This document shows, piece after piece, positions 1 through 56,765 of a stretch of 56,765 nt of DNA. Within the stretch, counting starts at the first letter, position 1, and each line of letters begins with the position of its first letter. The position numbers and the translations under genes are program-made. The notes under the pieces are model-generated. The model worked only from the letters and a program-made list of their open reading frames with translations, did no database searches and was not told where the DNA came from. The DNA is from Bacteroidales bacterium (GTDB taxonomy: Bacteria; Bacteroidota; Bacteroidia; Bacteroidales; GWA2-32-17): contig JAOAFV010000036.1 in the NCBI GenBank assembly GCA_026416095.1, positions 1-56,765 of the forward strand, written 5' to 3'.

Positions 1-2
1 CT

Positions 3-3000
3 CCAATAGTCGACGCTGGAGCAGATCAAACCATTCCTTACGGAACCTATACAACACTGACCGGAAGTGCAAGCGGTGGTAGCGGTAATTATAGTTATCA
101 GTGGAGTCCCGCTTCTTATGTCACTAAGCCCAACAACTCAACAACGCAAACAACAAATCTACAATCAACTACAGTTTACACCTTACTTGTCACCGATAAT
201 GTTACAGGTTGCTCTGCTACTGACAATGTAACTATAACCGTAACAGGCACACCGCTAGCTGTTCCATTAAATGTCAGTGATAACGAAATATGTTTAGGAG
301 AACAAATTACAATTACTGCCGTTGCAAGTGGTGGAAGTGGTTCATATACCTACATGTGGTCTTCTAATCCTACTGGATTTAATCCTGGCAACACTAACAC
401 TGGAACACATACTCCTAATCTTTCAACTATTTATTATGTAACAGTTAATGATGGTTATAATACAACTAACACAAGCATAGCGGTCACTGTAAACGAACTA
501 CCCGATGTTAGTATTAGTGCTAACACTCCATTGTGCGAAGGCAGCAATTTAAATTTGAATGGCACATCAACTACAGCTATAACTTATAATTGGACTGGTC
601 CAAATGGATATACAAGCAATACAGGATACTCAATAATACATAATATTCAGCTTAATCAGGCAGGCTGGTATGTTCTGCAAGTTACCGATGGAAATGGTTG
701 TAGTAATAAAGATAGTATTCAAATTAATGTATTACCTTTACCTGATATAAACTTTACAACAAATAGTCCAGTATGCGAAGGAAATACAATACATATTGAA
801 GCAAGTGGTGGTGTGAGTTATTCTTGGTCTGGACCAAATGGTTATAGTGGAAATGGACAGATAATAAATATTAATAATGCCACAGAAGCAAATGAAGGAT
901 ACTATGTAGTACAAGTAATAGGAGCCAACGGTTGTAAAGCAAAAGATAGTATATTGATTGTTGTAAACCAAGTCCCCATTATTACAATTACCAGTAATAG
1001 TCCAACATGCGAAGGTGCTACTATTAATATACAAGCAAGTGGAGGTACAACTTATTCGTGGATTGGTCCAAATTACAGCGGCAATAATGCTATAGTAAAT
1101 ATTACTCCTGCAAGTATTTCTAATGCGGGATGGTATTATGTAACAGTGACAGATGCCACTGGTTGTAGTGGTACAGATAGTATTGAAATAATTGTAAATA
1201 ATCTTCCGATAGTTCAAATAACTGGAAATAATAATATTTGTGAAGGAACTCAATTAATATTGACAGCAAGTGGTGGTAATAATTATCAATGGAGTGGTCC
1301 AAATTATAATGGAAACAATAGCGTTTTATTAATAAATAATATACAATTAACAGATGCAGGCTGGTATTACATGACCGTAACAAACAATTGTGGAAGTAGA
1401 GAAGATTCAGTAGAAGTAACTGTTAAACCTTCGCCACAAATTAATAACTTAATAGGAGGTGGTCAATATTGTGTAGGAAGTAATGTAATAATAGAGGTAA
1501 CAGGTACTTATGATCATATAAGCTGGAGTGGTCCGAATGGATTTACAAGTTCTAATAGTTCAGAAGTAATTAACAATATTAACCTTAATCAAGCGGGTTG
1601 GTATATTTTAACTGCATTAAATAACAACGGCTGCTTTGTAAAAGATAGCATTCAAATTATTGTTAACCCAAATCCACAAATAACAGCAAGTAATAATGGT
1701 CCTTATTGTGAAGGAAATACAATTTCTCTAACTGTTACTCCAAATGGAATGATGTATAACTGGGAAGGACCTAATGGATTCAATACTACTATTCAAAATC
1801 CAATAATTCAAAATGCAACATTAAACAATGCAGGAATTTATACCGTTACAGTGACAAATATTGTAACTGGTTGTTCTTCTATTGCAACTACAAGTGTTAT
1901 AATTAATGAAAATCCTATCGTTGTTGCATCAACTGACACAGTTGTAAATTATGGTGCAACAGCTAACCTTAATGCAGTAGTCTCAGGAGGGAGTGGAAAT
2001 TATAGTTACTTATGGACTCCTTCTAATCTTGTACAAAATGCTAATAGTTTAACTACTTCTACTGTACCAATGACTGATACTACTGAATTCATTATACAAA
2101 TTACAGATAATCAAACAGGATGTTTTGCTTATGATACTATGATTGTAAACGTAATTGGTAGTCAGCTAATAGTAGATTTATCAGCCAGTAGTATTTCAAT
2201 ATGCCAAGGACAAAGCGTAACTATAACTGTTAACGCTCAAGGTGGAACTGAAATTTACACATATACTTGGAATTCAAACCCAGCTGGATTTTATGCTTCG
2301 GGAAGTATTGGTGTTGATACCCCAGAAGTTACAACAATATACTACATTACAGTAAGCGATGGTTATCAGTATGTTGTAGACAGTATAATTGTAACTGTTA
2401 ATAATAATCCTGTAATTTCAGTAACTGCATTCAGTAATGTAGTATGTGAAGGGCAGAATGCAATAATCACCGCTTCGGGAGCAAATACTTATCAGTGGAG
2501 TACAGGCGATAATACTCCTGTTATAACACCTTCATTAAACCAGAATACAACTTATTATGTAACTGGCACCAATGCATTTGGTTGTACCGATGTAGATTCA
2601 ATAACTATAATATATCAACCTTACCCAGCTCCTAACGTAACCATAAGCACACTAAGTACAACCATATGTCAAGGCCAGAGTGCTACATTACAAGCAACAG
2701 GTGCCGATAACTATCAATGGAATACTGGCGACAATACCCCCTCTATTTCCGTCGCCCCAACTCAATCTACTACATACTACGTTACAGGCACTAATACCTA
2801 CGGCTGCGCTGACACTGCAAGTGTAACTATAACATATCTACCTTACCCTGCTCCCGATGTTATTATTACTCAAGGAACATCGACCTACGTGTGTGAAGGA
2901 ACAACCATTCAAATTGACGCAGTGGGGGCTAATACATATCAATGGAACAATGGCTTAACTCAATCTACAATTAACGTCGTACCAACTCAAACAACAACTT

Positions 3001-3827
3001 ATACCGTCACAGGCACTGATACTTACGGTTGTGTTGATACTGCAAGTATAACTGTTAATGTTTTGAGCAACCCTGTAGTAAATATATCTGGTGGAGGCGC
3101 ATATTGCGAAGAACAAACAGTAATCTTAACTGCTCTGCCTGCAAATATGACCTATAACTGGAGTGGACCCAATAATTTCGTTTCTAACAATCAAAGTGTA
3201 GTCATACCATCAGTACAATTAAATCAGGCCGGAACTTATGTCGTAACAGTAATTGATGCTTATGGCTGCAGTAGCGTAGAAACAGTTAATATTGTTGTAA
3301 ACAATAAGCCACATCTTATAATAACTGGCGATACTTCTTTGGTAATATATCAAAGTGCTCAATTAGAAGTAAGCGATACAAGTGGAACAACAATTGTCGA
3401 ATATATTTGGACACCAAACGAATTCTTAAATTGTACCGATTGTCCTAATCCAATTGCAAATCCTTTACAAACTACTCAATATACAGTTATCGGCATTAAT
3501 CAATACGGGTGTTCCGATACAATCACCTACAATTTAATAGTTGATACCGAATGTGGTAACATATATATCCCAAATGCTTTCAGTCCTAACGGAGATGGTA
3601 AACACGATACATGGAAAATTTACGGTAGATGCATAAAAGAAATTGAAGTTAAAATCTTTACAAGATGGGGCGAAAAAGTGTTTGAAAGTTACGACGTTAA
3701 CGAAGGCTGGAACGGCACATTCCGTGGTAAACCATGTAATTCAGATGTCTTCGTATATACACTCACTGTTACTCTAATGACAGGTGAAAAGAAATCATAT
3801 AAAGGAAATATTACAATTTTAAAATAA
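3..3827 (+). CDS. T9SS-exported Ig-like repeat adhesin with CHU_C C-terminal domain (5' end outside window)
   Basis: The reading frame is open from base 3 with no stop, so this is the 3' part (about 1274 residues) of a longer gene; the first in-window ATG at 354 is internal. The protein is a tandem array of roughly a dozen Ig-like repeats of 75-90 residues. Each carries a CEG-type start and a W(S/T)GPN(G)Y or YQWNTGDN core, and SprB-like units are interspersed. The last ~90 residues, starting at IPNAFSPNGDGKHDTW, are the gliding-motility-associated CHU_C domain (type B T9SS sorting signal). This predicts export through the outer membrane and display on, or release from, the cell surface. It ends in tandem TAA stops 6 bp before the PorP/SprF gene, so the two are probably co-transcribed, as sprB and sprF are in flavobacteria. 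The ligand is unknown. Confidence 0.9.
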   Translation, partial: PIVDAGADQTIPYGTYTTLTGSASGGSGNYSYQWSPASYVTKPNNSTTQTTNLQSTTVYTLLVTDNVTGCSATDNVTITVTGTPLAVPLNVSDNEICLGEQITITAVASGGSGSYTYMWSSNPTGFNPGNTNTGTHTPNLSTIYYVTVNDGYNTTNTSIAVTVNELPDVSISANTPLCEGSNLNLNGTSTTAITYNWTGPNGYTSNTGYSIIHNIQLNQAGWYVLQVTDGNGCSNKDSIQINVLPLPDINFTTNSPVCEGNTIHIEASGGVSYSWSGPNGYSGNGQIININNATEANEGYYVVQVIGANGCKAKDSILIVVNQVPIITITSNSPTCEGATINIQASGGTTYSWIGPNYSGNNAIVNITPASISNAGWYYVTVTDATGCSGTDSIEIIVNNLPIVQITGNNNICEGTQLILTASGGNNYQWSGPNYNGNNSVLLINNIQLTDAGWYYMTVTNNCGSREDSVEVTVKPSPQINNLIGGGQYCVGSNVIIEVTGTYDHISWSGPNGFTSSNSSEVINNINLNQAGWYILTALNNNGCFVKDSIQIIVNPNPQITASNNGPYCEGNTISLTVTPNGMMYNWEGPNGFNTTIQNPIIQNATLNNAGIYTVTVTNIVTGCSSIATTSVIINENPIVVASTDTVVNYGATANLNAVVSGGSGNYSYLWTPSNLVQNANSLTTSTVPMTDTTEFIIQITDNQTGCFAYDTMIVNVIGSQLIVDLSASSISICQGQSVTITVNAQGGTEIYTYTWNSNPAGFYASGSIGVDTPEVTTIYYITVSDGYQYVVDSIIVTVNNNPVISVTAFSNVVCEGQNAIITASGANTYQWSTGDNTPVITPSLNQNTTYYVTGTNAFGCTDVDSITIIYQPYPAPNVTISTLSTTICQGQSATLQATGADNYQWNTGDNTPSISVAPTQSTTYYVTGTNTYGCADTASVTITYLPYPAPDVIITQGTSTYVCEGTTIQIDAVGANTYQWNNGLTQSTINVVPTQTTTYTVTGTDTYGCVDTASITVNVLSNPVVNISGGGAYCEEQTVILTALPANMTYNWSGPNNFVSNNQSVVIPSVQLNQAGTYVVTVIDAYGCSSVETVNIVVNNKPHLIITGDTSLVIYQSAQLEVSDTSGTTIVEYIWTPNEFLNCTDCPNPIANPLQTTQYTVIGINQYGCSDTITYNLIVDTECGNIYIPNAFSPNGDGKHDTWKIYGRCIKEIEVKIFTRWGEKVFESYDVNEGWNGTFRGKPCNSDVFVYTLTVTLMTGEKKSYKGNITILK

Positions 3828-3833
3828 TAAACT

Positions 3834-4862
3834 ATGAAAAAAAATGCAATCTTTTTCATTATTATTACTATTTGCCTTTCAAAAATATCATATGGCCAAG
3901 ATTATAATTTATCAATGTTATACGACAACCATGTTTTATTAAATCCTGCCAATGCAGGACTATACTATCCTATTGGAGGTAATTTAAGCTACCGTCAGCA
4001 ATGGAAAAGTATTGGCAACCCTTATACCACTGCATTATTTAGCCTCGATGGTAGAATTTTAAGTCAAGGCACTACCGGTTCAGTCTTAGGTATTGGACTA
4101 GTTGTAGCTAATGATGTCGCAGGCGAAGCTAAACTTAACACCCTAAATGCTAATCTGGCTATAATGGGTAAAGTTATGCTAAACGAAAACAACTCACTCT
4201 CGGCAGGTATTTCAGGTGGTTTAATGCAGCGCAAGCTAGATAACGACAAACTAAGGTTAACTGATCAGCACGATGCTCTTGGAAACTTCGACCCAACTAT
4301 TAATCAGGAAGGATTTGCAACCGAACAAAGAATGGCACCAGATGTCGGCGCTGGCATTCAATGGAGCTATGGAAGAGGCGCTTCAACCCTTTCTTCTAAC
4401 GACCCCTTCGGCTGCCAAGTAGGTGCAGTATTCTACCACCTTAACAAACCAAACACCGGATTTAAAGAAGACCTCGACAAAAGAAATATTAGAATGCTCG
4501 CACATATCAGTATCTCTTACGGCATAAAAAATACCCCTATTCAACTTAACCCTCAAACCATCCTCCAAATTCAAGGCCCTAATAGAATGATCTACCCCGG
4601 CCTAAAGTTTAAGTACCTATTACAAGAACAATCAAGATATACCGGTTTCCTGTTCTCAAGAAATCTAACAATAGGTGGCTATTACAGAGTAGGCGATGCT
4701 CTAGTATTACTAACACAACTGGATTGGGATCAATTTTCGCTTGGTCTATCGTACGATGTAAATCTCTCCGATTTAACTAAAGCTACCAACAGCTTCGGAG
4801 CATTCGAAGTAACTGTAAAATTCGTTCCTATTAAGCCTACCACTTCTAATAAGTTATTATAA
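3834..4862 (+). CDS. PorP/SprF family T9SS outer-membrane protein
   Basis: 342 residues with a signal peptide (MKKNAIFFIIITICLSKIS, then YGQ) and the family's N-terminal signature: YDNHVLLNPANAGLYYP, then YRQQWKSIG. PorP/SprF proteins are outer-membrane beta barrels about 300-350 residues long. The SprF type is encoded next to a large type B-CTD adhesin and is needed for that adhesin's secretion or attachment. It follows the adhesin by 6 bp, which supports a dedicated pair. The last codons overlap the convergent glycosyltransferase gene by 6 bp. Codons here end in C more often than in the flanking minus-strand genes (Asn AAC, Thr ACC, Leu CTC/CTA), which may reflect higher expression. Confidence 0.92.
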   Translation: MKKNAIFFIIITICLSKISYGQDYNLSMLYDNHVLLNPANAGLYYPIGGNLSYRQQWKSIGNPYTTALFSLDGRILSQGTTGSVLGIGLVVANDVAGEAKLNTLNANLAIMGKVMLNENNSLSAGISGGLMQRKLDNDKLRLTDQHDALGNFDPTINQEGFATEQRMAPDVGAGIQWSYGRGASTLSSNDPFGCQVGAVFYHLNKPNTGFKEDLDKRNIRMLAHISISYGIKNTPIQLNPQTILQIQGPNRMIYPGLKFKYLLQEQSRYTGFLFSRNLTIGGYYRVGDALVLLTQLDWDQFSLGLSYDVNLSDLTKATNSFGAFEVTVKFVPIKPTTSNKLL

Positions 4863-5963
4863 AGTACTCATAACATTTTCCAATACTTGAAGATATTTAT
4901 GTTTTAAAGCTTCTACCGAAAAGTGTTGTATTACTGTATTGCGAGCATTAATACCTATTTTTTTTGCAAGCTTGTAATTATTTGCGATGTATATAATTAC
5001 ATCTGTCCACTGAAGAATATTATTTTTTTCGATAAGAAATCCATTGTAATGATGTTTTATTATCCTAAAATTTGCTCCTATTGCAGTTGCAATTGTAGGG
5101 ATACCAAGGGCCATATATTGTATAGCTTTTAACCCACTTTTCCCCAAAACCCACTCTTCTTCTGGAAGAGGGTAAACTCCTATATCAAATTTTTGCAAAT
5201 CAGAAACTTCGCTATTAAGGTCCCATTCTTTACAAAATACTGGAATCTCAGGATTATTGAATTTAAAATTTTTATCACCAATAACATGGACAACAAAATT
5301 TAACTTCCTTTTTTTTAACTCAATAAAAACAGGTTCAAGTATTTTTAAATACTTTGATGTGCTATGACTCCCACTCCATCCAATTACAATAGGATCGTTA
5401 AACTTTAAACTTTGTTTTAATGTATAAACATCGGTATTTATACTCGACGATATATCTGTTGTATTTTTATTAAATTTTCTTACAAACGCATCCAGATATG
5501 GAGTACAAGTAATAACATGATCGGCTATTTTCATTAAATATATCATTTTTTGCTGACCTTTTAAAAACTTGAAATGTTTATTTGCTTCGCTTGAATGCCC
5601 TAAAAATACCATGTCGTCGATATCGTAAATAATCTTTTTGGCTAACAATTTTATAAAAAATTCATAAATTGGAGGACCTAAAGGTGTTGCCCACAAATGA
5701 ATATAAACCACATCGAATTTATGTATACGAAATAAATCTCTTATCCTTACCAAATACCCAACCAATGTATAATAAATTTTTTTTATTACCTTACCCTTCT
5801 GATATAAGATATTCCAAAACTTAATATTAACAAACGAAGAAATTGTTATTTTAAAACCATTCTCTTCGAAAAACGTATAATACTGCTCAAATTTTAATCG
5901 CTGGCTTGGAGCGCGATCCTTTGGATAAGGACATAATATCAAAATATTGTTAGTTAATTTCAT
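4857..5963 (-). CDS. Glycosyltransferase, GT4/GT-B family
   Basis: 368 residues. The N-terminal half has ILILCPYPKDRAPSQRLKFE and a YDIDDMVF segment. The C-terminal half has the GT-B donor-site pattern VIGWSGSHST, followed by GVYPLPEEEWVLGKSGLKAI and ALGIPTIATAIG. The E-rich loop (EEEW) sits where GT4 enzymes bind the nucleotide sugar. No membrane segment is seen, so it probably acts on the inner face of the inner membrane in surface-glycan assembly. Its ATG overlaps the TGA of the next upstream glycosyltransferase (ATGA), which implies translational coupling. Donor and acceptor cannot be read from the sequence. Confidence 0.85.
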   Translation of the reverse strand: MKLTNNILILCPYPKDRAPSQRLKFEQYYTFFEENGFKITISSFVNIKFWNILYQKGKVIKKIYYTLVGYLVRIRDLFRIHKFDVVYIHLWATPLGPPIYEFFIKLLAKKIIYDIDDMVFLGHSSEANKHFKFLKGQQKMIYLMKIADHVITCTPYLDAFVRKFNKNTTDISSSINTDVYTLKQSLKFNDPIVIGWSGSHSTSKYLKILEPVFIELKKRKLNFVVHVIGDKNFKFNNPEIPVFCKEWDLNSEVSDLQKFDIGVYPLPEEEWVLGKSGLKAIQYMALGIPTIATAIGANFRIIKHHYNGFLIEKNNILQWTDVIIYIANNYKLAKKIGINARNTVIQHFSVEALKHKYLQVLENVMSTL

Positions 5964-7210
5964 AAATTACTATAAATGTGCAAATATTTTTCGATTGCCA
6001 AATTTAAATCATAAATTCTTCTACTCATGTTTCTTATTGTTTTATCGTTTTTGTCTTCTCGATAAAAATAGTTTTGTTTCAGTTTACTTATTATATTTTT
6101 AAAACTTTCATCGGAAAAATCATTTACACAATAGATGTTAGGAATTAATTGCGAGTGTTTTTCTAAATCACCTATACTATTACATACAACGGGTATATTC
6201 ATTGCTGTAAATTCACTAAATTTTGTTGGTGAAGGTGAATTTTTTGAATATCCTGGTTTAATAAATAAAATTGCTAAATTTATAATAGATATAACCATAG
6301 GCATTTCTTCATAGGTAAATGTACCATAAAATACCTTGTTAGAATTTAGATTAAATTTTTTCAAGTAGTTTTTTATTGTCGAAATATCGCCATAAACTGA
6401 TAGAACTAAAAAGCTATCAATTTCTTCATCTAATAATTGAAAAAATCTAAACATTTTGTCGAATTCATACCATTGATTTGTAGAGCCACAATAACCTAAT
6501 ATAAATTTCGAAGTAGGTATATTGTATTTTTTTTTAAACTCTTCTTTTTGTTTTTCTGTAATTTTATCTGGATCAAAAAAATTAAAATCAGTTGCACACG
6601 GTATTACATTTATTCTATCAGGTTTTATTTGACTATAATTTTCAATAATATAATTTTTAGCTACTTGTGTTAAGGTAATAATAACATCAGCTTTTTTTAG
6701 CATTTTCTTTTCTTTGTATTTAAAGTAAAAGTAAATTAACTTATATAAAGGATTATTCATATTCCATATTTTACCATCAACACGTTCGTCGGCCCAAAAT
6801 CCCCGCATATCAAATATAAATTTTACTTTTAACATTTCCTTTAGTTTTAAACCAATTAACGATGGTACATAGCTACGTGTATGAATGATTTTTATTTTAT
6901 ACCTTATAGCTAAAAATATGGACAGTATTAACATTAAGGCTAAATCTAGGATTGTTGACAATACTGGTGGATTTTTATGGTATTTTAATCTAAACCATTT
7001 AATGTTTTTATTTTGGATCTTTAAGAATGTATTTTTTCTGTTTTTAGTAAAATTATTTCTTTTTTCAAAACTAATAATAAAAAAAATATAACCTTTTTCT
7101 TCTAATCCAACAATGTATGGTAATATCTGAGATTGCCCAACAGGATCAGTAAGGCCATCGTACGTTAAGTAAAGTACTTTTTTCGAGTTGTTATTTAATT
7201 GGTTTACCAT
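5960..7210 (-). CDS. Glycosyltransferase, GT4 family
   Basis: 416 residues from the chosen ATG at 7210 ([19 protein letters not shown]). The frame stays open to an ATG at 7252, but that start would overlap metG by 62 bp and add a peptide unlike the family. The GT4 N-domain opens with [20 protein letters not shown] and includes [14 protein letters not shown]. The C-domain has [17 protein letters not shown] and a donor-site region around [19 protein letters not shown] with [16 protein letters not shown]. It sits between metG and a second glycosyltransferase, coupled to the latter by an ATGA overlap. It is probably a cytoplasmic or membrane-peripheral enzyme of surface-polysaccharide synthesis; the sugar is unknown. 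Confidence 0.85.
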
Positions 7211-9206
7211 TTTGAATTTGTTCAAGTGGTGAAATAAGAACATATTTATCATTTACATCGGCAAATAAAATCATTCCATGCGAAACTATGCCTCTTATTT
7301 TTTTAGGTTTTAAATTAACCACAACACACGCCTGTTTACCAATTAAATCATTTGGTTTATAACTTTGTGCAACTCCTGAAACTACCGTTCTTCTTTCAAA
7401 GCCTAAATCGATTGTAACCTTTAACAATTTATCGGTTCCTTCAACTTTCTCGACATCAATTATTGTTGCAGTTCTAATATCAAGTTTTTCGAATGTTTCG
7501 TAATCTATTGAGTCTTTTATTGGTAAATATTTTGCATCTTTATTTTTATAAAGTTTAGATATTTGTTTTTCAATTATGCTGTCATCGATTTTTTCGAATA
7601 AAAGTTCAGGTTTGCTAACTACATGACCAGAAGAAAATATTGGTTTTTTCCCCACATCATCCCATTCATAATTGTGTATGTTCAAAATCTGTTTCAATTT
7701 AACCGAAGTAAATGGTAAAAAAGGTTCTCCTAAAACAGAAATAATACCGCATAATTCAGCACAAATAGCAAGTGTAGTTTGTGTTTTTAAAGGATTAGTA
7801 GCATAAGTTTTCCACGGTTCATTATCGTTAATATATTTATTACCAAGACGAGCAATATTCATAAATTCTTTTAGTGCCTCTCTAAATCTGAAATTTTCTA
7901 TATTATTTTCTATTTCCTTTTTAATGTTATAAATTTCGTTGAAAATTTGTAATTCTTCGTTTGAGTACTCTGGGCATAATGGTATTTTACCATCAAAATA
8001 GCGATTAAGTAAAGTCAGAGTACGATGTACAAAGTTACCAAGAATAGCAACAAGTTCGTTATTATTTTTAGCTTGAAAGTCTTTCCATGTAAAGTCATTA
8101 TCTTTTGTTTCTGGCATAATCGAAGTAAGTACATACCTTAATACATCTTGTTTATTAGGAAATTCTTCTAGGTACTCATTTAACCACACTGCCCAATTTC
8201 TAGAAGTTGAAATTTTATCGCCTTCAAGATTAAGAAATTCATTAGCTGGTACATTTTCTGGTAAAATATAAGTACCTTCGGCCATTAACATTACAGGGAA
8301 AATAATACAATGAAATACTATATTATCTTTCCCAATAAAATGTACTAAACAAGTTTCTTTATCTTTCCAATATAATTCCCATTTGTCGGTAAGCTCTTTC
8401 GTAGCCGAAATATAGCCAATAGGTGCGTCGAACCATACATATAACACTTTACCCTGAGCATTTTCTAAAGGCACAGGTATTCCCCAGTTAAGGTCTCTAG
8501 TTACAGCGCGTGGTTGTAATCCTTGTTCTAGCCAAGACTTGCATTGTCCAAAAACATTAATTTTCCAATCCTTATGATTATTAAAAAGCCATTCTTTAAC
8601 AACATCTTGGTATTTATCTAGTGGTAAAAACCAGTGTTTTGTTTTTTTTAACTGAAGTTGAGCACCAGTTAATGCGCTTCGCGGATTTATAAGATCAGTT
8701 GGATTAAGTGACGAACCACATTTTTCACATTGATCACCATATGCCATCTCATAGCTACACTGCGGACAAGTTCCAATTATATACCTGTCGGCTAAAAACT
8801 GCTTTAATTCAGGGTCATAGAATTGATCGGTTTCTTTTTCGTATAAAATACCCTTTTCATATAGTTTTTTAAAAAATTCAGAAGCTGTTTGATAATGAAT
8901 TTTACTCGTTGTTCGCGAGTAGATATCAAAAGAAATACCAAAATCTTTAAACGATTTTTTATTAATTTCATGATAATAATCAACAATTTCTTGTGGAGAC
9001 TTTTTTTCTTGTAAGGCTTTAATAGTTATTGGTACACCATGTTCGTCGCTACCACAAATAAATTTTACATCTCTTTTTTTCAAACGTAAATATCTTACAT
9101 AAATATCGGCAGGAATATAAACTCCTGCAAGATGTCCTATATGAATTGGCCCATTTGCATAAGGCAGTGCACAAGTAACCAAATACCTTTTAAATTGTTT
9201 TTGCAT
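7191..9206 (-). CDS. metG: Methionyl-tRNA synthetase
   Basis: 671 residues. Charges tRNA-Met with methionine in the cytoplasm. The class I HIGH motif is at residues 22-25 (GPIHIGH). A zinc knuckle CPQC...CEKC starts near residue 147. The second signature reads [13 protein letters not shown] near residue 329, the form usual in Bacteroidota in place of KMSKS. From about residue 560 there is the fused tRNA-binding (TRBP111/Arc1p-like) OB domain with [11 protein letters not shown] and [16 protein letters not shown]. Length and architecture fit the bacteroidotal enzyme. Its promoter overlaps that of the divergent LD-carboxypeptidase gene. Its 3' end overlaps the downstream glycosyltransferase start by 20 bp, so the housekeeping gene may drive expression of the glycan genes. 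Confidence 0.97.
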
Positions 9207-9216
9207 ATAAATGTTT

Positions 9217-9225
9217 TAATTTTGC
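9217..9225 (+). promoter_or_regulatory. Promoter -7 element for the LD-carboxypeptidase gene
   Basis: TAATTTTGC matches the Bacteroidota sigma-ABfr -7 element TAnnTTTG(C). A -33 TTG at 9195-9197 lies exactly 19 bp upstream, inside the first codons of metG. The element ends 17 bp before the ATG at 9243. It forms half of a near-perfect palindrome with the metG promoter. Confidence 0.72.
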
Positions 9226-9226
9226 T

Positions 9227-9235
9227 GCAAAGTTA
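9227..9235 (-). promoter_or_regulatory. Promoter -7 element for metG
   Basis: On the minus strand this reads TAACTTTGC, a full match to TAnnTTTGC, 20 bp before the metG ATG. It directly faces the plus-strand element at 9217-9225, with one base between them. No clear -33 TTG was found at the expected distance. Confidence 0.65.
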
Positions 9236-9242
9236 AAAAAAA

Positions 9243-10151
9243 ATGATATCACTTTTACCGAAATTAAACAAGGGCGATAAAGTAGGGATAATAGCACCTG
9301 GAAGTAAAGTAGATCTAAAAAAATTAAATAAAGGAATCGAAATTATAAAATCGTGGCAACTTGTCCCTATCGTAGGGAAACACGTTTTTAAAAAAAACAC
9401 TAAATATTTTTCTTCAACAGATATTGAAAGAGCTGATGACTTACAAAACTTTATAAATGATGATTCAATTTGTGCAATATGGTGTGCAAGAGGTGGGTAT
9501 GGTTCACAACGAATTGTTAACTTAATAGATTGGACACCCATATTAAAAAAACCAAAATGGTTAATTGGTTTTAGTGATGTTACTTTCTTACTTAATTATC
9601 TTGCAAATATGGGTATTCCTTCTCTTCATGGTCCAATGGTAACTTCGTTATATCGAACTTCAATAAACAGTCTAAAAATTTTGAAAAATTTTTTGTTTAA
9701 ATGTGATTTCAAATACAAACTAATTAATGTAAAAATATTAAATTTAACTAAACCAAATTTTGAAATAAAATCTAAAATATTTGGTGGTAACTTGTCTTTA
9801 ATGCAAGTATGTATAAATGTTTGCGATAACTTTAAAAATAACGAAAATATTATATTTTTAGAAGATACTACTGAATACATGTACAGGATAGATAGAATGA
9901 TAAAGCATTTATCGGCCTCTGGCTTTTTTAAGAATACAAAAGCTATTATTTTAGGCACCTTTAACAATATATTAGAAAAGAATAAGTTTGATTATGATAT
10001 TAAAGAAATTTTTCTTGAAACCATAAATAACAGCATACCTATATTTTACAACTTTCCTGCAGGTCATACATCAAAAAACTATCCTTTAATTATTGGAAGT
10101 AAATGTATTATAAGTTTAGAAAATAAAATTTTGAACATAGAATTCAATTAA
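9243..10151 (+). CDS. LD-carboxypeptidase (peptidase family S66)
   Basis: 302 residues, the usual S66 length. This family cleaves the L,D bond before the terminal D-alanine of murein tetrapeptides during peptidoglycan recycling; the related MccF members cleave microcin C. The catalytic serine is Ser111 in the IGFSDVT nucleophile elbow. The glutamate lies in FLEDTTEYMYRIDRM near residue 207 and the histidine in PAGHTSKNYPL near residue 275. No signal peptide is seen, so a cytoplasmic location is expected. It is divergent from metG across a 36-bp gap holding two facing promoters. An MccF-like role cannot be excluded from sequence alone. Confidence 0.92.
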   Translation: MISLLPKLNKGDKVGIIAPGSKVDLKKLNKGIEIIKSWQLVPIVGKHVFKKNTKYFSSTDIERADDLQNFINDDSICAIWCARGGYGSQRIVNLIDWTPILKKPKWLIGFSDVTFLLNYLANMGIPSLHGPMVTSLYRTSINSLKILKNFLFKCDFKYKLINVKILNLTKPNFEIKSKIFGGNLSLMQVCINVCDNFKNNENIIFLEDTTEYMYRIDRMIKHLSASGFFKNTKAIILGTFNNILEKNKFDYDIKEIFLETINNSIPIFYNFPAGHTSKNYPLIIGSKCIISLENKILNIEFN

Positions 10152-10197
10152 AGGCAACCAAAACAAAAAAAATTCGTCATATATATAAAAACATCTT

Positions 10198-13100
10198 ATG
10201 AATTACATTTTCAAAATATATTTCTTATTAATTATATTTCTTTCTTTGGAATTCGATATAAGTATATCACAAAACAAGCAATGTAAACATAATAACGATA
10301 GACATAATAACTTAAAAAAACCTGAAGTGATAGCCTATTTTGAAAGCAATAATGGCAATGGCGAAGCAATTATTTTATCTTTCGACAGAAACGATCCTTA
10401 CATTGACAGCATTACTTTTGCAATAATAGAAAAGCAACGTACATCGTTAAAACAGAAAGGAAGTAAAGCAAGTTTATGCAATAATTTAGATTTTGAAGCA
10501 GGAAATTTTACCAACTGGACAGGACAAACAGGTGATAATGATGGTTATCCTGCTGGTTCATGGGTAAATGGGATAGTAAATGGAAGACATACTATTATGA
10601 ACGGAGGAAGTGATCCTTATGGGGGTTTTCCTTGTGTAGCTCCAGGTGGTGGAACTTATTCGGTTCGTTTAGGAAACGATAACGTTGGTGCAGAAGCAGA
10701 ACGTTTAATATATTCTTTTGTTGTACAACCAAATGATACAAATTTTATTTATAAATACGCAGTAGTATTTGAAGATCCTGGCCACGAGTGGTATGAACAA
10801 CCATACTTCGAAATGACAGTTCTCGATCAAAACAATCAGGTAATACCATGCGGCCTTCAGCACTATACAGCTGCTTCTAATTTACCTGGCTTTTTTGAAT
10901 GTGGTCCAGATATATGGTGTAAAAATTGGACAACAGTAGGTATAAACTTAAGTAACTATGTTGGTCAAGTAGTCACAATTATTGCTACAAATGCCGATTG
11001 TTCCTTAACTGGTCATTTTGGCTATGCTTATATCGACTTTCTTTGTCCTTCCCATTTTGACATAGCTTCGGGCCCTTACTGTAGTAATCAAACATCGGTT
11101 ACTCTCGACCCACAAATACAAATTGACGCTACATTTTACTGGTCAACAGGTCAAACAACTCCAACAATCACAATTAATCCTAATCAATATAATGGCGATA
11201 CTATTTTCCTATATGCTGAACAAGCAACAAGTGTAGGCCTTTGTGGTTTCTGGTTCTTATTTCCTATTAATGTAATACAAGTAAACCCTGATTTTAGTTA
11301 TACAACAAATTGTTTAACAGTTAATTTTACTGACATTTCAACTATAAGTAGTGGTTCAATTACTGGATGGAATTGGAATTTTGGAGATGGTAATACATCT
11401 ACTCAGCAAAATCCTTCGCACACTTATACAAATGCGGGAACTTATACTGTTACTCTTACTGTTAATACAGCGTGTGGTCCTGCATCGATAGTTAAACATG
11501 TTAATGTAAATAATCTAACTGCAATAGTAAGCACTAACAATATAACTTGTTATGGTCTATCAAACGGCACTGCCACAGTTAATCCCCAAGGAACTCCTCC
11601 TTATACTTTTCAATGGAATACAACACCTGCTCAGTATTCACAAACAGCTACTAATTTACCACCAGGCACTTACACAGTAACAATCACTGATAGTCAAGGC
11701 TGTACTACAACTCAACAAGTTACTATTACACAACCTCCTGAATTAATTTTAACTACATCAACAACAAATGCAAAATGTTATGGCTCAACCGACGGAACCG
11801 CTACAGTAAGCGTAAGCGGTGGAACACCTCCTTATACCTATGTGTGGAATACAAATCCTCCTCAGAATAATGCAACTGCTATAAATTTAGGTTACGGAAC
11901 CTACACAGTAACTGTAACCGATGCTAATAATTGTACCAAATATGCAAATGTTAATATCAACCAACCCACTCAATTAAGTAGCATAACAGTTGGATACGAT
12001 GCTTTATGTTACGGAAGTAGCGATGGTTATGCTTATGTATTTGCATCGGGTGGAACTTTTCCTTACTCTTACCTATGGAATACTAACCCACCCCAAACTA
12101 ATGATACTGCTACAAACTTAAGCATGGGAGTTTATTACGTTACAATAACAGACGCTAATAACTGCACAAAAACCGATTTCGTACAAATTAATCAACCTCC
12201 TCAATTAGTCATATCATCAATAAACTATCAAGAACCTAAATGCCATGGCGGTAACGATGGGCATGCTATTGCCCAAGCTATCGGTGGTACACCTCCATAT
12301 CTATACCTATGGAACAGCACACCTCCTCAAACTACTCAACTTGCTCAAAATTTAAGTGCAGGAACATACTACGTCACAGTTTTCGATAGTCATCAATGTT
12401 CGGTGGTAGGGAATGTTACAATAACCCAACCAATTCCTGTAACAGCAACGCATTCAACTGTAAACATTAATTGTTACGGCGGCAATGATGGAAGTGCAAC
12501 ACTATTCACATCGGGCGGAACTCCTCCTTATACCTATCAATGGAATACAACACCTGCTCAAAGCGGATCTCAGGCTGTATTTTTAACAGCTGGTCAATAT
12601 ACTGTTACTATAAGCGACAATAATAATTGTACTATTACATATACAGTAACTATTACCGAACCTCCTTTACTTACAGCGACACTTACCAAAACTGATGAGC
12701 CTTGTTATGGCGATTCACTTGGTACAATCGATGTTATGGCTGGTGGTGGCTCACCTCCCTATACTTTCTTGTGGAATACTGGTGCAACCTCTGAAGATTT
12801 AGATTCTCTACCTGCTGGCATCTATCTTGTAACAGTTACCGATTCTCATGGGTGTACAACTTTTAATGGTGTTGAAATTACACAACCTTCTAAGTTAAAT
12901 GTTTCTATTAATCCTTCTCAATATATATGTATTGGTATGCCAGCTTATTTAAACCTTTCGGGATCAGGAGGAACACCACCTTATACTTATTATTGGAATG
13001 ACGAACAATCTGCTTCTACACTGGTTGTTTTTCCCGATACTACTACAGTTTACTCTGGTTATATTACAGATTCTCACGGTTGCAAGACAGACTATTTATA

Positions 13101-14157
13101 TACAACTGTTTATGTTGCACCCCCAATAAATGTTAATCTAATTGCAAACACAAGTTGGGTTTGCCCAGGCGAGCCTGTTATGTTAACACCAGTAATATGG
13201 GGTGGAGTAGGACCTCCTTATATAATTTACAATATGGAGGGCGATGTAGTAGTACCACCAATATTCATTCACCCAATGGAATCGGGATATTATTGGATAC
13301 TTGTTCGCGATGCCTGTGGTACCGAAGATACAGGATACGTATATATAAATGTTTATCCAATACCTCCAGTAAACATTGTTGCTGATACGTTACAAGGTTG
13401 TGCTCCTCTAACTGTACATTTTCTTGAAATGTCGCCTGATAGTGGGCAATCGTTTGTTTGGGATTTTGGGGATAATTCAAACTTATCGTTAGGTAAAAAT
13501 CCTACACACACCTACACATCGGGTGGTGTTTTTGATGTATCAATAACAGTTATTTCGCAAGAAGGTTGTAAATCTTATTATACTATAAATGATATGATAA
13601 CAGTTTGGCCCCAGCCCCTTGCATATTTTAAGTGGGAACCAAATGTAATAAATGAAGTACAAAATAGCGTTCAATTTATTAATATGTCTCAAAACTCGGT
13701 ACTAAATATATGGAGTTTTGGCGACGGCGACAGTTCTTCACAAGTTAATCCTATTCATACTTACAAAAAAGCTGGCGAATATTTAGTTACACTAATAACA
13801 ACTTCTAATAAAGGATGTAAAGACACCGCAACAGCTATTTTAAAAGTAAACAAGATTTATACTTTTTATGCTCCAACTGCTTTCACGCCTGATGGTGATA
13901 AAGTAAACGATGAATTTTATGTAGTTGCCCATGGAATAAAATCTGAAGGATTTTTATTACAAATATATGATAGGTGGGGCGAAGTGATATGGAGCACCGA
14001 TAAATTTTACCCTGATTTAGAAAGAAGCGAAAAGTGGGATGGGAAAGTCAAAAATAATAACATTGCGCCCGTAGGCACATATACATGGCGAGCAGTATTT
14101 AAGGACATTCTAAATATTGAACACGAAGAAGTTGGTCCTGTTTCTATTATTAGATAA
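10198..14157 (+). CDS. T9SS adhesin with PKD domains, SprB repeats and CHU_C C-terminal domain
   Basis: 1319 residues. A signal peptide (~1-25) precedes an N-terminal beta-sandwich-like domain (~97-287: LDFEAGNFTNWTGQTGDND ... YAYIDFLCP). A PKD domain follows (~364-437: WNWNFGDGNTSTQQNPSHTY). Next come six good SprB repeats (~441-900), each with C(Y/H)G..(D/N)G, GG(T/S)PPYTY.WN and a GTYTVTITD..GC ending, and two decayed copies (~900-1057). Two more PKD domains (~1060-1217) and a CHU_C domain (~1224-1319: APTAFTPDGDKVNDEFYV) complete it. The order is typical of gliding or adhesion proteins exported by T9SS. It has no adjacent PorP/SprF gene. No TAnnTTTG element was found in the 46-bp gap upstream, so it may be read from the S66 promoter. 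Confidence 0.93.
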   Translation: MNYIFKIYFLLIIFLSLEFDISISQNKQCKHNNDRHNNLKKPEVIAYFESNNGNGEAIILSFDRNDPYIDSITFAIIEKQRTSLKQKGSKASLCNNLDFEAGNFTNWTGQTGDNDGYPAGSWVNGIVNGRHTIMNGGSDPYGGFPCVAPGGGTYSVRLGNDNVGAEAERLIYSFVVQPNDTNFIYKYAVVFEDPGHEWYEQPYFEMTVLDQNNQVIPCGLQHYTAASNLPGFFECGPDIWCKNWTTVGINLSNYVGQVVTIIATNADCSLTGHFGYAYIDFLCPSHFDIASGPYCSNQTSVTLDPQIQIDATFYWSTGQTTPTITINPNQYNGDTIFLYAEQATSVGLCGFWFLFPINVIQVNPDFSYTTNCLTVNFTDISTISSGSITGWNWNFGDGNTSTQQNPSHTYTNAGTYTVTLTVNTACGPASIVKHVNVNNLTAIVSTNNITCYGLSNGTATVNPQGTPPYTFQWNTTPAQYSQTATNLPPGTYTVTITDSQGCTTTQQVTITQPPELILTTSTTNAKCYGSTDGTATVSVSGGTPPYTYVWNTNPPQNNATAINLGYGTYTVTVTDANNCTKYANVNINQPTQLSSITVGYDALCYGSSDGYAYVFASGGTFPYSYLWNTNPPQTNDTATNLSMGVYYVTITDANNCTKTDFVQINQPPQLVISSINYQEPKCHGGNDGHAIAQAIGGTPPYLYLWNSTPPQTTQLAQNLSAGTYYVTVFDSHQCSVVGNVTITQPIPVTATHSTVNINCYGGNDGSATLFTSGGTPPYTYQWNTTPAQSGSQAVFLTAGQYTVTISDNNNCTITYTVTITEPPLLTATLTKTDEPCYGDSLGTIDVMAGGGSPPYTFLWNTGATSEDLDSLPAGIYLVTVTDSHGCTTFNGVEITQPSKLNVSINPSQYICIGMPAYLNLSGSGGTPPYTYYWNDEQSASTLVVFPDTTTVYSGYITDSHGCKTDYLYTTVYVAPPINVNLIANTSWVCPGEPVMLTPVIWGGVGPPYIIYNMEGDVVVPPIFIHPMESGYYWILVRDACGTEDTGYVYINVYPIPPVNIVADTLQGCAPLTVHFLEMSPDSGQSFVWDFGDNSNLSLGKNPTHTYTSGGVFDVSITVISQEGCKSYYTINDMITVWPQPLAYFKWEPNVINEVQNSVQFINMSQNSVLNIWSFGDGDSSSQVNPIHTYKKAGEYLVTLITTSNKGCKDTATAILKVNKIYTFYAPTAFTPDGDKVNDEFYVVAHGIKSEGFLLQIYDRWGEVIWSTDKFYPDLERSEKWDGKVKNNNIAPVGTYTWRAVFKDILNIEHEEVGPVSIIR

Positions 14158-14161
14158 TTTA

Positions 14162-14863
14162 TTATAAAAGTGTTTTATTTAATAATTTTTCAGAAGTTAA
14201 CAATTTAGTAATATATTCATGGTTTGCAAGTTTTTCCATTATTTGAAGATTTATAATTGAATGCAAATCGCTACCAGCAAAAGATACTAAATTATTATCT
14301 ATCAAGAATTTTACTGTTTCTATTGTTTCTGTTAAAAATACTTCGCATAAAGAAATATAATTTATTTGAAATAGAACTCCACTTTCAACCAACATATAGT
14401 ATATTTCACGATTCTCATAGAAATAGACATAACGTTCTGGATGTGCTAAAACAGGAATAAAACCTTTATCTTGAATTAACTTAACAACATCAAAAATATT
14501 TGTATTATTTTGTAAAGGATGTAGTTCAATTAATAAATATTTTTCTCCAAAAGGTAAAACTTCGTTTTTATCAAGCAATTCAAGAAAATAGTTATTTACG
14601 AAATATTCGCTCGAAGCATCTAAATCTATATCAATATTGTTTTCGAAACAATACTTTTTAAGGTTTTCTAAAGTTTTTTTTATAACAAAGTTACTATTAG
14701 TATGATAACCAGCATAATTATGAGGAGTTGCAATAATTTTTTTAAAACCAAGTTTTTTGTAATAGGTTAATATTTCTTTAGCATCTTCGTACGATTGTAC
14801 ACCATCGTCTAATCGAGGCAATATGTGTGAGTGTACATCTACTATTGCATTTTCGTAAATCAT
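14162..14863 (-). CDS. CpsB/YwqE-type PHP-domain tyrosine phosphatase
   Basis: 233 residues, a PHP-fold metal-dependent phosphatase as in CpsB/Wzb-like regulators of capsule export, which dephosphorylate the polysaccharide tyrosine kinase. Metal-binding motifs are present in order: DVHSHILPRLDDG near the N-terminus, ATPHNY, the acidic ASSEYF, AHPERY and AGSDLH. It is the last gene of the polysaccharide operon and its ATG overlaps the rfbB stop (ATGA). The matching tyrosine kinase (Wzc/CapB type) is not in this window. It is convergent with the SprB-repeat adhesin, with a 4-bp gap and no visible terminator. Confidence 0.88.
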   Translation of the reverse strand: MIYENAIVDVHSHILPRLDDGVQSYEDAKEILTYYKKLGFKKIIATPHNYAGYHTNSNFVIKKTLENLKKYCFENNIDIDLDASSEYFVNNYFLELLDKNEVLPFGEKYLLIELHPLQNNTNIFDVVKLIQDKGFIPVLAHPERYVYFYENREIYYMLVESGVLFQINYISLCEVFLTETIETVKFLIDNNLVSFAGSDLHSIINLQIMEKLANHEYITKLLTSEKLLNKTLL

Positions 14864-15918
14864 CTTTCTAAGTATTGTTTTTGGTAGTATTTTTCGTATT
14901 CACCTGTTATTACATTATTAACCCATTTAGCGTTTTCCAGATACCAATTAATTGTTTTAATTAAGCCGTCTTTAAAATTTGTTTTTGGTTTCCAACCGAG
15001 TGTATTTTTAAGTTTCGAACAATTAATAGCATATCGTAAATCATGACCTGGTCGATCTTTTACAAAAGTAATAAGTTTTTCTGAAGAGCCTGGCGGATAA
15101 TTTAATTTTTCATCCATTAATCTACAAATAAATTTAACAAGATCAATATTTTTCCATTCATTGTCGCCTCCTATATTATAAGTTTCACCAATAGTACCAT
15201 AGTGAAAAATTATATCGATTGCTTCGGCGTGATCTTCAACGTATAACCAATCTCTAACATTTTCACCTTTCCCATACACTGGAAGAGGTTTATTATTCAT
15301 TATATTTATTATCATTAATGGAATCAATTTTTCTGGGAACTGAAAGGGGCCATAGTTATTTGAGCAATTAGATATTTTTATTGGCAAATTATAAGTATGA
15401 AAGTACGCCCTTACAAAATGATCGCTACTTGCTTTACTTGCTGAATAAGGACTACGAGGATTATAAGGAGTTGTCTCGTAAAAATAACCTTCCATTTCTA
15501 ACGAACCATAAACTTCGTCGGTACTAACATGATAAAATATTTTATTTTCGAAATTATTTTTCCAATTATTTAAAGCAACATTTAATAAAGTAACAGTACC
15601 AACAACGTTTGTCATAACAAAGTCCATTGGATTCATAATAGATCTGTCGACATGCGATTCGGCAGCCAAATGAATAATTGAATCTACATTATATTCTTTA
15701 AATATTGTATCGATTTTTTCAAATTCGCAAATATCGGCTTTTATAAAAACATAATTTTGTTTTTTTTCAACATCAATTAAATTTTCAAGATTACCAGCAT
15801 AAGTGAGTTTATCGACATTAATTATTCTATATTCAGGATATTTATTAACAAATAAGCGCACTACATGTGAGCCAATAAAACCTGCTCCTCCTGTAATAAT
15901 TATGTTTCTTTTATACAT
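14860..15918 (-). CDS. rfbB: dTDP-glucose 4,6-dehydratase
   Basis: 352 residues. Converts dTDP-glucose to dTDP-4-keto-6-deoxyglucose, the branch point to rhamnose and other deoxysugars. It has the Rossmann motif GGAGFIGSHV at residues 10-19, the catalytic Thr-Asp-Glu triad in HVSTDEVYGSL, the SDR YxxxK motif in YSASKASSDHFVRAY, and the family motifs NNYGPFQFPEKLIPLMI and DWLYVEDHAEAI. RfbA, RfbC and RfbD are not in the window, so the product sugar cannot be named. It lies between galE (9-bp gap) and the phosphatase gene (4-bp overlap). Confidence 0.95.
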   Translation of the reverse strand: MYKRNIIITGGAGFIGSHVVRLFVNKYPEYRIINVDKLTYAGNLENLIDVEKKQNYVFIKADICEFEKIDTIFKEYNVDSIIHLAAESHVDRSIMNPMDFVMTNVVGTVTLLNVALNNWKNNFENKIFYHVSTDEVYGSLEMEGYFYETTPYNPRSPYSASKASSDHFVRAYFHTYNLPIKISNCSNNYGPFQFPEKLIPLMIINIMNNKPLPVYGKGENVRDWLYVEDHAEAIDIIFHYGTIGETYNIGGDNEWKNIDLVKFICRLMDEKLNYPPGSSEKLITFVKDRPGHDLRYAINCSKLKNTLGWKPKTNFKDGLIKTINWYLENAKWVNNVITGEYEKYYQKQYLER

Positions 15919-15927
15919 AAATTTCTA

Positions 15928-16956
15928 CTATTTAATACCTCTATAATTTTTTTCCCACAGCCAAGCATGTTTTAAAGCATCTTCGATAGTATAAGTTGCT
16001 TTCCATTTAAGCATTTTATTAGCTTTTGTGGTATCGGCCCATACTTTTTCTATATCTCCTTCGCGACGTTTTGTAAATCTATAATTTACTTTAATATTAT
16101 TAACTTTTTCAAAAGTTTTTACAATTTCATAAACTGAATGTCCTTTTCCTGTACCAATATTAAAGATTTCATAATTTTCTTCATTTTCTTTTTTTAATAA
16201 CCTATTAAGAGCAGCAATATGAGCCTTAGCAAGATCAACTACATGAATAAAATCTCGTATACAAGTTCCGTCTGGTGTATTGTAATCGTTACCGTAAATG
16301 TTCAATACTTCTCGCACTCCTGCTGCTGTTTGAGTAAGATAAGGTACCAGGTTATTAGGAATATTAAGTGGTAACTCGCCTATAAAACCCGACGGATGTG
16401 CTCCTATTGGGTTAAAATATCTTAAAATTATAGAATTTATTGAATTATTTGTTTGTATTGTATCTTTAATAATCTTTTCGCTTATTTGCTTTGTGTAGCC
16501 ATATGGCGATAATGCTTCTTTTATTGGGGCTGTTTCTTTTATTGGCAATGAATCAGGTTCACCATAAACAGTACATGACGACGAAAAAACAAGATAACTT
16601 ATTTTAAAGTTAATCATATTCTCGAGTAAATGAATTAACGAGAGAATATTATTTTCGTAGTACATAAGAGGTTTTTGAATAGATTCGCTTACCGATTTAT
16701 AAGCAGCAAAATGAATAATAGCATCTATATCATGATGCTTTTTAAAAAACTCATGGACTTTAGTTTTATCTTTTAGATCAATATTGTAAAAGTATGGTTT
16801 TTTATTTGTAATTTTAGTTATTCCATCAATTACACTTAATTGAGAATTTGATAGATTGTCGATTATAAAAACTTCAAAATTATTATCTAAAAGTTCAACT
16901 GTAGTGTGTGACCCAATGTATCCAGTTCCACCTGTAACAAGTATTTTAAAACTCAT
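15928..16956 (-). CDS. galE: UDP-glucose 4-epimerase
   Basis: 342 residues from the chosen ATG at 16956 ([20 protein letters not shown]). That ATG overlaps the TGA of the upstream dehydrogenase gene as ATGA, the coupling seen elsewhere in this operon, so it is preferred over an ATG at 16965. Interconverts UDP-Glc/UDP-Gal, or the GlcNAc/GalNAc forms. Evidence: GGTGYIGSH, the catalytic serine region [13 protein letters not shown], YxxxK in [27 protein letters not shown], and the C-terminal [12 protein letters not shown] and [12 protein letters not shown] typical of GalE. It probably supplies precursors for the surface glycan. Confidence 0.94.
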
Positions 16957-18245
16957 AAGCTCCAATATGTAACATTGAAGTTTATTTTTCTGAAAATTCC
17001 TTTAATGTCTATTAAAATTCCATTTTCATTAAGTAGTGATTCTATGTCTTCTTTTTGCATACTTTTAAATTGCTTATGAGCTACAGCAAAAATTACTGCA
17101 TCGTATTTACCAGCAGGTTTTTCTATCATTTTAATGTTATATTCATGCAATACATCTTCTATTGAAGCATTAGGGTCAATTATATCGACTTTAACTCCAT
17201 AAGATTGTAGTTCTCTATATATATCTACCACTTTTGAATTTCGTATGTCAGCTATATCTTCTTTAAAAGTAATGCCATATATTAATACTTTTGAATTTAA
17301 AACATTTTTGTTAGCAGCAATGAGTTTTTTAACAGTTTGTTTTGCCACATAAAATCCCATTGAATCATTAACAAACCGACCAGAATTAATAACTTGAGGA
17401 TAATATCTATACTCACGAGCTTTATATGCAAGATAATAAGGATCTACACCAATGCAATGTCCGCCAACAAGCCCTGGATAAAATTTCAAAAAATTCCATT
17501 TAGTAGAAGCAGCTTCCAAAACATCGTAGGTATTTATGCCCATTCTATTAAAAATTATAGATAATTCATTAATTAAAGCAATATTTACATCGCGTTGGGT
17601 ATTTTCTATTATTTTTGCTGCTTCGGCAACTTTTATCGACGGTGCTTTATGTATTCCTGCTTTAACAACTAGTGAGTAAACTTTTGCAACTATTTCGAGA
17701 GTTTCGTCATCGCAAGCAGAAACAACTTTCACCACATTAGGTAACGAATGCTCTTTATCGCCTGGGTTAATACGCTCTGGTGAATATCCAACTTTAAAAT
17801 CTTCTTTATATTTCAAATTAGAATATTTTTCTAATACAGGCACACAATCTTCTTCTGTGCAACCCGGGTATACTGTCGATTCAAACACAACAATATCTCC
17901 TTTTTTTAAATTTCGTGCTGTTATTTCAGACGCTTTAAGTAATAGCCGAATATCTGGGTTATTATGGTTATCGACGGGTGTTGGCACAGCAATTATATGA
18001 AAAGTTGCATTTTTAATATTTTCCGGGTCAGAAGTAAACAAAATATTTCGCCCTTTAAACTCTTCGGCATCAATTTCTTTGTTAGGATCTATACCTTTTT
18101 TTAATAATTCAACTTTTTTAGGATTAATATCGAAACCAATAACTTTTACGTGCTTAGCAAATTCAAGGGCAATAGGTAACCCTACATACCCCAGCCCTAT
18201 TACTGAAATACTAGTTTTACCGTTAAGCAAATCGTCGAAATTCAT
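16953..18245 (-). CDS. wbpA: UDP-N-acetylhexosamine 6-dehydrogenase (WbpA/TviB type)
   Basis: 430 residues. Two-step NAD-dependent oxidation of the C6 hydroxyl of a UDP-N-acetylhexosamine to the uronic acid. Motifs: N-terminal Rossmann [42 protein letters not shown], the [18 protein letters not shown] helix, and the catalytic cysteine in [14 protein letters not shown]. The sequence follows the TviB/WbpA/WbpO subgroup rather than UDP-glucose dehydrogenase. With WbpB and WbpD directly upstream in the operon (4-bp ATGA overlap with wbpB), the likely substrate is UDP-GlcNAc and the product UDP-GlcNAcA. UDP-GalNAc remains possible. Confidence 0.88.
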
Positions 18246-19186
18246 ATAGCATTTTTATTTAAAAACGGATGAAAATAATCTTTATCATTTGATATAGGAG
18301 AATTACGTAATTTATAAGTGAGTTCAATGGAAGGATAAGCATCTAACAATCCAAAGCCTTCGTTATTTAATATCTTGTAATAACTTACAGTATGCAAATC
18401 TGTAAATCCTTCGCTAAAATTAAATTCTTTGCCATCAATAATAAGTGCTCTATATGTTCTTTTCCCTTCTTTTTTGATTTCATCGGGGATATCATTATAA
18501 TCGACACTCAGAAACCATTTTACTTCGGCTCGTTTTAACTGTAAATAACCGGATGCTTTATAGTTATTATGAAGAAACACTTTGCAGGTAGAACATTCTC
18601 CAAAAATCCATAGTAAAATATCGAAGAAATGAATTCCTATATTTGTAATTATTCCGCCCGATTTTTGAACATCACCTTTCCAAGAAAAATGATACCATTT
18701 ACCCCGTGATGTTATATAAGTTAAAATAATATTAAAATTTTTTTGAGGATTATTCTCTACAAATTTTTTAAGGTTAATAATTTCGGGGTGTAATCGTAGT
18801 TGTAATATTGTATAAACTCTATTTCCCGTTTCTTCTTCTACTTTACATAGAGCTTCAATATTCCATGGATTAAGAACTACAGGTTTCTCACAAATTGCAG
18901 TTGCATTGTTACGAAGGGCAAATCTTATATGAGAATCATGAAGATAATTAGGAGAACATATACTTATATAATCGACCGACTTTCCTTGTCGTTTAATTTT
19001 ATCTATATGTCGGTCGAAACGTTCGAATTCTCTAAAGTAATCTGCATCTGGAAAATATTGATCTAGAAACCCCACAGAGTCGAAAGGGTCTAAGCAAGCA
19101 ATTAAATTATTATTAGTATCTTTTATGGCTTGCACATGACGGCGGGCAACGAAACCAGCAACTCCTATTATTGCAAAATTTTTCAT
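18242..19186 (-). CDS. wbpB: UDP-N-acetylglucosaminuronate 3-dehydrogenase WbpB (Gfo/Idh/MocA family)
   Basis: 314 residues, the normal length. WbpB/WlbA oxidises C3 of UDP-GlcNAcA to the 3-keto sugar, which a PLP aminotransferase (WbpE) then aminates. Family-specific stretches: the start [34 protein letters not shown], the catalytic EKP motif in [52 protein letters not shown] and [17 protein letters not shown]. Resemblance to Pseudomonas WbpB runs along the whole protein. It starts 4 bp after wbpD ends and overlaps the dehydrogenase gene by ATGA. The expected partner aminotransferase is absent from the window. Confidence 0.93.
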
Positions 19187-19190
19187 TAAA

Positions 19191-19766
19191 TCATTCTAAT
19201 TTATAAACCTGTTCTCCAACAATTTTATATTTTTGCCCGCTTTCAGGACAAACAGCAATGCCATTGCTATCAAAATGTAACCTATGGCCATACTCACTCA
19301 TCCATCCTACTTGCCTAGCAGGATTACCAACAACAAGAGCATATGGCTTAACATCTTTTGTAACAACAGCACCAGCTCCAATAAAAGCATATTCTCCAAT
19401 TACAACTCCACAAATAATTGTAGCATTTGCACCTATTGTAGCACCTTTTTTAACTATTGTTTTTTTGTATTGATCCTTTCGTACAATTGCACTTCTTGGA
19501 TTCACAACATTTGTAAATACCATTGAAGGACCAAGAAAAACATCGTCTTCACAAATAACACCAGTATATATGCTTACATTATTTTGAACTTTTACATTCC
19601 TACCAAGAATAACTCCTTCGGCAATAAAAACATTTTGTCCTATATTACAATTTTCACCTATAATGCAGTTTTTCATTATATGAGAAAAATGCCATATTTT
19701 AGTATTTTTACCAATTTGAGCCCCCTCATCAATTATAGCTGTTGGATGAGAATAATATTCACTCAT
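19191..19766 (-). CDS. wbpD: UDP-2-acetamido-3-amino-glucuronate N-acetyltransferase WbpD
   Basis: 191 residues from the ATG at 19766 ([19 protein letters not shown]). A longer frame begins at a TTG at 19787, but that TTG lies inside the -7 promoter element, so it is rejected. The protein is a left-handed beta-helix acetyltransferase: hexapeptide repeats run through [27 protein letters not shown] and [16 protein letters not shown], with [20 protein letters not shown] near the end, followed by a C-terminal tail typical of WbpD/WlbB. It transfers acetyl from acetyl-CoA to the 3-amino group, giving UDP-GlcNAc(3NAc)A. It is the first gene of the polysaccharide operon. Confidence 0.92.
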
Positions 19767-19783
19767 TGAATAATAAAGTTTTT

Positions 19784-19792
19784 GCAAAGATA
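19784..19792 (-). promoter_or_regulatory. Promoter -7 element for the polysaccharide operon (wbpD onward)
   Basis: Minus strand TATCTTTGC fully matches TAnnTTTGC, 17 bp before the wbpD ATG. No TTG at the ideal -33 distance was found. It would drive wbpD, wbpB, wbpA, galE, rfbB and the phosphatase, which are spaced by overlaps or gaps of under 10 bp. Confidence 0.65.
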
Positions 19793-19902
19793 TAAATATT
19801 TAAACTAAAAAAGCATGAAAATTATTAAAATGTCTATAACACTTTACTCACTATTATTTTCTAAATTATTACTATTGAAACGTTTTTTGTTTTGATTATA
19901 CT

Positions 19903-20616
19903 TTATGCACTTTTTTCAGAAATTTTCTGAAGAGAATTTATATCTAAAAGCTTAATTTTTCTACCTTCTATGTCAATAATATTTTGATCTTTAAATTCAC
20001 CAAGCAGACGTATAACCGATTCGGTGGCTGTTCCAATAATGTTTGCTAAGTCTTCACGTGTTAAATTTATTTTAATATAATTATTTTCATCGATACCAAA
20101 GTCATCTTTTAGTATAAGGAGAATTTCTGCAAGTCGTTCTTTAACAGTTTTTTGAGCCATATCTCTTATAAAAGAATTCGCAACATCTAATTCATGACAA
20201 GCTAAGCGTAATATTTCTAATGCAAATTTACTATTTTGTTCGACAAGGTTAAACATAACTTCACCTGGAATGAAGCACACAGTTGCATCTTCTAAAACCT
20301 TAGCAGAATGACAAGCTAATTCACCACTAAAAAGTGAACGATATCCAATAAGGTCGCCTGCTTTAGCGAACCGTATTATATGCTCTCTCCCTTCAATGCC
20401 AGTTTTATAAAGCTTTATTATTCCATCGTGTACACAATAACATCCGCTAATTCTATTTCCTTCGTTGTATAATATTGTATTTTTTTTATATTGATAGCAC
20501 GTTTTTTCAAAATTTATGTAATTGATTTCATCAATAGTTAATTTATTAAATATTGTAAGATTATTGACATTACATTCAGTACAAGCATTAGATTTTGCAT
20601 TTGATTTTCTTTTCAT
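19903..20616 (-). CDS. Crp/Fnr family transcriptional regulator
   Basis: 237 residues. A cyclic-nucleotide-binding-type beta-roll (~45-130: GCYCVHDGIIKLYKTGIEG, FAKAGDLIGYRSLF) precedes the dimer helix (MAQKTVKERLAEILLILKD) and a winged helix-turn-helix (LTREDLANIIGTATESVIRLLGEF). In the recognition helix, Glu and Arg of the FNR-type E--SR pattern are kept but Ser is Ile. Cysteines cluster at 12, 15, 40, 59 and 61 (CTEC at 12-15), a redox- or metal-sensing possibility that I cannot confirm. The form matches a widespread Bacteroidota group. An FNR-like palindrome lies 65 bp upstream. It stands alone between cysN and the polysaccharide operon. Confidence 0.9.
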   Translation of the reverse strand: MKRKSNAKSNACTECNVNNLTIFNKLTIDEINYINFEKTCYQYKKNTILYNEGNRISGCYCVHDGIIKLYKTGIEGREHIIRFAKAGDLIGYRSLFSGELACHSAKVLEDATVCFIPGEVMFNLVEQNSKFALEILRLACHELDVANSFIRDMAQKTVKERLAEILLILKDDFGIDENNYIKINLTREDLANIIGTATESVIRLLGEFKDQNIIDIEGRKIKLLDINSLQKISEKSA

Positions 20617-20680
20617 ACTATTTTTAAATAAATTTTGCGTAAAGATAAGACAAAGATTTTAAAAAATAAAATAAAATGTC

Positions 20681-20700
20681 AATATGATTATTATCATATT
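20681..20700. promoter_or_regulatory. Candidate Crp/Fnr operator: perfect 8+8 palindrome
   Basis: AATATGAT-tatt-ATCATATT has perfect 8-base arms and a 4-base spacer. It differs from the FNR consensus TTGAT-N4-ATCAA by one base per half and keeps the TGA/TCA core. It lies upstream of the Crp/Fnr gene, about 30 bp from an AATCTTTG sequence (minus, 20651-20658) that is one base off the -7 consensus, roughly the class II activator position. It could instead be a weak terminator for cysN, since T-rich minus-strand DNA follows it. Confidence 0.5.
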
Positions 20701-20744
20701 AAAAATATTTTATAAATTTTATTAAAAAAGCCGCTCATATTTTC

Positions 20745-22031
20745 TTATACTATCATACCTGCAGCAACTGTTTCGTGAGTAAAAGGACAAACTAATATAA
20801 AACTGCCGGTATGTTTATTCTTTCGAAATGAATCGTAATATATTGATTCATTAAGTTGTAAATTGAATCTGCCTATTTCGTTTATTGTAATAACATTATC
20901 ATTATTATATCTTTTTAGTGTATTTACATCAATTTTATACAAAATATCGGTTATTTTGCACTCAACTTTTTTTGATATATGTATTAGTAAATATTCTTGA
21001 TTATTAGAAGGGACTTCTGATAGCCAGCAAAACATAGCACTTATTTTGTCGTTTACCTCGGGCAAGTTGTTTTCTTTAACTATTATATCTCCACAACTAA
21101 CATTTAATGGCACATCAACATATAGTATTACATTTTCGTAATAAAAAGTTTCGTTTAGTTCTTTGTTGGCAGAATGTATGGCTATTATTCGTGCCTTTTC
21201 GTTTTTAGGCAAAGTAATTATTTTATCATTATTTCTGAAAACACCGCTTAAAACTTTTCCGGCAATTCCATAAGACGAGTTTAAAGTAAGTTTATTACTA
21301 ATAGTAAATTGCACTGCAAACCTTGCATCGATGTAATTATAATCGCTTCGAATATAAATGTTATTTAACAACCATAATAAAGTGGGCCCATCGTACCATT
21401 TTGTATTTTTACTACGTTTAACAACATTATCGCCATATTTTGCCGAAATTGGTATAAAGTGAATATCACTAATATTAAGCTTAGACGAAAAAGTCATAAA
21501 CTGTTCAACAATATCATAATAAATTTTTTTATCATAGTTTACAAGATCAATTTTATTTATACAAACAACTAAATGAGGGATTTGCATAAGGCTTGCTATG
21601 AATGCATGTCGTCGAGTTTGTTCGGTAATGCCTTTAGTTGCATCTATCAAAATAATAACAAGATTACACAGCGAAGAACCCGTTACCATATTTCGAGTAA
21701 ATTCAAAATGACCAGGAGTATCGGCAATAATGAATTTTCGAAAAGGAGTATAAAAATATCTATAAGCTACATCTATGGTTATACCTTTTTCTCGTTCTAG
21801 TTTGAGACCATCTGTAAAAAAAGCTAAATTAATTTCTTTATTACCTTTTATAATACTAGCATTTTTAACAGATTTTAATTGATCTATGAGTATAGATTTA
21901 GTATCGTATAAAAGGCGACCGATTAAAGTACTTTTACCATCGTCGACACTACCAACCACACAAAAACGTAATAAACTCATTTTCAAATATGAATTTGTAA
22001 TTTCTTTTAACGATAAGTTTTTATTTTTCAT
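20745..22031 (-). CDS. cysN: Sulfate adenylyltransferase subunit 1 (GTPase)
   Basis: 428 residues from the ATG at 22031, 4 bp after the cysD stop. The frame is open to ATGs at 22049 and 22091, which would overlap cysD by 14 and 56 bp. Couples GTP hydrolysis to formation of adenosine 5'-phosphosulfate from ATP and sulfate, with CysD. G motifs: GSVDDGKSTLIGR (P-loop), the GITIDVAYRYF switch, DTPGHFEFTRNM, NKIDL and the SAKYGDNV region; then EF-Tu-like barrels, ending TGSFILVCPFTHETVAAGMI as in CysN/NodQ. No APS-kinase domain is fused here; CysC is a separate gene. It is the last gene of cysC-cysD-cysN. Confidence 0.93.
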   Translation of the reverse strand: MKNKNLSLKEITNSYLKMSLLRFCVVGSVDDGKSTLIGRLLYDTKSILIDQLKSVKNASIIKGNKEINLAFFTDGLKLEREKGITIDVAYRYFYTPFRKFIIADTPGHFEFTRNMVTGSSLCNLVIILIDATKGITEQTRRHAFIASLMQIPHLVVCINKIDLVNYDKKIYYDIVEQFMTFSSKLNISDIHFIPISAKYGDNVVKRSKNTKWYDGPTLLWLLNNIYIRSDYNYIDARFAVQFTISNKLTLNSSYGIAGKVLSGVFRNNDKIITLPKNEKARIIAIHSANKELNETFYYENVILYVDVPLNVSCGDIIVKENNLPEVNDKISAMFCWLSEVPSNNQEYLLIHISKKVECKITDILYKIDVNTLKRYNNDNVITINEIGRFNLQLNESIYYDSFRKNKHTGSFILVCPFTHETVAAGMIV

Positions 22032-22035
22032 ACTC

Positions 22036-22938
22036 TTAGAAGTAGCCATTTCTTTTTCTATCTTCCATCGATGTATCGCTTCTTTTATCATCGTATCTAT
22101 TACCTCTTTCAGTTATTCTTGAGCTTGCAATTTCTACTATAATATCTTCTAAAGAAGAAGCACGAGAAAGAATAAGCCCTGTACAAGTAATATCGCCTAC
22201 CGTACGGCATCGTACTGTTTTAGTAACAACTTTCTCGGTTGGTCGAAGTTTAATAAAAGGAGCATAAGCAAGCCAAGTATCGTTTCGTTTAAACACTTTT
22301 CGTTTATGAGAAAAATAGATAGATGGGATTTCAATATTTTCAAGATAAATATAAAGCCATATATCTAGTTCGGTCCAATTATTTAGAGGGAATACCCGAA
22401 AATGTTCATCTTCTTTTATTAAAGTATTAAATAAATACCACACTTCGGGACGTTGTTTTTCTGGTAACCATTGACCTTTATTATTCCTATACGAAAAAAA
22501 ACGCTCTTTTGCTCTAGCTTTTTCTTCGTCGCGTCGTCCTCCACCAAATATACAATCGAAACCAAATTCCCTTATTGCATCGAGCAAAGTAATACTTTGC
22601 AAAATATTTCTACTTGCATCGAAACCATTTTCTTCTTTTGCTTTACCTTGTTTAATTGTATCTTCTACGTACCTGACAATACATTCACAATTATATTTTT
22701 TTATAACATTATCTCTAAATTCTATAGTTTCAGGAAAATTATGACCTGTATCGATATGAAGCAATGGGAAAGGTATTTTAGCCGGATAGAATGCTTTAAA
22801 AGCAAGATGTAATAAAACAGTACTATCTTTACCACCAGAAAATAATAAAGCACAATTTCTAAAATTTGTATAACCTTGCCGAATAATAAAAATAGCTTCG
22901 TTCTCCAGTTCTTTTAAATGTGAATATTTGTTTATCAT
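22036..22938 (-). CDS. cysD: Sulfate adenylyltransferase subunit 2
   Basis: 300 residues, the usual length. The catalytic ATP-pyrophosphatase subunit that makes APS together with CysN. Motifs: PP-loop FSGGKDST at residues 33-40, HIDTGHNFPETIEFRD, FGGGRRDEEKARAKERFFS, FPLNNWTELDIWLYI, CRTVGDITCTG and the standard C-terminal tail with TERGNRYDDK and SMEDRKRNGYF. It is coupled to cysC by an ATGA overlap and to cysN by a short gap. Confidence 0.96.
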   Translation of the reverse strand: MINKYSHLKELENEAIFIIRQGYTNFRNCALLFSGGKDSTVLLHLAFKAFYPAKIPFPLLHIDTGHNFPETIEFRDNVIKKYNCECIVRYVEDTIKQGKAKEENGFDASRNILQSITLLDAIREFGFDCIFGGGRRDEEKARAKERFFSYRNNKGQWLPEKQRPEVWYLFNTLIKEDEHFRVFPLNNWTELDIWLYIYLENIEIPSIYFSHKRKVFKRNDTWLAYAPFIKLRPTEKVVTKTVRCRTVGDITCTGLILSRASSLEDIIVEIASSRITERGNRYDDKRSDTSMEDRKRNGYF

Positions 22939-23471
22939 TTTATTTTAGTTATTATTTTATTAAAAATATCATCAACAATTTCGTTTACACTAAATTTTTC
23001 AGTATTTGCAAAATAATCGTAATCATCGGGTTCTTCAAACTCTTGGCTTATACCTGTAAAAAACTCGATTTTATTTTCTTCAACTAATTTATATAACCCT
23101 TTTGCATCGCGCTTTCTACATGTTTCTATTGAAGCATATACATAAACCATAAATACTTTATCTCTTCCTATAATCTCATATACTACATTTCTTATTTTAT
23201 TAGTAGGGGAAATAAAAGAATTAATAACAAATATATTTTGTTGTATTAGTAATTTATTTATTTCAGAAACACGTCTAATATTTTCTAGCCGATCTTCAAT
23301 GGTAAACCCTAAATCTTTATTAATTCCACTTCTTACAATATCGCCATCTAATACTACCGAAGGAATGTTGTTTGAGTTAAATTTTAATTTAAGATTATTT
23401 GCAAGTGTACTTTTACCACTTCCCGAAAGTCCTGTTAACCAAATACTTAAACTTGCATTAAAATCAAACAT
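22935..23471 (-). CDS. cysC: Adenylylsulfate (APS) kinase
   Basis: 178 residues from the ATG at 23471 (MFDFNASLSIWLTGLSGSGK). The frame can be extended to a GTG at 23561, but that adds 30 AT-rich codons covering a promoter element, so the ATG is preferred. Phosphorylates APS to PAPS. Evidence: P-loop GLSGSGKST at residues 14-22, VVLDGDIVRSGINKDLGFT, SFISPTNKIRNVV, VYASIETCRKRDAKGLY and EPDDYDYFANT. It is the first gene of cysCDN. No cysH or sulfite reductase is adjacent, so PAPS may serve sulfation rather than, or as well as, assimilation. Confidence 0.92.
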   Translation of the reverse strand: MFDFNASLSIWLTGLSGSGKSTLANNLKLKFNSNNIPSVVLDGDIVRSGINKDLGFTIEDRLENIRRVSEINKLLIQQNIFVINSFISPTNKIRNVVYEIIGRDKVFMVYVYASIETCRKRDAKGLYKLVEENKIEFFTGISQEFEEPDDYDYFANTEKFSVNEIVDDIFNKIITKIK

Positions 23472-23478
23472 CTTTTTT

Positions 23479-23487
23479 GCAAAAATA
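23479..23487 (-). promoter_or_regulatory. Promoter -7 element for cysCDN
   Basis: Minus strand TATTTTTGC fully matches TAnnTTTGC and ends only 7 bp before the cysC ATG, so the transcript would have almost no 5' leader. No TTG was seen at the -33 spacing. Confidence 0.55.
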
Positions 23488-24087
23488 ATAATTCTATAAA
23501 TTCTATAGAAATTGTTGAAAATAATTAATTGTAATAAGGTAATAAACTTTACTACATCCACTTTTTATTTTATTTCTAATTAACCATTGTAAATTACATA
23601 ACAATTAATTCTAAGTTCTTTATTGAACATGTTAATTTTACTATATGAAATTTTGAATGAGTTACTTCAACTTAAAATCTTAATGAAAAGGTGCTGAGAT
23701 AAATCTAAAATAAACTTTTTAAAACCCTAAAAAGTTTTATGTACATAGCCATATATTGTGAAAAAAAACCAATAACAATTATTTATACTGAAAGAGATAT
23801 TTGACAGCACCAAAACTATATTGTACAACCAAATTATAGCACTAAAATTACAATCAAATCAACAAATATAAGTATCCACTATCCAGTTTTCACTTACATT
23901 TCTTAAGATTCACTAATTCAAATAAGAAATAGTTAATTTAATGCTAAAAAGTTTTATTTTGTTAGAAGCAAGTTATATGTTTAAAAAATTATTTAAAAAA
24001 GGCAATTTTAAATTATTAAATAAATAAAAGTTTTCTGATAACCTTTTTGTCGTTCCGTTTTTAAGATAGTTTAAAAAAATTAAGATC
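23488..24087. other. Gene-free stretch between the epimerase gene and cysC
   Basis: About 600 bp, very AT-rich, with no frame that looks coding on either strand. It holds one perfect 10-bp inverted repeat (23712-23737) and a 14-bp direct repeat, CTAAAAAGTTTTAT, at 23727 and about 215 bp further on. It may be a decayed gene or an untranslated region. No tRNA or known RNA was recognised. Confidence 0.5.
23712..23737. repeat. AT-rich inverted repeat, 10-bp arms
   Basis: Arms AAACTTTTTA (23712-23721) and TAAAAAGTTT (23728-23737) are perfectly complementary with a 6-base loop AAACCC. It is mid-way in a gene-free region. It could act as a weak terminator for minus-strand transcripts from the epimerase gene, but it is 350 bp from that gene's stop, so its role is unclear. 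Confidence 0.45.
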
Positions 24088-25080
24088 TCATAGAACGTCG
24101 GCATGCTGTTTTAACATGTTAATGTAAAGTGATAATCCTTTTTCCAAATTATAGTGTGGATTATAATTCAAAATTTTTTTTGCTTTTTCTATATTTAAAG
24201 CACCTCTCAAGGCCCTTGTAGGCGATTTTGTATTTTTTATAATTACTAAATCAGGAAAGTATTGTTTTAGTAATAGCGATAATTCTTCAATAGTTCTCCC
24301 TTCTCCATAAGAGATGTTAAATATTTGGTTAACAACTCTATCGTTTTCTGTAGCAAGAAAAATTCCTTCAACCAAATCATCAACATATGTAAAATCAAGT
24401 TGGTGCTTACCTTCGTTATCTAATTCAATTGGCTGTTTTTTTAAAGCTTTCGTTACAAAAAGTTCAATAACTCTTAAATTACAATCGGTAAATCCGTACA
24501 CCGATGTAGGGCGTATGATTACGTAATTTATATTATATTTATATGAATATTGTTTTATTAAAATTTCGGTCGAGAGTTTTAAAGCACCATATAAATCGAT
24601 AGGGTTACAATCAAAATCTTCTGTTGGAGGTATAATATTACCTTTTTCATCTTTTTTAAAATTTCCATACACCATCGAAGAACTAATATATATGTATTTT
24701 GAAATAGAAGTTGAAAACTTCTTTAATGTTTCAAGTATATTAAAATTAGAATCGAAAATATCGTTTTTAGCTACATCGGCCGAAAGCTCACATAAAAGAG
24801 CAACTGGCATAGATGCTGTGTTAATAATATATTGTATTTGGTGTTGTAATATTATGTCGTCAATAGGTTGTTTATTAATGTCTCTTACATATATCACTGC
24901 GCCGTGCGATTTTAAATCGCTTTGACGTATGTTAATATAATAATTCCAAGTTTTATAATTAATGTTAATATAATTCTTAAGAGCATCTACACATACTACA
25001 AAATATTTTTCTTTAAGGAAACGTTTTGCAATATGATAACCAATAAAACCTAACCCCCCAATTATTAATAACTTCTTCAT
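24088..25080 (-). CDS. NAD-dependent nucleotide-sugar epimerase/dehydratase (extended SDR)
   Basis: 330 residues. Rossmann motif IIGGLGFIGYHIAKRF at the N-terminus, catalytic serine region YIYISSSMVYGNF, YxxxK in LYGALKLSTEI, and VIIRPTSVYGFTD with DFTYVDDLVEGIF typical of nucleotide-sugar epimerases. The exact reaction cannot be read. It stands alone, downstream of the terminator of the 6.5-kb gene; no TAnnTTTG element was found in the gap, so it may depend on read-through. The proximity to sulfate-activation and Wbp genes suggests a glycan role (inference). Confidence 0.85.
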   Translation of the reverse strand: MKKLLIIGGLGFIGYHIAKRFLKEKYFVVCVDALKNYININYKTWNYYINIRQSDLKSHGAVIYVRDINKQPIDDIILQHQIQYIINTASMPVALLCELSADVAKNDIFDSNFNILETLKKFSTSISKYIYISSSMVYGNFKKDEKGNIIPPTEDFDCNPIDLYGALKLSTEILIKQYSYKYNINYVIIRPTSVYGFTDCNLRVIELFVTKALKKQPIELDNEGKHQLDFTYVDDLVEGIFLATENDRVVNQIFNISYGEGRTIEELSLLLKQYFPDLVIIKNTKSPTRALRGALNIEKAKKILNYNPHYNLEKGLSLYINMLKQHADVL

Positions 25081-25103
25081 AACAACAGTATTATCAAAAC
25101 AAA

Positions 25104-25132
25104 AAAGGGTACTCTAAAAATGAGTACCCTTT
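25104..25132 (-). terminator. Rho-independent terminator of the beta-helix surface-protein gene
   Basis: A perfect 11-bp stem, AAAGGGTACTC (25104-25114) and GAGTACCCTTT (25122-25132), with a 7-base loop. On the minus strand it is followed by a T-rich run (TTTTTTG then TTTT). It starts 22 bp after the stop of the gene at 25154. Plus-strand use is also possible, since the stem is flanked by A and T runs. Confidence 0.85.
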
Positions 25133-25153
25133 ACATATTTTAACTGATTGTTT

Positions 25154-28100
25154 TCATTTAATTATAACCTTTGTTATAAATATATCTTTTTCAGATTTTA
25201 TTCGTAAAGTGTAAACCCCTCTAGTTATTTCAGAGATATTAATAACATTGTGTTTTTTCAGATTTTTATGGTTAAATACAATTTTACCATCATAAGAGAT
25301 AAGTTCACATTCAGCTTTTGTGAAATTGAATAATGTTATATACAAAAAGTCTGTAGCAGGATTAGGGGTCACAATAACCGATGAGCATATTGCCGACGAA
25401 GCTATTGACGAAGGTACAACATGCAATATGTTACTAAATGAACTGCAACCATATTGATCAATAACAATAACATAATAATCATTTTCTTGTGTAACTACAT
25501 AAATACTATCAGTAGCCCCAGCAATTGGCCCTTGCGCATTATACCATTGATAAGAAACAGTTGAAGTTGAAGAAACTTGTGCATACAAAGTATCAACATT
25601 TTGAGTTATGGTAACAGCAGGTAAGGGATGAATTGTGGCCATTGCTTGTGCTGGTTGGCTCTGACAATTATTATTAACAGCTACCACATAATAATAGTAA
25701 GTACCAACTTGAAATTGAGTAGGCTGATAGGTTGATCCAATTCCTACTTGCTGAGTTAATTGTTCGTCGGCATACCAAATAAAATTATTATAATTAGACG
25801 AGGCTTGAAAAGCAGGTAAAGTTTGTCCGTAGCAAGCTTCAACTGTATTCACAGTTGGAGTTTGAGGAATTTCTATAGGCGAAGCCATTACCTGAGCTAC
25901 ACTACTTGTACATTGCCCTACAACATAATATGCCGAAACAGGCTGAGGAGTATTTACTGTTATTGTATTAACGTTTTGATTGCCATCACTCCAATATATT
26001 ATGCCATTATAATTAGAAGCTATAATCGACGAATATCCACAATTATTTTGTACAGTAAGTGTTGGCGCAGGTAAATTGTTTACACTAATGGTTATTGAAT
26101 CTGCAGATTGACAATTATAAACAGAAGAAATTGTGGCAATGTAAGTTGTTGTTGTTGTAGGAACATCGGAAGTATTAAATACATTTGAAGTAAATCCGAT
26201 TGGAATTGACGTCCATGTTACAGTATTTTGATTATATGCTAAAAGTTCAACATTATCTATTGCCCAATAATAACCATAGTTTGCATTATATTGAAATGCA
26301 ATTTTGAAATTTGCATTAAAATATTGAGGAGGAATTGGTAAAGTTACTAGCACAAAATTTCCTGAAGTACCTTGATTAGAAACCCATGTCTGGAGTGTTT
26401 GCCAAGTTGTGCCATCGAATACATTGACTTTTGCCGACGATTGGTAGTGGCGATAATAATGATAAAACTTAAGTACTAAAGAATCGAATTGAGTAGCATC
26501 TATTGGATTAGATATTAAAGAAGTATTAGTAGTGCTTCCTGAGCCTTGAGCATCGCTATTTGACATTATAAATTGAGAATTATCGTTAGAATGAAATACA
26601 ACAGAAGAATAAGTATAACCATCGGGACGTAAAGTCCATGCTGCAGCACTAACATTTCCGCCCGTTGAATTATTTATAGAAGTAAAAGAATAAGTTGCAG
26701 TATTAAATTTCTCTTTTATAACAGTTTCAGGTGTATAGGTTGGGCTTGCTGCTAGAAGAACCTGCGAACCACAATAAATATTCGTATTATTGGCAGTTAC
26801 ATTGGTTATTGGAATTGAATGTACATTAATAGTAACGCTTGCTGTATAATTACAACCATTTGTATCGTATGCACTTACCCAATAAGTTGTTGTTTCAGAT
26901 GGTTGAGCAGTAACACTATTTCCAGTTTGTGGAATTGTACCTCCACTCCATGTGTACTGATAATTTTGATTTGAACTAACTGCTTGTAGCTGTATTTGAG
27001 TACCTTCACAAATTTCTGTTGATGAAGCATTAATTGTTACAATAGGTGCAGGATTTACTGTAGCAACAACTTGTTGTCTAACACCATTACAAATAGTATG
27101 GACCACCCAATTAAACAAATAATAGCGAGTACCACTAGTTATAGAAGAACCATCGTAACTGTTTCCAGTAATAGCAAAACCATTAATGTTAATACTATAT
27201 GGAAATGAACCACTAGCTCTGTATAATGAAATATCGTAAGATAATCTCCACAATGTAGCTCCAGCAGGAACATTAAAATTAAGTGTAAGTGTTTTAGGAA
27301 CAGTAGAACTTATATCACTACTTAAAATAGTAAAACTACGTTGAGCTTTTAAAACATTATTATTATCGTACATTCTAATAGTTAGAGTTCCCGAACTAGC
27401 GGGATAAACATTTATTGCCTTAATAATTACATTATTTGCCGATGAAAAATACATCGACTGATTAGACGAACCTAACATAGAAGCAGGGGTTACATTCCCC
27501 GTTATTATTGTGTCTATAAATAATACTGGCTCAGCCCAATATGAAGTTGTTGATGAAATAACAGGTGTTGTAAAATTATTCCCTACGCCAAGTATACTTG
27601 TGTCGCTAATAGTTTGATACCAAAAGGTAGTGATATTCTGCGAGGGAGTTTGAACACTTAGTTCTACTGTACCTTCACCGCATCTTTCATTGTTATTAAT
27701 CTGAGTAAAAAATGGAATTCCAACTGGTATCATAATTTGCTCCGATACACATATTTGCGAATTATTAATTATTTCGACCTTAAAGTATGTAGTATCTGTT
27801 AGGTTATTGCTAGTATACTGAGTACTATTAGCGCCTACAATTAATTGATAATTTGCACCATCATTTGAAATATACCACTGTATTAAAGCCTCGCCATAGT
27901 TTTGGTTAGGTATCGATAAAACAACCGAACCTTGCTGACAAATGTATGATGCTGAAGAAGAAATTATAATATCCGAAGGCAAAGTAACTACGGTTATTGA
28001 ATCTACATTAGTACAATGTGCTATATTATCATAGGCATAACAATATATTTTACTGCTGCCAACATTAGTTGCGAGGTAGTATACTGTGGTAATATTTTCG

Positions 28101-31100
28101 CTACCAGTATATGGTTGTGTTGCTTGTGGGTCTAAAAATAAATTAGTTGATGGTTGCCATGTAAATTCATTATAATCAGATGCCCCCGACAAAATAGTTA
28201 TAGGAATAACACTTCCATAACATACAGTAGTATCGTTAGTAATATTAACCGAAGAAGCAGGATTAACAATAACATTTACAGGTACTCTTGGACTTGAGCA
28301 AATCGAGGCTCCATTAAGTATAAATTTTGGACGTGCGGTCATTGTTGAGGTTGGCGTTAAGGCAGCACAAAGAACATCGGCAGATTGATTATCTGCTCTA
28401 TAATATGCTTGTGAATTAAAGGTAGTATTATCGTACTTTACTGTTGAACTAGCCCCACCACTATTGTTATTGCTCCAACAAAATTCTACAACAATATTAG
28501 AAACACCATTCCAAACAAAAGGTTGATTAAAGTTAAGAGTATTAATTCCGTTTGTTAATGTCAACGATGGATTGGTATAAACTTGGGTAAGACCAGTTAT
28601 AAAAGTCGATGAATTAAGTGAACTTACAGATGTTGCACCAATTTTTAAACTAAAATTGTTGTATGAATTAGTAGCAGCATTAACAATTTCAAATCCTAAA
28701 GAATTAATTAAACTACCAGCAGAAAATCCTGCATTTATAAGTTCAGAAGCTCTTATAAGATATTGAGATTTCTTGCCACCATATAAATGATAAAATGGGC
28801 TCTCGTATCCTGTACTGGTATTATTACCAATCCCAATATTTGATGTAATAGGCGATTGCGTTTGAGCTTCTACATAAAAGGTAGTAGAATTATATAACAT
28901 TTCGGTTGTATAGGTTGAACCTGTGTACACTGGAATATTACCCGATTGTGATGTAAACCAAACAGCTTGAGCACCACTTGTAACTTCAGCCGTTATGGTT
29001 GCTTCTCCTATTCCACATAATGTGTCGCCTGCAACTGATAAAACTTTGTTGGCAAAATCTACAAAAACTGGTGTAGAATAATTTTCGCTATTATCATTTA
29101 AACACAAAGCATAACAAGTAAAGAATACACCACTGTTATCATTAAAGTTATAAACCAAAGAGGAACTATTACTATTAGGTATGTTAATATAATCAGTACC
29201 ATTATAAGATTTCTTCCATTGATAAATAATACCTGTTCCAGTAGGAATGTTTTGTACAGATAATTGTAATGGTTGACCATAACAAGCAATCGAAGGATTA
29301 GCAATAGTATTTCCTAAATTAATATTTTGACAAGTAAATTTAAATGTTCCTTCAAATTCATCAGCTCCAATATCAGGAGCAATGCCATTCCCGTTATAAT
29401 TAGCATCGCCATAGCGAGGTTCTCCATCAATATCGTTAACTATAGCACTTAATTTTCCTCCACTTTCAGCAAAAGTAGGTATATTAACATTAATATGTAA
29501 ATCATATGGCTGAACATTAATATTCACAAATGGAGGTAATTCAAATTGTGAATAGGTTTCGCGAGGAGTGACGTATGATTTAAAAACTCCTATACCTTTT
29601 TTAAAGGTAGATCCATCGTAAAAAATGTAATTATTAGTAATTGTAGTATCTACGTAAAATAGATTATTGTTACTTTCGGTAGAATAATTAGAAAGTGTAG
29701 TACTCATTTTTCTATAAATTAATGTATAACCATTACCTTTAGCTGTAGAATTATTTGTTAGTATATTATTTGTTAAGTTAATAGTTGGTGTACTGTGTAC
29801 AATACAAGCAGTACCAAAATCAGCTCCTGCAGAATTTGCGTCGAGATAAATTGTATTATGGATTAAATTTACTGAGGTTCCGTTTAATGCAGTAATTCCC
29901 GCTATTCCAAGTACATTTGAGTTATTAGGTGAATATAAGGCAGATATAAAATTATTTGTAATATATACTGTTGTTCCAGCCGAAATAGAAATACCTGCTA
30001 CTGTTTTACCACTTGTAGCATATGTAGTTAAATTGTATATTTCATTTTGAGAAGCAACAGAAAATGAATTTGAAGCACCAGCACTGCAAACTATACCATT
30101 AATGTTTCCACTGTTTGTGGTAATGTTGTAAATCTTATTATTACTTATATTTAAGTTAGTTGTATTACCTCCGCCACCCATAATACACGTAACATCGCCT
30201 CGTGATGTTATATTATATATTTCATTATTTTTTATTTCATGAATTCCATAATTAATGTTAATCATTTGAATTGTACCATCGCCTCCAACAATATTTAAAA
30301 ATTTATTATTATTTACAAATTTAGAAGGAGCGTTACCACTTAAACCATCCTGTTCATAAATGCAATACAATGTTGTAGTTCCACTTAGGTTGAAATTTTC
30401 AAAAGTATTATTTGTAAAAAATTTATTCACTGTTGATGACGATGTACTGAATGAATAGTAACCATATACAGAACCACTACTGCTAGGTTTTATTACAGAT
30501 ATATAATTACTGTCTAATATTAAACTGCCATTATCTGGAACCTTTGCATTATTGAAAATAGCGTAAATAGTACCACTTGTATTGTTATTTATTTCAATAA
30601 TGTTTTTTCTGATATTATTATGTAACGATGCTTTTAGCAAATATATACCACTAGCATTGGAAGTTGGAGATGTTACATTTATGTAACCACATCCTGAAAT
30701 TTCATTTCCTTCTATATTTGTTGTAATGGTCTGATTTCCAATGTCATAAAAAATACCATAAACCAAACCATTGTTTCTAGAATTAATTGATATTTCGTTG
30801 TTTTTTATATTATGAACATAATTACCTGTTGTTGGTATTGTTCCAGAAGCATAACAATAAATTCCTCTTAAAGCCCCAGAAATAGTTGTGCCTTGACTAA
30901 TTATAGTATTGTTATTAATATTAAAATTGAGGTTATTATTCAGTAAAATACCATTAACTGTTTGCGATATTGAAACATACGAAGATATTGATGACGATCT
31001 TCCAAAGTTAATAGTATTTCCCAAAACTTTTATATTTTGAGCCATATAATTACCATTGTTAGCACCTATTAGTACAATTCCCATGTTTACACTATCTATT

Positions 31101-31723
31101 ACATTTTGGATAATAGAAAGATTATTAAAAGCTCCGTTAACAGAAGTAATTTCATTTGGAGTTAATGGATCGGTAGAATTATGACGCGAGTTGGCATATA
31201 TACCCAAAGAATTTGGGTAAGTAATTTTTAATCTTATATAATTATTAAATATTGTTATGTTTTGCGGGCCATTTTGAGGGGTACTATAATACAAAGCAAT
31301 TCCAAACTCTGTCATTGTGTTAGAAGCAATGGTAGTATTTGTATTTCCAGAATTTTCAAGTAAAGTAAAATTTCTGATAGTAATGTAATCGCCCCCAATA
31401 ATCTTAAATATAGCGTCGTTTATAGAACCTGATGGCTGTGGTGAATAAGCGATAACAGTATTACCATTACCATCAATTATAATAGGATCATCTGCCGTTC
31501 CTGAAGCAGTAAGTACATAACCGCCAGATGGCGCAATTTGATTGTTTCCATTTTCTATAACAATAATCACGCCTCCGCTCCCAACTCCTTGAGTATTTAA
31601 AGCATTAATAGCATCGGCTAATGTTGGATAATCAGTTGGTACATATTTTGTACCTGATAACTGAGAAAATAATGCATTAATATATACAAAAAAAACACTT
31701 AAAACTAAAAAAAACTTTTTCAT
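25154..31723 (-). CDS. Giant T9SS surface protein: beta-helix, Ig-like and MAM-like domains, type A sorting domain
   Basis: 2189 residues. A signal peptide (MKKFFLVLSVFFVYINALFS) precedes a right-handed parallel beta-helix region (~45-785) with many N-rich turns such as NNNIYNIT-type rungs, closing with GDANYNGNGIAPDIGADEF. Ig-like and sandwich domains follow (~790-1650). A MAM/jelly-roll-like domain lies at ~1664-1831 (YYWAIDNVELLAYNQ), then further Ig-like repeats. A type A T9SS sorting domain occupies ~2111-2189 (VIVTPNPATDFLYITLFN ... ITRGVYTLRIKSEKDIFITK). Export by T9SS and CTD cleavage are expected. Beta-helix folds often bind or cleave polysaccharides, but no catalytic motif was recognised. 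It has its own promoter and a strong terminator. Confidence 0.92.
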   Translation of the reverse strand: MKKFFLVLSVFFVYINALFSQLSGTKYVPTDYPTLADAINALNTQGVGSGGVIIVIENGNNQIAPSGGYVLTASGTADDPIIIDGNGNTVIAYSPQPSGSINDAIFKIIGGDYITIRNFTLLENSGNTNTTIASNTMTEFGIALYYSTPQNGPQNITIFNNYIRLKITYPNSLGIYANSRHNSTDPLTPNEITSVNGAFNNLSIIQNVIDSVNMGIVLIGANNGNYMAQNIKVLGNTINFGRSSSISSYVSISQTVNGILLNNNLNFNINNNTIISQGTTISGALRGIYCYASGTIPTTGNYVHNIKNNEISINSRNNGLVYGIFYDIGNQTITTNIEGNEISGCGYINVTSPTSNASGIYLLKASLHNNIRKNIIEINNNTSGTIYAIFNNAKVPDNGSLILDSNYISVIKPSSSGSVYGYYSFSTSSSTVNKFFTNNTFENFNLSGTTTLYCIYEQDGLSGNAPSKFVNNNKFLNIVGGDGTIQMININYGIHEIKNNEIYNITSRGDVTCIMGGGGNTTNLNISNNKIYNITTNSGNINGIVCSAGASNSFSVASQNEIYNLTTYATSGKTVAGISISAGTTVYITNNFISALYSPNNSNVLGIAGITALNGTSVNLIHNTIYLDANSAGADFGTACIVHSTPTINLTNNILTNNSTAKGNGYTLIYRKMSTTLSNYSTESNNNLFYVDTTITNNYIFYDGSTFKKGIGVFKSYVTPRETYSQFELPPFVNINVQPYDLHINVNIPTFAESGGKLSAIVNDIDGEPRYGDANYNGNGIAPDIGADEFEGTFKFTCQNINLGNTIANPSIACYGQPLQLSVQNIPTGTGIIYQWKKSYNGTDYINIPNSNSSSLVYNFNDNSGVFFTCYALCLNDNSENYSTPVFVDFANKVLSVAGDTLCGIGEATITAEVTSGAQAVWFTSQSGNIPVYTGSTYTTEMLYNSTTFYVEAQTQSPITSNIGIGNNTSTGYESPFYHLYGGKKSQYLIRASELINAGFSAGSLINSLGFEIVNAATNSYNNFSLKIGATSVSSLNSSTFITGLTQVYTNPSLTLTNGINTLNFNQPFVWNGVSNIVVEFCWSNNNSGGASSTVKYDNTTFNSQAYYRADNQSADVLCAALTPTSTMTARPKFILNGASICSSPRVPVNVIVNPASSVNITNDTTVCYGSVIPITILSGASDYNEFTWQPSTNLFLDPQATQPYTGSENITTVYYLATNVGSSKIYCYAYDNIAHCTNVDSITVVTLPSDIIISSSASYICQQGSVVLSIPNQNYGEALIQWYISNDGANYQLIVGANSTQYTSNNLTDTTYFKVEIINNSQICVSEQIMIPVGIPFFTQINNNERCGEGTVELSVQTPSQNITTFWYQTISDTSILGVGNNFTTPVISSTTSYWAEPVLFIDTIITGNVTPASMLGSSNQSMYFSSANNVIIKAINVYPASSGTLTIRMYDNNNVLKAQRSFTILSSDISSTVPKTLTLNFNVPAGATLWRLSYDISLYRASGSFPYSININGFAITGNSYDGSSITSGTRYYLFNWVVHTICNGVRQQVVATVNPAPIVTINASSTEICEGTQIQLQAVSSNQNYQYTWSGGTIPQTGNSVTAQPSETTTYWVSAYDTNGCNYTASVTINVHSIPITNVTANNTNIYCGSQVLLAASPTYTPETVIKEKFNTATYSFTSINNSTGGNVSAAAWTLRPDGYTYSSVVFHSNDNSQFIMSNSDAQGSGSTTNTSLISNPIDATQFDSLVLKFYHYYRHYQSSAKVNVFDGTTWQTLQTWVSNQGTSGNFVLVTLPIPPQYFNANFKIAFQYNANYGYYWAIDNVELLAYNQNTVTWTSIPIGFTSNVFNTSDVPTTTTTYIATISSVYNCQSADSITISVNNLPAPTLTVQNNCGYSSIIASNYNGIIYWSDGNQNVNTITVNTPQPVSAYYVVGQCTSSVAQVMASPIEIPQTPTVNTVEACYGQTLPAFQASSNYNNFIWYADEQLTQQVGIGSTYQPTQFQVGTYYYYVVAVNNNCQSQPAQAMATIHPLPAVTITQNVDTLYAQVSSTSTVSYQWYNAQGPIAGATDSIYVVTQENDYYVIVIDQYGCSSFSNILHVVPSSIASSAICSSVIVTPNPATDFLYITLFNFTKAECELISYDGKIVFNHKNLKKHNVINISEITRGVYTLRIKSEKDIFITKVIIK

Positions 31724-31753
31724 GATTTACAATATTTTTTAAATTTCATTTTT

Positions 31754-31761
31754 CAAAGATA
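31754..31761 (-). promoter_or_regulatory. Promoter -7 element for the beta-helix surface-protein gene
   Basis: Minus strand TATCTTTG matches TAnnTTTG, 30 bp before the ATG at 31723, in the 58-bp gap after the TPR gene. No -33 TTG at the standard spacing. Confidence 0.55.
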
Positions 31762-31781
31762 CAAAAAAATAACTAAAAAAA

Positions 31782-33686
31782 TTATTTCTTTAACGAAGGT
31801 TTTAGAGAATATGCTTTCTGAAAATATGGTTCTGCCAAATCTGGTTTACCCAAATTTTTATAAGTAATACCAATAAAATAATACGCTTCGGCTTTTTTTG
31901 GATCGAATTCTAAGCATTTTTTAAATGCTTCGATTGCTTTTTCATATTGACCTGTTTCGCCATACGCACTACCAAGGTTAAACCAGCCATCGGCAAATTT
32001 TGGATTGTATCTAACTGCTTTTTCAAAAACATCGACGGCCTGTTGCAATTGCCTTCTGTTAAAATATATTGCACCAATGTAGCTATAAGTAGAATATTTT
32101 GTAGGAAAATATACAAGTGCCGAATCAAAATAAACTAAAGCAGTGTCCCATTGGTTTTTTCGATAATATGCTAAACCCATTTGCTCATATGCCTCTGCAA
32201 AAGTTGGGGTTATTTTCAAAGATTTTCTAAAATACTTAATTGCAGAATCAAGATATTCAGGCTTTACTACAACACCATCTTTCATAGCCACAGCGTTCAT
32301 AAGCTCTAAAGCATAGTAATAATTCATGTGCCCCGAATCGGGCGACTTTTTTATATCGGCTTCGTATAAGCTTAAACTCGTTCGCCAATCTTTATTACGA
32401 TCTATTGTTAAGTATAAATAAACACCTACTATAGGAATTGTTATTATTAATGTTTTTAAGGGTACACTTTTATTTAACTCTTTAAATAATAAGCCTATGC
32501 CCAATCCTAAGAACATTACAAACGGTAAAGAAGGGGTAAATAGCAATCGTTCACCAAACGACGTACCTATAAGATAAATTAAATTAGAAGTTAACGCCAT
32601 CGATATAAAATAAAAAAGTATTAAATAAGAAAAAATGTTTTTTTTCTTAAATTTTACAATAGCAAAAATACCAAGAGATAGGTGGAAAACTAGTGAAACT
32701 ATAGCATATATATTAGTCCAGTTAACAAGTTTTATTTGATTGTATGAATAATCGCAAGCAAGTGGATATGGCACAACCAATTTCAAAAAATACATTCCAA
32801 GAATTTTAAATGCTGTTGCAGTTCTAACAAAAATATTTGGTGCTGCTACCAGTACATTGTCTATATAACTTGTCTTACTTAAATGTAAGTATTGTCCAAT
32901 CGCTTTTTCACGCATTGCAAAAAATATTAAAACTGGTATCAATAAGTATAAAGAATTTAAAATAATTTTTAATGGTTTCTCATTTGTAAAAAAATATGCC
33001 GTGAGTGGTATTATTAAAACAAAAAGTATCGTATTCTCCTTAGAAAGCATGCCTAACAAAAAAGATAATTGAAATAAAATATTAATAAATATATTGCGCT
33101 TTCGTAAAAGCTTAAAGAAAAGAATTAACGATATCAATGAAAAAAGTAAAGAAAATATTTCATCTAAACTTTTGATATTTGCTGTTACTTCGGTATGTAT
33201 TGGGTGAGTTGCAAATAATACCGCAATTAATAAATGTATAGTATTAGAAATATTAGGTAAAATTAACCTTAAAAATATAAATATAACAACACACAAGATC
33301 GAAAATATTATAACATTAACAACGTGATAAAAAGTTGGGTCGTCTTCCGATATTTCCCATTCGAGTGCAAAAAAAGCAAGAGTCAAAGGTCGATATAAGT
33401 TATCTGGAGAATTCCAAAACCCATATCTATACCCTGTTTTAAAATGTATTGGTATTCCCTCTATTCCTTTTTGTGTAACAAAATTTTGTTTTATAACAGA
33501 ATAATCGTCAAGCACATATTTATGATTAAATGTATTAGAATATGTGAAAAAAGCAACAAGAAAAACTATTAAATAATAGATTTTTAAATTTTTATTTGTT
33601 ACTCGCAATTGTGAAACATTTATTATTTCTTGTTGAACAATATTTTTTTCTTTGCTTTTGTTTAGCTTACGTTGTTGTCTTTTCAT
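31782..33686 (-). CDS. TMTC-like GT-C membrane protein with C-terminal TPR repeats
   Basis: 634 residues. A basic N-terminus (~1-35) is followed by about nine or ten membrane helices (~36-440) and then four or so TPR units (~470-634: AEAYEQMGLAYYRKNQWDTA, PKFADGWFNLGSAYGETGQY, KAEAYYFIGITYKNLGKPDL). The first loop holds YVLDDYSVI, the acidic DD pair expected in GT-C/PMT enzymes. HPIHTEVTANIKSLDEIFSL also fits the TMTC/DUF1736 group, which in animals are O-mannosyltransferases with TPRs. The bacterial relatives' substrate is unknown; glycosylation of exported proteins is an inference. It has its own promoter and lies next to two T9SS cargo genes. Confidence 0.8.
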   Translation of the reverse strand: MKRQQRKLNKSKEKNIVQQEIINVSQLRVTNKNLKIYYLIVFLVAFFTYSNTFNHKYVLDDYSVIKQNFVTQKGIEGIPIHFKTGYRYGFWNSPDNLYRPLTLAFFALEWEISEDDPTFYHVVNVIIFSILCVVIFIFLRLILPNISNTIHLLIAVLFATHPIHTEVTANIKSLDEIFSLLFSLISLILFFKLLRKRNIFINILFQLSFLLGMLSKENTILFVLIIPLTAYFFTNEKPLKIILNSLYLLIPVLIFFAMREKAIGQYLHLSKTSYIDNVLVAAPNIFVRTATAFKILGMYFLKLVVPYPLACDYSYNQIKLVNWTNIYAIVSLVFHLSLGIFAIVKFKKKNIFSYLILFYFISMALTSNLIYLIGTSFGERLLFTPSLPFVMFLGLGIGLLFKELNKSVPLKTLIITIPIVGVYLYLTIDRNKDWRTSLSLYEADIKKSPDSGHMNYYYALELMNAVAMKDGVVVKPEYLDSAIKYFRKSLKITPTFAEAYEQMGLAYYRKNQWDTALVYFDSALVYFPTKYSTYSYIGAIYFNRRQLQQAVDVFEKAVRYNPKFADGWFNLGSAYGETGQYEKAIEAFKKCLEFDPKKAEAYYFIGITYKNLGKPDLAEPYFQKAYSLKPSLKK

Positions 33687-33695
33687 ATTTCTTAT

Positions 33696-33704
33696 GCAAA
33701 CTTA
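33696..33704 (-). promoter_or_regulatory. Promoter -7 element for the TMTC-like gene
   Basis: Minus strand TAAGTTTGC, a full match to TAnnTTTGC, 9 bp before the ATG at 33686, leaving a very short leader. Confidence 0.6.
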
Positions 33705-33790
33705 CTGAAATTTTTTTTAAAAATCATAAAAGCAAACATGTAAAGACTTACGAATAATTGTTAAAATTTTTTTATAATCTATAATTTCAA

Positions 33791-33798
33791 TAATTTTG
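33791..33798 (+). promoter_or_regulatory. Promoter -7 element for the LVIVD-repeat protein gene
   Basis: TAATTTTG matches TAnnTTTG and ends 15 bp before the ATG at 33814. Its TTG (33796-33798) is in frame with the gene and can be mistaken for a start codon. Confidence 0.6.
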
Positions 33799-33813
33799 AA
33801 ATATAAAAAAATA

Positions 33814-36012
33814 ATGAAGGTTTTTCTATTTATTATTTTACTTATTCATTTCTCGTTATTAAGCCACTCTCAACAACTTACATTTCAAAATACAGTATTT
33901 AGTGGGCCAGTTTTTACTTTTAAGAAATACCAAAACAAACTTTTTATTGGAGCAGGTAGTGCTATTGAGTATTTTAATTTTGTTGATATCAATAATTATC
34001 AATTTCGAAGTAAATCTCATTCAAATGATATTATTACTGGTATCACTGTAATTGACAATTATATATATGCTAATAACAATGGTTTAGGAATTAACATTTT
34101 CAAATTACACGATAACGAAAACTTAATTTTTAAAAAAAGAATATTAGATACAATTATTGCCGGACACTCGCCTGCAATTATTTTAAATAGTAATACTATT
34201 GTTTTTGGTGTTGGATCTTACGGACTAATTGTTGCTGATATTAGCAACAAAGAAAATCCACAAATTCTTCAAAAAATTAAATTTCCTGATTTTTTATTAT
34301 CAGTTCAAAAGTTTGGTAATATAATATTTGCTTCTGACCGTAGTTATGGTATATTTATTTTTAATTACGAAGATTCTACTCTCGTTTCTTTAGACACATT
34401 TAAAATTAATGGAATTAATTACTGGTATTATTGTTATGTTGATACTACCACTAACAAGCTATATGTTTATGGGCATAAAAACTTACTTCCAATTGCCGAT
34501 ACAGTTACAATAGTAAGGTTTGACTTAAATACTATGAACTTTCAACAATACGAAAGCATTTATAAATTTTATTCTCGTCCTTGTATTTCAATTACAACAA
34601 CAAACAACATTGTATTTGCTTCATGTTGGGAAAATGGAACATATGCTATTGATTTTTCAAATAACATTCAGCCGCAAATTAATTATGTGATACCTACAAA
34701 TAGTTATTCAATATGGGTAGACAAGTTAAACGATACAATTATTGGAATAGCTCAACTTTCAGAAGGGCTTAAAGTATATCACGTTGCTTCTTCAAATTAT
34801 TATTTAATTGCAAGTATAGACAATTATTATTCAGACTGTAAAGGAATTGGTATTAAAAACAATTATGTTTATACAGCAATTATAAATAAAGGAATAGGAA
34901 TAGGGAAAATTGTTAACGATAGTTTAAAACAAGAAGGAATATTACCACTTAACAAAGTTAAAAACATTTATGTTTGCAACGAATATTTATTTGCTTTATG
35001 CGACGACGATGGTACAAAAGTATATTCATTACAAAATAATATAGTTCCTCAATATCTTACAACTCTATTAAAACCAACAAGCAACGGTGCTCTGAATGCC
35101 ATAAAACACAATAATTACTTATTTGTAATAGATTGCTACTATCAGTTTATAAGTCGTCCAATTAAATTAACAGTTTGGGATTTAAGTAATTTAAGTACTC
35201 CAGTTATAATTTCCGAAGTTCTAATTACTGTTCAGAATTTTCCTTACGATCGTCCTCAAATATTTGTTGATTTTTTATATCCTTATCTTGCTATTAGCTG
35301 CTTTAACGATGCGCTACCAGGAAGTTTACACATTGTAGATGTATCGAACATCAATAACCCTCAGGTTGTTTGTACCTTACCAAATATTTACTGCGGTCAA
35401 ATAAAGTATTATCAACTTACTAATGAAACTTATTTACTAGTTGCAACAGGAAGTTCTACAAACGGTATAAAAAATGGTTTTAAAATTTTTAGAGTTGAAA
35501 ACAATTCATTAACAGAAGTTTCGGAATTTATAAGCGGAACAAATGGTAACCGGACAATAGGTATAGATAATTACACTAACTATGTGTTTATTGTTCAAGG
35601 TGGATTATCGGCCTTTGGTAAAATTATTGTTACTGATATTCAAAATATCTATAACCCCCAATTAATAAATGAATATCTTATAGGGAGCAACACAAATCAT
35701 AGCGACCTTAAAGTTTACAATAATTATTTATTACATAGTTCAGGATCACCTGGTTTTATGCTATTGAAGTTCGATATGCAAAATCATATTATGCCTATAT
35801 TTTATGATAATCAAATACGTTCTACTGAATACCAAAGTGTTTTTGATTTACTAAAATATAATTACCCTATTACAATATACGATGTTACAGGAAGAAAAAT
35901 AGTTGTTAGTAATAAAATGAACTCTTACTTGGAATTAAATAATTTACACTTTGGTATATATTTTATTAAAGTTAATAATAACATTTATAAAATAATAAAA
36001 AACTCCTACTGA
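33814..36012 (+). CDS. LVIVD-repeat beta-propeller-like protein with T9SS type A sorting domain
   Basis: 732 residues from the ATG at 33814, which gives a clean signal peptide (MKVFLFIILLIHFSLLSHSQ). The upstream in-frame TTG at 33796 lies in the promoter. The body is a chain of ~45-residue repeats with LVIVD-type signatures: YGLIVADISNKENPQIL, LHIVDVSNINNPQVV and IIVTDIQNIYNPQLI, consistent with a beta-propeller. The C-terminus (~665-732: ITIYDVTGRKIVVSNKMNSY, LHFGIYFIKVNN) is a type A T9SS sorting domain. It is expected to be secreted or cell-surface attached. Function unknown. Its stop overlaps the convergent hflX by 7 bp. Confidence 0.85.
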   Translation: MKVFLFIILLIHFSLLSHSQQLTFQNTVFSGPVFTFKKYQNKLFIGAGSAIEYFNFVDINNYQFRSKSHSNDIITGITVIDNYIYANNNGLGINIFKLHDNENLIFKKRILDTIIAGHSPAIILNSNTIVFGVGSYGLIVADISNKENPQILQKIKFPDFLLSVQKFGNIIFASDRSYGIFIFNYEDSTLVSLDTFKINGINYWYYCYVDTTTNKLYVYGHKNLLPIADTVTIVRFDLNTMNFQQYESIYKFYSRPCISITTTNNIVFASCWENGTYAIDFSNNIQPQINYVIPTNSYSIWVDKLNDTIIGIAQLSEGLKVYHVASSNYYLIASIDNYYSDCKGIGIKNNYVYTAIINKGIGIGKIVNDSLKQEGILPLNKVKNIYVCNEYLFALCDDDGTKVYSLQNNIVPQYLTTLLKPTSNGALNAIKHNNYLFVIDCYYQFISRPIKLTVWDLSNLSTPVIISEVLITVQNFPYDRPQIFVDFLYPYLAISCFNDALPGSLHIVDVSNINNPQVVCTLPNIYCGQIKYYQLTNETYLLVATGSSTNGIKNGFKIFRVENNSLTEVSEFISGTNGNRTIGIDNYTNYVFIVQGGLSAFGKIIVTDIQNIYNPQLINEYLIGSNTNHSDLKVYNNYLLHSSGSPGFMLLKFDMQNHIMPIFYDNQIRSTEYQSVFDLLKYNYPITIYDVTGRKIVVSNKMNSYLELNNLHFGIYFIKVNNNIYKIIKNSY

Positions 36013-37160
36013 TTTTGTGATATGTTGAATGGATATCTTTTACTGTAAATTTCTTTAACTTTACTTATAATTTTATCAAGTAAAATATCATAGTTAAATT
36101 TTTTAGTGGCTGAGATTACTACAGAATCAGGATTTTTATTGAAATTACTAATTAGCATGTTGAGTTCATCTGGATATAGCGATTTATTTTTTTCAACAAA
36201 TAAGTCAAATTTGTTATAAACATTAATAATTGGTTTATCCGAAATACCTAATTCACATAAAGTATTATTTACAATTTCTATTTGTTGTTCATAATAACTA
36301 CTGCTTATATCTATAACATGAAGTATGAGATCTGCTTCTCTTATTTCATCAAGAGTCGATTTGAACGATTCAATTAGTGAATGAGGCAATTTTCTTATAA
36401 ATCCAATTGTATCGGACATTAAAAAAGTAACACCATTATAATGTACTTTTCGTACTGTTGTATCGAGCGTTGCAAACAATTTATTTTCGGCAAATACATT
36501 TGCTTTTGCAATAAGGTTCATAAGTGTCGATTTTCCAACATTAGTGTAACCAACGAGAGAAACTCTTACTAATCCTTCTCTTTTTTTACGTTGAGTTTTC
36601 ATTTGCCTATCAATAACTTTTAATTGTTCTTTCAGTAATGAGATTCTTTTTTTAATGTAGCGTCTGTCGGCTTCGAGTGCTTTTTCGCCAGGGCCTCTTA
36701 ATCCAATTCCTCCGCGTTGTCGTTCCAAGTGTGTCCACATGTGTACCAATCGCGGAAGTAAGTATTCATATTGAGCCAATTCTACTTGCACCTTTGCATA
36801 AGCTGTCTTAGCTCGCATTGCAAAAATATCAAGTATAAGATTAGTTCTATCTAATACCCTACAACCAAGAATGTTTTCAATGTTTTTTATCTGACTTCCA
36901 GAAAGCTCATCATCAAAAATTACATATGTAATGTTATTTAAATCTATGTATTGTTTTATTTCTTTTAATTTCCCTTCTCCTATAAACGTTTTAGGATTTG
37001 GCGAAGCTATTTTTTGATAAAATTTTTTTTCAGTTTTAAGATTTGCTGTTAATGCTAAAAACTCAAGTTCGTCTAAATATTCTTTTATTTTCTGTTGATC
37101 TGTTCCTGGTAAAACTGTTCCCACTAAGACACACTTTTGAATTGCATTATTTCTATTCAT
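36006..37160 (-). CDS. hflX: GTPase HflX, ribosome-associated
   Basis: 384 residues from the ATG at 37160 (MNRNNAIQKCVLVGTVLPGT); an in-frame TTG at 37169 is rejected. HflX binds the 50S subunit and rescues or splits stalled ribosomes. Motifs: the N-terminal domain with PNPKTFIGEGKLKEIKQYI and FDDELSGSQIKNIE; the glycine-rich linker RQRGGIGLRGPGEKALEADR; the G domain with VGYTNVGKSTLMN, DTIGFIRKLPHSLIESFKST, NVYNKFD and VVISATKKFN. Length and order are typical. A near-consensus promoter (TATATTTTG, one base too long between TA and TTTG) lies just upstream. Confidence 0.96.
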   Translation of the reverse strand: MNRNNAIQKCVLVGTVLPGTDQQKIKEYLDELEFLALTANLKTEKKFYQKIASPNPKTFIGEGKLKEIKQYIDLNNITYVIFDDELSGSQIKNIENILGCRVLDRTNLILDIFAMRAKTAYAKVQVELAQYEYLLPRLVHMWTHLERQRGGIGLRGPGEKALEADRRYIKKRISLLKEQLKVIDRQMKTQRKKREGLVRVSLVGYTNVGKSTLMNLIAKANVFAENKLFATLDTTVRKVHYNGVTFLMSDTIGFIRKLPHSLIESFKSTLDEIREADLILHVIDISSSYYEQQIEIVNNTLCELGISDKPIINVYNKFDLFVEKNKSLYPDELNMLISNFNKNPDSVVISATKKFNYDILLDKIISKVKEIYSKRYPFNISQNQ

Positions 37161-37370
37161 CTCGTTCAAAATATAATTTGTTTTTCAAAAATTGATTCTA
37201 TATTTGTTTTTAAATTTATTAATCTTTCATTTACCAAACAACTGGTAACAAAAAAGTATAGTGGCGATTTTATTAAGTTTTTTGCCATTTTTTTAAGTAA
37301 CCTTAAGTTAGTTTAAGATAATTTTTATTAATATGTTTAGTGCAAAACATTTACCAAAATTATTTTAAAG

Positions 37371-37733
37371 TTAATTAAATATCGATAATGTTGTTTCCCT
37401 ATTTGCTTTTAACATTTTAAAATCAGCTGCAATAAAAGAGACATTTAAAACATTATTAAACTTATTTAGTCCTCGTTCTAATAAATCTTTCACATGCAAT
37501 AATTTAAATAGTTTATCGAAATTTATGAATTTAAAAGAATAAAATTTAACTTCATTAAAAGAAGCATCTTTCAATTTTAATTTAGAGTTACTATTCCACT
37601 TAAACAAATATTCCTCTATTTTTAAGAATTTACATGCATTGTTTTGTGTGATTATAGTCTTTTCACCTCCTTTTGCTTGAATTAAATTTATAATTTTACT
37701 TTTCTTTTCAATAAAAACTAAAATTATTTGCAT
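37371..37733 (-). CDS. Small open frame of unknown function, possibly a gene remnant
   Basis: 120 residues, ATG start at 37733, no signal peptide or membrane segment. It is rich in Lys, Asn, Phe and Ile. I do not recognise the family. The C-terminal pattern ERGLNKFNNVLNVSFIAADF is loosely like the RGL..K....A.N..K end of some transposases, which would make it a remnant, but this is only a pattern resemblance. No TAnnTTTG element precedes it. It lies in a gene-poor stretch between hflX and the TonB-like gene and may not be translated. Confidence 0.3.
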   Translation of the reverse strand: MQIILVFIEKKSKIINLIQAKGGEKTIITQNNACKFLKIEEYLFKWNSNSKLKLKDASFNEVKFYSFKFINFDKLFKLLHVKDLLERGLNKFNNVLNVSFIAADFKMLKANRETTLSIFN

Positions 37734-38072
37734 TTGGATTTTATAGTTTTTTTTAAAAGTATAACGATATAATTATGAAAGCTATGACAATAAAAAGTTA
37801 TTTTGTAAAAATCTAAAAAACTAATTCTCATTTCAAATTTGAACTAGTTTTAAGAAACTTAAATTTTATTCTTTTCTTTTTATTTAGAGTTAAATATTTA
37901 TTCACCAAATTAAATTTATTTTACCTTACTTTACTATTTAGAAGATTTTTTATTTTTTTTTTCTTTTGCAAATTTTTTTATTAGTTTTCTTATCTAATCT
38001 ACCCCACACACTTACAAGATATTAACCCATATATTAACCTAAAAAATTAAAAAAGTAGAATAAAACATAATT
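37734..38072. other. Gene-free AT-rich stretch
   Basis: About 340 bp between the TonB-like gene and the small open frame. I see T-rich runs on the plus strand and no convincing coding frame, hairpin or known RNA. A clear terminator for the TonB-like gene was not found. Confidence 0.4.
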
Positions 38073-38753
38073 TCAATTCAGACGAAAGTTTATAGGTAGT
38101 TGAAATTGTACTTTTACAGGTTTTCCTCTTTGTTTTCCGGGTTTCCATTGAGGCATACTTGAAACAACTCTCACAGCTTCTCTATCCAACACGGGGTCAA
38201 CACCTCTTACAACTTCTACATTTTTTACTTGTCCATCTTTATCAATAATGAACTGAACAAAAACTTTACCTTGAATGTTGTTTTCCTTTGCTATTTCTGG
38301 ATATTTAATGTTTTTAGCAATCCATTGCATCATTGCTGCTTCGCCGCCAGGAAACTCAGGCTTTTCTTCAATAACATAGAAATTTATCACTTCTTCTACT
38401 TCTTCTTCTTGTTTAACTTCAACGGGAGCTTCTATTTGTGTATTAACAGTTGCTTCGGTACTTTGTATTTCTACTTCATTTTTAATTTCTTGATTATTTT
38501 CAACAACTTGTATTATATCTGTAACTGGAGGTGGGGGTGGTGGAGGCAACTTTATTTCTTCTTGTTTTGTTATTGGTATAATTTCTTCTTCTACCTTTGT
38601 TGTGACAACTTCGAACTCATCTTTATCCGTTTCAGGTATTATTTTTATCTCAAACGCTACAAAAACAATTCCTAATGTTATAAATAAGGCTATCTCAAAA
38701 AATAAACTTCTTTTTCTTTCCAAATCAACCTTCGGATTTTTCTTTAATTCCAT
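38073..38753 (-). CDS. TonB family energy transducer
   Basis: 226 residues from the ATG at 38753 (MELKKNPKVDLERKRSLFFE). The longer frame from a TTG at 38774 is rejected because that TTG is part of the promoter. One N-terminal membrane helix (~17-40) is followed by a Glu-rich, proline-containing periplasmic linker (KLPPPPPPPVTDI, then EVKQEEEVEEV) and the TonB C-terminal domain (~145-226: FPGGEAAMMQWIAKNIKYPE, GKVFVQFIIDKDGQVKNVEV, WKPGKQRGKPVKVQFQLPI). It transmits proton-motive energy to outer-membrane receptors. ExbB and ExbD are not adjacent. Bacteroidota carry many such paralogs, so the receptor is unknown. Confidence 0.93.
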   Translation of the reverse strand: MELKKNPKVDLERKRSLFFEIALFITLGIVFVAFEIKIIPETDKDEFEVVTTKVEEEIIPITKQEEIKLPPPPPPPVTDIIQVVENNQEIKNEVEIQSTEATVNTQIEAPVEVKQEEEVEEVINFYVIEEKPEFPGGEAAMMQWIAKNIKYPEIAKENNIQGKVFVQFIIDKDGQVKNVEVVRGVDPVLDREAVRVVSSMPQWKPGKQRGKPVKVQFQLPINFRLN

Positions 38754-38770
38754 ATTTTTACTTTTGTAAT

Positions 38771-38779
38771 GCAAATATA
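38771..38779 (-). promoter_or_regulatory. Promoter -7 element for the TonB-like gene
   Basis: Minus strand TATATTTGC fully matches TAnnTTTGC, 17 bp before the ATG at 38753. Confidence 0.62.
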
Positions 38780-38982
38780 ATGCTAATTTTATTAAAAAAA
38801 AATATTATTGCTCTTGAATTTACTTTATTTTCATTATTGCATAAAGTTTTTTGGTTATTAATAATTTTTAATTAAATACATTGCAAAGTAAAAAGCTATA
38901 TCTCTTACAAATTTAAGTTAACTATATTAGCATTTTCGAATTATACCTTATAAAACATTAATTTATATTATACAAATAATTA

Positions 38983-39723
38983 TCATTTTTTAGTGTAAAC
39001 AAATATATCGGTACCATCAAAAAAAGCATAAGAAAAATGTTTAAACCAATCGCCAATTATTATTAAAGTAGTTTTTTCACCAATTTTAACTTTACACGGT
39101 ATATGTCGATGTCCAAAAATTATAAAATCGTAATTATTATTAATTAATTTATTTTTAGCATATTGAATAAGTGGTTCTTTATCTTCACCTTGGAAATAAA
39201 GATTTTCATGTTTCTCGTTTATTCTACTTAAATAAGACCATGTTTTAGCTATGTTAATTCCAATATAAGGATGTAAAAAAGCAAAAATTTTTCTTGAAAT
39301 AGGGTTTTTAAAAATTTTTCTTGTAATCATATATAATTTATCGCTTTCGTTAAAAGCGTCACCGTGAGAAATAAAAAATTTTTTTTCATTAATTAATAAA
39401 TCAATGTAATCTTCATTAAAAATAAGATTCAACTCACTTTTTAAGTAATCAAAAAGCCACATATCATGATTACCACCAAGATAATATATCTTTATACCAT
39501 TATCGGATAGTTCAGCTAATTTACCCAATAATCGTATAAAGCCTTTAGGAACTACATGTTTATACTCAAACCAAAAATCAAATATGTCGCCAACTAAAAA
39601 AAGGTAATCTATTTTTTTTTGGTATTCTGCTAGTAAATTAACAAGAGAAACTTCTCTATATTTACTTTCTTTAAAGGAAGGATAACCTAAATGAGAATCG
39701 CTAATAAACAAAGCCCCTTTCAT
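38983..39723 (-). CDS. lpxH: UDP-2,3-diacylglucosamine diphosphatase
   Basis: 246 residues. Hydrolyses UDP-2,3-diacylglucosamine to lipid X in lipid A synthesis at the inner face of the inner membrane. The calcineurin-like metallophosphoesterase residues are all visible: D9 and H11 (ISDSHLG), D46 (VGDIFDFWFEY), N85-H86-D87 (GGNHDMW), H120 (ISHGDAF) and the FGHRHIP pair near residue 205. Length matches LpxH. The gene overlaps the end of the M1 peptidase gene by 4 bp (ATGA), so it is probably the third gene of an operon starting with the TlpA-like gene. Confidence 0.93.
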   Translation of the reverse strand: MKGALFISDSHLGYPSFKESKYREVSLVNLLAEYQKKIDYLFLVGDIFDFWFEYKHVVPKGFIRLLGKLAELSDNGIKIYYLGGNHDMWLFDYLKSELNLIFNEDYIDLLINEKKFFISHGDAFNESDKLYMITRKIFKNPISRKIFAFLHPYIGINIAKTWSYLSRINEKHENLYFQGEDKEPLIQYAKNKLINNNYDFIIFGHRHIPCKVKIGEKTTLIIIGDWFKHFSYAFFDGTDIFVYTKK

Positions 39724-42614
39724 ATAATTAGATTACTTAACTTATAACCTTTATCTATATACCTAAAAAAATTTAATTCTCTTACTTTTAAAGTAAAGCG
39801 AACTTTTTCGAAATAATTTTTACAGTAATTATTCGACAATTTTTGTAAATCGGCCGACATACCTATTGGGAAGTAAATTGCAAATATATCTTTAATAAAT
39901 CTCAGTTCAAAGCCATATTCATACGGAAATGTATATGAATCGGTAATTAATATTCCTGCTTTGTAATATGTTGCAGTTGCAAAATAAAATGTTAATGGTA
40001 AAGTAATTGGAAAATTTAACCATAACCTTACCGACGTTAACCATTTATTTGTTTGTATAGGAGAGAAAGTAGTAAACAGCCCTTCAGTTATATCGCATTG
40101 ATGTGAAAAAAAATTATGACGCGAATAATGATATTTCCTATCAAAATAATAATCAGAATATTGATAATCTATAAATCCATATCTGCCTGATAAGAATATA
40201 TTGTAATAAAACATGTTGCTATTGTTTAAAAGAAAAGTTCCCACAAAATAATCAAGTCCAATTTTTTTCTTTTTTTCATTATAAATATAAGAAGCCGATG
40301 TGTTTAATAAAAACTTTGCGAAATTTGCTGTTGTTGATATTTGGAATCTGGGAAATATATCAATCTTAAATATTCCCTTATTCCAACTAGCATTTATACC
40401 TAAAGTTGAATAATCTGCAAATTTTTTACTGTTAAACGGAAGCGAAGAATAATTGAAATTATAAAACACTGTATAAAAATTATCTTTTAACATCTCAAGT
40501 ACCTGCTTGTTAAATTTAATACTAAAATTATAAGAGTACCATCGGTTATTTTTTGATATAGAGTATGTTTGAATATAGGTTTCTAAAATTATATTTTCGA
40601 TAGGATGCGATAAATAAAACGAGCCTTCAATTTTTTTTAAAGAATATGAAAATAAAGGCATTATTCTAATGTTTTTATAAGGATTAGGATAAAATGGAGT
40701 ATAAATTGCCAACCCTAAAAGTTTACTACTCGCAGTATTATATAATAGTATGGGCAGCAAGTAAATATCGTAATATCCAATATTATTTTTATAGCCAGCA
40801 AAATCTATATTTATATGTTTTAATTTATTCTTAACACCAAATATCTTAAAGTTATTATTATAGTTTTTCTCTAAAAAGTCGTAATTCTGATTTATGCATA
40901 TAGATCTAACCTTATAAACTGAATCAATCTCAAAAAAGTTTTTTGGATTTGTTGGTGATATTATTTTTCGCAAAGTATCGTTTACATAAATAGCACATGG
41001 AAAGTAAGTGGGTTGTGTATTTATAATAAGTCCTTTAATTTTATTATTGTTGTATTTTACTTTTTTAAATTTATATTCACTTCTGTTAGTAGTAAACAAC
41101 AAATCATTAAAAAACCATTTTATTGAATCGTTTTCACTAATAAAAACATCTTTAAAGCTATTATGATTTATATGTTTAAACTTATAAATACTATAGAAAT
41201 TATTCATGTAAGAAATAAAATTGTGTTTTCCCACATAATTGCATAACATATTCCAAGAATAAGCACCTTTGTAATAATTATGTACAAAGTATTGCATAGT
41301 ACCAAATTTGTGTGGCGGACAAATTAAAGGTTTATCGAGATTAATGTAATAAAAGTAATTTGATATATCCCTGTGCATATAAGTTTTTGCAAAATTAATT
41401 TTAAAAACAGAAGAAGCTTTTTCAAAGGTTTCGATGTGTTCCCGAGAAAGTTTAGAATAAATTTCTTCAATAAAAGTATTAAGTCCTTCGTCAATAAAAG
41501 GCTGTTCACGCTCATTTGAAGCAAGAGCCCCATATAACCAATTATGACCAATTTCATGGAGTATTACTTTATATAAGGTTAAGTTATTTTCGAATTTTCC
41601 TATATTAGTTATTGTAGGGTATTCCATACCACCATCAATAAAATCGGGTGTTTCAACAACAGAACATACTTTATAAGGATAAACTCCAAATATATTTGAA
41701 TAATAAAAAAGAGCATCCTTAATGTATTCCGAAAATAACCCCTTTCTATAATTTGAAATGTAATATGCGTAAGTATAAACAATTTTGTTTTGTAATAATA
41801 TACTATCAATTTCCACTTTAAAATAAGGTGATGCAAACCATGCAAAATCGTGAACGCTGTCTATTTTAAAATGTAATGTTTTTCGAGCATTAGAATTAAA
41901 AACATCTTTTGAATTTGAACTATTGGAGATATGAATTAGGCGGTCAATTTCAAAATCACTACATAATAAACCAGTTGCTGCAACTATATAATTGTCGGGC
42001 ACATTTATGAATACATCGAACAGAGCAAACTCTCCATAATATTCGCCATTATCAAGATATGGAATAGGATGCCAACCAGCACTATCGTAAACAGCAGCTT
42101 TTGGATACCATTGTGTAATGGCAAATATAGCAGTATCGTACCCCATTCGCATAATTTTTTTATATGGCAACTTAACAAAAAACGATGTTTCTATAGTAAT
42201 TTTTTCGTAAGGCAATAATGGCTGAGGTAATAATAATTTTACAATATCGGGAGTATCAGGAATAAAATAAAAATAAGATTTGATATTATTAACATAAAAA
42301 TTTAAACTATCCATATACCCTACAAGTGAATCATTCAAAAAGTATAATTTGTAATCATTAGAAAATATTTTTTGCTTTGCTAATAAAGAAGTTCTCTTAT
42401 ACTTTGATGAATTTGGATAAGCATGAAAGTATATGAAACTTAAAGTATCGTCGGAATTATTTTTATAAATAATTTTTACCTTTCCATTAAGGGTTTTTGC
42501 CTTTTCGTTTAAATAAACATTTATGGTATAATGTAAATACTGATTAAAGTACCTTTTAGAATAAATGTAAACGTAACAAATTAAAAAAGTAAATAGTACA
42601 AAAAACTTAGCCAA
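39720..42614 (-). CDS. M1-family metallopeptidase with a C-terminal barrel-like region
   Basis: 964 residues. A gluzincin aminopeptidase-type domain holds the exact HEXXH-X18-E zinc site (LHEIGHNW ... FIDEGLNTF, near residues 350-380) and the upstream substrate-loop motif GGMEYPTI. The N-terminus (MAKFFVLFTFLICYVYIYS) looks like a signal peptide or anchor. The start appears to be TTG: it follows the upstream stop directly, and no in-frame ATG or GTG is near. From about residue 610 the sequence changes to aromatic, alternating beta strands (YDIYLLPILLY, YYNIFLSGRYGFIDYQYSDY) like an outer-membrane barrel. This suggests a protease held at the outer membrane. The substrate is unknown. Confidence 0.85.
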   Translation of the reverse strand: MAKFFVLFTFLICYVYIYSKRYFNQYLHYTINVYLNEKAKTLNGKVKIIYKNNSDDTLSFIYFHAYPNSSKYKRTSLLAKQKIFSNDYKLYFLNDSLVGYMDSLNFYVNNIKSYFYFIPDTPDIVKLLLPQPLLPYEKITIETSFFVKLPYKKIMRMGYDTAIFAITQWYPKAAVYDSAGWHPIPYLDNGEYYGEFALFDVFINVPDNYIVAATGLLCSDFEIDRLIHISNSSNSKDVFNSNARKTLHFKIDSVHDFAWFASPYFKVEIDSILLQNKIVYTYAYYISNYRKGLFSEYIKDALFYYSNIFGVYPYKVCSVVETPDFIDGGMEYPTITNIGKFENNLTLYKVILHEIGHNWLYGALASNEREQPFIDEGLNTFIEEIYSKLSREHIETFEKASSVFKINFAKTYMHRDISNYFYYINLDKPLICPPHKFGTMQYFVHNYYKGAYSWNMLCNYVGKHNFISYMNNFYSIYKFKHINHNSFKDVFISENDSIKWFFNDLLFTTNRSEYKFKKVKYNNNKIKGLIINTQPTYFPCAIYVNDTLRKIISPTNPKNFFEIDSVYKVRSICINQNYDFLEKNYNNNFKIFGVKNKLKHINIDFAGYKNNIGYYDIYLLPILLYNTASSKLLGLAIYTPFYPNPYKNIRIMPLFSYSLKKIEGSFYLSHPIENIILETYIQTYSISKNNRWYSYNFSIKFNKQVLEMLKDNFYTVFYNFNYSSLPFNSKKFADYSTLGINASWNKGIFKIDIFPRFQISTTANFAKFLLNTSASYIYNEKKKKIGLDYFVGTFLLNNSNMFYYNIFLSGRYGFIDYQYSDYYFDRKYHYSRHNFFSHQCDITEGLFTTFSPIQTNKWLTSVRLWLNFPITLPLTFYFATATYYKAGILITDSYTFPYEYGFELRFIKDIFAIYFPIGMSADLQKLSNNYCKNYFEKVRFTLKVRELNFFRYIDKGYKLSNLII

Positions 42615-43787
42615 TTATTTCTTATTAAAAATTTGTGCTAAGGTAAGAGATAATTCATTAGCTCGCAAATTATAAGCAATTATTTTACCATCTGGATTAA
42701 TAAGGAAATTTGTTGGAATAGAAGTTACAGAATAAAGCCTTACGACATCTGAGTGCCAATACTTCAGGTCGCTTACATGAATAAAATTTTGAGTCTTATC
42801 TTTTCTAATAGCGTTAATCCAATCGTTTTTGTTTTTATCGAGCGAAACTTGTACAATTTTAAAATTATTGTTTTTAAATTTATTGTATGCCTCAACAAGG
42901 TATGCATTTTCTACTCTGCAAGGATGACACCACGAAGCCCAAAAATCAAGAAGTACGTAATTACCTTTTAAAGAAGAAAGTTTAAACATTTTTCCACTAG
43001 TATCGGGGAGCACAAAATCTGGAGCAAAAGTGTCTTTTAAGTTAGTTGAAGTTTGAATTAATTGTTTATTCTGTAATTGAGTAAGATACTGCCCCTGCAT
43101 CATAAGCAATTGTGCATGGTATTCTTTGGTTATTTTGTAATTAGGATACCTTTTCATTAAAGCAGAATCAATTAGATGATAATAATAGGCATCTGTTTGA
43201 TAATTGAATACAGGGCTTCTACCATCGAACGATTGATAAATAGCAGGTAAACAAGCAAAAGACGATGGATTTTTGGTAATGAAATTAAATATTTCTTGTC
43301 TATGCTTGTCTACAAGTTTATTGCTTTCTATTAAAAATTTATTATAACAACTATCTTTATTTTCACTACTATTTTCAACCAAATCTTTATATAGTTTTTT
43401 TATTTGTGAATACGTATTATGTAATTTATCCGATAAATATTTTATTTGTTGTGAAGTTTTACTACCTTTTATAGTGTAATTTTTAGAAAAATTTTCTGTG
43501 TCGGTATTTATTGTAATTTGTACATTGTTTATAGTGTCTATAAAAAGTAAGATAGGATCTGTTTTATCAATGTATAGATTTACAAAAGTAGGTTCATGAA
43601 GTTTTGCTTTAAATTCGAAGGTATCGTCTTTTCGTATTTTTGTTGAATCGGTTTTATTGTCGTATGAGATATAAATTGTTCTTCCTTTTCCACCTTTAAT
43701 TTTCCCTTCTATAATAAAACCTTCATCATCTGAAACACATGAATTTAATACTGAAATAAAACATATACATATAAGTAAAACTAACAT
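42615..43787 (-). CDS. TlpA-like thioredoxin-fold lipoprotein (DUF4369-type N-domain)
   Basis: 390 residues. A lipoprotein signal (ISVLNSC, Cys ~17) precedes a DUF4369-like domain (~25-120: [20 protein letters not shown]), a helical linker and a C-terminal thioredoxin/AhpC-TSA domain (~250-390: [51 protein letters not shown]). The CHPC pair near residue 285 suggests a periplasmic thiol-disulfide reductase, membrane-anchored by lipid. It is first in an operon with the M1 peptidase, whose TTG start follows its stop directly, and lpxH. Confidence 0.9.
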
Positions 43788-43803
43788 ATTTACTCTTTAA
43801 ACA

Positions 43804-43811
43804 CAAATTTA
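43804..43811 (-). promoter_or_regulatory. Promoter -7 element for the TlpA-like/M1/lpxH operon
   Basis: Minus strand TAAATTTG matches TAnnTTTG, 16 bp before the ATG at 43787. The divergent ribF has only a weaker TAACTTTA at 43858-43865. Confidence 0.52.
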
Positions 43812-43885
43812 TAGATAAAAAAGAATTTACAGCATATTTATTATATTTTTTTCATAATAACTTTAACGCTTTAAATTTTTTTAAG

Positions 43886-44854
43886 ATGTTTATAATGGAT
43901 GAAAATAAATTTTTAAATTTAAATAATGTTGTAATCACCATTGGGGCGTTTGACGGTGTTCATAAAGGGCACTTTTATATTTTAAAAGAAGGACTAAATA
44001 TAGCTCAACAAATTAATGGTAATTTTATAGTATACACTTTTGAAACGCACCCTAAAAAAGTTTTACCTTATAGTAATTTTAAGCTACTTACTACATTCGA
44101 AGAAAAGACTTTTTTATTACAAAAAATCGGTATAAAATATCTATACATTCAAAAATTTAATTACGAATTCGCTCAAACCGATGCCGATAGTTTTGTTAAA
44201 TTCTTAATAAATAAGTTTAAAATAAATACAATAATAATAGGTTATGATAATAGATTTGGCAAAGATCGTGTTGGTTCTTACGAAACACTTTTAAAATACA
44301 AAGATGAATATAAAATAAACATTTTAAAACTTGAACATAAAGATTTTGAATCGGAAATAATAAGCTCAACAAAGATAAGAAAACATGTCAGTAGCGGTAA
44401 CATTGAATTTGCCAATAAAATGTTAGGCTATCCATATATTATTAGTGGAAAAGTAATAAAAGGATTAAATATAGGAAGCAGATTAGGCTTCCCTACAATT
44501 AATTTATTTGTTGATTCAGATAAACTCTTACCCTCTGAAGGTGTATATATTTCAATACTTCTGTATAAAAGCAATTATTATAGAGCACTGCTTTCAATTG
44601 GTAATCGTCCAACCTTAAACATAAACAACCAAGATATAACAATAGAAGCTCATATTTTAAACTTTAATGAAAATATTTACGGAGAATTTGTTACGCTATT
44701 TGTATTATCAAGGTTAAGAGAAATTATAAAATTCGAAAATATTAATTTACTAAAAAAACAAATAGAAAAAGATATCGTATTATGTAATGAATACTATGAT
44801 ACCAATAAGTACGACATTGAACTTCAAAATAATTTATTTCTCTTTAATAAATAA
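43886..44854 (+). CDS. ribF: Bifunctional riboflavin kinase/FAD synthetase
   Basis: 322 residues. Makes FMN and then FAD from riboflavin. The N-terminal FMN-adenylyltransferase domain has VVITIGAFDGVHKGH, YTFETHPKKVL, IIIGYDNRFGKDR and ISSTKIRKHV. The C-terminal riboflavin-kinase domain has GYPYIISGKVIKG, GSRLGFPTINL, LLSIGNRPT and the catalytic-Glu strand IEAHILNFNENIYGE. Two ATGs at 43886 and 43895 are possible starts; the second (MDENKFLNL) is nearer the conserved domain. The 3' end overlaps the convergent DUF58 gene by 31 bp. Confidence 0.96.
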   Translation: MFIMDENKFLNLNNVVITIGAFDGVHKGHFYILKEGLNIAQQINGNFIVYTFETHPKKVLPYSNFKLLTTFEEKTFLLQKIGIKYLYIQKFNYEFAQTDADSFVKFLINKFKINTIIIGYDNRFGKDRVGSYETLLKYKDEYKINILKLEHKDFESEIISSTKIRKHVSSGNIEFANKMLGYPYIISGKVIKGLNIGSRLGFPTINLFVDSDKLLPSEGVYISILLYKSNYYRALLSIGNRPTLNINNQDITIEAHILNFNENIYGEFVTLFVLSRLREIIKFENINLLKKQIEKDIVLCNEYYDTNKYDIELQNNLFLFNK

Positions 44855-45756
44855 GGTAACAATACTTGCGAAAAACTTAAATTTATATCTGCTTCAATAT
44901 AATCAATTTGGTATTGTTGACACTTTTCTTTTATTAATGAAAATTTTTTTGTTAAGAATTCTCTATAAGATGTTCGAATTTCACTAGGATTTATTTTTTT
45001 AATTTCATTAGTTTCAAGATCGATAAACTTATATGGGCGATTAGAAAATTCAAAATTAATCTCCAACTGATAATCGAGTACATTAAATAATATTACCTCA
45101 TGGCTTTTAAAACGCAGATGTTGTAAGGCACTAAATAATTCGTTATCGTTAGCGCTATCGAATAAATCGGAAAAAATAATTATCAACGAACGTTTGTGTA
45201 CATTTTCTGCAACAAAATGTAATGTTTCACTTATGTTACTTGTTATTTCTTTTTTTTCATATTTTTTATTAATAAGTTCTTTTAATTTATCAAAAATATA
45301 CTTAATATGTAATTGAGAAATTTTTGCTTTGGTAAATAATTCTATGTTATCATTAAATAACACTAGACCTGTTGCATCGCGTTGCGACCGTAAAAGATTT
45401 ATTAAAGCTGCAGCACATACTATTGAAAAGGCAAGTTTAGATTTTTTCTGAAACGATTGATAAGGGAAAAGCATACTTGGAGAAGTATCAAGCACAATCC
45501 AATTACGCAGGTTGGTTTCGTCTTCAAATTTTTTTACATAAAGACGTTCTGTACGAGCATACAATTTCCAATCGACAAAACGAGTACTTTCGCCTGTATT
45601 GTATTGACGATGTTCAGAAAATTCCACCGAAAAACCATGATAAGGGCTGCGATGCAGCCCAGTTATAAAGCCTTCAACAACAAAACGAGCAATTAATTCG
45701 AGGTTATCAAAATCGTGTATTTCATCTAGTCTATATATAGCGTTACTATTATGCAT
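44824..45756 (-). CDS. DUF58 domain protein (von Willebrand A-like)
   Basis: 310 residues. The DUF58 signature is complete: HRSPYHGFSVEFSEHRQYN near the N-terminus, RFVDWKLYARTERLYVKKFE, then a VWA-like core with VLDTSPSML (MIDAS-type DxSxS form) and IIFSDLFDSAND. In many bacteria such proteins are encoded beside a MoxR AAA ATPase and BatA/BatB aerotolerance proteins. None of these are here, so it stands apart from its usual cluster. No membrane helix is seen. It has its own promoter. Confidence 0.9.
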   Translation of the reverse strand: MHNSNAIYRLDEIHDFDNLELIARFVVEGFITGLHRSPYHGFSVEFSEHRQYNTGESTRFVDWKLYARTERLYVKKFEDETNLRNWIVLDTSPSMLFPYQSFQKKSKLAFSIVCAAALINLLRSQRDATGLVLFNDNIELFTKAKISQLHIKYIFDKLKELINKKYEKKEITSNISETLHFVAENVHKRSLIIIFSDLFDSANDNELFSALQHLRFKSHEVILFNVLDYQLEINFEFSNRPYKFIDLETNEIKKINPSEIRTSYREFLTKKFSLIKEKCQQYQIDYIEADINLSFSQVLLPYLLKRNKLF

Positions 45757-45765
45757 TAATTATTA

Positions 45766-45773
45766 CAAAGTTA
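45766..45773 (-). promoter_or_regulatory. Promoter -7 element for the DUF58 gene
   Basis: Minus strand TAACTTTG matches TAnnTTTG, within a TTACTAACTTTGTA string that also occurs upstream of the lipoprotein gene at 47055. It ends 9 bp before the ATG at 45756. Confidence 0.58.
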
Positions 45774-45797
45774 GTAAGAAAACATACAATAAAAAAA

Positions 45798-46161
45798 GAG
45801 GGGCTGTAAGCCGGATTCTGTATTCTTCTCGTAAGCGAGAAGAATTTCTATCATTTATCTTCTCTTACGATTGCTCGTAAGATTTAGCGGTCTACCCCCT
45901 GACATCGGGCGAGCAACCCTCAAACGTCAGTATACATGACCTTGCAGCGCAAGGGTTGCACAGCCAGTATATCACTATACTGCTGGTGAGCTCTTACCTC
46001 ACCTTTTCACCCTTGTTCAACTCCTTCGGAGAAGGAGCGAACGGTTATTTTCTGTTGCATTGCCGTACCTTTCGGTACCTCCCTGTTAGGGAGCTTGCTG
46101 CTCTATGCTGTCCGGACTTTCCTCCCTTTGCTTTTTAGCAAAGAGCGATAGAACGCCCCTC
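45798..46161 (-). ncRNA. rnpB: RNase P RNA (bacterial type A)
   Basis: About 364 nt on the minus strand. The 5' region carries GAGGAAAGTCCGGACAGCAT, the conserved P4/CR-I sequence. The middle has AGGTGAGGTAAGAGCTCACC. The 3' end has ACAGAATCCGGCTTACAGCC, pairing back to form P4, and the termini GAGGGGC and GCCCCTC pair as P1. A T-run follows the 3' end, giving an intrinsic terminator from P1. This is the catalytic RNA that matures tRNA 5' ends. The 5' end is only 4 bp from the stop codon of the lipoprotein gene upstream, and no clear TAnnTTTG element was found in front. Confidence 0.97.
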
Positions 46162-46165
46162 TTTT

Positions 46166-47026
46166 TTAATTCCCCATATGTATAGTATAATTTTGCCCGT
46201 TTATAGTAATTACCGCTTCGTCGTCGCACTCATTAGAAGAACCATAATTAATATAAATTGGTTGATTATTTTCTACAGTGAGCGATAAACTACCACCTCT
46301 TATCCATTTGCAACCAGTAGAAATATTTAGCGGGTTAATGATTGTAATTGTATAATTTCTGTTATTTTTTGTTTTACCATTTGCACCTCCTGTTATTTTA
46401 TATTCGTCATCCCATGGATTTATAGTATTTTCGCCATTCAACCACTCATGAGTTCTTATGCTATTCCATGTTCTGTAAGTACCATCGGGCGCTGTAACTT
46501 TGCCGTTTGTGACATTTATAGTAAAAACAAGATGCCCCTCCTGATTGCGCCCGTTATTTGTTATTACCTTCTGACCTTCTATTTTATGATCATTTACATA
46601 ATAGTTTTGAGGTGTAACAGTAATAACTGTACCTGAATCATGGTAAAAACCTGTAGCTACCAATATAATTTTTCCTCTTCGATATCTACCATCGTTGCAC
46701 AAGCAATTAGTGGATCCAAAATCAATGGTAACAGTTTTAGGCCATGTAGTTAAATCCCATGGCGTTATAGTAATTGTAGCACAAGCCGAAAGGTTATTAT
46801 ATAACGATTTTTTTCCTTGCAAGGAATCGTCCATTTTTGTGCCACCAAAATTTGCTTGTTTATGAACATCGGAAAACATATTATCACAAAGCGAATTATC
46901 TTGAGCTGCCTGAATATAGTCGTTTGTAAAATCTTGATTATTATTTTCTTCTTTTTCCTTTTTACAATAAGTTACTAAAATTACAACAAATACTAACATT
47001 AATAAATTAAACAAATTCTTTCTCAT
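46166..47026 (-). CDS. Lipoprotein of unknown function
   Basis: 286 residues from the ATG at 47026 (MRKNLFNLLMLVFVVILVTY, Cys next); a GTG one codon upstream is less likely. A lipobox cysteine is followed by KKEKEENNN, an acidic/Asn-rich spacer typical of surface lipoproteins. The mature protein is beta-rich with paired cysteines (ACATITITP, TNCLCNDGRYRRGKIILVAT, GCKWIRGGSLSLTVENN, SSNECDDEAVITINGQNY). The sequence is like a recurring Bacteroidota lipoprotein type, but I cannot name a function. It has its own promoter, and rnpB follows its stop by 4 bp. Confidence 0.85.
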   Translation of the reverse strand: MRKNLFNLLMLVFVVILVTYCKKEKEENNNQDFTNDYIQAAQDNSLCDNMFSDVHKQANFGGTKMDDSLQGKKSLYNNLSACATITITPWDLTTWPKTVTIDFGSTNCLCNDGRYRRGKIILVATGFYHDSGTVITVTPQNYYVNDHKIEGQKVITNNGRNQEGHLVFTINVTNGKVTAPDGTYRTWNSIRTHEWLNGENTINPWDDEYKITGGANGKTKNNRNYTITIINPLNISTGCKWIRGGSLSLTVENNQPIYINYGSSNECDDEAVITINGQNYTIHMGN

Positions 47027-47054
47027 CACTGCTACTTTAAATAGTTATTAAATA

Positions 47055-47062
47055 CAAAGTTA
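47055..47062 (-). promoter_or_regulatory. Promoter -7 element for the lipoprotein gene at 46166-47026
   Basis: Minus strand TAACTTTG within TTACTAACTTTGTA, 28 bp before the ATG. The same 14 bases occur before the DUF58 gene. It may also feed transcription into rnpB. Confidence 0.58.
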
Positions 47063-47147
47063 GTAAATATATTTCAAAAAAAAAATTTTCTTAATTATAC
47101 CTTCTAAAAAAATTTATAAGATCATTTTCTTCTAAAACATTTTGTAT

Positions 47148-47155
47148 TATATTTG
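47148..47155 (+). promoter_or_regulatory. Promoter -7 element for the tandem small lipoproteins
   Basis: TATATTTG matches TAnnTTTG and ends 9 bp before the ATG at 47165. No TTG at the -33 position (TTT there). Confidence 0.55.
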
Positions 47156-47164
47156 TAAACTAAA

Positions 47165-47515
47165 ATGAGGAAATTACTATTTATATTAGCTACATTAACA
47201 ATTATAACTTCTTTAGGTTGCAAGAAAATTACACCACCCAGAGTTTTAATAACTGTACTCGATACATGCTATAAGCCGGTAGCAAATGCTACAGTTACAA
47301 TATATGTAAAGGTTAATGGTGGTTATTTAGATCCGAAAGAAAAAATTCCAAGTGTTTCCGACAAAACCAATAGCGAAGGTCAAGTACGTTTTGAATTCAA
47401 AAACGAAGCTATCTACAATGTCAAAGCTACAACAACTAACCCCTATAGAATAGGAGAAGGAATGATTTATTTACAAAATAATAAAGAAGTTGAAAAAACA
47501 ATAATAATAAGATAA
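47165..47515 (+). CDS. Small lipoprotein with carboxypeptidase-regulatory-like Ig fold
   Basis: 116 residues. A lipoprotein signal (MRKLLFILATLTIITSLGC) precedes a single beta-sandwich domain, RVLITVLDTCYKPVANATVT followed by TNSEGQVRFEFKNEAIYNVK, which is the pattern of carboxypeptidase-regulatory-like or CarboxypepD_reg domains. It probably sits in the outer or inner membrane by lipid. No catalytic residues are seen. It is the first of two tandem paralogs, 9 bp apart. Confidence 0.82.
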   Translation: MRKLLFILATLTIITSLGCKKITPPRVLITVLDTCYKPVANATVTIYVKVNGGYLDPKEKIPSVSDKTNSEGQVRFEFKNEAIYNVKATTTNPYRIGEGMIYLQNNKEVEKTIIIR

Positions 47516-47524
47516 ATATTATTT

Positions 47525-47950
47525 ATGGGAACGCGTTTTTTTATTATAGTTTTATTATTCACATTTTTAATAGTAGGAATGAGATGTAACAAAGAGAAAC
47601 CTCCTAAAGCAATAGTAACGGTTGTAGATACATTAGATAAGCCAATAGCAGGTGCAACTGTTAAGATATACGCCGATCCTAAACGCTACCAAAGTTCCGA
47701 TACTACAATTCATTATAGCACGGTGGGTTACTTTGATCCAGATCAGAAACAACTTTACGATATAAAAACTACAGATAACGAAGGTAAAACTTACCACGAC
47801 TTCAAATACGAAGCTATTTTTTACGTTTACGCTTATAAATTAAAGAAAATTGCATGGAACAAGTACGACACACTAAAAGGATACGGTGCTTTAATATTAA
47901 GGAACAACGAAACGTACGAAGAAAAGGTAATATTAAGAAAAAAGAACTAA
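47525..47950 (+). CDS. Small lipoprotein, paralog of the preceding gene
   Basis: 141 residues. A hydrophobic leader (MGTRFFIIVLLFTFLIVGMR) is followed by a lipobox-like Cys and KEKPPKAIVTVVDTLDKPIA, then a Gly-Asp turn and TTDNEGKTYHDFKYEAIFYV, matching the upstream paralog with an insertion of about 20 residues (DPKRYQSSDTTIHYSTVGYF). The two genes are probably co-transcribed. The stop is 3 bp from the convergent murB stop. Function unknown. Confidence 0.82.
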   Translation: MGTRFFIIVLLFTFLIVGMRCNKEKPPKAIVTVVDTLDKPIAGATVKIYADPKRYQSSDTTIHYSTVGYFDPDQKQLYDIKTTDNEGKTYHDFKYEAIFYVYAYKLKKIAWNKYDTLKGYGALILRNNETYEEKVILRKKN

Positions 47951-47953
47951 TCA

Positions 47954-48949
47954 TTAATAAATAATTACTTCAGGTTCAAGCAAAACGTTAAATCTATTAT
48001 AAACCTTTTCTCTAATGAATTCAGAAAATTCAAGTATTTCTTCGCCAGTTGCATTATTAAAATTAACAATAATTAAAGGATGAGAGTAAGTTCCTGTATT
48101 TTTATATCTATAATTTTTAAGACCACATTTTTCAATAAGCCACGCAGCAGGTACTTTGTAAGAAGTTTCGTTAATAATGAAACATGGCAAATCGGGATAT
48201 TCTGAACAAATATTCTGATATTGCTCTTTACTAATAATTGGATTTTTAAAAAAACTTCCAGCATTACCAAGGTTTTTATAATTTGGTAATTTTTGTCGCC
48301 GTTCTTCTATTATTGCATGTCGCATATTAAACGAATTTATTGGTTTGGTGTTAAAATAATCTTTTATGTTTCCATAAGAAACATTAATACAGTTAATTCC
48401 TTTAACTAACTTAAAAATAACTTCTGTAATAATATATTCTGTATTGTTTTTAAATATACTGTTTCTGTATTCAAATTTAATTTCAGAGTTAAAAAAGTCA
48501 ATTTGCTTATTTTGTAGAATACTGAATGCACGAACTTTATAAATATATTTTGACACTTCTTCTCCATAAGCTCCTATATTGTTAATAACAGCTGCTCCTA
48601 CTGTACCCGGAATTCCCGACATATTTTCCAGTCCACAAAACTTATTGCTTACTAAAAATTCTACAAATTCGTCCCATATTTCTCCTGCTTTTACTGTGAA
48701 ATGTATTTCATTTTCGTTTTCATAACTTTTAAAAATTCCTTTTGTTCTTATAAGAATTATTTCTTTAGGTATTCTTACAAAAAGTATATTACTTCCTTCA
48801 CCTAATAGAACAGAAGTTTTATTAATGATACCCGAAAAGTCAATTTTTTTAAAATCTTCATCATTTTGTATTACTATTACTTTTTCAATTAAAGCAGAAA
48901 TACGAAAAGTATTAAAATTTTTGAGATCCTGATTGTACAGAGTTACCAT
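47954..48949 (-). CDS. murB: UDP-N-acetylenolpyruvoylglucosamine reductase
   Basis: 331 residues from the ATG at 48949 (MVTLYNQDLKNFNTFRISAL); a longer GTG-started frame would overlap the neighbour by 89 bp. NADPH/FAD enzyme that makes UDP-MurNAc in the cytoplasm. FAD-binding motifs: NTFRI, LGEGSNILF, GLENMSGIPGTVGAAVINNI with AYG. Catalytic-site motifs: the FEYRNSIFK arginine segment, NAGSFFKNP (active-site Ser) and the C-terminal LEPEVIIY (Glu). It overlaps the end of the endonuclease-family gene upstream by 38 bp in another frame, suggesting coupling. Confidence 0.95.
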   Translation of the reverse strand: MVTLYNQDLKNFNTFRISALIEKVIVIQNDEDFKKIDFSGIINKTSVLLGEGSNILFVRIPKEIILIRTKGIFKSYENENEIHFTVKAGEIWDEFVEFLVSNKFCGLENMSGIPGTVGAAVINNIGAYGEEVSKYIYKVRAFSILQNKQIDFFNSEIKFEYRNSIFKNNTEYIITEVIFKLVKGINCINVSYGNIKDYFNTKPINSFNMRHAIIEERRQKLPNYKNLGNAGSFFKNPIISKEQYQNICSEYPDLPCFIINETSYKVPAAWLIEKCGLKNYRYKNTGTYSHPLIIVNFNNATGEEILEFSEFIREKVYNRFNVLLEPEVIIY

Positions 48950-49982
48950 TAGTTTTTTTTTTAAGTATACAATACGAAGGAAAATGATCTGAATAGCCAC
49001 CTATATAATTGTCGCCCACATAAGTTCTGAAAGGATAGCCTTTAAATTTACCTTCTTTCTGCTGTAGGTATGGTGCATTAAATATTCCAGCTTTATAAAA
49101 TTTATATTTTTTATTTGCTTTATCGCATACAAGAGCATAAGAAACAATAACTTGATCGAAAAGGTTCCATTTATCATTAAAAGCTAACGATCCAACGCCT
49201 TTTTTAAAAAGATTTTCGGTGGGATTATAAAAATAACCCATTTCAGTTTTTTGGGGCTTATTAGAAGTTTTTATAACTTCTTTAATGCTTTTGTTTGTGG
49301 GATCATCGTTAAAATCGCCAATAAGTATGATAGACGATAAAGTATCGATGGCAAGTAATGAATCGACGATATTACGACATATTTTAGAAGCATATATTCT
49401 TCTATGCTCCGATTGAGCTTCACCACCACGCCTCGATGGCCAATGATTAACAATTACATGAATTAACTCACCATAGAGTAGGCCACTTACCAACAAAATA
49501 TCGCGTGTTGTATATGAAGTGTCATCTTGAAAAATTATTTTATACGGTTTTGAATTTAAAGGAACAAACGACTTTTTATTATAAATAAAAGCCACATCTA
49601 CTCCACGATAGTATCGAGAATCATAATGTATAAAATCATAATCAGCATTTTGAAGGTTATCTGAAGCAATTAAATCGGCAAGAACGGTCTTATTTTCTAC
49701 TTCACATAATCCAATAATATCTGGCATTTTTTTTACTGTAGAAGCACCAATGTCTGATATTACAAAGCTTAAATTTTTTAATTTTTCTTTGTATTTTTGC
49801 GTATTCCAGCACTTTTTTGAGTTTGGTAAAAATTCATTATCGTCTGTATATGGATCGTCAATTGTGTCGTAGAGATTTTCAACGTTGTAAAAACAAATTA
49901 ATGCATACTTTTGCGATATTAAGTAACCTTTACTTATAGTTATTACAATAACTGTAATTAAGATATAAAAATGCAATTTCAT
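48912..49982 (-). CDS. Exported endonuclease/exonuclease/phosphatase (EEP) family protein
   Basis: 356 residues with an N-terminal signal or anchor helix (MKLHFYILITVIVITISKGY). EEP-fold residues: FYNVENLYD, the metal-binding Glu in GLCEVENKTV, VNHWPSRRGG (His), GDFNDDPTN (Asp/Asn) and YSDHFPS near the C-terminus. This is the DNase I-like metallohydrolase fold, with nuclease or phosphodiesterase activity; the substrate cannot be told. Bacteroidota often carry such exported members. It starts 1 bp after the methyltransferase gene ends. Confidence 0.88.
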   Translation of the reverse strand: MKLHFYILITVIVITISKGYLISQKYALICFYNVENLYDTIDDPYTDDNEFLPNSKKCWNTQKYKEKLKNLSFVISDIGASTVKKMPDIIGLCEVENKTVLADLIASDNLQNADYDFIHYDSRYYRGVDVAFIYNKKSFVPLNSKPYKIIFQDDTSYTTRDILLVSGLLYGELIHVIVNHWPSRRGGEAQSEHRRIYASKICRNIVDSLLAIDTLSSIILIGDFNDDPTNKSIKEVIKTSNKPQKTEMGYFYNPTENLFKKGVGSLAFNDKWNLFDQVIVSYALVCDKANKKYKFYKAGIFNAPYLQQKEGKFKGYPFRTYVGDNYIGGYSDHFPSYCILKKKTNGNSVQSGSQKF

Positions 49983-49983
49983 A

Positions 49984-50865
49984 TTACTTTATATTAATAA
50001 CTTGGATAAAAATACCAGCCGAAATTTTTTTATTAAATTTATCGGAAATATAAAGTTCGCCTGAAATAAAATAATTGGGCTTATATATTGAGTTAATAAT
50101 ATTTTCGAGTACTACAACAGATATTCCAGGGGAATATACATTTAAGAGTAAGAAGTAATTTTCTTTTTCAATTATATTGTAAATGTATTTCATAAGCAAG
50201 TATAAATGTTGTTCTAATTTCCATATTTCTCCTTTAGGGCCATGTCCAAACGTTGGCGGATCTAAAATTACACCATTGTATTTATTGTTTCTTTTAATCT
50301 CGCGTTTAACAAATTTAATTGCATCATCAATGATCCACCTTATTGAATTAATATTGTTCAATTTAGCATTATAACATGCCTGCATTACAGCTGACTTTAA
50401 ACTATCAACATGAGTAACCGATGCTCCTGCTTTAGCACAAACAATGCTTGAAATACCTGTATAGGCAAAAAGGTTTAATATGTTTAACTTTTTATTGTAA
50501 TTTTTAATTATTTTCCATAAGAAATCCCAATTGTAGGCTTGTTCAGGGAAAATCCCAATATTTTTAAAAGAGCTTATTTTTAAGTTTATTTTTATCTTGT
50601 TTTTATCACTTCCATTTACCGGATATTCAATATTCCATGTATCAATAGCATGTTTTAACTGTCGCCATTTACCGGAATTAGATGTTTCGGGCACATACTC
50701 AAGTTGAGCAAGGGTATACCATTCCTTTTCTGAAAGAGATGGCTCCCATAAAGCTTGAGACTCTGGTCTGATAATAATAACATTATTAAATCGTTCTAAC
50801 TTTTTATAATTTCCAGAATCAATAAGTTCGTAATCTTTCCAGTATGATGGTATTGTATAAAACAC
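49984..50865 (-). CDS. RlmI-like class I SAM-dependent methyltransferase
   Basis: 293 residues, GTG start at 50865; no ATG is near and the -7 element lies 4 bp upstream, so the transcript may be nearly leaderless. Rossmann methyltransferase motifs: LNLFAYTGISSIVCAKAGA (motif I), the acidic SVTHVDSLKSAV, AIKFV and the catalytic-loop DPPTFGHGPKGEIWKLE. This fits the RlmI/RlmK-type group, which methylates rRNA, though here the N-terminal PUA domain is replaced by a short region. The substrate is unproven. Confidence 0.85.
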   Translation of the reverse strand: MFYTIPSYWKDYELIDSGNYKKLERFNNVIIIRPESQALWEPSLSEKEWYTLAQLEYVPETSNSGKWRQLKHAIDTWNIEYPVNGSDKNKIKINLKISSFKNIGIFPEQAYNWDFLWKIIKNYNKKLNILNLFAYTGISSIVCAKAGASVTHVDSLKSAVMQACYNAKLNNINSIRWIIDDAIKFVKREIKRNNKYNGVILDPPTFGHGPKGEIWKLEQHLYLLMKYIYNIIEKENYFLLLNVYSPGISVVVLENIINSIYKPNYFISGELYISDKFNKKISAGIFIQVINIK

Positions 50866-50869
50866 AAAT

Positions 50870-50878
50870 GCAAAGATA
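50870..50878 (-). promoter_or_regulatory. Promoter -7 element for the methyltransferase/EEP/murB run
   Basis: Minus strand TATCTTTGC fully matches TAnnTTTGC; a -33 TTG lies at 50897-50899, 18 bp upstream. The element is only 4 bp from the GTG start, so translation is probably leaderless or nearly so. Confidence 0.65.
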
Positions 50879-50913
50879 AATTATAATTCAAAAAAACAAT
50901 TCATAATTAATCT

Positions 50914-52896
50914 TCAAAAATTTATTAATACAAACATTATATCATCGGTTTGTTTAAATTTAGAAGTTAATTCTTCATATAAAGCGTTTATATGGTTCTT
51001 TTGATTTTCATAATCAGATTTTGAAAGATAGATTAGATTGTCGAAGAGTTTATCTAAATATTTATTTTTATAAACTTCTTTATATTGGTCTACAAAACCA
51101 TCGGTGTATAAAAACAATTTAGTGTTTTTTGAAATTTTAATTTTTTTTGTTAAAAAGGCATAGTCATCAGGTATTTCACCAATAGTTACTTTATCGCCTT
51201 CATGAACACTTACGGTATTATTTTCGACAGTGGCAAAAGAGAGGTTAGCCGAAGAAAAACTTAATTCATAAGAATTTAAATCGATTTTGATAATAACAAT
51301 CTCAAGGCCATCTTCACTTATTTTTGTTTCTTTATTATGTTTATTCCAATTTTTATTCATGAACGACAATATATCAGAAGGCAAAGTGTTTTCTGTAATG
51401 TGTATTGAAGCTTCATTTAATAGATTATAGGCCTTAATTGATACTAATGCCGAAGCAATACCATGACCAATAGAATCGGCAATAGAAATGAAAACAAAGT
51501 TACCTTTATGAAAAATCCACCCAAAATCGCCGCTAACAATAACTTTAGGTTTATTAAGTACTATTGATTGGGGGAACACTTCGCCCAAATGTTTTTCAAA
51601 AGGTATCATTATTTTTTGTAAAACAGAAGCATAATGAAGCCCATCCATAATCTGGTTATTAGATTGTTTTAGTTGAGTATTAACTACTTCAAGTTCTTTC
51701 AGCGCAGCATTAAGTTCTTTTGTTTTACTTGCTATTTCATTATATTGTTGTCTTAATTTTTTGTTGTAACGAGTTCGCTGAATATAAAAGTTAATAAGAG
51801 TAATAATCATTACAAAAAATATAAGAGAAGATACAATTAGGTAATTTCTTTCTGCTCTTATTTTTTGTTCTTTTTCTTTTAATATTTTTATTTCTTGTTC
51901 TTTATTTTTTAGTTCAAATTTATAATGTAATTGCAATAGTTGTTTTCTTGTTTCTTCGTTTTGTATTGTATCTGATACCTTTATATACAAATTTAAAAAG
52001 TTATATGCATCCTTATATTTATTAAGCTGTTGATTAACATTAGCAAGTTTGAAGTAATAGTCTCTTTTAGAGTTTATTGCTTGCAAACTATCAGCAATTT
52101 TCAGGGCAAGTGAATAATATTTTAAAGACTCTTTATAATTAGCCTGGTCTTTATAAATATCGCCTAACAAACTATAAATCAACGAAATATCTAAGTATGA
52201 CCTTAATTTTTGAGCTATTTTTAAAGCCCTGTTGAGAGAAATTTTAGCTTGAAGAAAATCTTTTTGTTTTATCGAAATAGAAGATATTCCAAGCAAACTA
52301 TACAAAATTCCTTCATAGTTTTTGTTTAGTTCTTCTATAGATAAGCTTCTACGATAACATCTATATGCATCTCTATAATTTTCGAGTAATTCATATATTT
52401 GACCTAACCGATATAAATTATTAAGTGTTAAATTAGATATTTCTCCTTCAATTTTTTCAAGAGACTTTTTCAAATAATATATTGCAAGGTTAAATTTTTT
52501 TTGCAAATAATACACATTTCCAATATTATAATATATCTCAGCAAGGTAATTTCTGTTTTTTAACGTTATTGCATAATCGTACGCTTTATTGAAACAATTA
52601 AGAGCACCAATATGATCTCCCAGAGTTAATTTCATAGAACCAATTAATATAAGATTTTTACAAATTCCTTCAAAATAATTAGACAGCTCGGCATATTCAA
52701 GCGCTTTGGAAGCCAATTCGTAAGCTTCCTTTAAATTAGTAGCTTTAATTCCATTTGCTATTTTATACAAATAATCACTTTTTTGTATATTGGTTTTTAA
52801 TTTTTGCACGTACATGCTAATCGAGTCACTTTTGGCTATCTTATTTAACCAAGAAAAAATAAAAAAAATTAATAATATTTTTCCCACTAACTTCAT
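50914..52896 (-). CDS. TPR-containing SpoIIE/PP2C-type serine phosphatase, membrane-anchored
   Basis: 660 residues. A signal peptide (~1-23) precedes TPR repeats (~40-320: NYLAEIYYNIGNVYYLQKKF, DISLIYSLLGDIYKDQANYK), a coiled coil and a membrane helix (~352-374: LIVSSLIFFVMIITLINFYI), another coiled coil (~378-415), then the PPM/SpoIIE domain (~425-660). Metal-binding aspartates are kept in VSGDFGW, ADSIGHGIASALVS and the C-terminal TDDIMFVLINF, with LYTDGFVDQYKE. TPRs would sit in the periplasm and the phosphatase in the cytoplasm. This resembles RsbU-type control of anti-sigma partners; none is adjacent. Confidence 0.9.
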   Translation of the reverse strand: MKLVGKILLIFFIFSWLNKIAKSDSISMYVQKLKTNIQKSDYLYKIANGIKATNLKEAYELASKALEYAELSNYFEGICKNLILIGSMKLTLGDHIGALNCFNKAYDYAITLKNRNYLAEIYYNIGNVYYLQKKFNLAIYYLKKSLEKIEGEISNLTLNNLYRLGQIYELLENYRDAYRCYRRSLSIEELNKNYEGILYSLLGISSISIKQKDFLQAKISLNRALKIAQKLRSYLDISLIYSLLGDIYKDQANYKESLKYYSLALKIADSLQAINSKRDYYFKLANVNQQLNKYKDAYNFLNLYIKVSDTIQNEETRKQLLQLHYKFELKNKEQEIKILKEKEQKIRAERNYLIVSSLIFFVMIITLINFYIQRTRYNKKLRQQYNEIASKTKELNAALKELEVVNTQLKQSNNQIMDGLHYASVLQKIMIPFEKHLGEVFPQSIVLNKPKVIVSGDFGWIFHKGNFVFISIADSIGHGIASALVSIKAYNLLNEASIHITENTLPSDILSFMNKNWNKHNKETKISEDGLEIVIIKIDLNSYELSFSSANLSFATVENNTVSVHEGDKVTIGEIPDDYAFLTKKIKISKNTKLFLYTDGFVDQYKEVYKNKYLDKLFDNLIYLSKSDYENQKNHINALYEELTSKFKQTDDIMFVLINF

Positions 52897-52914
52897 ATAA
52901 ATGCTTTTTTATTT

Positions 52915-52922
52915 CAAATTTA
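52915..52922 (-). promoter_or_regulatory. Promoter -7 element for the TPR/SpoIIE phosphatase gene
   Basis: Minus strand TAAATTTG matches TAnnTTTG, 18 bp before the ATG at 52896. A TTG at 52939-52941 is 16 bp away, shorter than the usual 19. Confidence 0.52.
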
Positions 52923-53066
52923 ACAAAAAAATTAATTCCAAAAAAACTAAATAAAATATTTAGAGCTGCATTAGTCTAAAAATGCATTACTACAAACTTT
53001 TTATTTTTATAAACTTTAATTTTATTAACAGCATAAAAATCATAAGTAAGATTAACTATCGGAAAA

Positions 53067-53105
53067 CTTATGAAGTTTTTAATAACTTAGCTGTTACTTC
53101 GTAAG
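53067..53105. repeat. Imperfect inverted repeat in the gene-free region
   Basis: CTTATGAAG (53067-53075) pairs with CTTCGTAAG (53097-53105) through nine positions including one G-U. The 21-base loop contains a smaller TAAC/GTTA stem. No T-run follows on either strand. Role unknown. Confidence 0.35.
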
Positions 53106-53493
53106 AAAATTAAATATAACGACTAATCTCAATTTTTTTATGATTACAATTGCTTCGTTAATTTCATAAGTAATTTACAGCCCATAATTATTTCAAGCTT
53201 GTTTAGCACTAAGAAAAGGTACTTAAGGTACTTATAATATCTGAGACTAATAATTTTTAAAATAGGTCTTTACTATTAGTCATAGAAAATTCATAATTCA
53301 ATTACAAACAATATGGGCAACATAATAAACTATGGTTTAAAAAGGCTGGGCAAAAAGAGTTACTTTTATTTTGACAATTTTTGGTTACAAAATTCTTAAA
53401 TAAAATATTTATTTTTTATGCTCATAGTTATCTTCTTAAAATAAATTCAGGTGCTATTTTATTATTACACTTCTTCAAATACCCTTAGCCTAC

Positions 53494-53534
53494 GATTATT
53501 ATTGTAAAAAACTCTTTAATGGGCAATAATAATC
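53494..53534. repeat. Perfect 11-bp inverted repeat downstream of the phosphatase-superfamily gene
   Basis: Arms GATTATTATTG (53494-53504) and CAATAATAATC (53524-53534) with a 19-base spacer, 38 bp past the stop of the minus-strand gene at 53573. No T-run follows on the minus strand, so it is a poor intrinsic terminator. It may stabilise the 3' end of the mRNA or be the trace of an element. Confidence 0.5.
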
Positions 53535-53572
53535 TTGTATAGCATAAACATTAGTAGGTTATAATTCTATTT

Positions 53573-55024
53573 TCAAAGATCATTATAAATTCTGCTTTGC
53601 AATAAATCATTCAGGCCAGCAGGTTTATCTTGCAAAAGATCAATATTAAAATTAAACTCATACTTTAATACATACCTGAAAGTATTTACAGCCGAAATAT
53701 TGTTATAAAGCCATTTTTTATTTTCAAGGTAAATAGCATTAAAAATATATGTTCTACATTTTACAAAATCATTACGATTACCACCACTATAAAAAGGCCC
53801 ATGATCGGACTGAATAATTATAATCGGTTTTGTTATAGCAAACTTATATTTTTCTAATATATTATTAACAATTGCCATAATTTCTTTAACAACAAAAAGA
53901 GTTTGTTCGCCATAAGCATTTTTAGGATCCCACACGTTATCGGAAAAACTATTTACTGGCTTTAATTCCCCATTTCTATTAAACACAAAAGGCGGATGTG
54001 GACAAACAATATGTGCAAATAAAAATTTTGGGGATGACAATTTAAAATTAAAGTTTTTTATAATTTCAAACTGCTTTTTTATTCTAATGTAAGGAACTAT
54101 TCCTACTAAATCGTCTAATCTAAAAATTGTATTTTTTAAAATACCCCTTTCATAATCATTAAGAATATCATTATATAAATATTCATCGGTACAGACAAAA
54201 TTATTACTTATTGTATAACCAGATTTAACAACGTATATTTTGTACCCATTAGATTTAAAAATGTTAAAAACTAAATTATTATTTACATTAACTGATTCAC
54301 TGCCTTCAATGTATTTCATGTTCAATGTAGAATGTAATGCTTGTGGTGTAGAATAATAATTTGCAATAGAACTTGTACTTACAAAAAAACCTTTCTTCTC
54401 TAAGAACTTAACAAAAGTGTCGATGTTTATGTTATAATATTTTTTTAAAATATTTTGATTAGCAAAACCATCAATAATAATATAAAAAATATCGGGCTTT
54501 TTATTGCCTGGAAGTTTTATATTTATTTCTTTGCAGATACTTTTGTTAGTATTGTATTTATTTTTAAGAATACTTGTAATGCTATGTAAAATATTAAAAA
54601 TTATTAAAAAGATTAACAAAATATTTAACCATCGCGTTAAATTGTAAAAGTTATATTTTGAATATTTAACGAAAAAGTAAATAATTACACAAAACACAAA
54701 ATAAAATATTATAAGATACCTATGAATATTTGAAAATGGCCAAATATTAAGATAGTATAAGTATTCAATATAATCGTAAAAAAAACCATAAAATGAAAGT
54801 AAAAACAAAAAAAGAGTTACGAAAATACCAGCTTTCAAGGAGTTTTTATCAAAAACATAATAAGAAATACAAAATGCTAATACACTAACTAATACAGAGA
54901 AAACAAGTGGTCGTATAAGCATTTCTACTGTAAGAAGGTGAGCATTTTGTGAATACAAAAAAAGAGCTAGGTAAGGTAATATTAGAAAACTATGTATTGG
55001 GGTTAATGTTAGAATTTTTTTCAT
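53573..55024 (-). CDS. Alkaline-phosphatase-superfamily (sulfatase-like) membrane enzyme
   Basis: 483 residues. About five membrane helices (~10-155) precede a large sulfatase/phosphoethanolamine-transferase-like domain outside the membrane (~175-483). Its metal site is suggested by KPDIFYIIIDGFANQNILKK near the start of the domain, HIVCPHPPFVFN and IIIQSDHGPFYSGG near the end. The usual catalytic Thr/Cys region (ANYYSTPQALHSTLNMKY) is present in modified form. Such enzymes move phospho-groups onto glycans or lipids, or cleave sulfate. It overlaps the methyltransferase gene by 35 bp and is the third gene of the module that starts with the 51-residue membrane protein. Confidence 0.85.
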   Translation of the reverse strand: MKKILTLTPIHSFLILPYLALFLYSQNAHLLTVEMLIRPLVFSVLVSVLAFCISYYVFDKNSLKAGIFVTLFLFLLSFYGFFYDYIEYLYYLNIWPFSNIHRYLIIFYFVFCVIIYFFVKYSKYNFYNLTRWLNILLIFLIIFNILHSITSILKNKYNTNKSICKEINIKLPGNKKPDIFYIIIDGFANQNILKKYYNINIDTFVKFLEKKGFFVSTSSIANYYSTPQALHSTLNMKYIEGSESVNVNNNLVFNIFKSNGYKIYVVKSGYTISNNFVCTDEYLYNDILNDYERGILKNTIFRLDDLVGIVPYIRIKKQFEIIKNFNFKLSSPKFLFAHIVCPHPPFVFNRNGELKPVNSFSDNVWDPKNAYGEQTLFVVKEIMAIVNNILEKYKFAITKPIIIIQSDHGPFYSGGNRNDFVKCRTYIFNAIYLENKKWLYNNISAVNTFRYVLKYEFNFNIDLLQDKPAGLNDLLQSRIYNDL

Positions 55025-56381
55025 TTCTTATCATATTGTAGATAATTCTTTCTGAATTTGTTAACTTTTTGCTATCGACTATATTAAAATATTTGCTAAA
55101 AATAGATAAAAATTCATTTTCATTATAATCATTGTAAATGTCTTTCTTATTATAAAGTAATTTTTTAACTTGAATATCGTTTTTAGGAACAAATTCTATA
55201 ATCAGTTGCTTACTTAATAGAGCAAAAAGCTGTGCTATATAAGTTAACGGAATATTGTAAGTAATTCTTAAATGATGAATTATAGCTAATGCCAAAGAAA
55301 CATTATTTGTGTTAATTCGTGTTAAAAAACTTTTTCTTTCAAAATTTGCCCAACCTACAGAAGGACTTGGATTAGTAATATCCAACACTAAGGGCAAAAC
55401 ATTAGTAATTGGTTTAATATTCTGAAATAAGTTGTTAATTACATATGGATCGTTATCTATGGCAACATAATAATTAAATTTATTAAAAAAGTTTTTTATA
55501 AAATAGCATTCATTGCTACCTATATCTAAAACTCTGTAGTTACCTATGTTAGAAATACTTTGCAAAACAAAATTAGTTTTTTCATTTCTCGAAGTTGAAT
55601 CGTATGGGCAATCTAAATAATATTTATTCCATTTTGAATTTCTACAAATACTTAAACATTCAATTGATTCATATAAATGTTCAATTATATTTAACATTTT
55701 TTTCTTAGAGATAAAAATAGCTTGGGTAGGTATAAAATATTTTTTATTTGCATTTTTAATAGCTTTTGAATGTAGCACAACGTGTATTAAAGTAAGCAAG
55801 TTAAAATTTGATCTAAAAGGCAATATTTTTTTGGCAATCATCAATGGTATGCCATCTAAGAAATAAATAAGCCATTTCGAAAAATGAATATCTCGGTACT
55901 TCATTAGTAGTAATGGTACAATAAAATGTTCACAAAACTGCTTATAAGCTTTCCACGGTTGTCCTTCTTCATAAATTTCAAATGAAGTGGTATCGATAAA
56001 AATTGGCCTTGTTCCTAGGAATTGAACATTATAAGCACTAGCATCTTTTAACGAAAATCCATTATTTATAGCTTCATGTTGAATTTCAAGAGTTAGTAAT
56101 GCTGCTTCTTTAATCTGATTAAAAGACCACTCATAGGGGTACGATATAAAAGGTATCTTACTATGTTTTAAAACAATAGATTTCTCGTTGTGCGATATTT
56201 CTTCATGAAAAATAAGAAGTTCTTTTTTTATCAGCCTTTCAATAAAACCATTTTTTTTTAAAAGTTTATAAGTTTCAAAGTATGAAGGATAAATTTTTCT
56301 AAATACATTATTATTTTGTTCATAGATTTGGCCATTTGGATCTTTAAACGACCCCTTTTCAATAAAGTGATCTTCTATCAT
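54990..56381 (-). CDS. Kinase-like/class I SAM methyltransferase fusion (NoeA-like)
   Basis: 463 residues from the ATG at 56381 (MIEDHFIEKGSFKDPNGQIY); the longer frame from a TTG at 56441 is rejected because it overlaps a small gene. The N-terminal half contains GFSLKDASAYNVQFLGTRPI then FIDTTSFE, like the catalytic loop (D....N) and metal-binding Asp of the protein-kinase/APH fold. The C-terminal half (~295-463) is a Rossmann methyltransferase, YRVLDIGSNECYFIKNFF with the acidic YVAIDNDPYVI and ALAIIHHLRI. NoeA-like proteins occur in polysaccharide and nodulation loci; the substrate is unknown. It overlaps both neighbours, indicating tight coupling. Confidence 0.82.
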   Translation of the reverse strand: MIEDHFIEKGSFKDPNGQIYEQNNNVFRKIYPSYFETYKLLKKNGFIERLIKKELLIFHEEISHNEKSIVLKHSKIPFISYPYEWSFNQIKEAALLTLEIQHEAINNGFSLKDASAYNVQFLGTRPIFIDTTSFEIYEEGQPWKAYKQFCEHFIVPLLLMKYRDIHFSKWLIYFLDGIPLMIAKKILPFRSNFNLLTLIHVVLHSKAIKNANKKYFIPTQAIFISKKKMLNIIEHLYESIECLSICRNSKWNKYYLDCPYDSTSRNEKTNFVLQSISNIGNYRVLDIGSNECYFIKNFFNKFNYYVAIDNDPYVINNLFQNIKPITNVLPLVLDITNPSPSVGWANFERKSFLTRINTNNVSLALAIIHHLRITYNIPLTYIAQLFALLSKQLIIEFVPKNDIQVKKLLYNKKDIYNDYNENEFLSIFSKYFNIVDSKKLTNSERIIYNMIRNEKNSNINPNT

Positions 56382-56514
56382 TATTTTTATCTTTTTTCCA
56401 GAAAGCAATAAATCTCCATATTCTCTTAAAAAAAACAACAATTGTAACCATTGCAGCTACTATTAACTGAAACAACAAACTTCCATTCCCAGGGTCTATA
56501 TACAACAGATTCAT
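56359..56514 (-). CDS. Small YIDPGTGS-type membrane protein
   Basis: 51 residues. The start MNLLYIDPGNGSLLFQLIVA is followed by one membrane helix (AAMVTIVVFF) and a basic, aromatic tail (KRIWRFIAFW, then KKDKNN). The YIDPG(N/T)GS opening is characteristic of a small-protein family that I recall being encoded beside sulfatase-like and polysaccharide genes. It overlaps the methyltransferase start by 23 bp, so the two are probably translated together. It is short enough to be missed by gene finders. The helix-plus-basic-tail form suggests an inner-membrane adaptor. Confidence 0.72.
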   Translation of the reverse strand: MNLLYIDPGNGSLLFQLIVAAMVTIVVFFKRIWRFIAFWKKDKNNDRRSLY

Positions 56515-56636
56515 ATAAAAACCTATTTCCTTCCTGTTAGATAATTATGCTTTTTCATTAAAAACAAAAAAATTAAAATTATCATTTTTTTTTAATACAA
56601 ATAAACAAAAACTAAAGTTTTTTTCAAATAAACTTT

Positions 56637-56765
56637 TCAATTGTGTTTAAATGTAGCATTTATACCAAAATTTAAACTTATTACATGCGAATACATTGCA
56701 ACAGAAGTATTAGCAATATTTGTAAAAGCGTAATCAATAGAAATGTTTTTATATTTTACACCTAT
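56637..56765 (-). CDS. 3' end of a PorV/PorQ-like outer-membrane barrel protein (partial)
   Basis: The last 42 codons of a gene running off the right edge. The translation contains GVKYKNISIDYAFTNIANTS, then HVISLNFGINATFKHN and a TGA stop. The pattern K.(K)N.S(I/L)DYAF... with a final short beta strand ending in an aromatic/basic tail is like the C-terminus of PorV, PorQ and UPF0164 outer-membrane barrels. The coding call is good; the family call rests on 42 residues and is moderate. If right, a T9SS-related membrane protein borders this window on both sides. Confidence 0.6.
   Translation of the reverse strand: MGVKYKNISIDYAFTNIANTSVAMYSHVISLNFGINATFKHN

Follow-up and report, generated by a model that had tools for sequence, protein, structure and literature searches.

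Three overlapping genes are located on the minus strand near one end of the window (the whole stretch of 56,765 nucleotides that was analysed); they encode a small membrane protein (SM), a kinase-methyltransferase (KMT) and an alkaline-phosphatase-fold membrane enzyme (AP). All three were found as the sequence-only reading had described them, with the same overlaps and the same lengths of SM and KMT (Table 1). An alternative TTG start upstream of the ATG would extend KMT to 483 aa. The end of the contig at position 56765 bounds the readable sequence upstream of SM.

Table 1. Positions of the three frames and of their overlaps in the window.
Feature	Position	Strand	Description
SM	56359-56514	minus	51 aa; single-pass membrane protein, MNLL-YIDPGNGS-LLFQ-TM-basic tail; predicted N-outside
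KMT	54990-56381	minus	NoeA-family; 463 aa counted from ATG
AP	53573-55024	minus	NoeB-like membrane protein, 483 aa
SM/KMT frame overlap	56359-56381	minus	23 bp
KMT/AP frame overlap	54990-55024	minus	35 bp

The SM frame lies at the same place in both relatives of the same genus (L065 and L066), which differ from each other in SM at 3 first, 3 second and 24 third codon positions, corresponding to 21 synonymous and 6 non-synonymous codons among 48. The conserved place together with this codon-position bias indicates that the frame is selected as a protein, i.e. it is under purifying selection. The overlap lengths vary, with 8 and 4 bp in L065 and 11 and 4 bp in L066. Because of these differences between relatives, the fixed stoichiometry that had been read from the tight overlaps was dropped, and the overlaps rather suggest translational coupling.

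Conservation and gene order of the unit

The comparison of 41 KMT neighbourhoods from the phylum of the window, Omnitrophota, Pseudomonadota, one deltaproteobacterium, Planctomycetota and Gemmatimonadota identified SM in 38, AP in 35 and all three genes in 34 of them. Outside this count stand L112 and L115, which are repeat stretches of L002 and L005, L103, in which KMT is truncated at the contig end and neither SM nor AP was seen, and a Novosphingobium plasmid record with a KMT match. The 34 complete trios occur in seven gene orders: SM-KMT-AP prevails (24 loci), accompanied by SM-AP-KMT and AP-SM-KMT (three loci each), AP-KMT-SM and SM-AP-KMT-AP (one each) and arrangements with a divergent arm (two loci). 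If incomplete units are included, giving ten states, the arrangement has changed about 14 times on a quick KMT tree, a number that is approximate because the tree has long branches (L064, L111, L110, L062, L105 and L058) and 16 of its 38 inner branches are open.

At the genome level, KMT was detected in 14 of 395 genomes and SM, searched with a 5-row profile at E<=1e-4, in 12 of the 395, all of them among those 14 and spanning 12 genera. Six genomes with weak A3 matches (E 0.0046-0.0099) were not counted as SM carriers, and the SM-profile matches in G193 and G382 were rejected, since they fall inside 585-aa frames, the one in G193 (L141) reading as a transporter-like protein. Several incomplete units have their missing member elsewhere: G042 and G457 lack AP locally and carry a strong AP relative at another place in the genome (E 7e-105 and 2e-103), while G405 has a KMT-AP pair and SM on another contig (E 1.5e-13). 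In G724, SM and KMT are present and no AP relative was found in the genome at E<=1e-15; in G231 and G502, which carry divergent KMTs, neither SM (E<=0.01) nor AP (E<=1e-15) was found. SM can also accompany the two enzymes separately, with one SM ahead of AP and another ahead of KMT on opposite strands in L094, and with an SM-AP pair without KMT in L114. KMT of the window (P0001) had no match in the phage collection at 1e-5.

Collectively, these sequence comparisons show that the three genes represent one conserved unit, which has been kept together through many rearrangements. The co-occurrence by which the sequence-only reading proposed to judge the trio was thus observed in several phyla (34 of 41 KMT neighbourhoods). 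A chance or housekeeping neighbourhood, in which the frames overlap without any functional link or the SM frame is untranslated, would fit only the window viewed in isolation; it is extremely improbable and is refuted by the conservation of the trio in shuffled order and by the purifying selection on SM.

The three proteins and their relatives

The label NoeA-like was upheld for KMT, because tblastn of P0001 against noeA of S. meliloti gave 33.1% identity with 96% of the query covered (E 2e-73), and its reading as a kinase joined to a methyltransferase agrees with invariant kinase residues and a C-terminal class I methyltransferase domain. In the kinase-like N-terminal domain R28, D113, N118 and D130 are invariant (37/37); by motif and order, the last three were taken as PKA D166, N171 and D184, and R28 as the replacement of K72. 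The kinase of the NoeA family has been defined by residues equivalent to the same three PKA positions with Arg replacing K72 (PMC9758233). The methyltransferase domain contains D286, G288, N290, D309, H369-H370 and R445, and the Pfam domain Methyltransf_23 was recognized in 20 of 37 KMT members at E<=0.01, a cut-off at which it is absent from P0001. The AF2 model (pLDDT 92.8) gave VIA matches with Z 14.8-17.4 among the 50 matches listed, mostly to model residues ~247-455; these listings are filled by the methyltransferase half, which is the part that this structure comparison covers. The kinase-half profile had no match in the PDB at E<=5, and single-sequence PDB searches gave no useful match.

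Among PDB sequences, the KMT profile matches WbdD of E. coli O9a best (1.4e-7; 1e-7 with the methyltransferase half alone). WbdD resembles KMT in combining kinase and methyltransferase in one chain and in the His-His pair of the phosphate methyltransferase site. Counted along the printed HMM alignment, the invariant H369-H370 (37/37) fall on WbdD H132-H133, which are required for phosphate methylation (PMC3482155, section 6), and the VIA range places R445 (also 37/37) roughly in the neighbourhood of R203, the third phosphate-binding residue of WbdD. The two proteins differ in domain order, with methyltransferase then kinase in WbdD (matched at 64-179, weakly at 356-396) and kinase then methyltransferase in KMT, and partners resembling SM or AP do not appear in the accessible descriptions of WbdD. 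The working model that KMT yields methyl phosphate was adopted after WbdD. It counts against this reading that a His-His pair also occurs outside the phosphate methyltransferases: NodS and RebM carry two His or two Tyr at that site (PMC3482155), and NodS heads the VIA list.

AP consists of about five N-terminal helices followed by an alkaline-phosphatase-fold domain, which is predicted to be periplasmic and contains D185, T226, H338, H343, D407 and H408. It aligns with NoeB (hhalign prob 99.2, E 1.3e-19). The phosphatase-superfamily fold previously assigned to the third protein was recovered by structure matching: the first four Foldseek rows are EptA, MCR-1 and EptC, and VIA matched EptC (6a82_B, Z 21.8, rmsd 3.8, 279 aligned) and MCR-1 (6li4_A, Z 21.2, rmsd 3.8, 276 aligned), with identities of 8-16% to EptA/EptC/MCR-1-type transferases in the VIA rows. 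Structure of the model does not decide the AP chemistry, since the VIA Z values differ little between EptC/MCR-1 (21-22), YejM/PbgA (21) and sulfatases (about 20). Sulfatases head the sequence-profile list. The earlier label sulfatase-like was nevertheless given up: the nucleophile column, whose Thr HMMER puts on the formylglycine Cys of sulfatases, contains Thr in 31 and Ser in 2 of 33 members, without the C-x-P-x-R signature there. The DH metal pair, D407 and H408, is present in 33/33. A type I sulfatase was rejected on the absence of C/S-x-P-x-R at the nucleophile; AP of the window has no such pattern, and 3 of 33 members (L102, L108 and L099) have it elsewhere, outside the printed nucleophile stretch. 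Given the Thr/Ser nucleophile and the missing signature, AP appears closer to a phospho-group transferase than to a sulfatase. It shares N-terminal helices, an AP-fold domain and Thr at the putative nucleophile position with EptA, EptC, MCR-1 and LtaS.

In SM, the Tyr and Asp of the motif and a Gln nine residues beyond the Asp are invariant (n=37). Of the 22 members whose N-terminus includes a hydrophobic segment, 19 have a signal-peptidase-like site exactly before the Tyr. Cleavage of the signal peptide is predicted to leave the Tyr as the first residue beyond the membrane. The predicted topology places the motif outside and a positive tail in the cytosol (35/37); the tail is poorly conserved compared with the invariant outer Tyr and Asp. 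The motif YIDPGTGS was not found in the literature searched, whose accessible texts contain YIDPG, YLDPGTGS and YIDPGSGS only in unrelated context.

The same three kinds of genes exist in S. meliloti, where a YLDPGTGS small gene (71 aa, CP140953.1, pSymA), annotated only as hypothetical protein, lies directly before noeA in the nodL-noeA-noeB operon, which thus resembles the window with NoeA (KMT-like), NoeB (AP-related) and the small gene. The literature search returned no mention of the locus tags SMa0773/0774/0777. The earlier statement that no role of the set has been described fails insofar as noeA and noeB were reportedly identified as host-range nodulation genes by Ardourel et al. in 1995. 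In S. meliloti, the unit is flavonoid-inducible and lies after nodL (PMC9048898). Moreover, earlier work has already identified NoeA as a kinase-methyltransferase and assigned NoeB to the AP fold, and a kinase-methyltransferase with an AP-fold neighbour has been proposed as a possible conserved functional unit (PMC9758233); the statement holds in that the accessible published accounts give the roles of noeA and noeB only as hypotheses. For the Lani_1194/NoeA family, which shares the kinase-methyltransferase architecture and the AP-fold neighbour with KMT, a conserved neighbourhood with Lani_1193 and Lani_1195 was reported (65% and 38% of 816), while the accessible text mentions no small Tyr-motif protein (PMC9758233). 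Lani_1193, found in the literature search only in that paper, may or may not correspond to the small protein. The accessible published text describes neither the small member with its invariant Tyr nor the parallel sulfotransferase cassette.

In this parallel cassette, a sister small protein (AxA|Y-x-GPG) occurs beside a PAPS-type sulfotransferase and an arylsulfotransferase (ASST) in 3 genomes and in 5/5 plasmid records. The cassettes L139 and L140 were reached through SM matches and are not a blind test, whereas the 5/5 plasmid records were found by ASST alone. PF14269 matches occur in 52 of 267 genomes of the phylum of the window; among the 20 examined (19 genomes), only L179 (G204) has the YxGPG gene together with a sulfotransferase. 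A related ASST, but no YxGPG gene, is present in L178 and L180, and in the other 17 loci phmmer found nothing matching the ASST of L139 or L140 at 1e-3. The small protein of L139 had no tblastn match in the plasmids at 0.01. The relation between SM and the sister family (hhalign prob 97.3) rests on short hydrophobic sequences, which counts against its certainty. No paper joining an arylsulfotransferase with a small membrane protein was found in the literature search.

Possible functions of the unit

Our preferred reading, to which we give slightly less than an even chance, is one of transfer across the inner membrane: a phosphate-based group, methyl phosphate being the likeliest, would be brought by the unit from the cytoplasm to an external glycan, and SM would act as Tyr carrier or as coupler. 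The cytosolic KMT would use ATP in its kinase half and SAM in its methyltransferase half to produce a phosphate ester with a methylated phosphate, as WbdD does on the O-antigen. The membrane-anchored AP with its periplasmic catalytic domain would then use its Thr nucleophile to hand the phosphoryl group on to a glycan that is exported or lipid-linked, in a transfer likened to that of EptA and LtaS, which use phospholipid donors. SM would be the hand-over part, with the invariant Tyr on the outward side of the membrane, reached via signal-peptide cleavage or a very short N-tail, and the basic tail remaining in the cytosol. It may serve AP by carrying the group on this Tyr, much as DltX and PatA carry an acyl group on theirs, or by coupling KMT to AP. 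The sister cassette could represent a sulfate version of the same three-part design.

In DltX-type acyl-Tyr shuttles (DltB/DltX/DltD, PatA/PatB), an invariant Tyr on the outer face, belonging to a membrane microprotein or to a motif, links the donor in the cytosol with a transferase outside the cytoplasm, according to the accessible text of PMC12148441. SM resembles DltX in being small and single-pass with an invariant Tyr (37/37) predicted outside. However, the SM motif YxDPGxGS is N-terminal and the DltX motif FxYxxF C-terminal, and SM is partnered by KMT and AP with no MBOAT in the unit, whereas DltX is partnered by MBOAT/SGNH proteins. It argues against the carrier form that the Tyr is predicted outside, the kinase cytosolic and an MBOAT-like channel absent from the cassette; hence, either loading would have to precede translocation or the group would have to cross by an unseen route.

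The predicted SM topology is compatible both with a tether between KMT and AP and with a carrier. In such a tether, close to the idea of the sequence-only reading, SM would have no chemistry of its own, the outer motif docking AP and the basic tail (35/37 positive) docking KMT, and a KMT-modified lipid-linked substrate would be channelled to AP. The separate SM genes ahead of AP and KMT in L094 and the SM-AP pair of L114 are in line with it, but the poor conservation of the tail next to the invariant outer Tyr and Asp suits an active-site role better, and the same Tyr occurs in the sulfotransferase cassette, whose partners are unrelated. The tether is a possible but rather doubtful explanation. 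The SM-AP pair of L114, without KMT beside it, would also suit two separate steps, in which KMT modifies a cytosolic glycan and AP, with SM as its subunit, adds phosphoethanolamine or phosphoglycerol from a phospholipid, as the resemblance of the AP fold to phospholipid-using transferases allows. We regard this as unlikely, because SM is linked to KMT as tightly as AP is and the divergent-KMT genomes without SM (G231 and G502) are also without AP. Similarly improbable is a scheme in which the product of KMT is a lipid-linked (methyl)phosphate that serves as donor, oligomeric SM helps to flip it and AP uses it, like GtrA/GtrB/Gtr. Lipid donors are known for EptA/LtaS-type enzymes, but no KMT feature points to a lipid substrate. 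The division of labour in this scheme matches the three-component periplasmic sugar-addition systems in the accessible text of PMC11127046, whereas SM, with a single predicted TM helix, differs from the SMR or MATE flippases described there.

Extending the preferred phosphate-transfer reading to both cassettes, one can imagine that they belong to a broader class, each member a three-part tyrosine shuttle for inorganic groups, although we consider this improbable at present. Here, a Tyr-first microprotein (YxDPGxGS or YxGPG) would take up methyl phosphate, phosphate or sulfate, for which the cytosol uses ATP/SAM or PAPS, and present it, bound as an aryl ester, to an AP-fold transferase or arylsulfotransferase in the periplasm. 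Arylsulfotransferases draw sulfate from phenolic donors, as stated in the accessible part of PMC11468790; if the class exists, they would gain a donor made by the cell itself, and the action of NoeA and NoeB would be accounted for. The noeA-noeB unit spans several phyla and includes an unnamed small gene within the nodL-noeA-noeB operon. If our reading is right, this unit would represent a phosphate, and in the parallel cassette a sulfate, counterpart of the acyl-Tyr shuttle that decorates exported glycans.

Gene neighbourhoods and distribution of the trio

Re-reading of the window sequence recovered the three frames and both overlaps, all at the positions given by the sequence-only reading; the frames encode a small YxDPGxGS membrane protein (SM), a NoeA-family kinase-methyltransferase (KMT) and a NoeB-like membrane enzyme of alkaline phosphatase fold (AP). 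Codon differences between two same-genus relatives carrying the trio (L065 versus L066) show selection on the small frame as protein, with 3, 3 and 24 differences by codon position and 21 synonymous plus 6 non-synonymous codons among 48. None of the three window proteins (0/3) matched at a curated Pfam or NCBIfam cut-off.

The suspected co-occurrence was also borne out, since SM was found in 38, AP in 35 and the full trio in 34 of the 41 KMT neighbourhoods opened (37 KMT loci and 4 plasmid loci). The order SM-KMT-AP prevails (24 loci), followed by SM-AP-KMT (L107, L108, L110), AP-SM-KMT (L002, L096, L102), AP-KMT-SM (L118), SM-AP-KMT-AP (L054) and a divergent arm (L094, L097); L094 has two SM genes, one ahead of AP and the other ahead of KMT. 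SM is missing from L003, L064 and L105, and AP from L005, L055, L064, L098, L105 and L111, with an AP-like frame in L005 cut by the contig end after 30 codons. Iterated profiles supplied the labels in the 37 loci. Without iteration, the SM profile already detects every SM counted there (weakest L058, 1.9e-3), and several AP frames (e.g. L059, L061, L099, L104, L107, L108, L110) were missed by the un-iterated AP profile and labelled by the iterated one. Genome-wide searches found AP elsewhere in the genomes of L055 and L098 and SM elsewhere in that of L003. The genome of L111 has SM and no AP at 1e-15. In the genomes of L064 and L105 the searches found neither SM (E<=0.01) nor AP (E<=1e-15); the divergent KMT relatives of these two loci, which adjoin a Wzt-like and a Wzx-like gene, are perhaps WbdD-like cytosolic chain modifiers.

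On a quick 41-row KMT tree, arrangement (ten states, incomplete units counted) changes about 14 times and phylum labels 11 times against a minimum of 5; the well-supported branches alone imply at least two changes for the window's phylum (L003 and L005 included) and three for Omnitrophota. Hence, despite rearrangement and probable transfer, the genes of the unit have stayed together. The surroundings of L106 make a link to phosphonate chemistry possible. The genome of L114, an SM-AP pair, also carries a separate SM-KMT pair (L115) on a contig ending just within an AP-like frame. Around the lone SM of L113, the GT-2 and PAP2 names were read from sequence and the large membrane protein had no Pfam match.

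A 7-row profile found KMT in 14/395 genomes of the window's phylum, taken to be Bacteroidota, 13/193 of the phylum of Omnitrophica locus L004, 7/299 of that of alphaproteobacterial locus L002, and 3/10 of the window's family, its own genome counted. A 5-row SM profile (E<=1e-4), in which the window SM is the sole row drawn from the 395 genomes, found SM in 12 of them (12 genera), all within the 14 KMT genomes. A 37-row SM profile, partly circular because it was made from the opened KMT loci, raised this to 13/14. Absences carry lower confidence, because the scans score few first-look candidates per genome (4 for KMT, 15 and 13 for the 5-row and 37-row SM profiles). The 37-row profile also matched five genomes outside the KMT set (G383, G208, G204, G193, G382); the matches in G193 and G382 both lie inside a long frame and were rejected.

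Coordinates of the window genes and of compared loci
Locus	Position	Content
Window	56359-56514 (minus)	SM
Window	54990-56381 (minus)	KMT
Window	53573-55024 (minus)	AP
Window	49984-52896	SAM methyltransferase and TPR-SpoIIE protein, downstream of AP
L064	4657-8066	divergent KMT relative
L105	2150-5094	divergent KMT relative
L106	2360-11672	trio flanked by AMP-binding enzyme and PEP-mutase-family protein; other side, Polysacc_synt_2 and DegT aminotransferase polysaccharide genes
L113	45-4060	lone SM among glycosyltransferase-2-like gene, large membrane protein, PAP2-like phosphatase
L114	790-3740	SM-AP pair without KMT, adjoining phospholipase-D-family protein
L139	4587-8328	arylsulfotransferase / YxGPG small protein / sulfotransferase, APS kinase attached
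L140	4045-7221	arylsulfotransferase / YxGPG small protein / sulfotransferase
L179	1419-4588	arylsulfotransferase / YxGPG small protein / sulfotransferase
L194-L198 (plasmid records)		arylsulfotransferase / YxGPG small protein / sulfotransferase
L194	5568-5978	small membrane protein ahead of sulfotransferase
L198	5530-5901	small membrane protein ahead of sulfotransferase

The two enzymes

For the KMT model, a confident one (pLDDT 92.8), VIA lists NodS first, rows within one Z unit being tied, and close to the top are BCDIN3D and the methylphosphate capping enzyme MePCE, both of which methylate an RNA 5' phosphate. Kinase residues R28, D113, N118 and D130 and methyltransferase residues D286, N290, H369, H370, E396 and R445 are invariant in 37 members. 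The best PDB sequence match is E. coli O9a WbdD, whose H132-H133 align to H369-H370 (numbers counted along the printed alignment). According to the available part of PMC3482155, the WbdD variants H132A, H133A and R203A keep kinase and lose methyltransferase activity, these residues are credited with handling the phosphate nucleophile, and NodS and RebM have His or Tyr pairs at the place of the His-His.

With the AP model (pLDDT 88.3), Foldseek returned EptA, MCR-1 and EptC first and sulfatases after, and VIA placed EptC, MCR-1 and YejM/PbgA on top (Z 21-22), LtaP, LtaS and sulfatases trailing by roughly one Z unit. D407-H408 occurs in 33/33 members and D185 in 32/33; the T226 column holds Thr in 31/33 and Ser in 2/33. 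The structure matches and this Thr/Ser therefore favour, without proving, phospho-group transfer over a formylglycine sulfatase.

The small protein and a sister cassette

In 37 SM members the motif Tyr and Asp and a Gln nine residues past the Asp are invariant, and the Pro occurs in 34; with Pfam at E<=0.01, each matching family covers at most 1/37. An N-terminal hydrophobic segment is found in 22/37, of which 19 have a signal-peptidase-like site directly ahead of the Tyr. Shifting the site test one residue either way gave no member, two residues earlier (AxAYA) nine, and +7 and +8 17, due to the GSGS stretch itself. Among the other 15, nine have just 4-10 residues ahead of the Tyr; for the remaining six, whose start is uncertain, the longest frame gives 17-74. 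In 35/37 the tail carries a net positive charge. By prediction from these sites or short N-tails and the positive tail, the part of the chain outside the membrane would begin at, or very near, the Tyr.

Each of the SM-profile matches in G383, G208 and G204 has an arylsulfotransferase on one side and a sulfotransferase on the other (identified by Pfam for L139 and L140, by phmmer for L179). An independent plasmid tblastn with the L139 arylsulfotransferase returned five records, all alphaproteobacteria, and in 5/5 it is accompanied by a sulfotransferase and by a small protein of 76-85 aa bearing AxA|Y-(V/I)-GPG. The cassette is rare in the window's phylum (1/20 further arylsulfotransferase loci opened). 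The YxDPGxGS and YxGPG family profiles match by hhalign at 97.3%. By eye, an SDxWKE stretch is common to the small membrane proteins ahead of the sulfotransferase in L194 and L198 and to the N-terminal end of the long sulfotransferase of L139, as though this domain had become a separate protein.

The nodulation operon and the standing of the module

Plasmid tblastn with the window KMT and with a proteobacterial KMT yielded 65 records per query, of which 61 were rhizobial and several annotated noeA. In CP140953.1 a 71-aa 'hypothetical protein' (...PAHA-YLDPGTGSMLVQG...) is encoded between nodL and noeA, and noeB comes after noeA. The 71-aa protein matches in 61 records with genus totals of 57/3/1, the same as for the rhizobial noeA records, an agreement by totals and not by record-by-record pairing. 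NoeB is related to AP by profile comparison. In the available parts of the sources, NoeA/NoeB are hypothesised Nod-factor modifiers (PMC9048898), noeA is truncated in a strain failing on 17/27 M. truncatula genotypes (PMC4053727), and orthologs also occur in non-Medicago strains (PMC3899959). Literature searches found no description of the SM motif or the parallel sulfation cassette; from the part of PMC9758233 available, Lani_1193, neighbour of the NoeA-family gene Lani_1194, could be SM itself.

The trio is thus a real, broadly conserved module, of which the core pair (KMT and AP) was already known; any mechanism beyond 'one unit' we infer. For a Tyr shuttle, DltX/PatA offers a precedent (PMC12148441, available part). 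Given the gene content of the sister cassette and the match between the small-protein families, two unrelated enzyme pairs for two different groups share a Tyr-first microprotein and a division into cytosolic donor enzyme, microprotein and periplasmic transferase, these locations being predicted.
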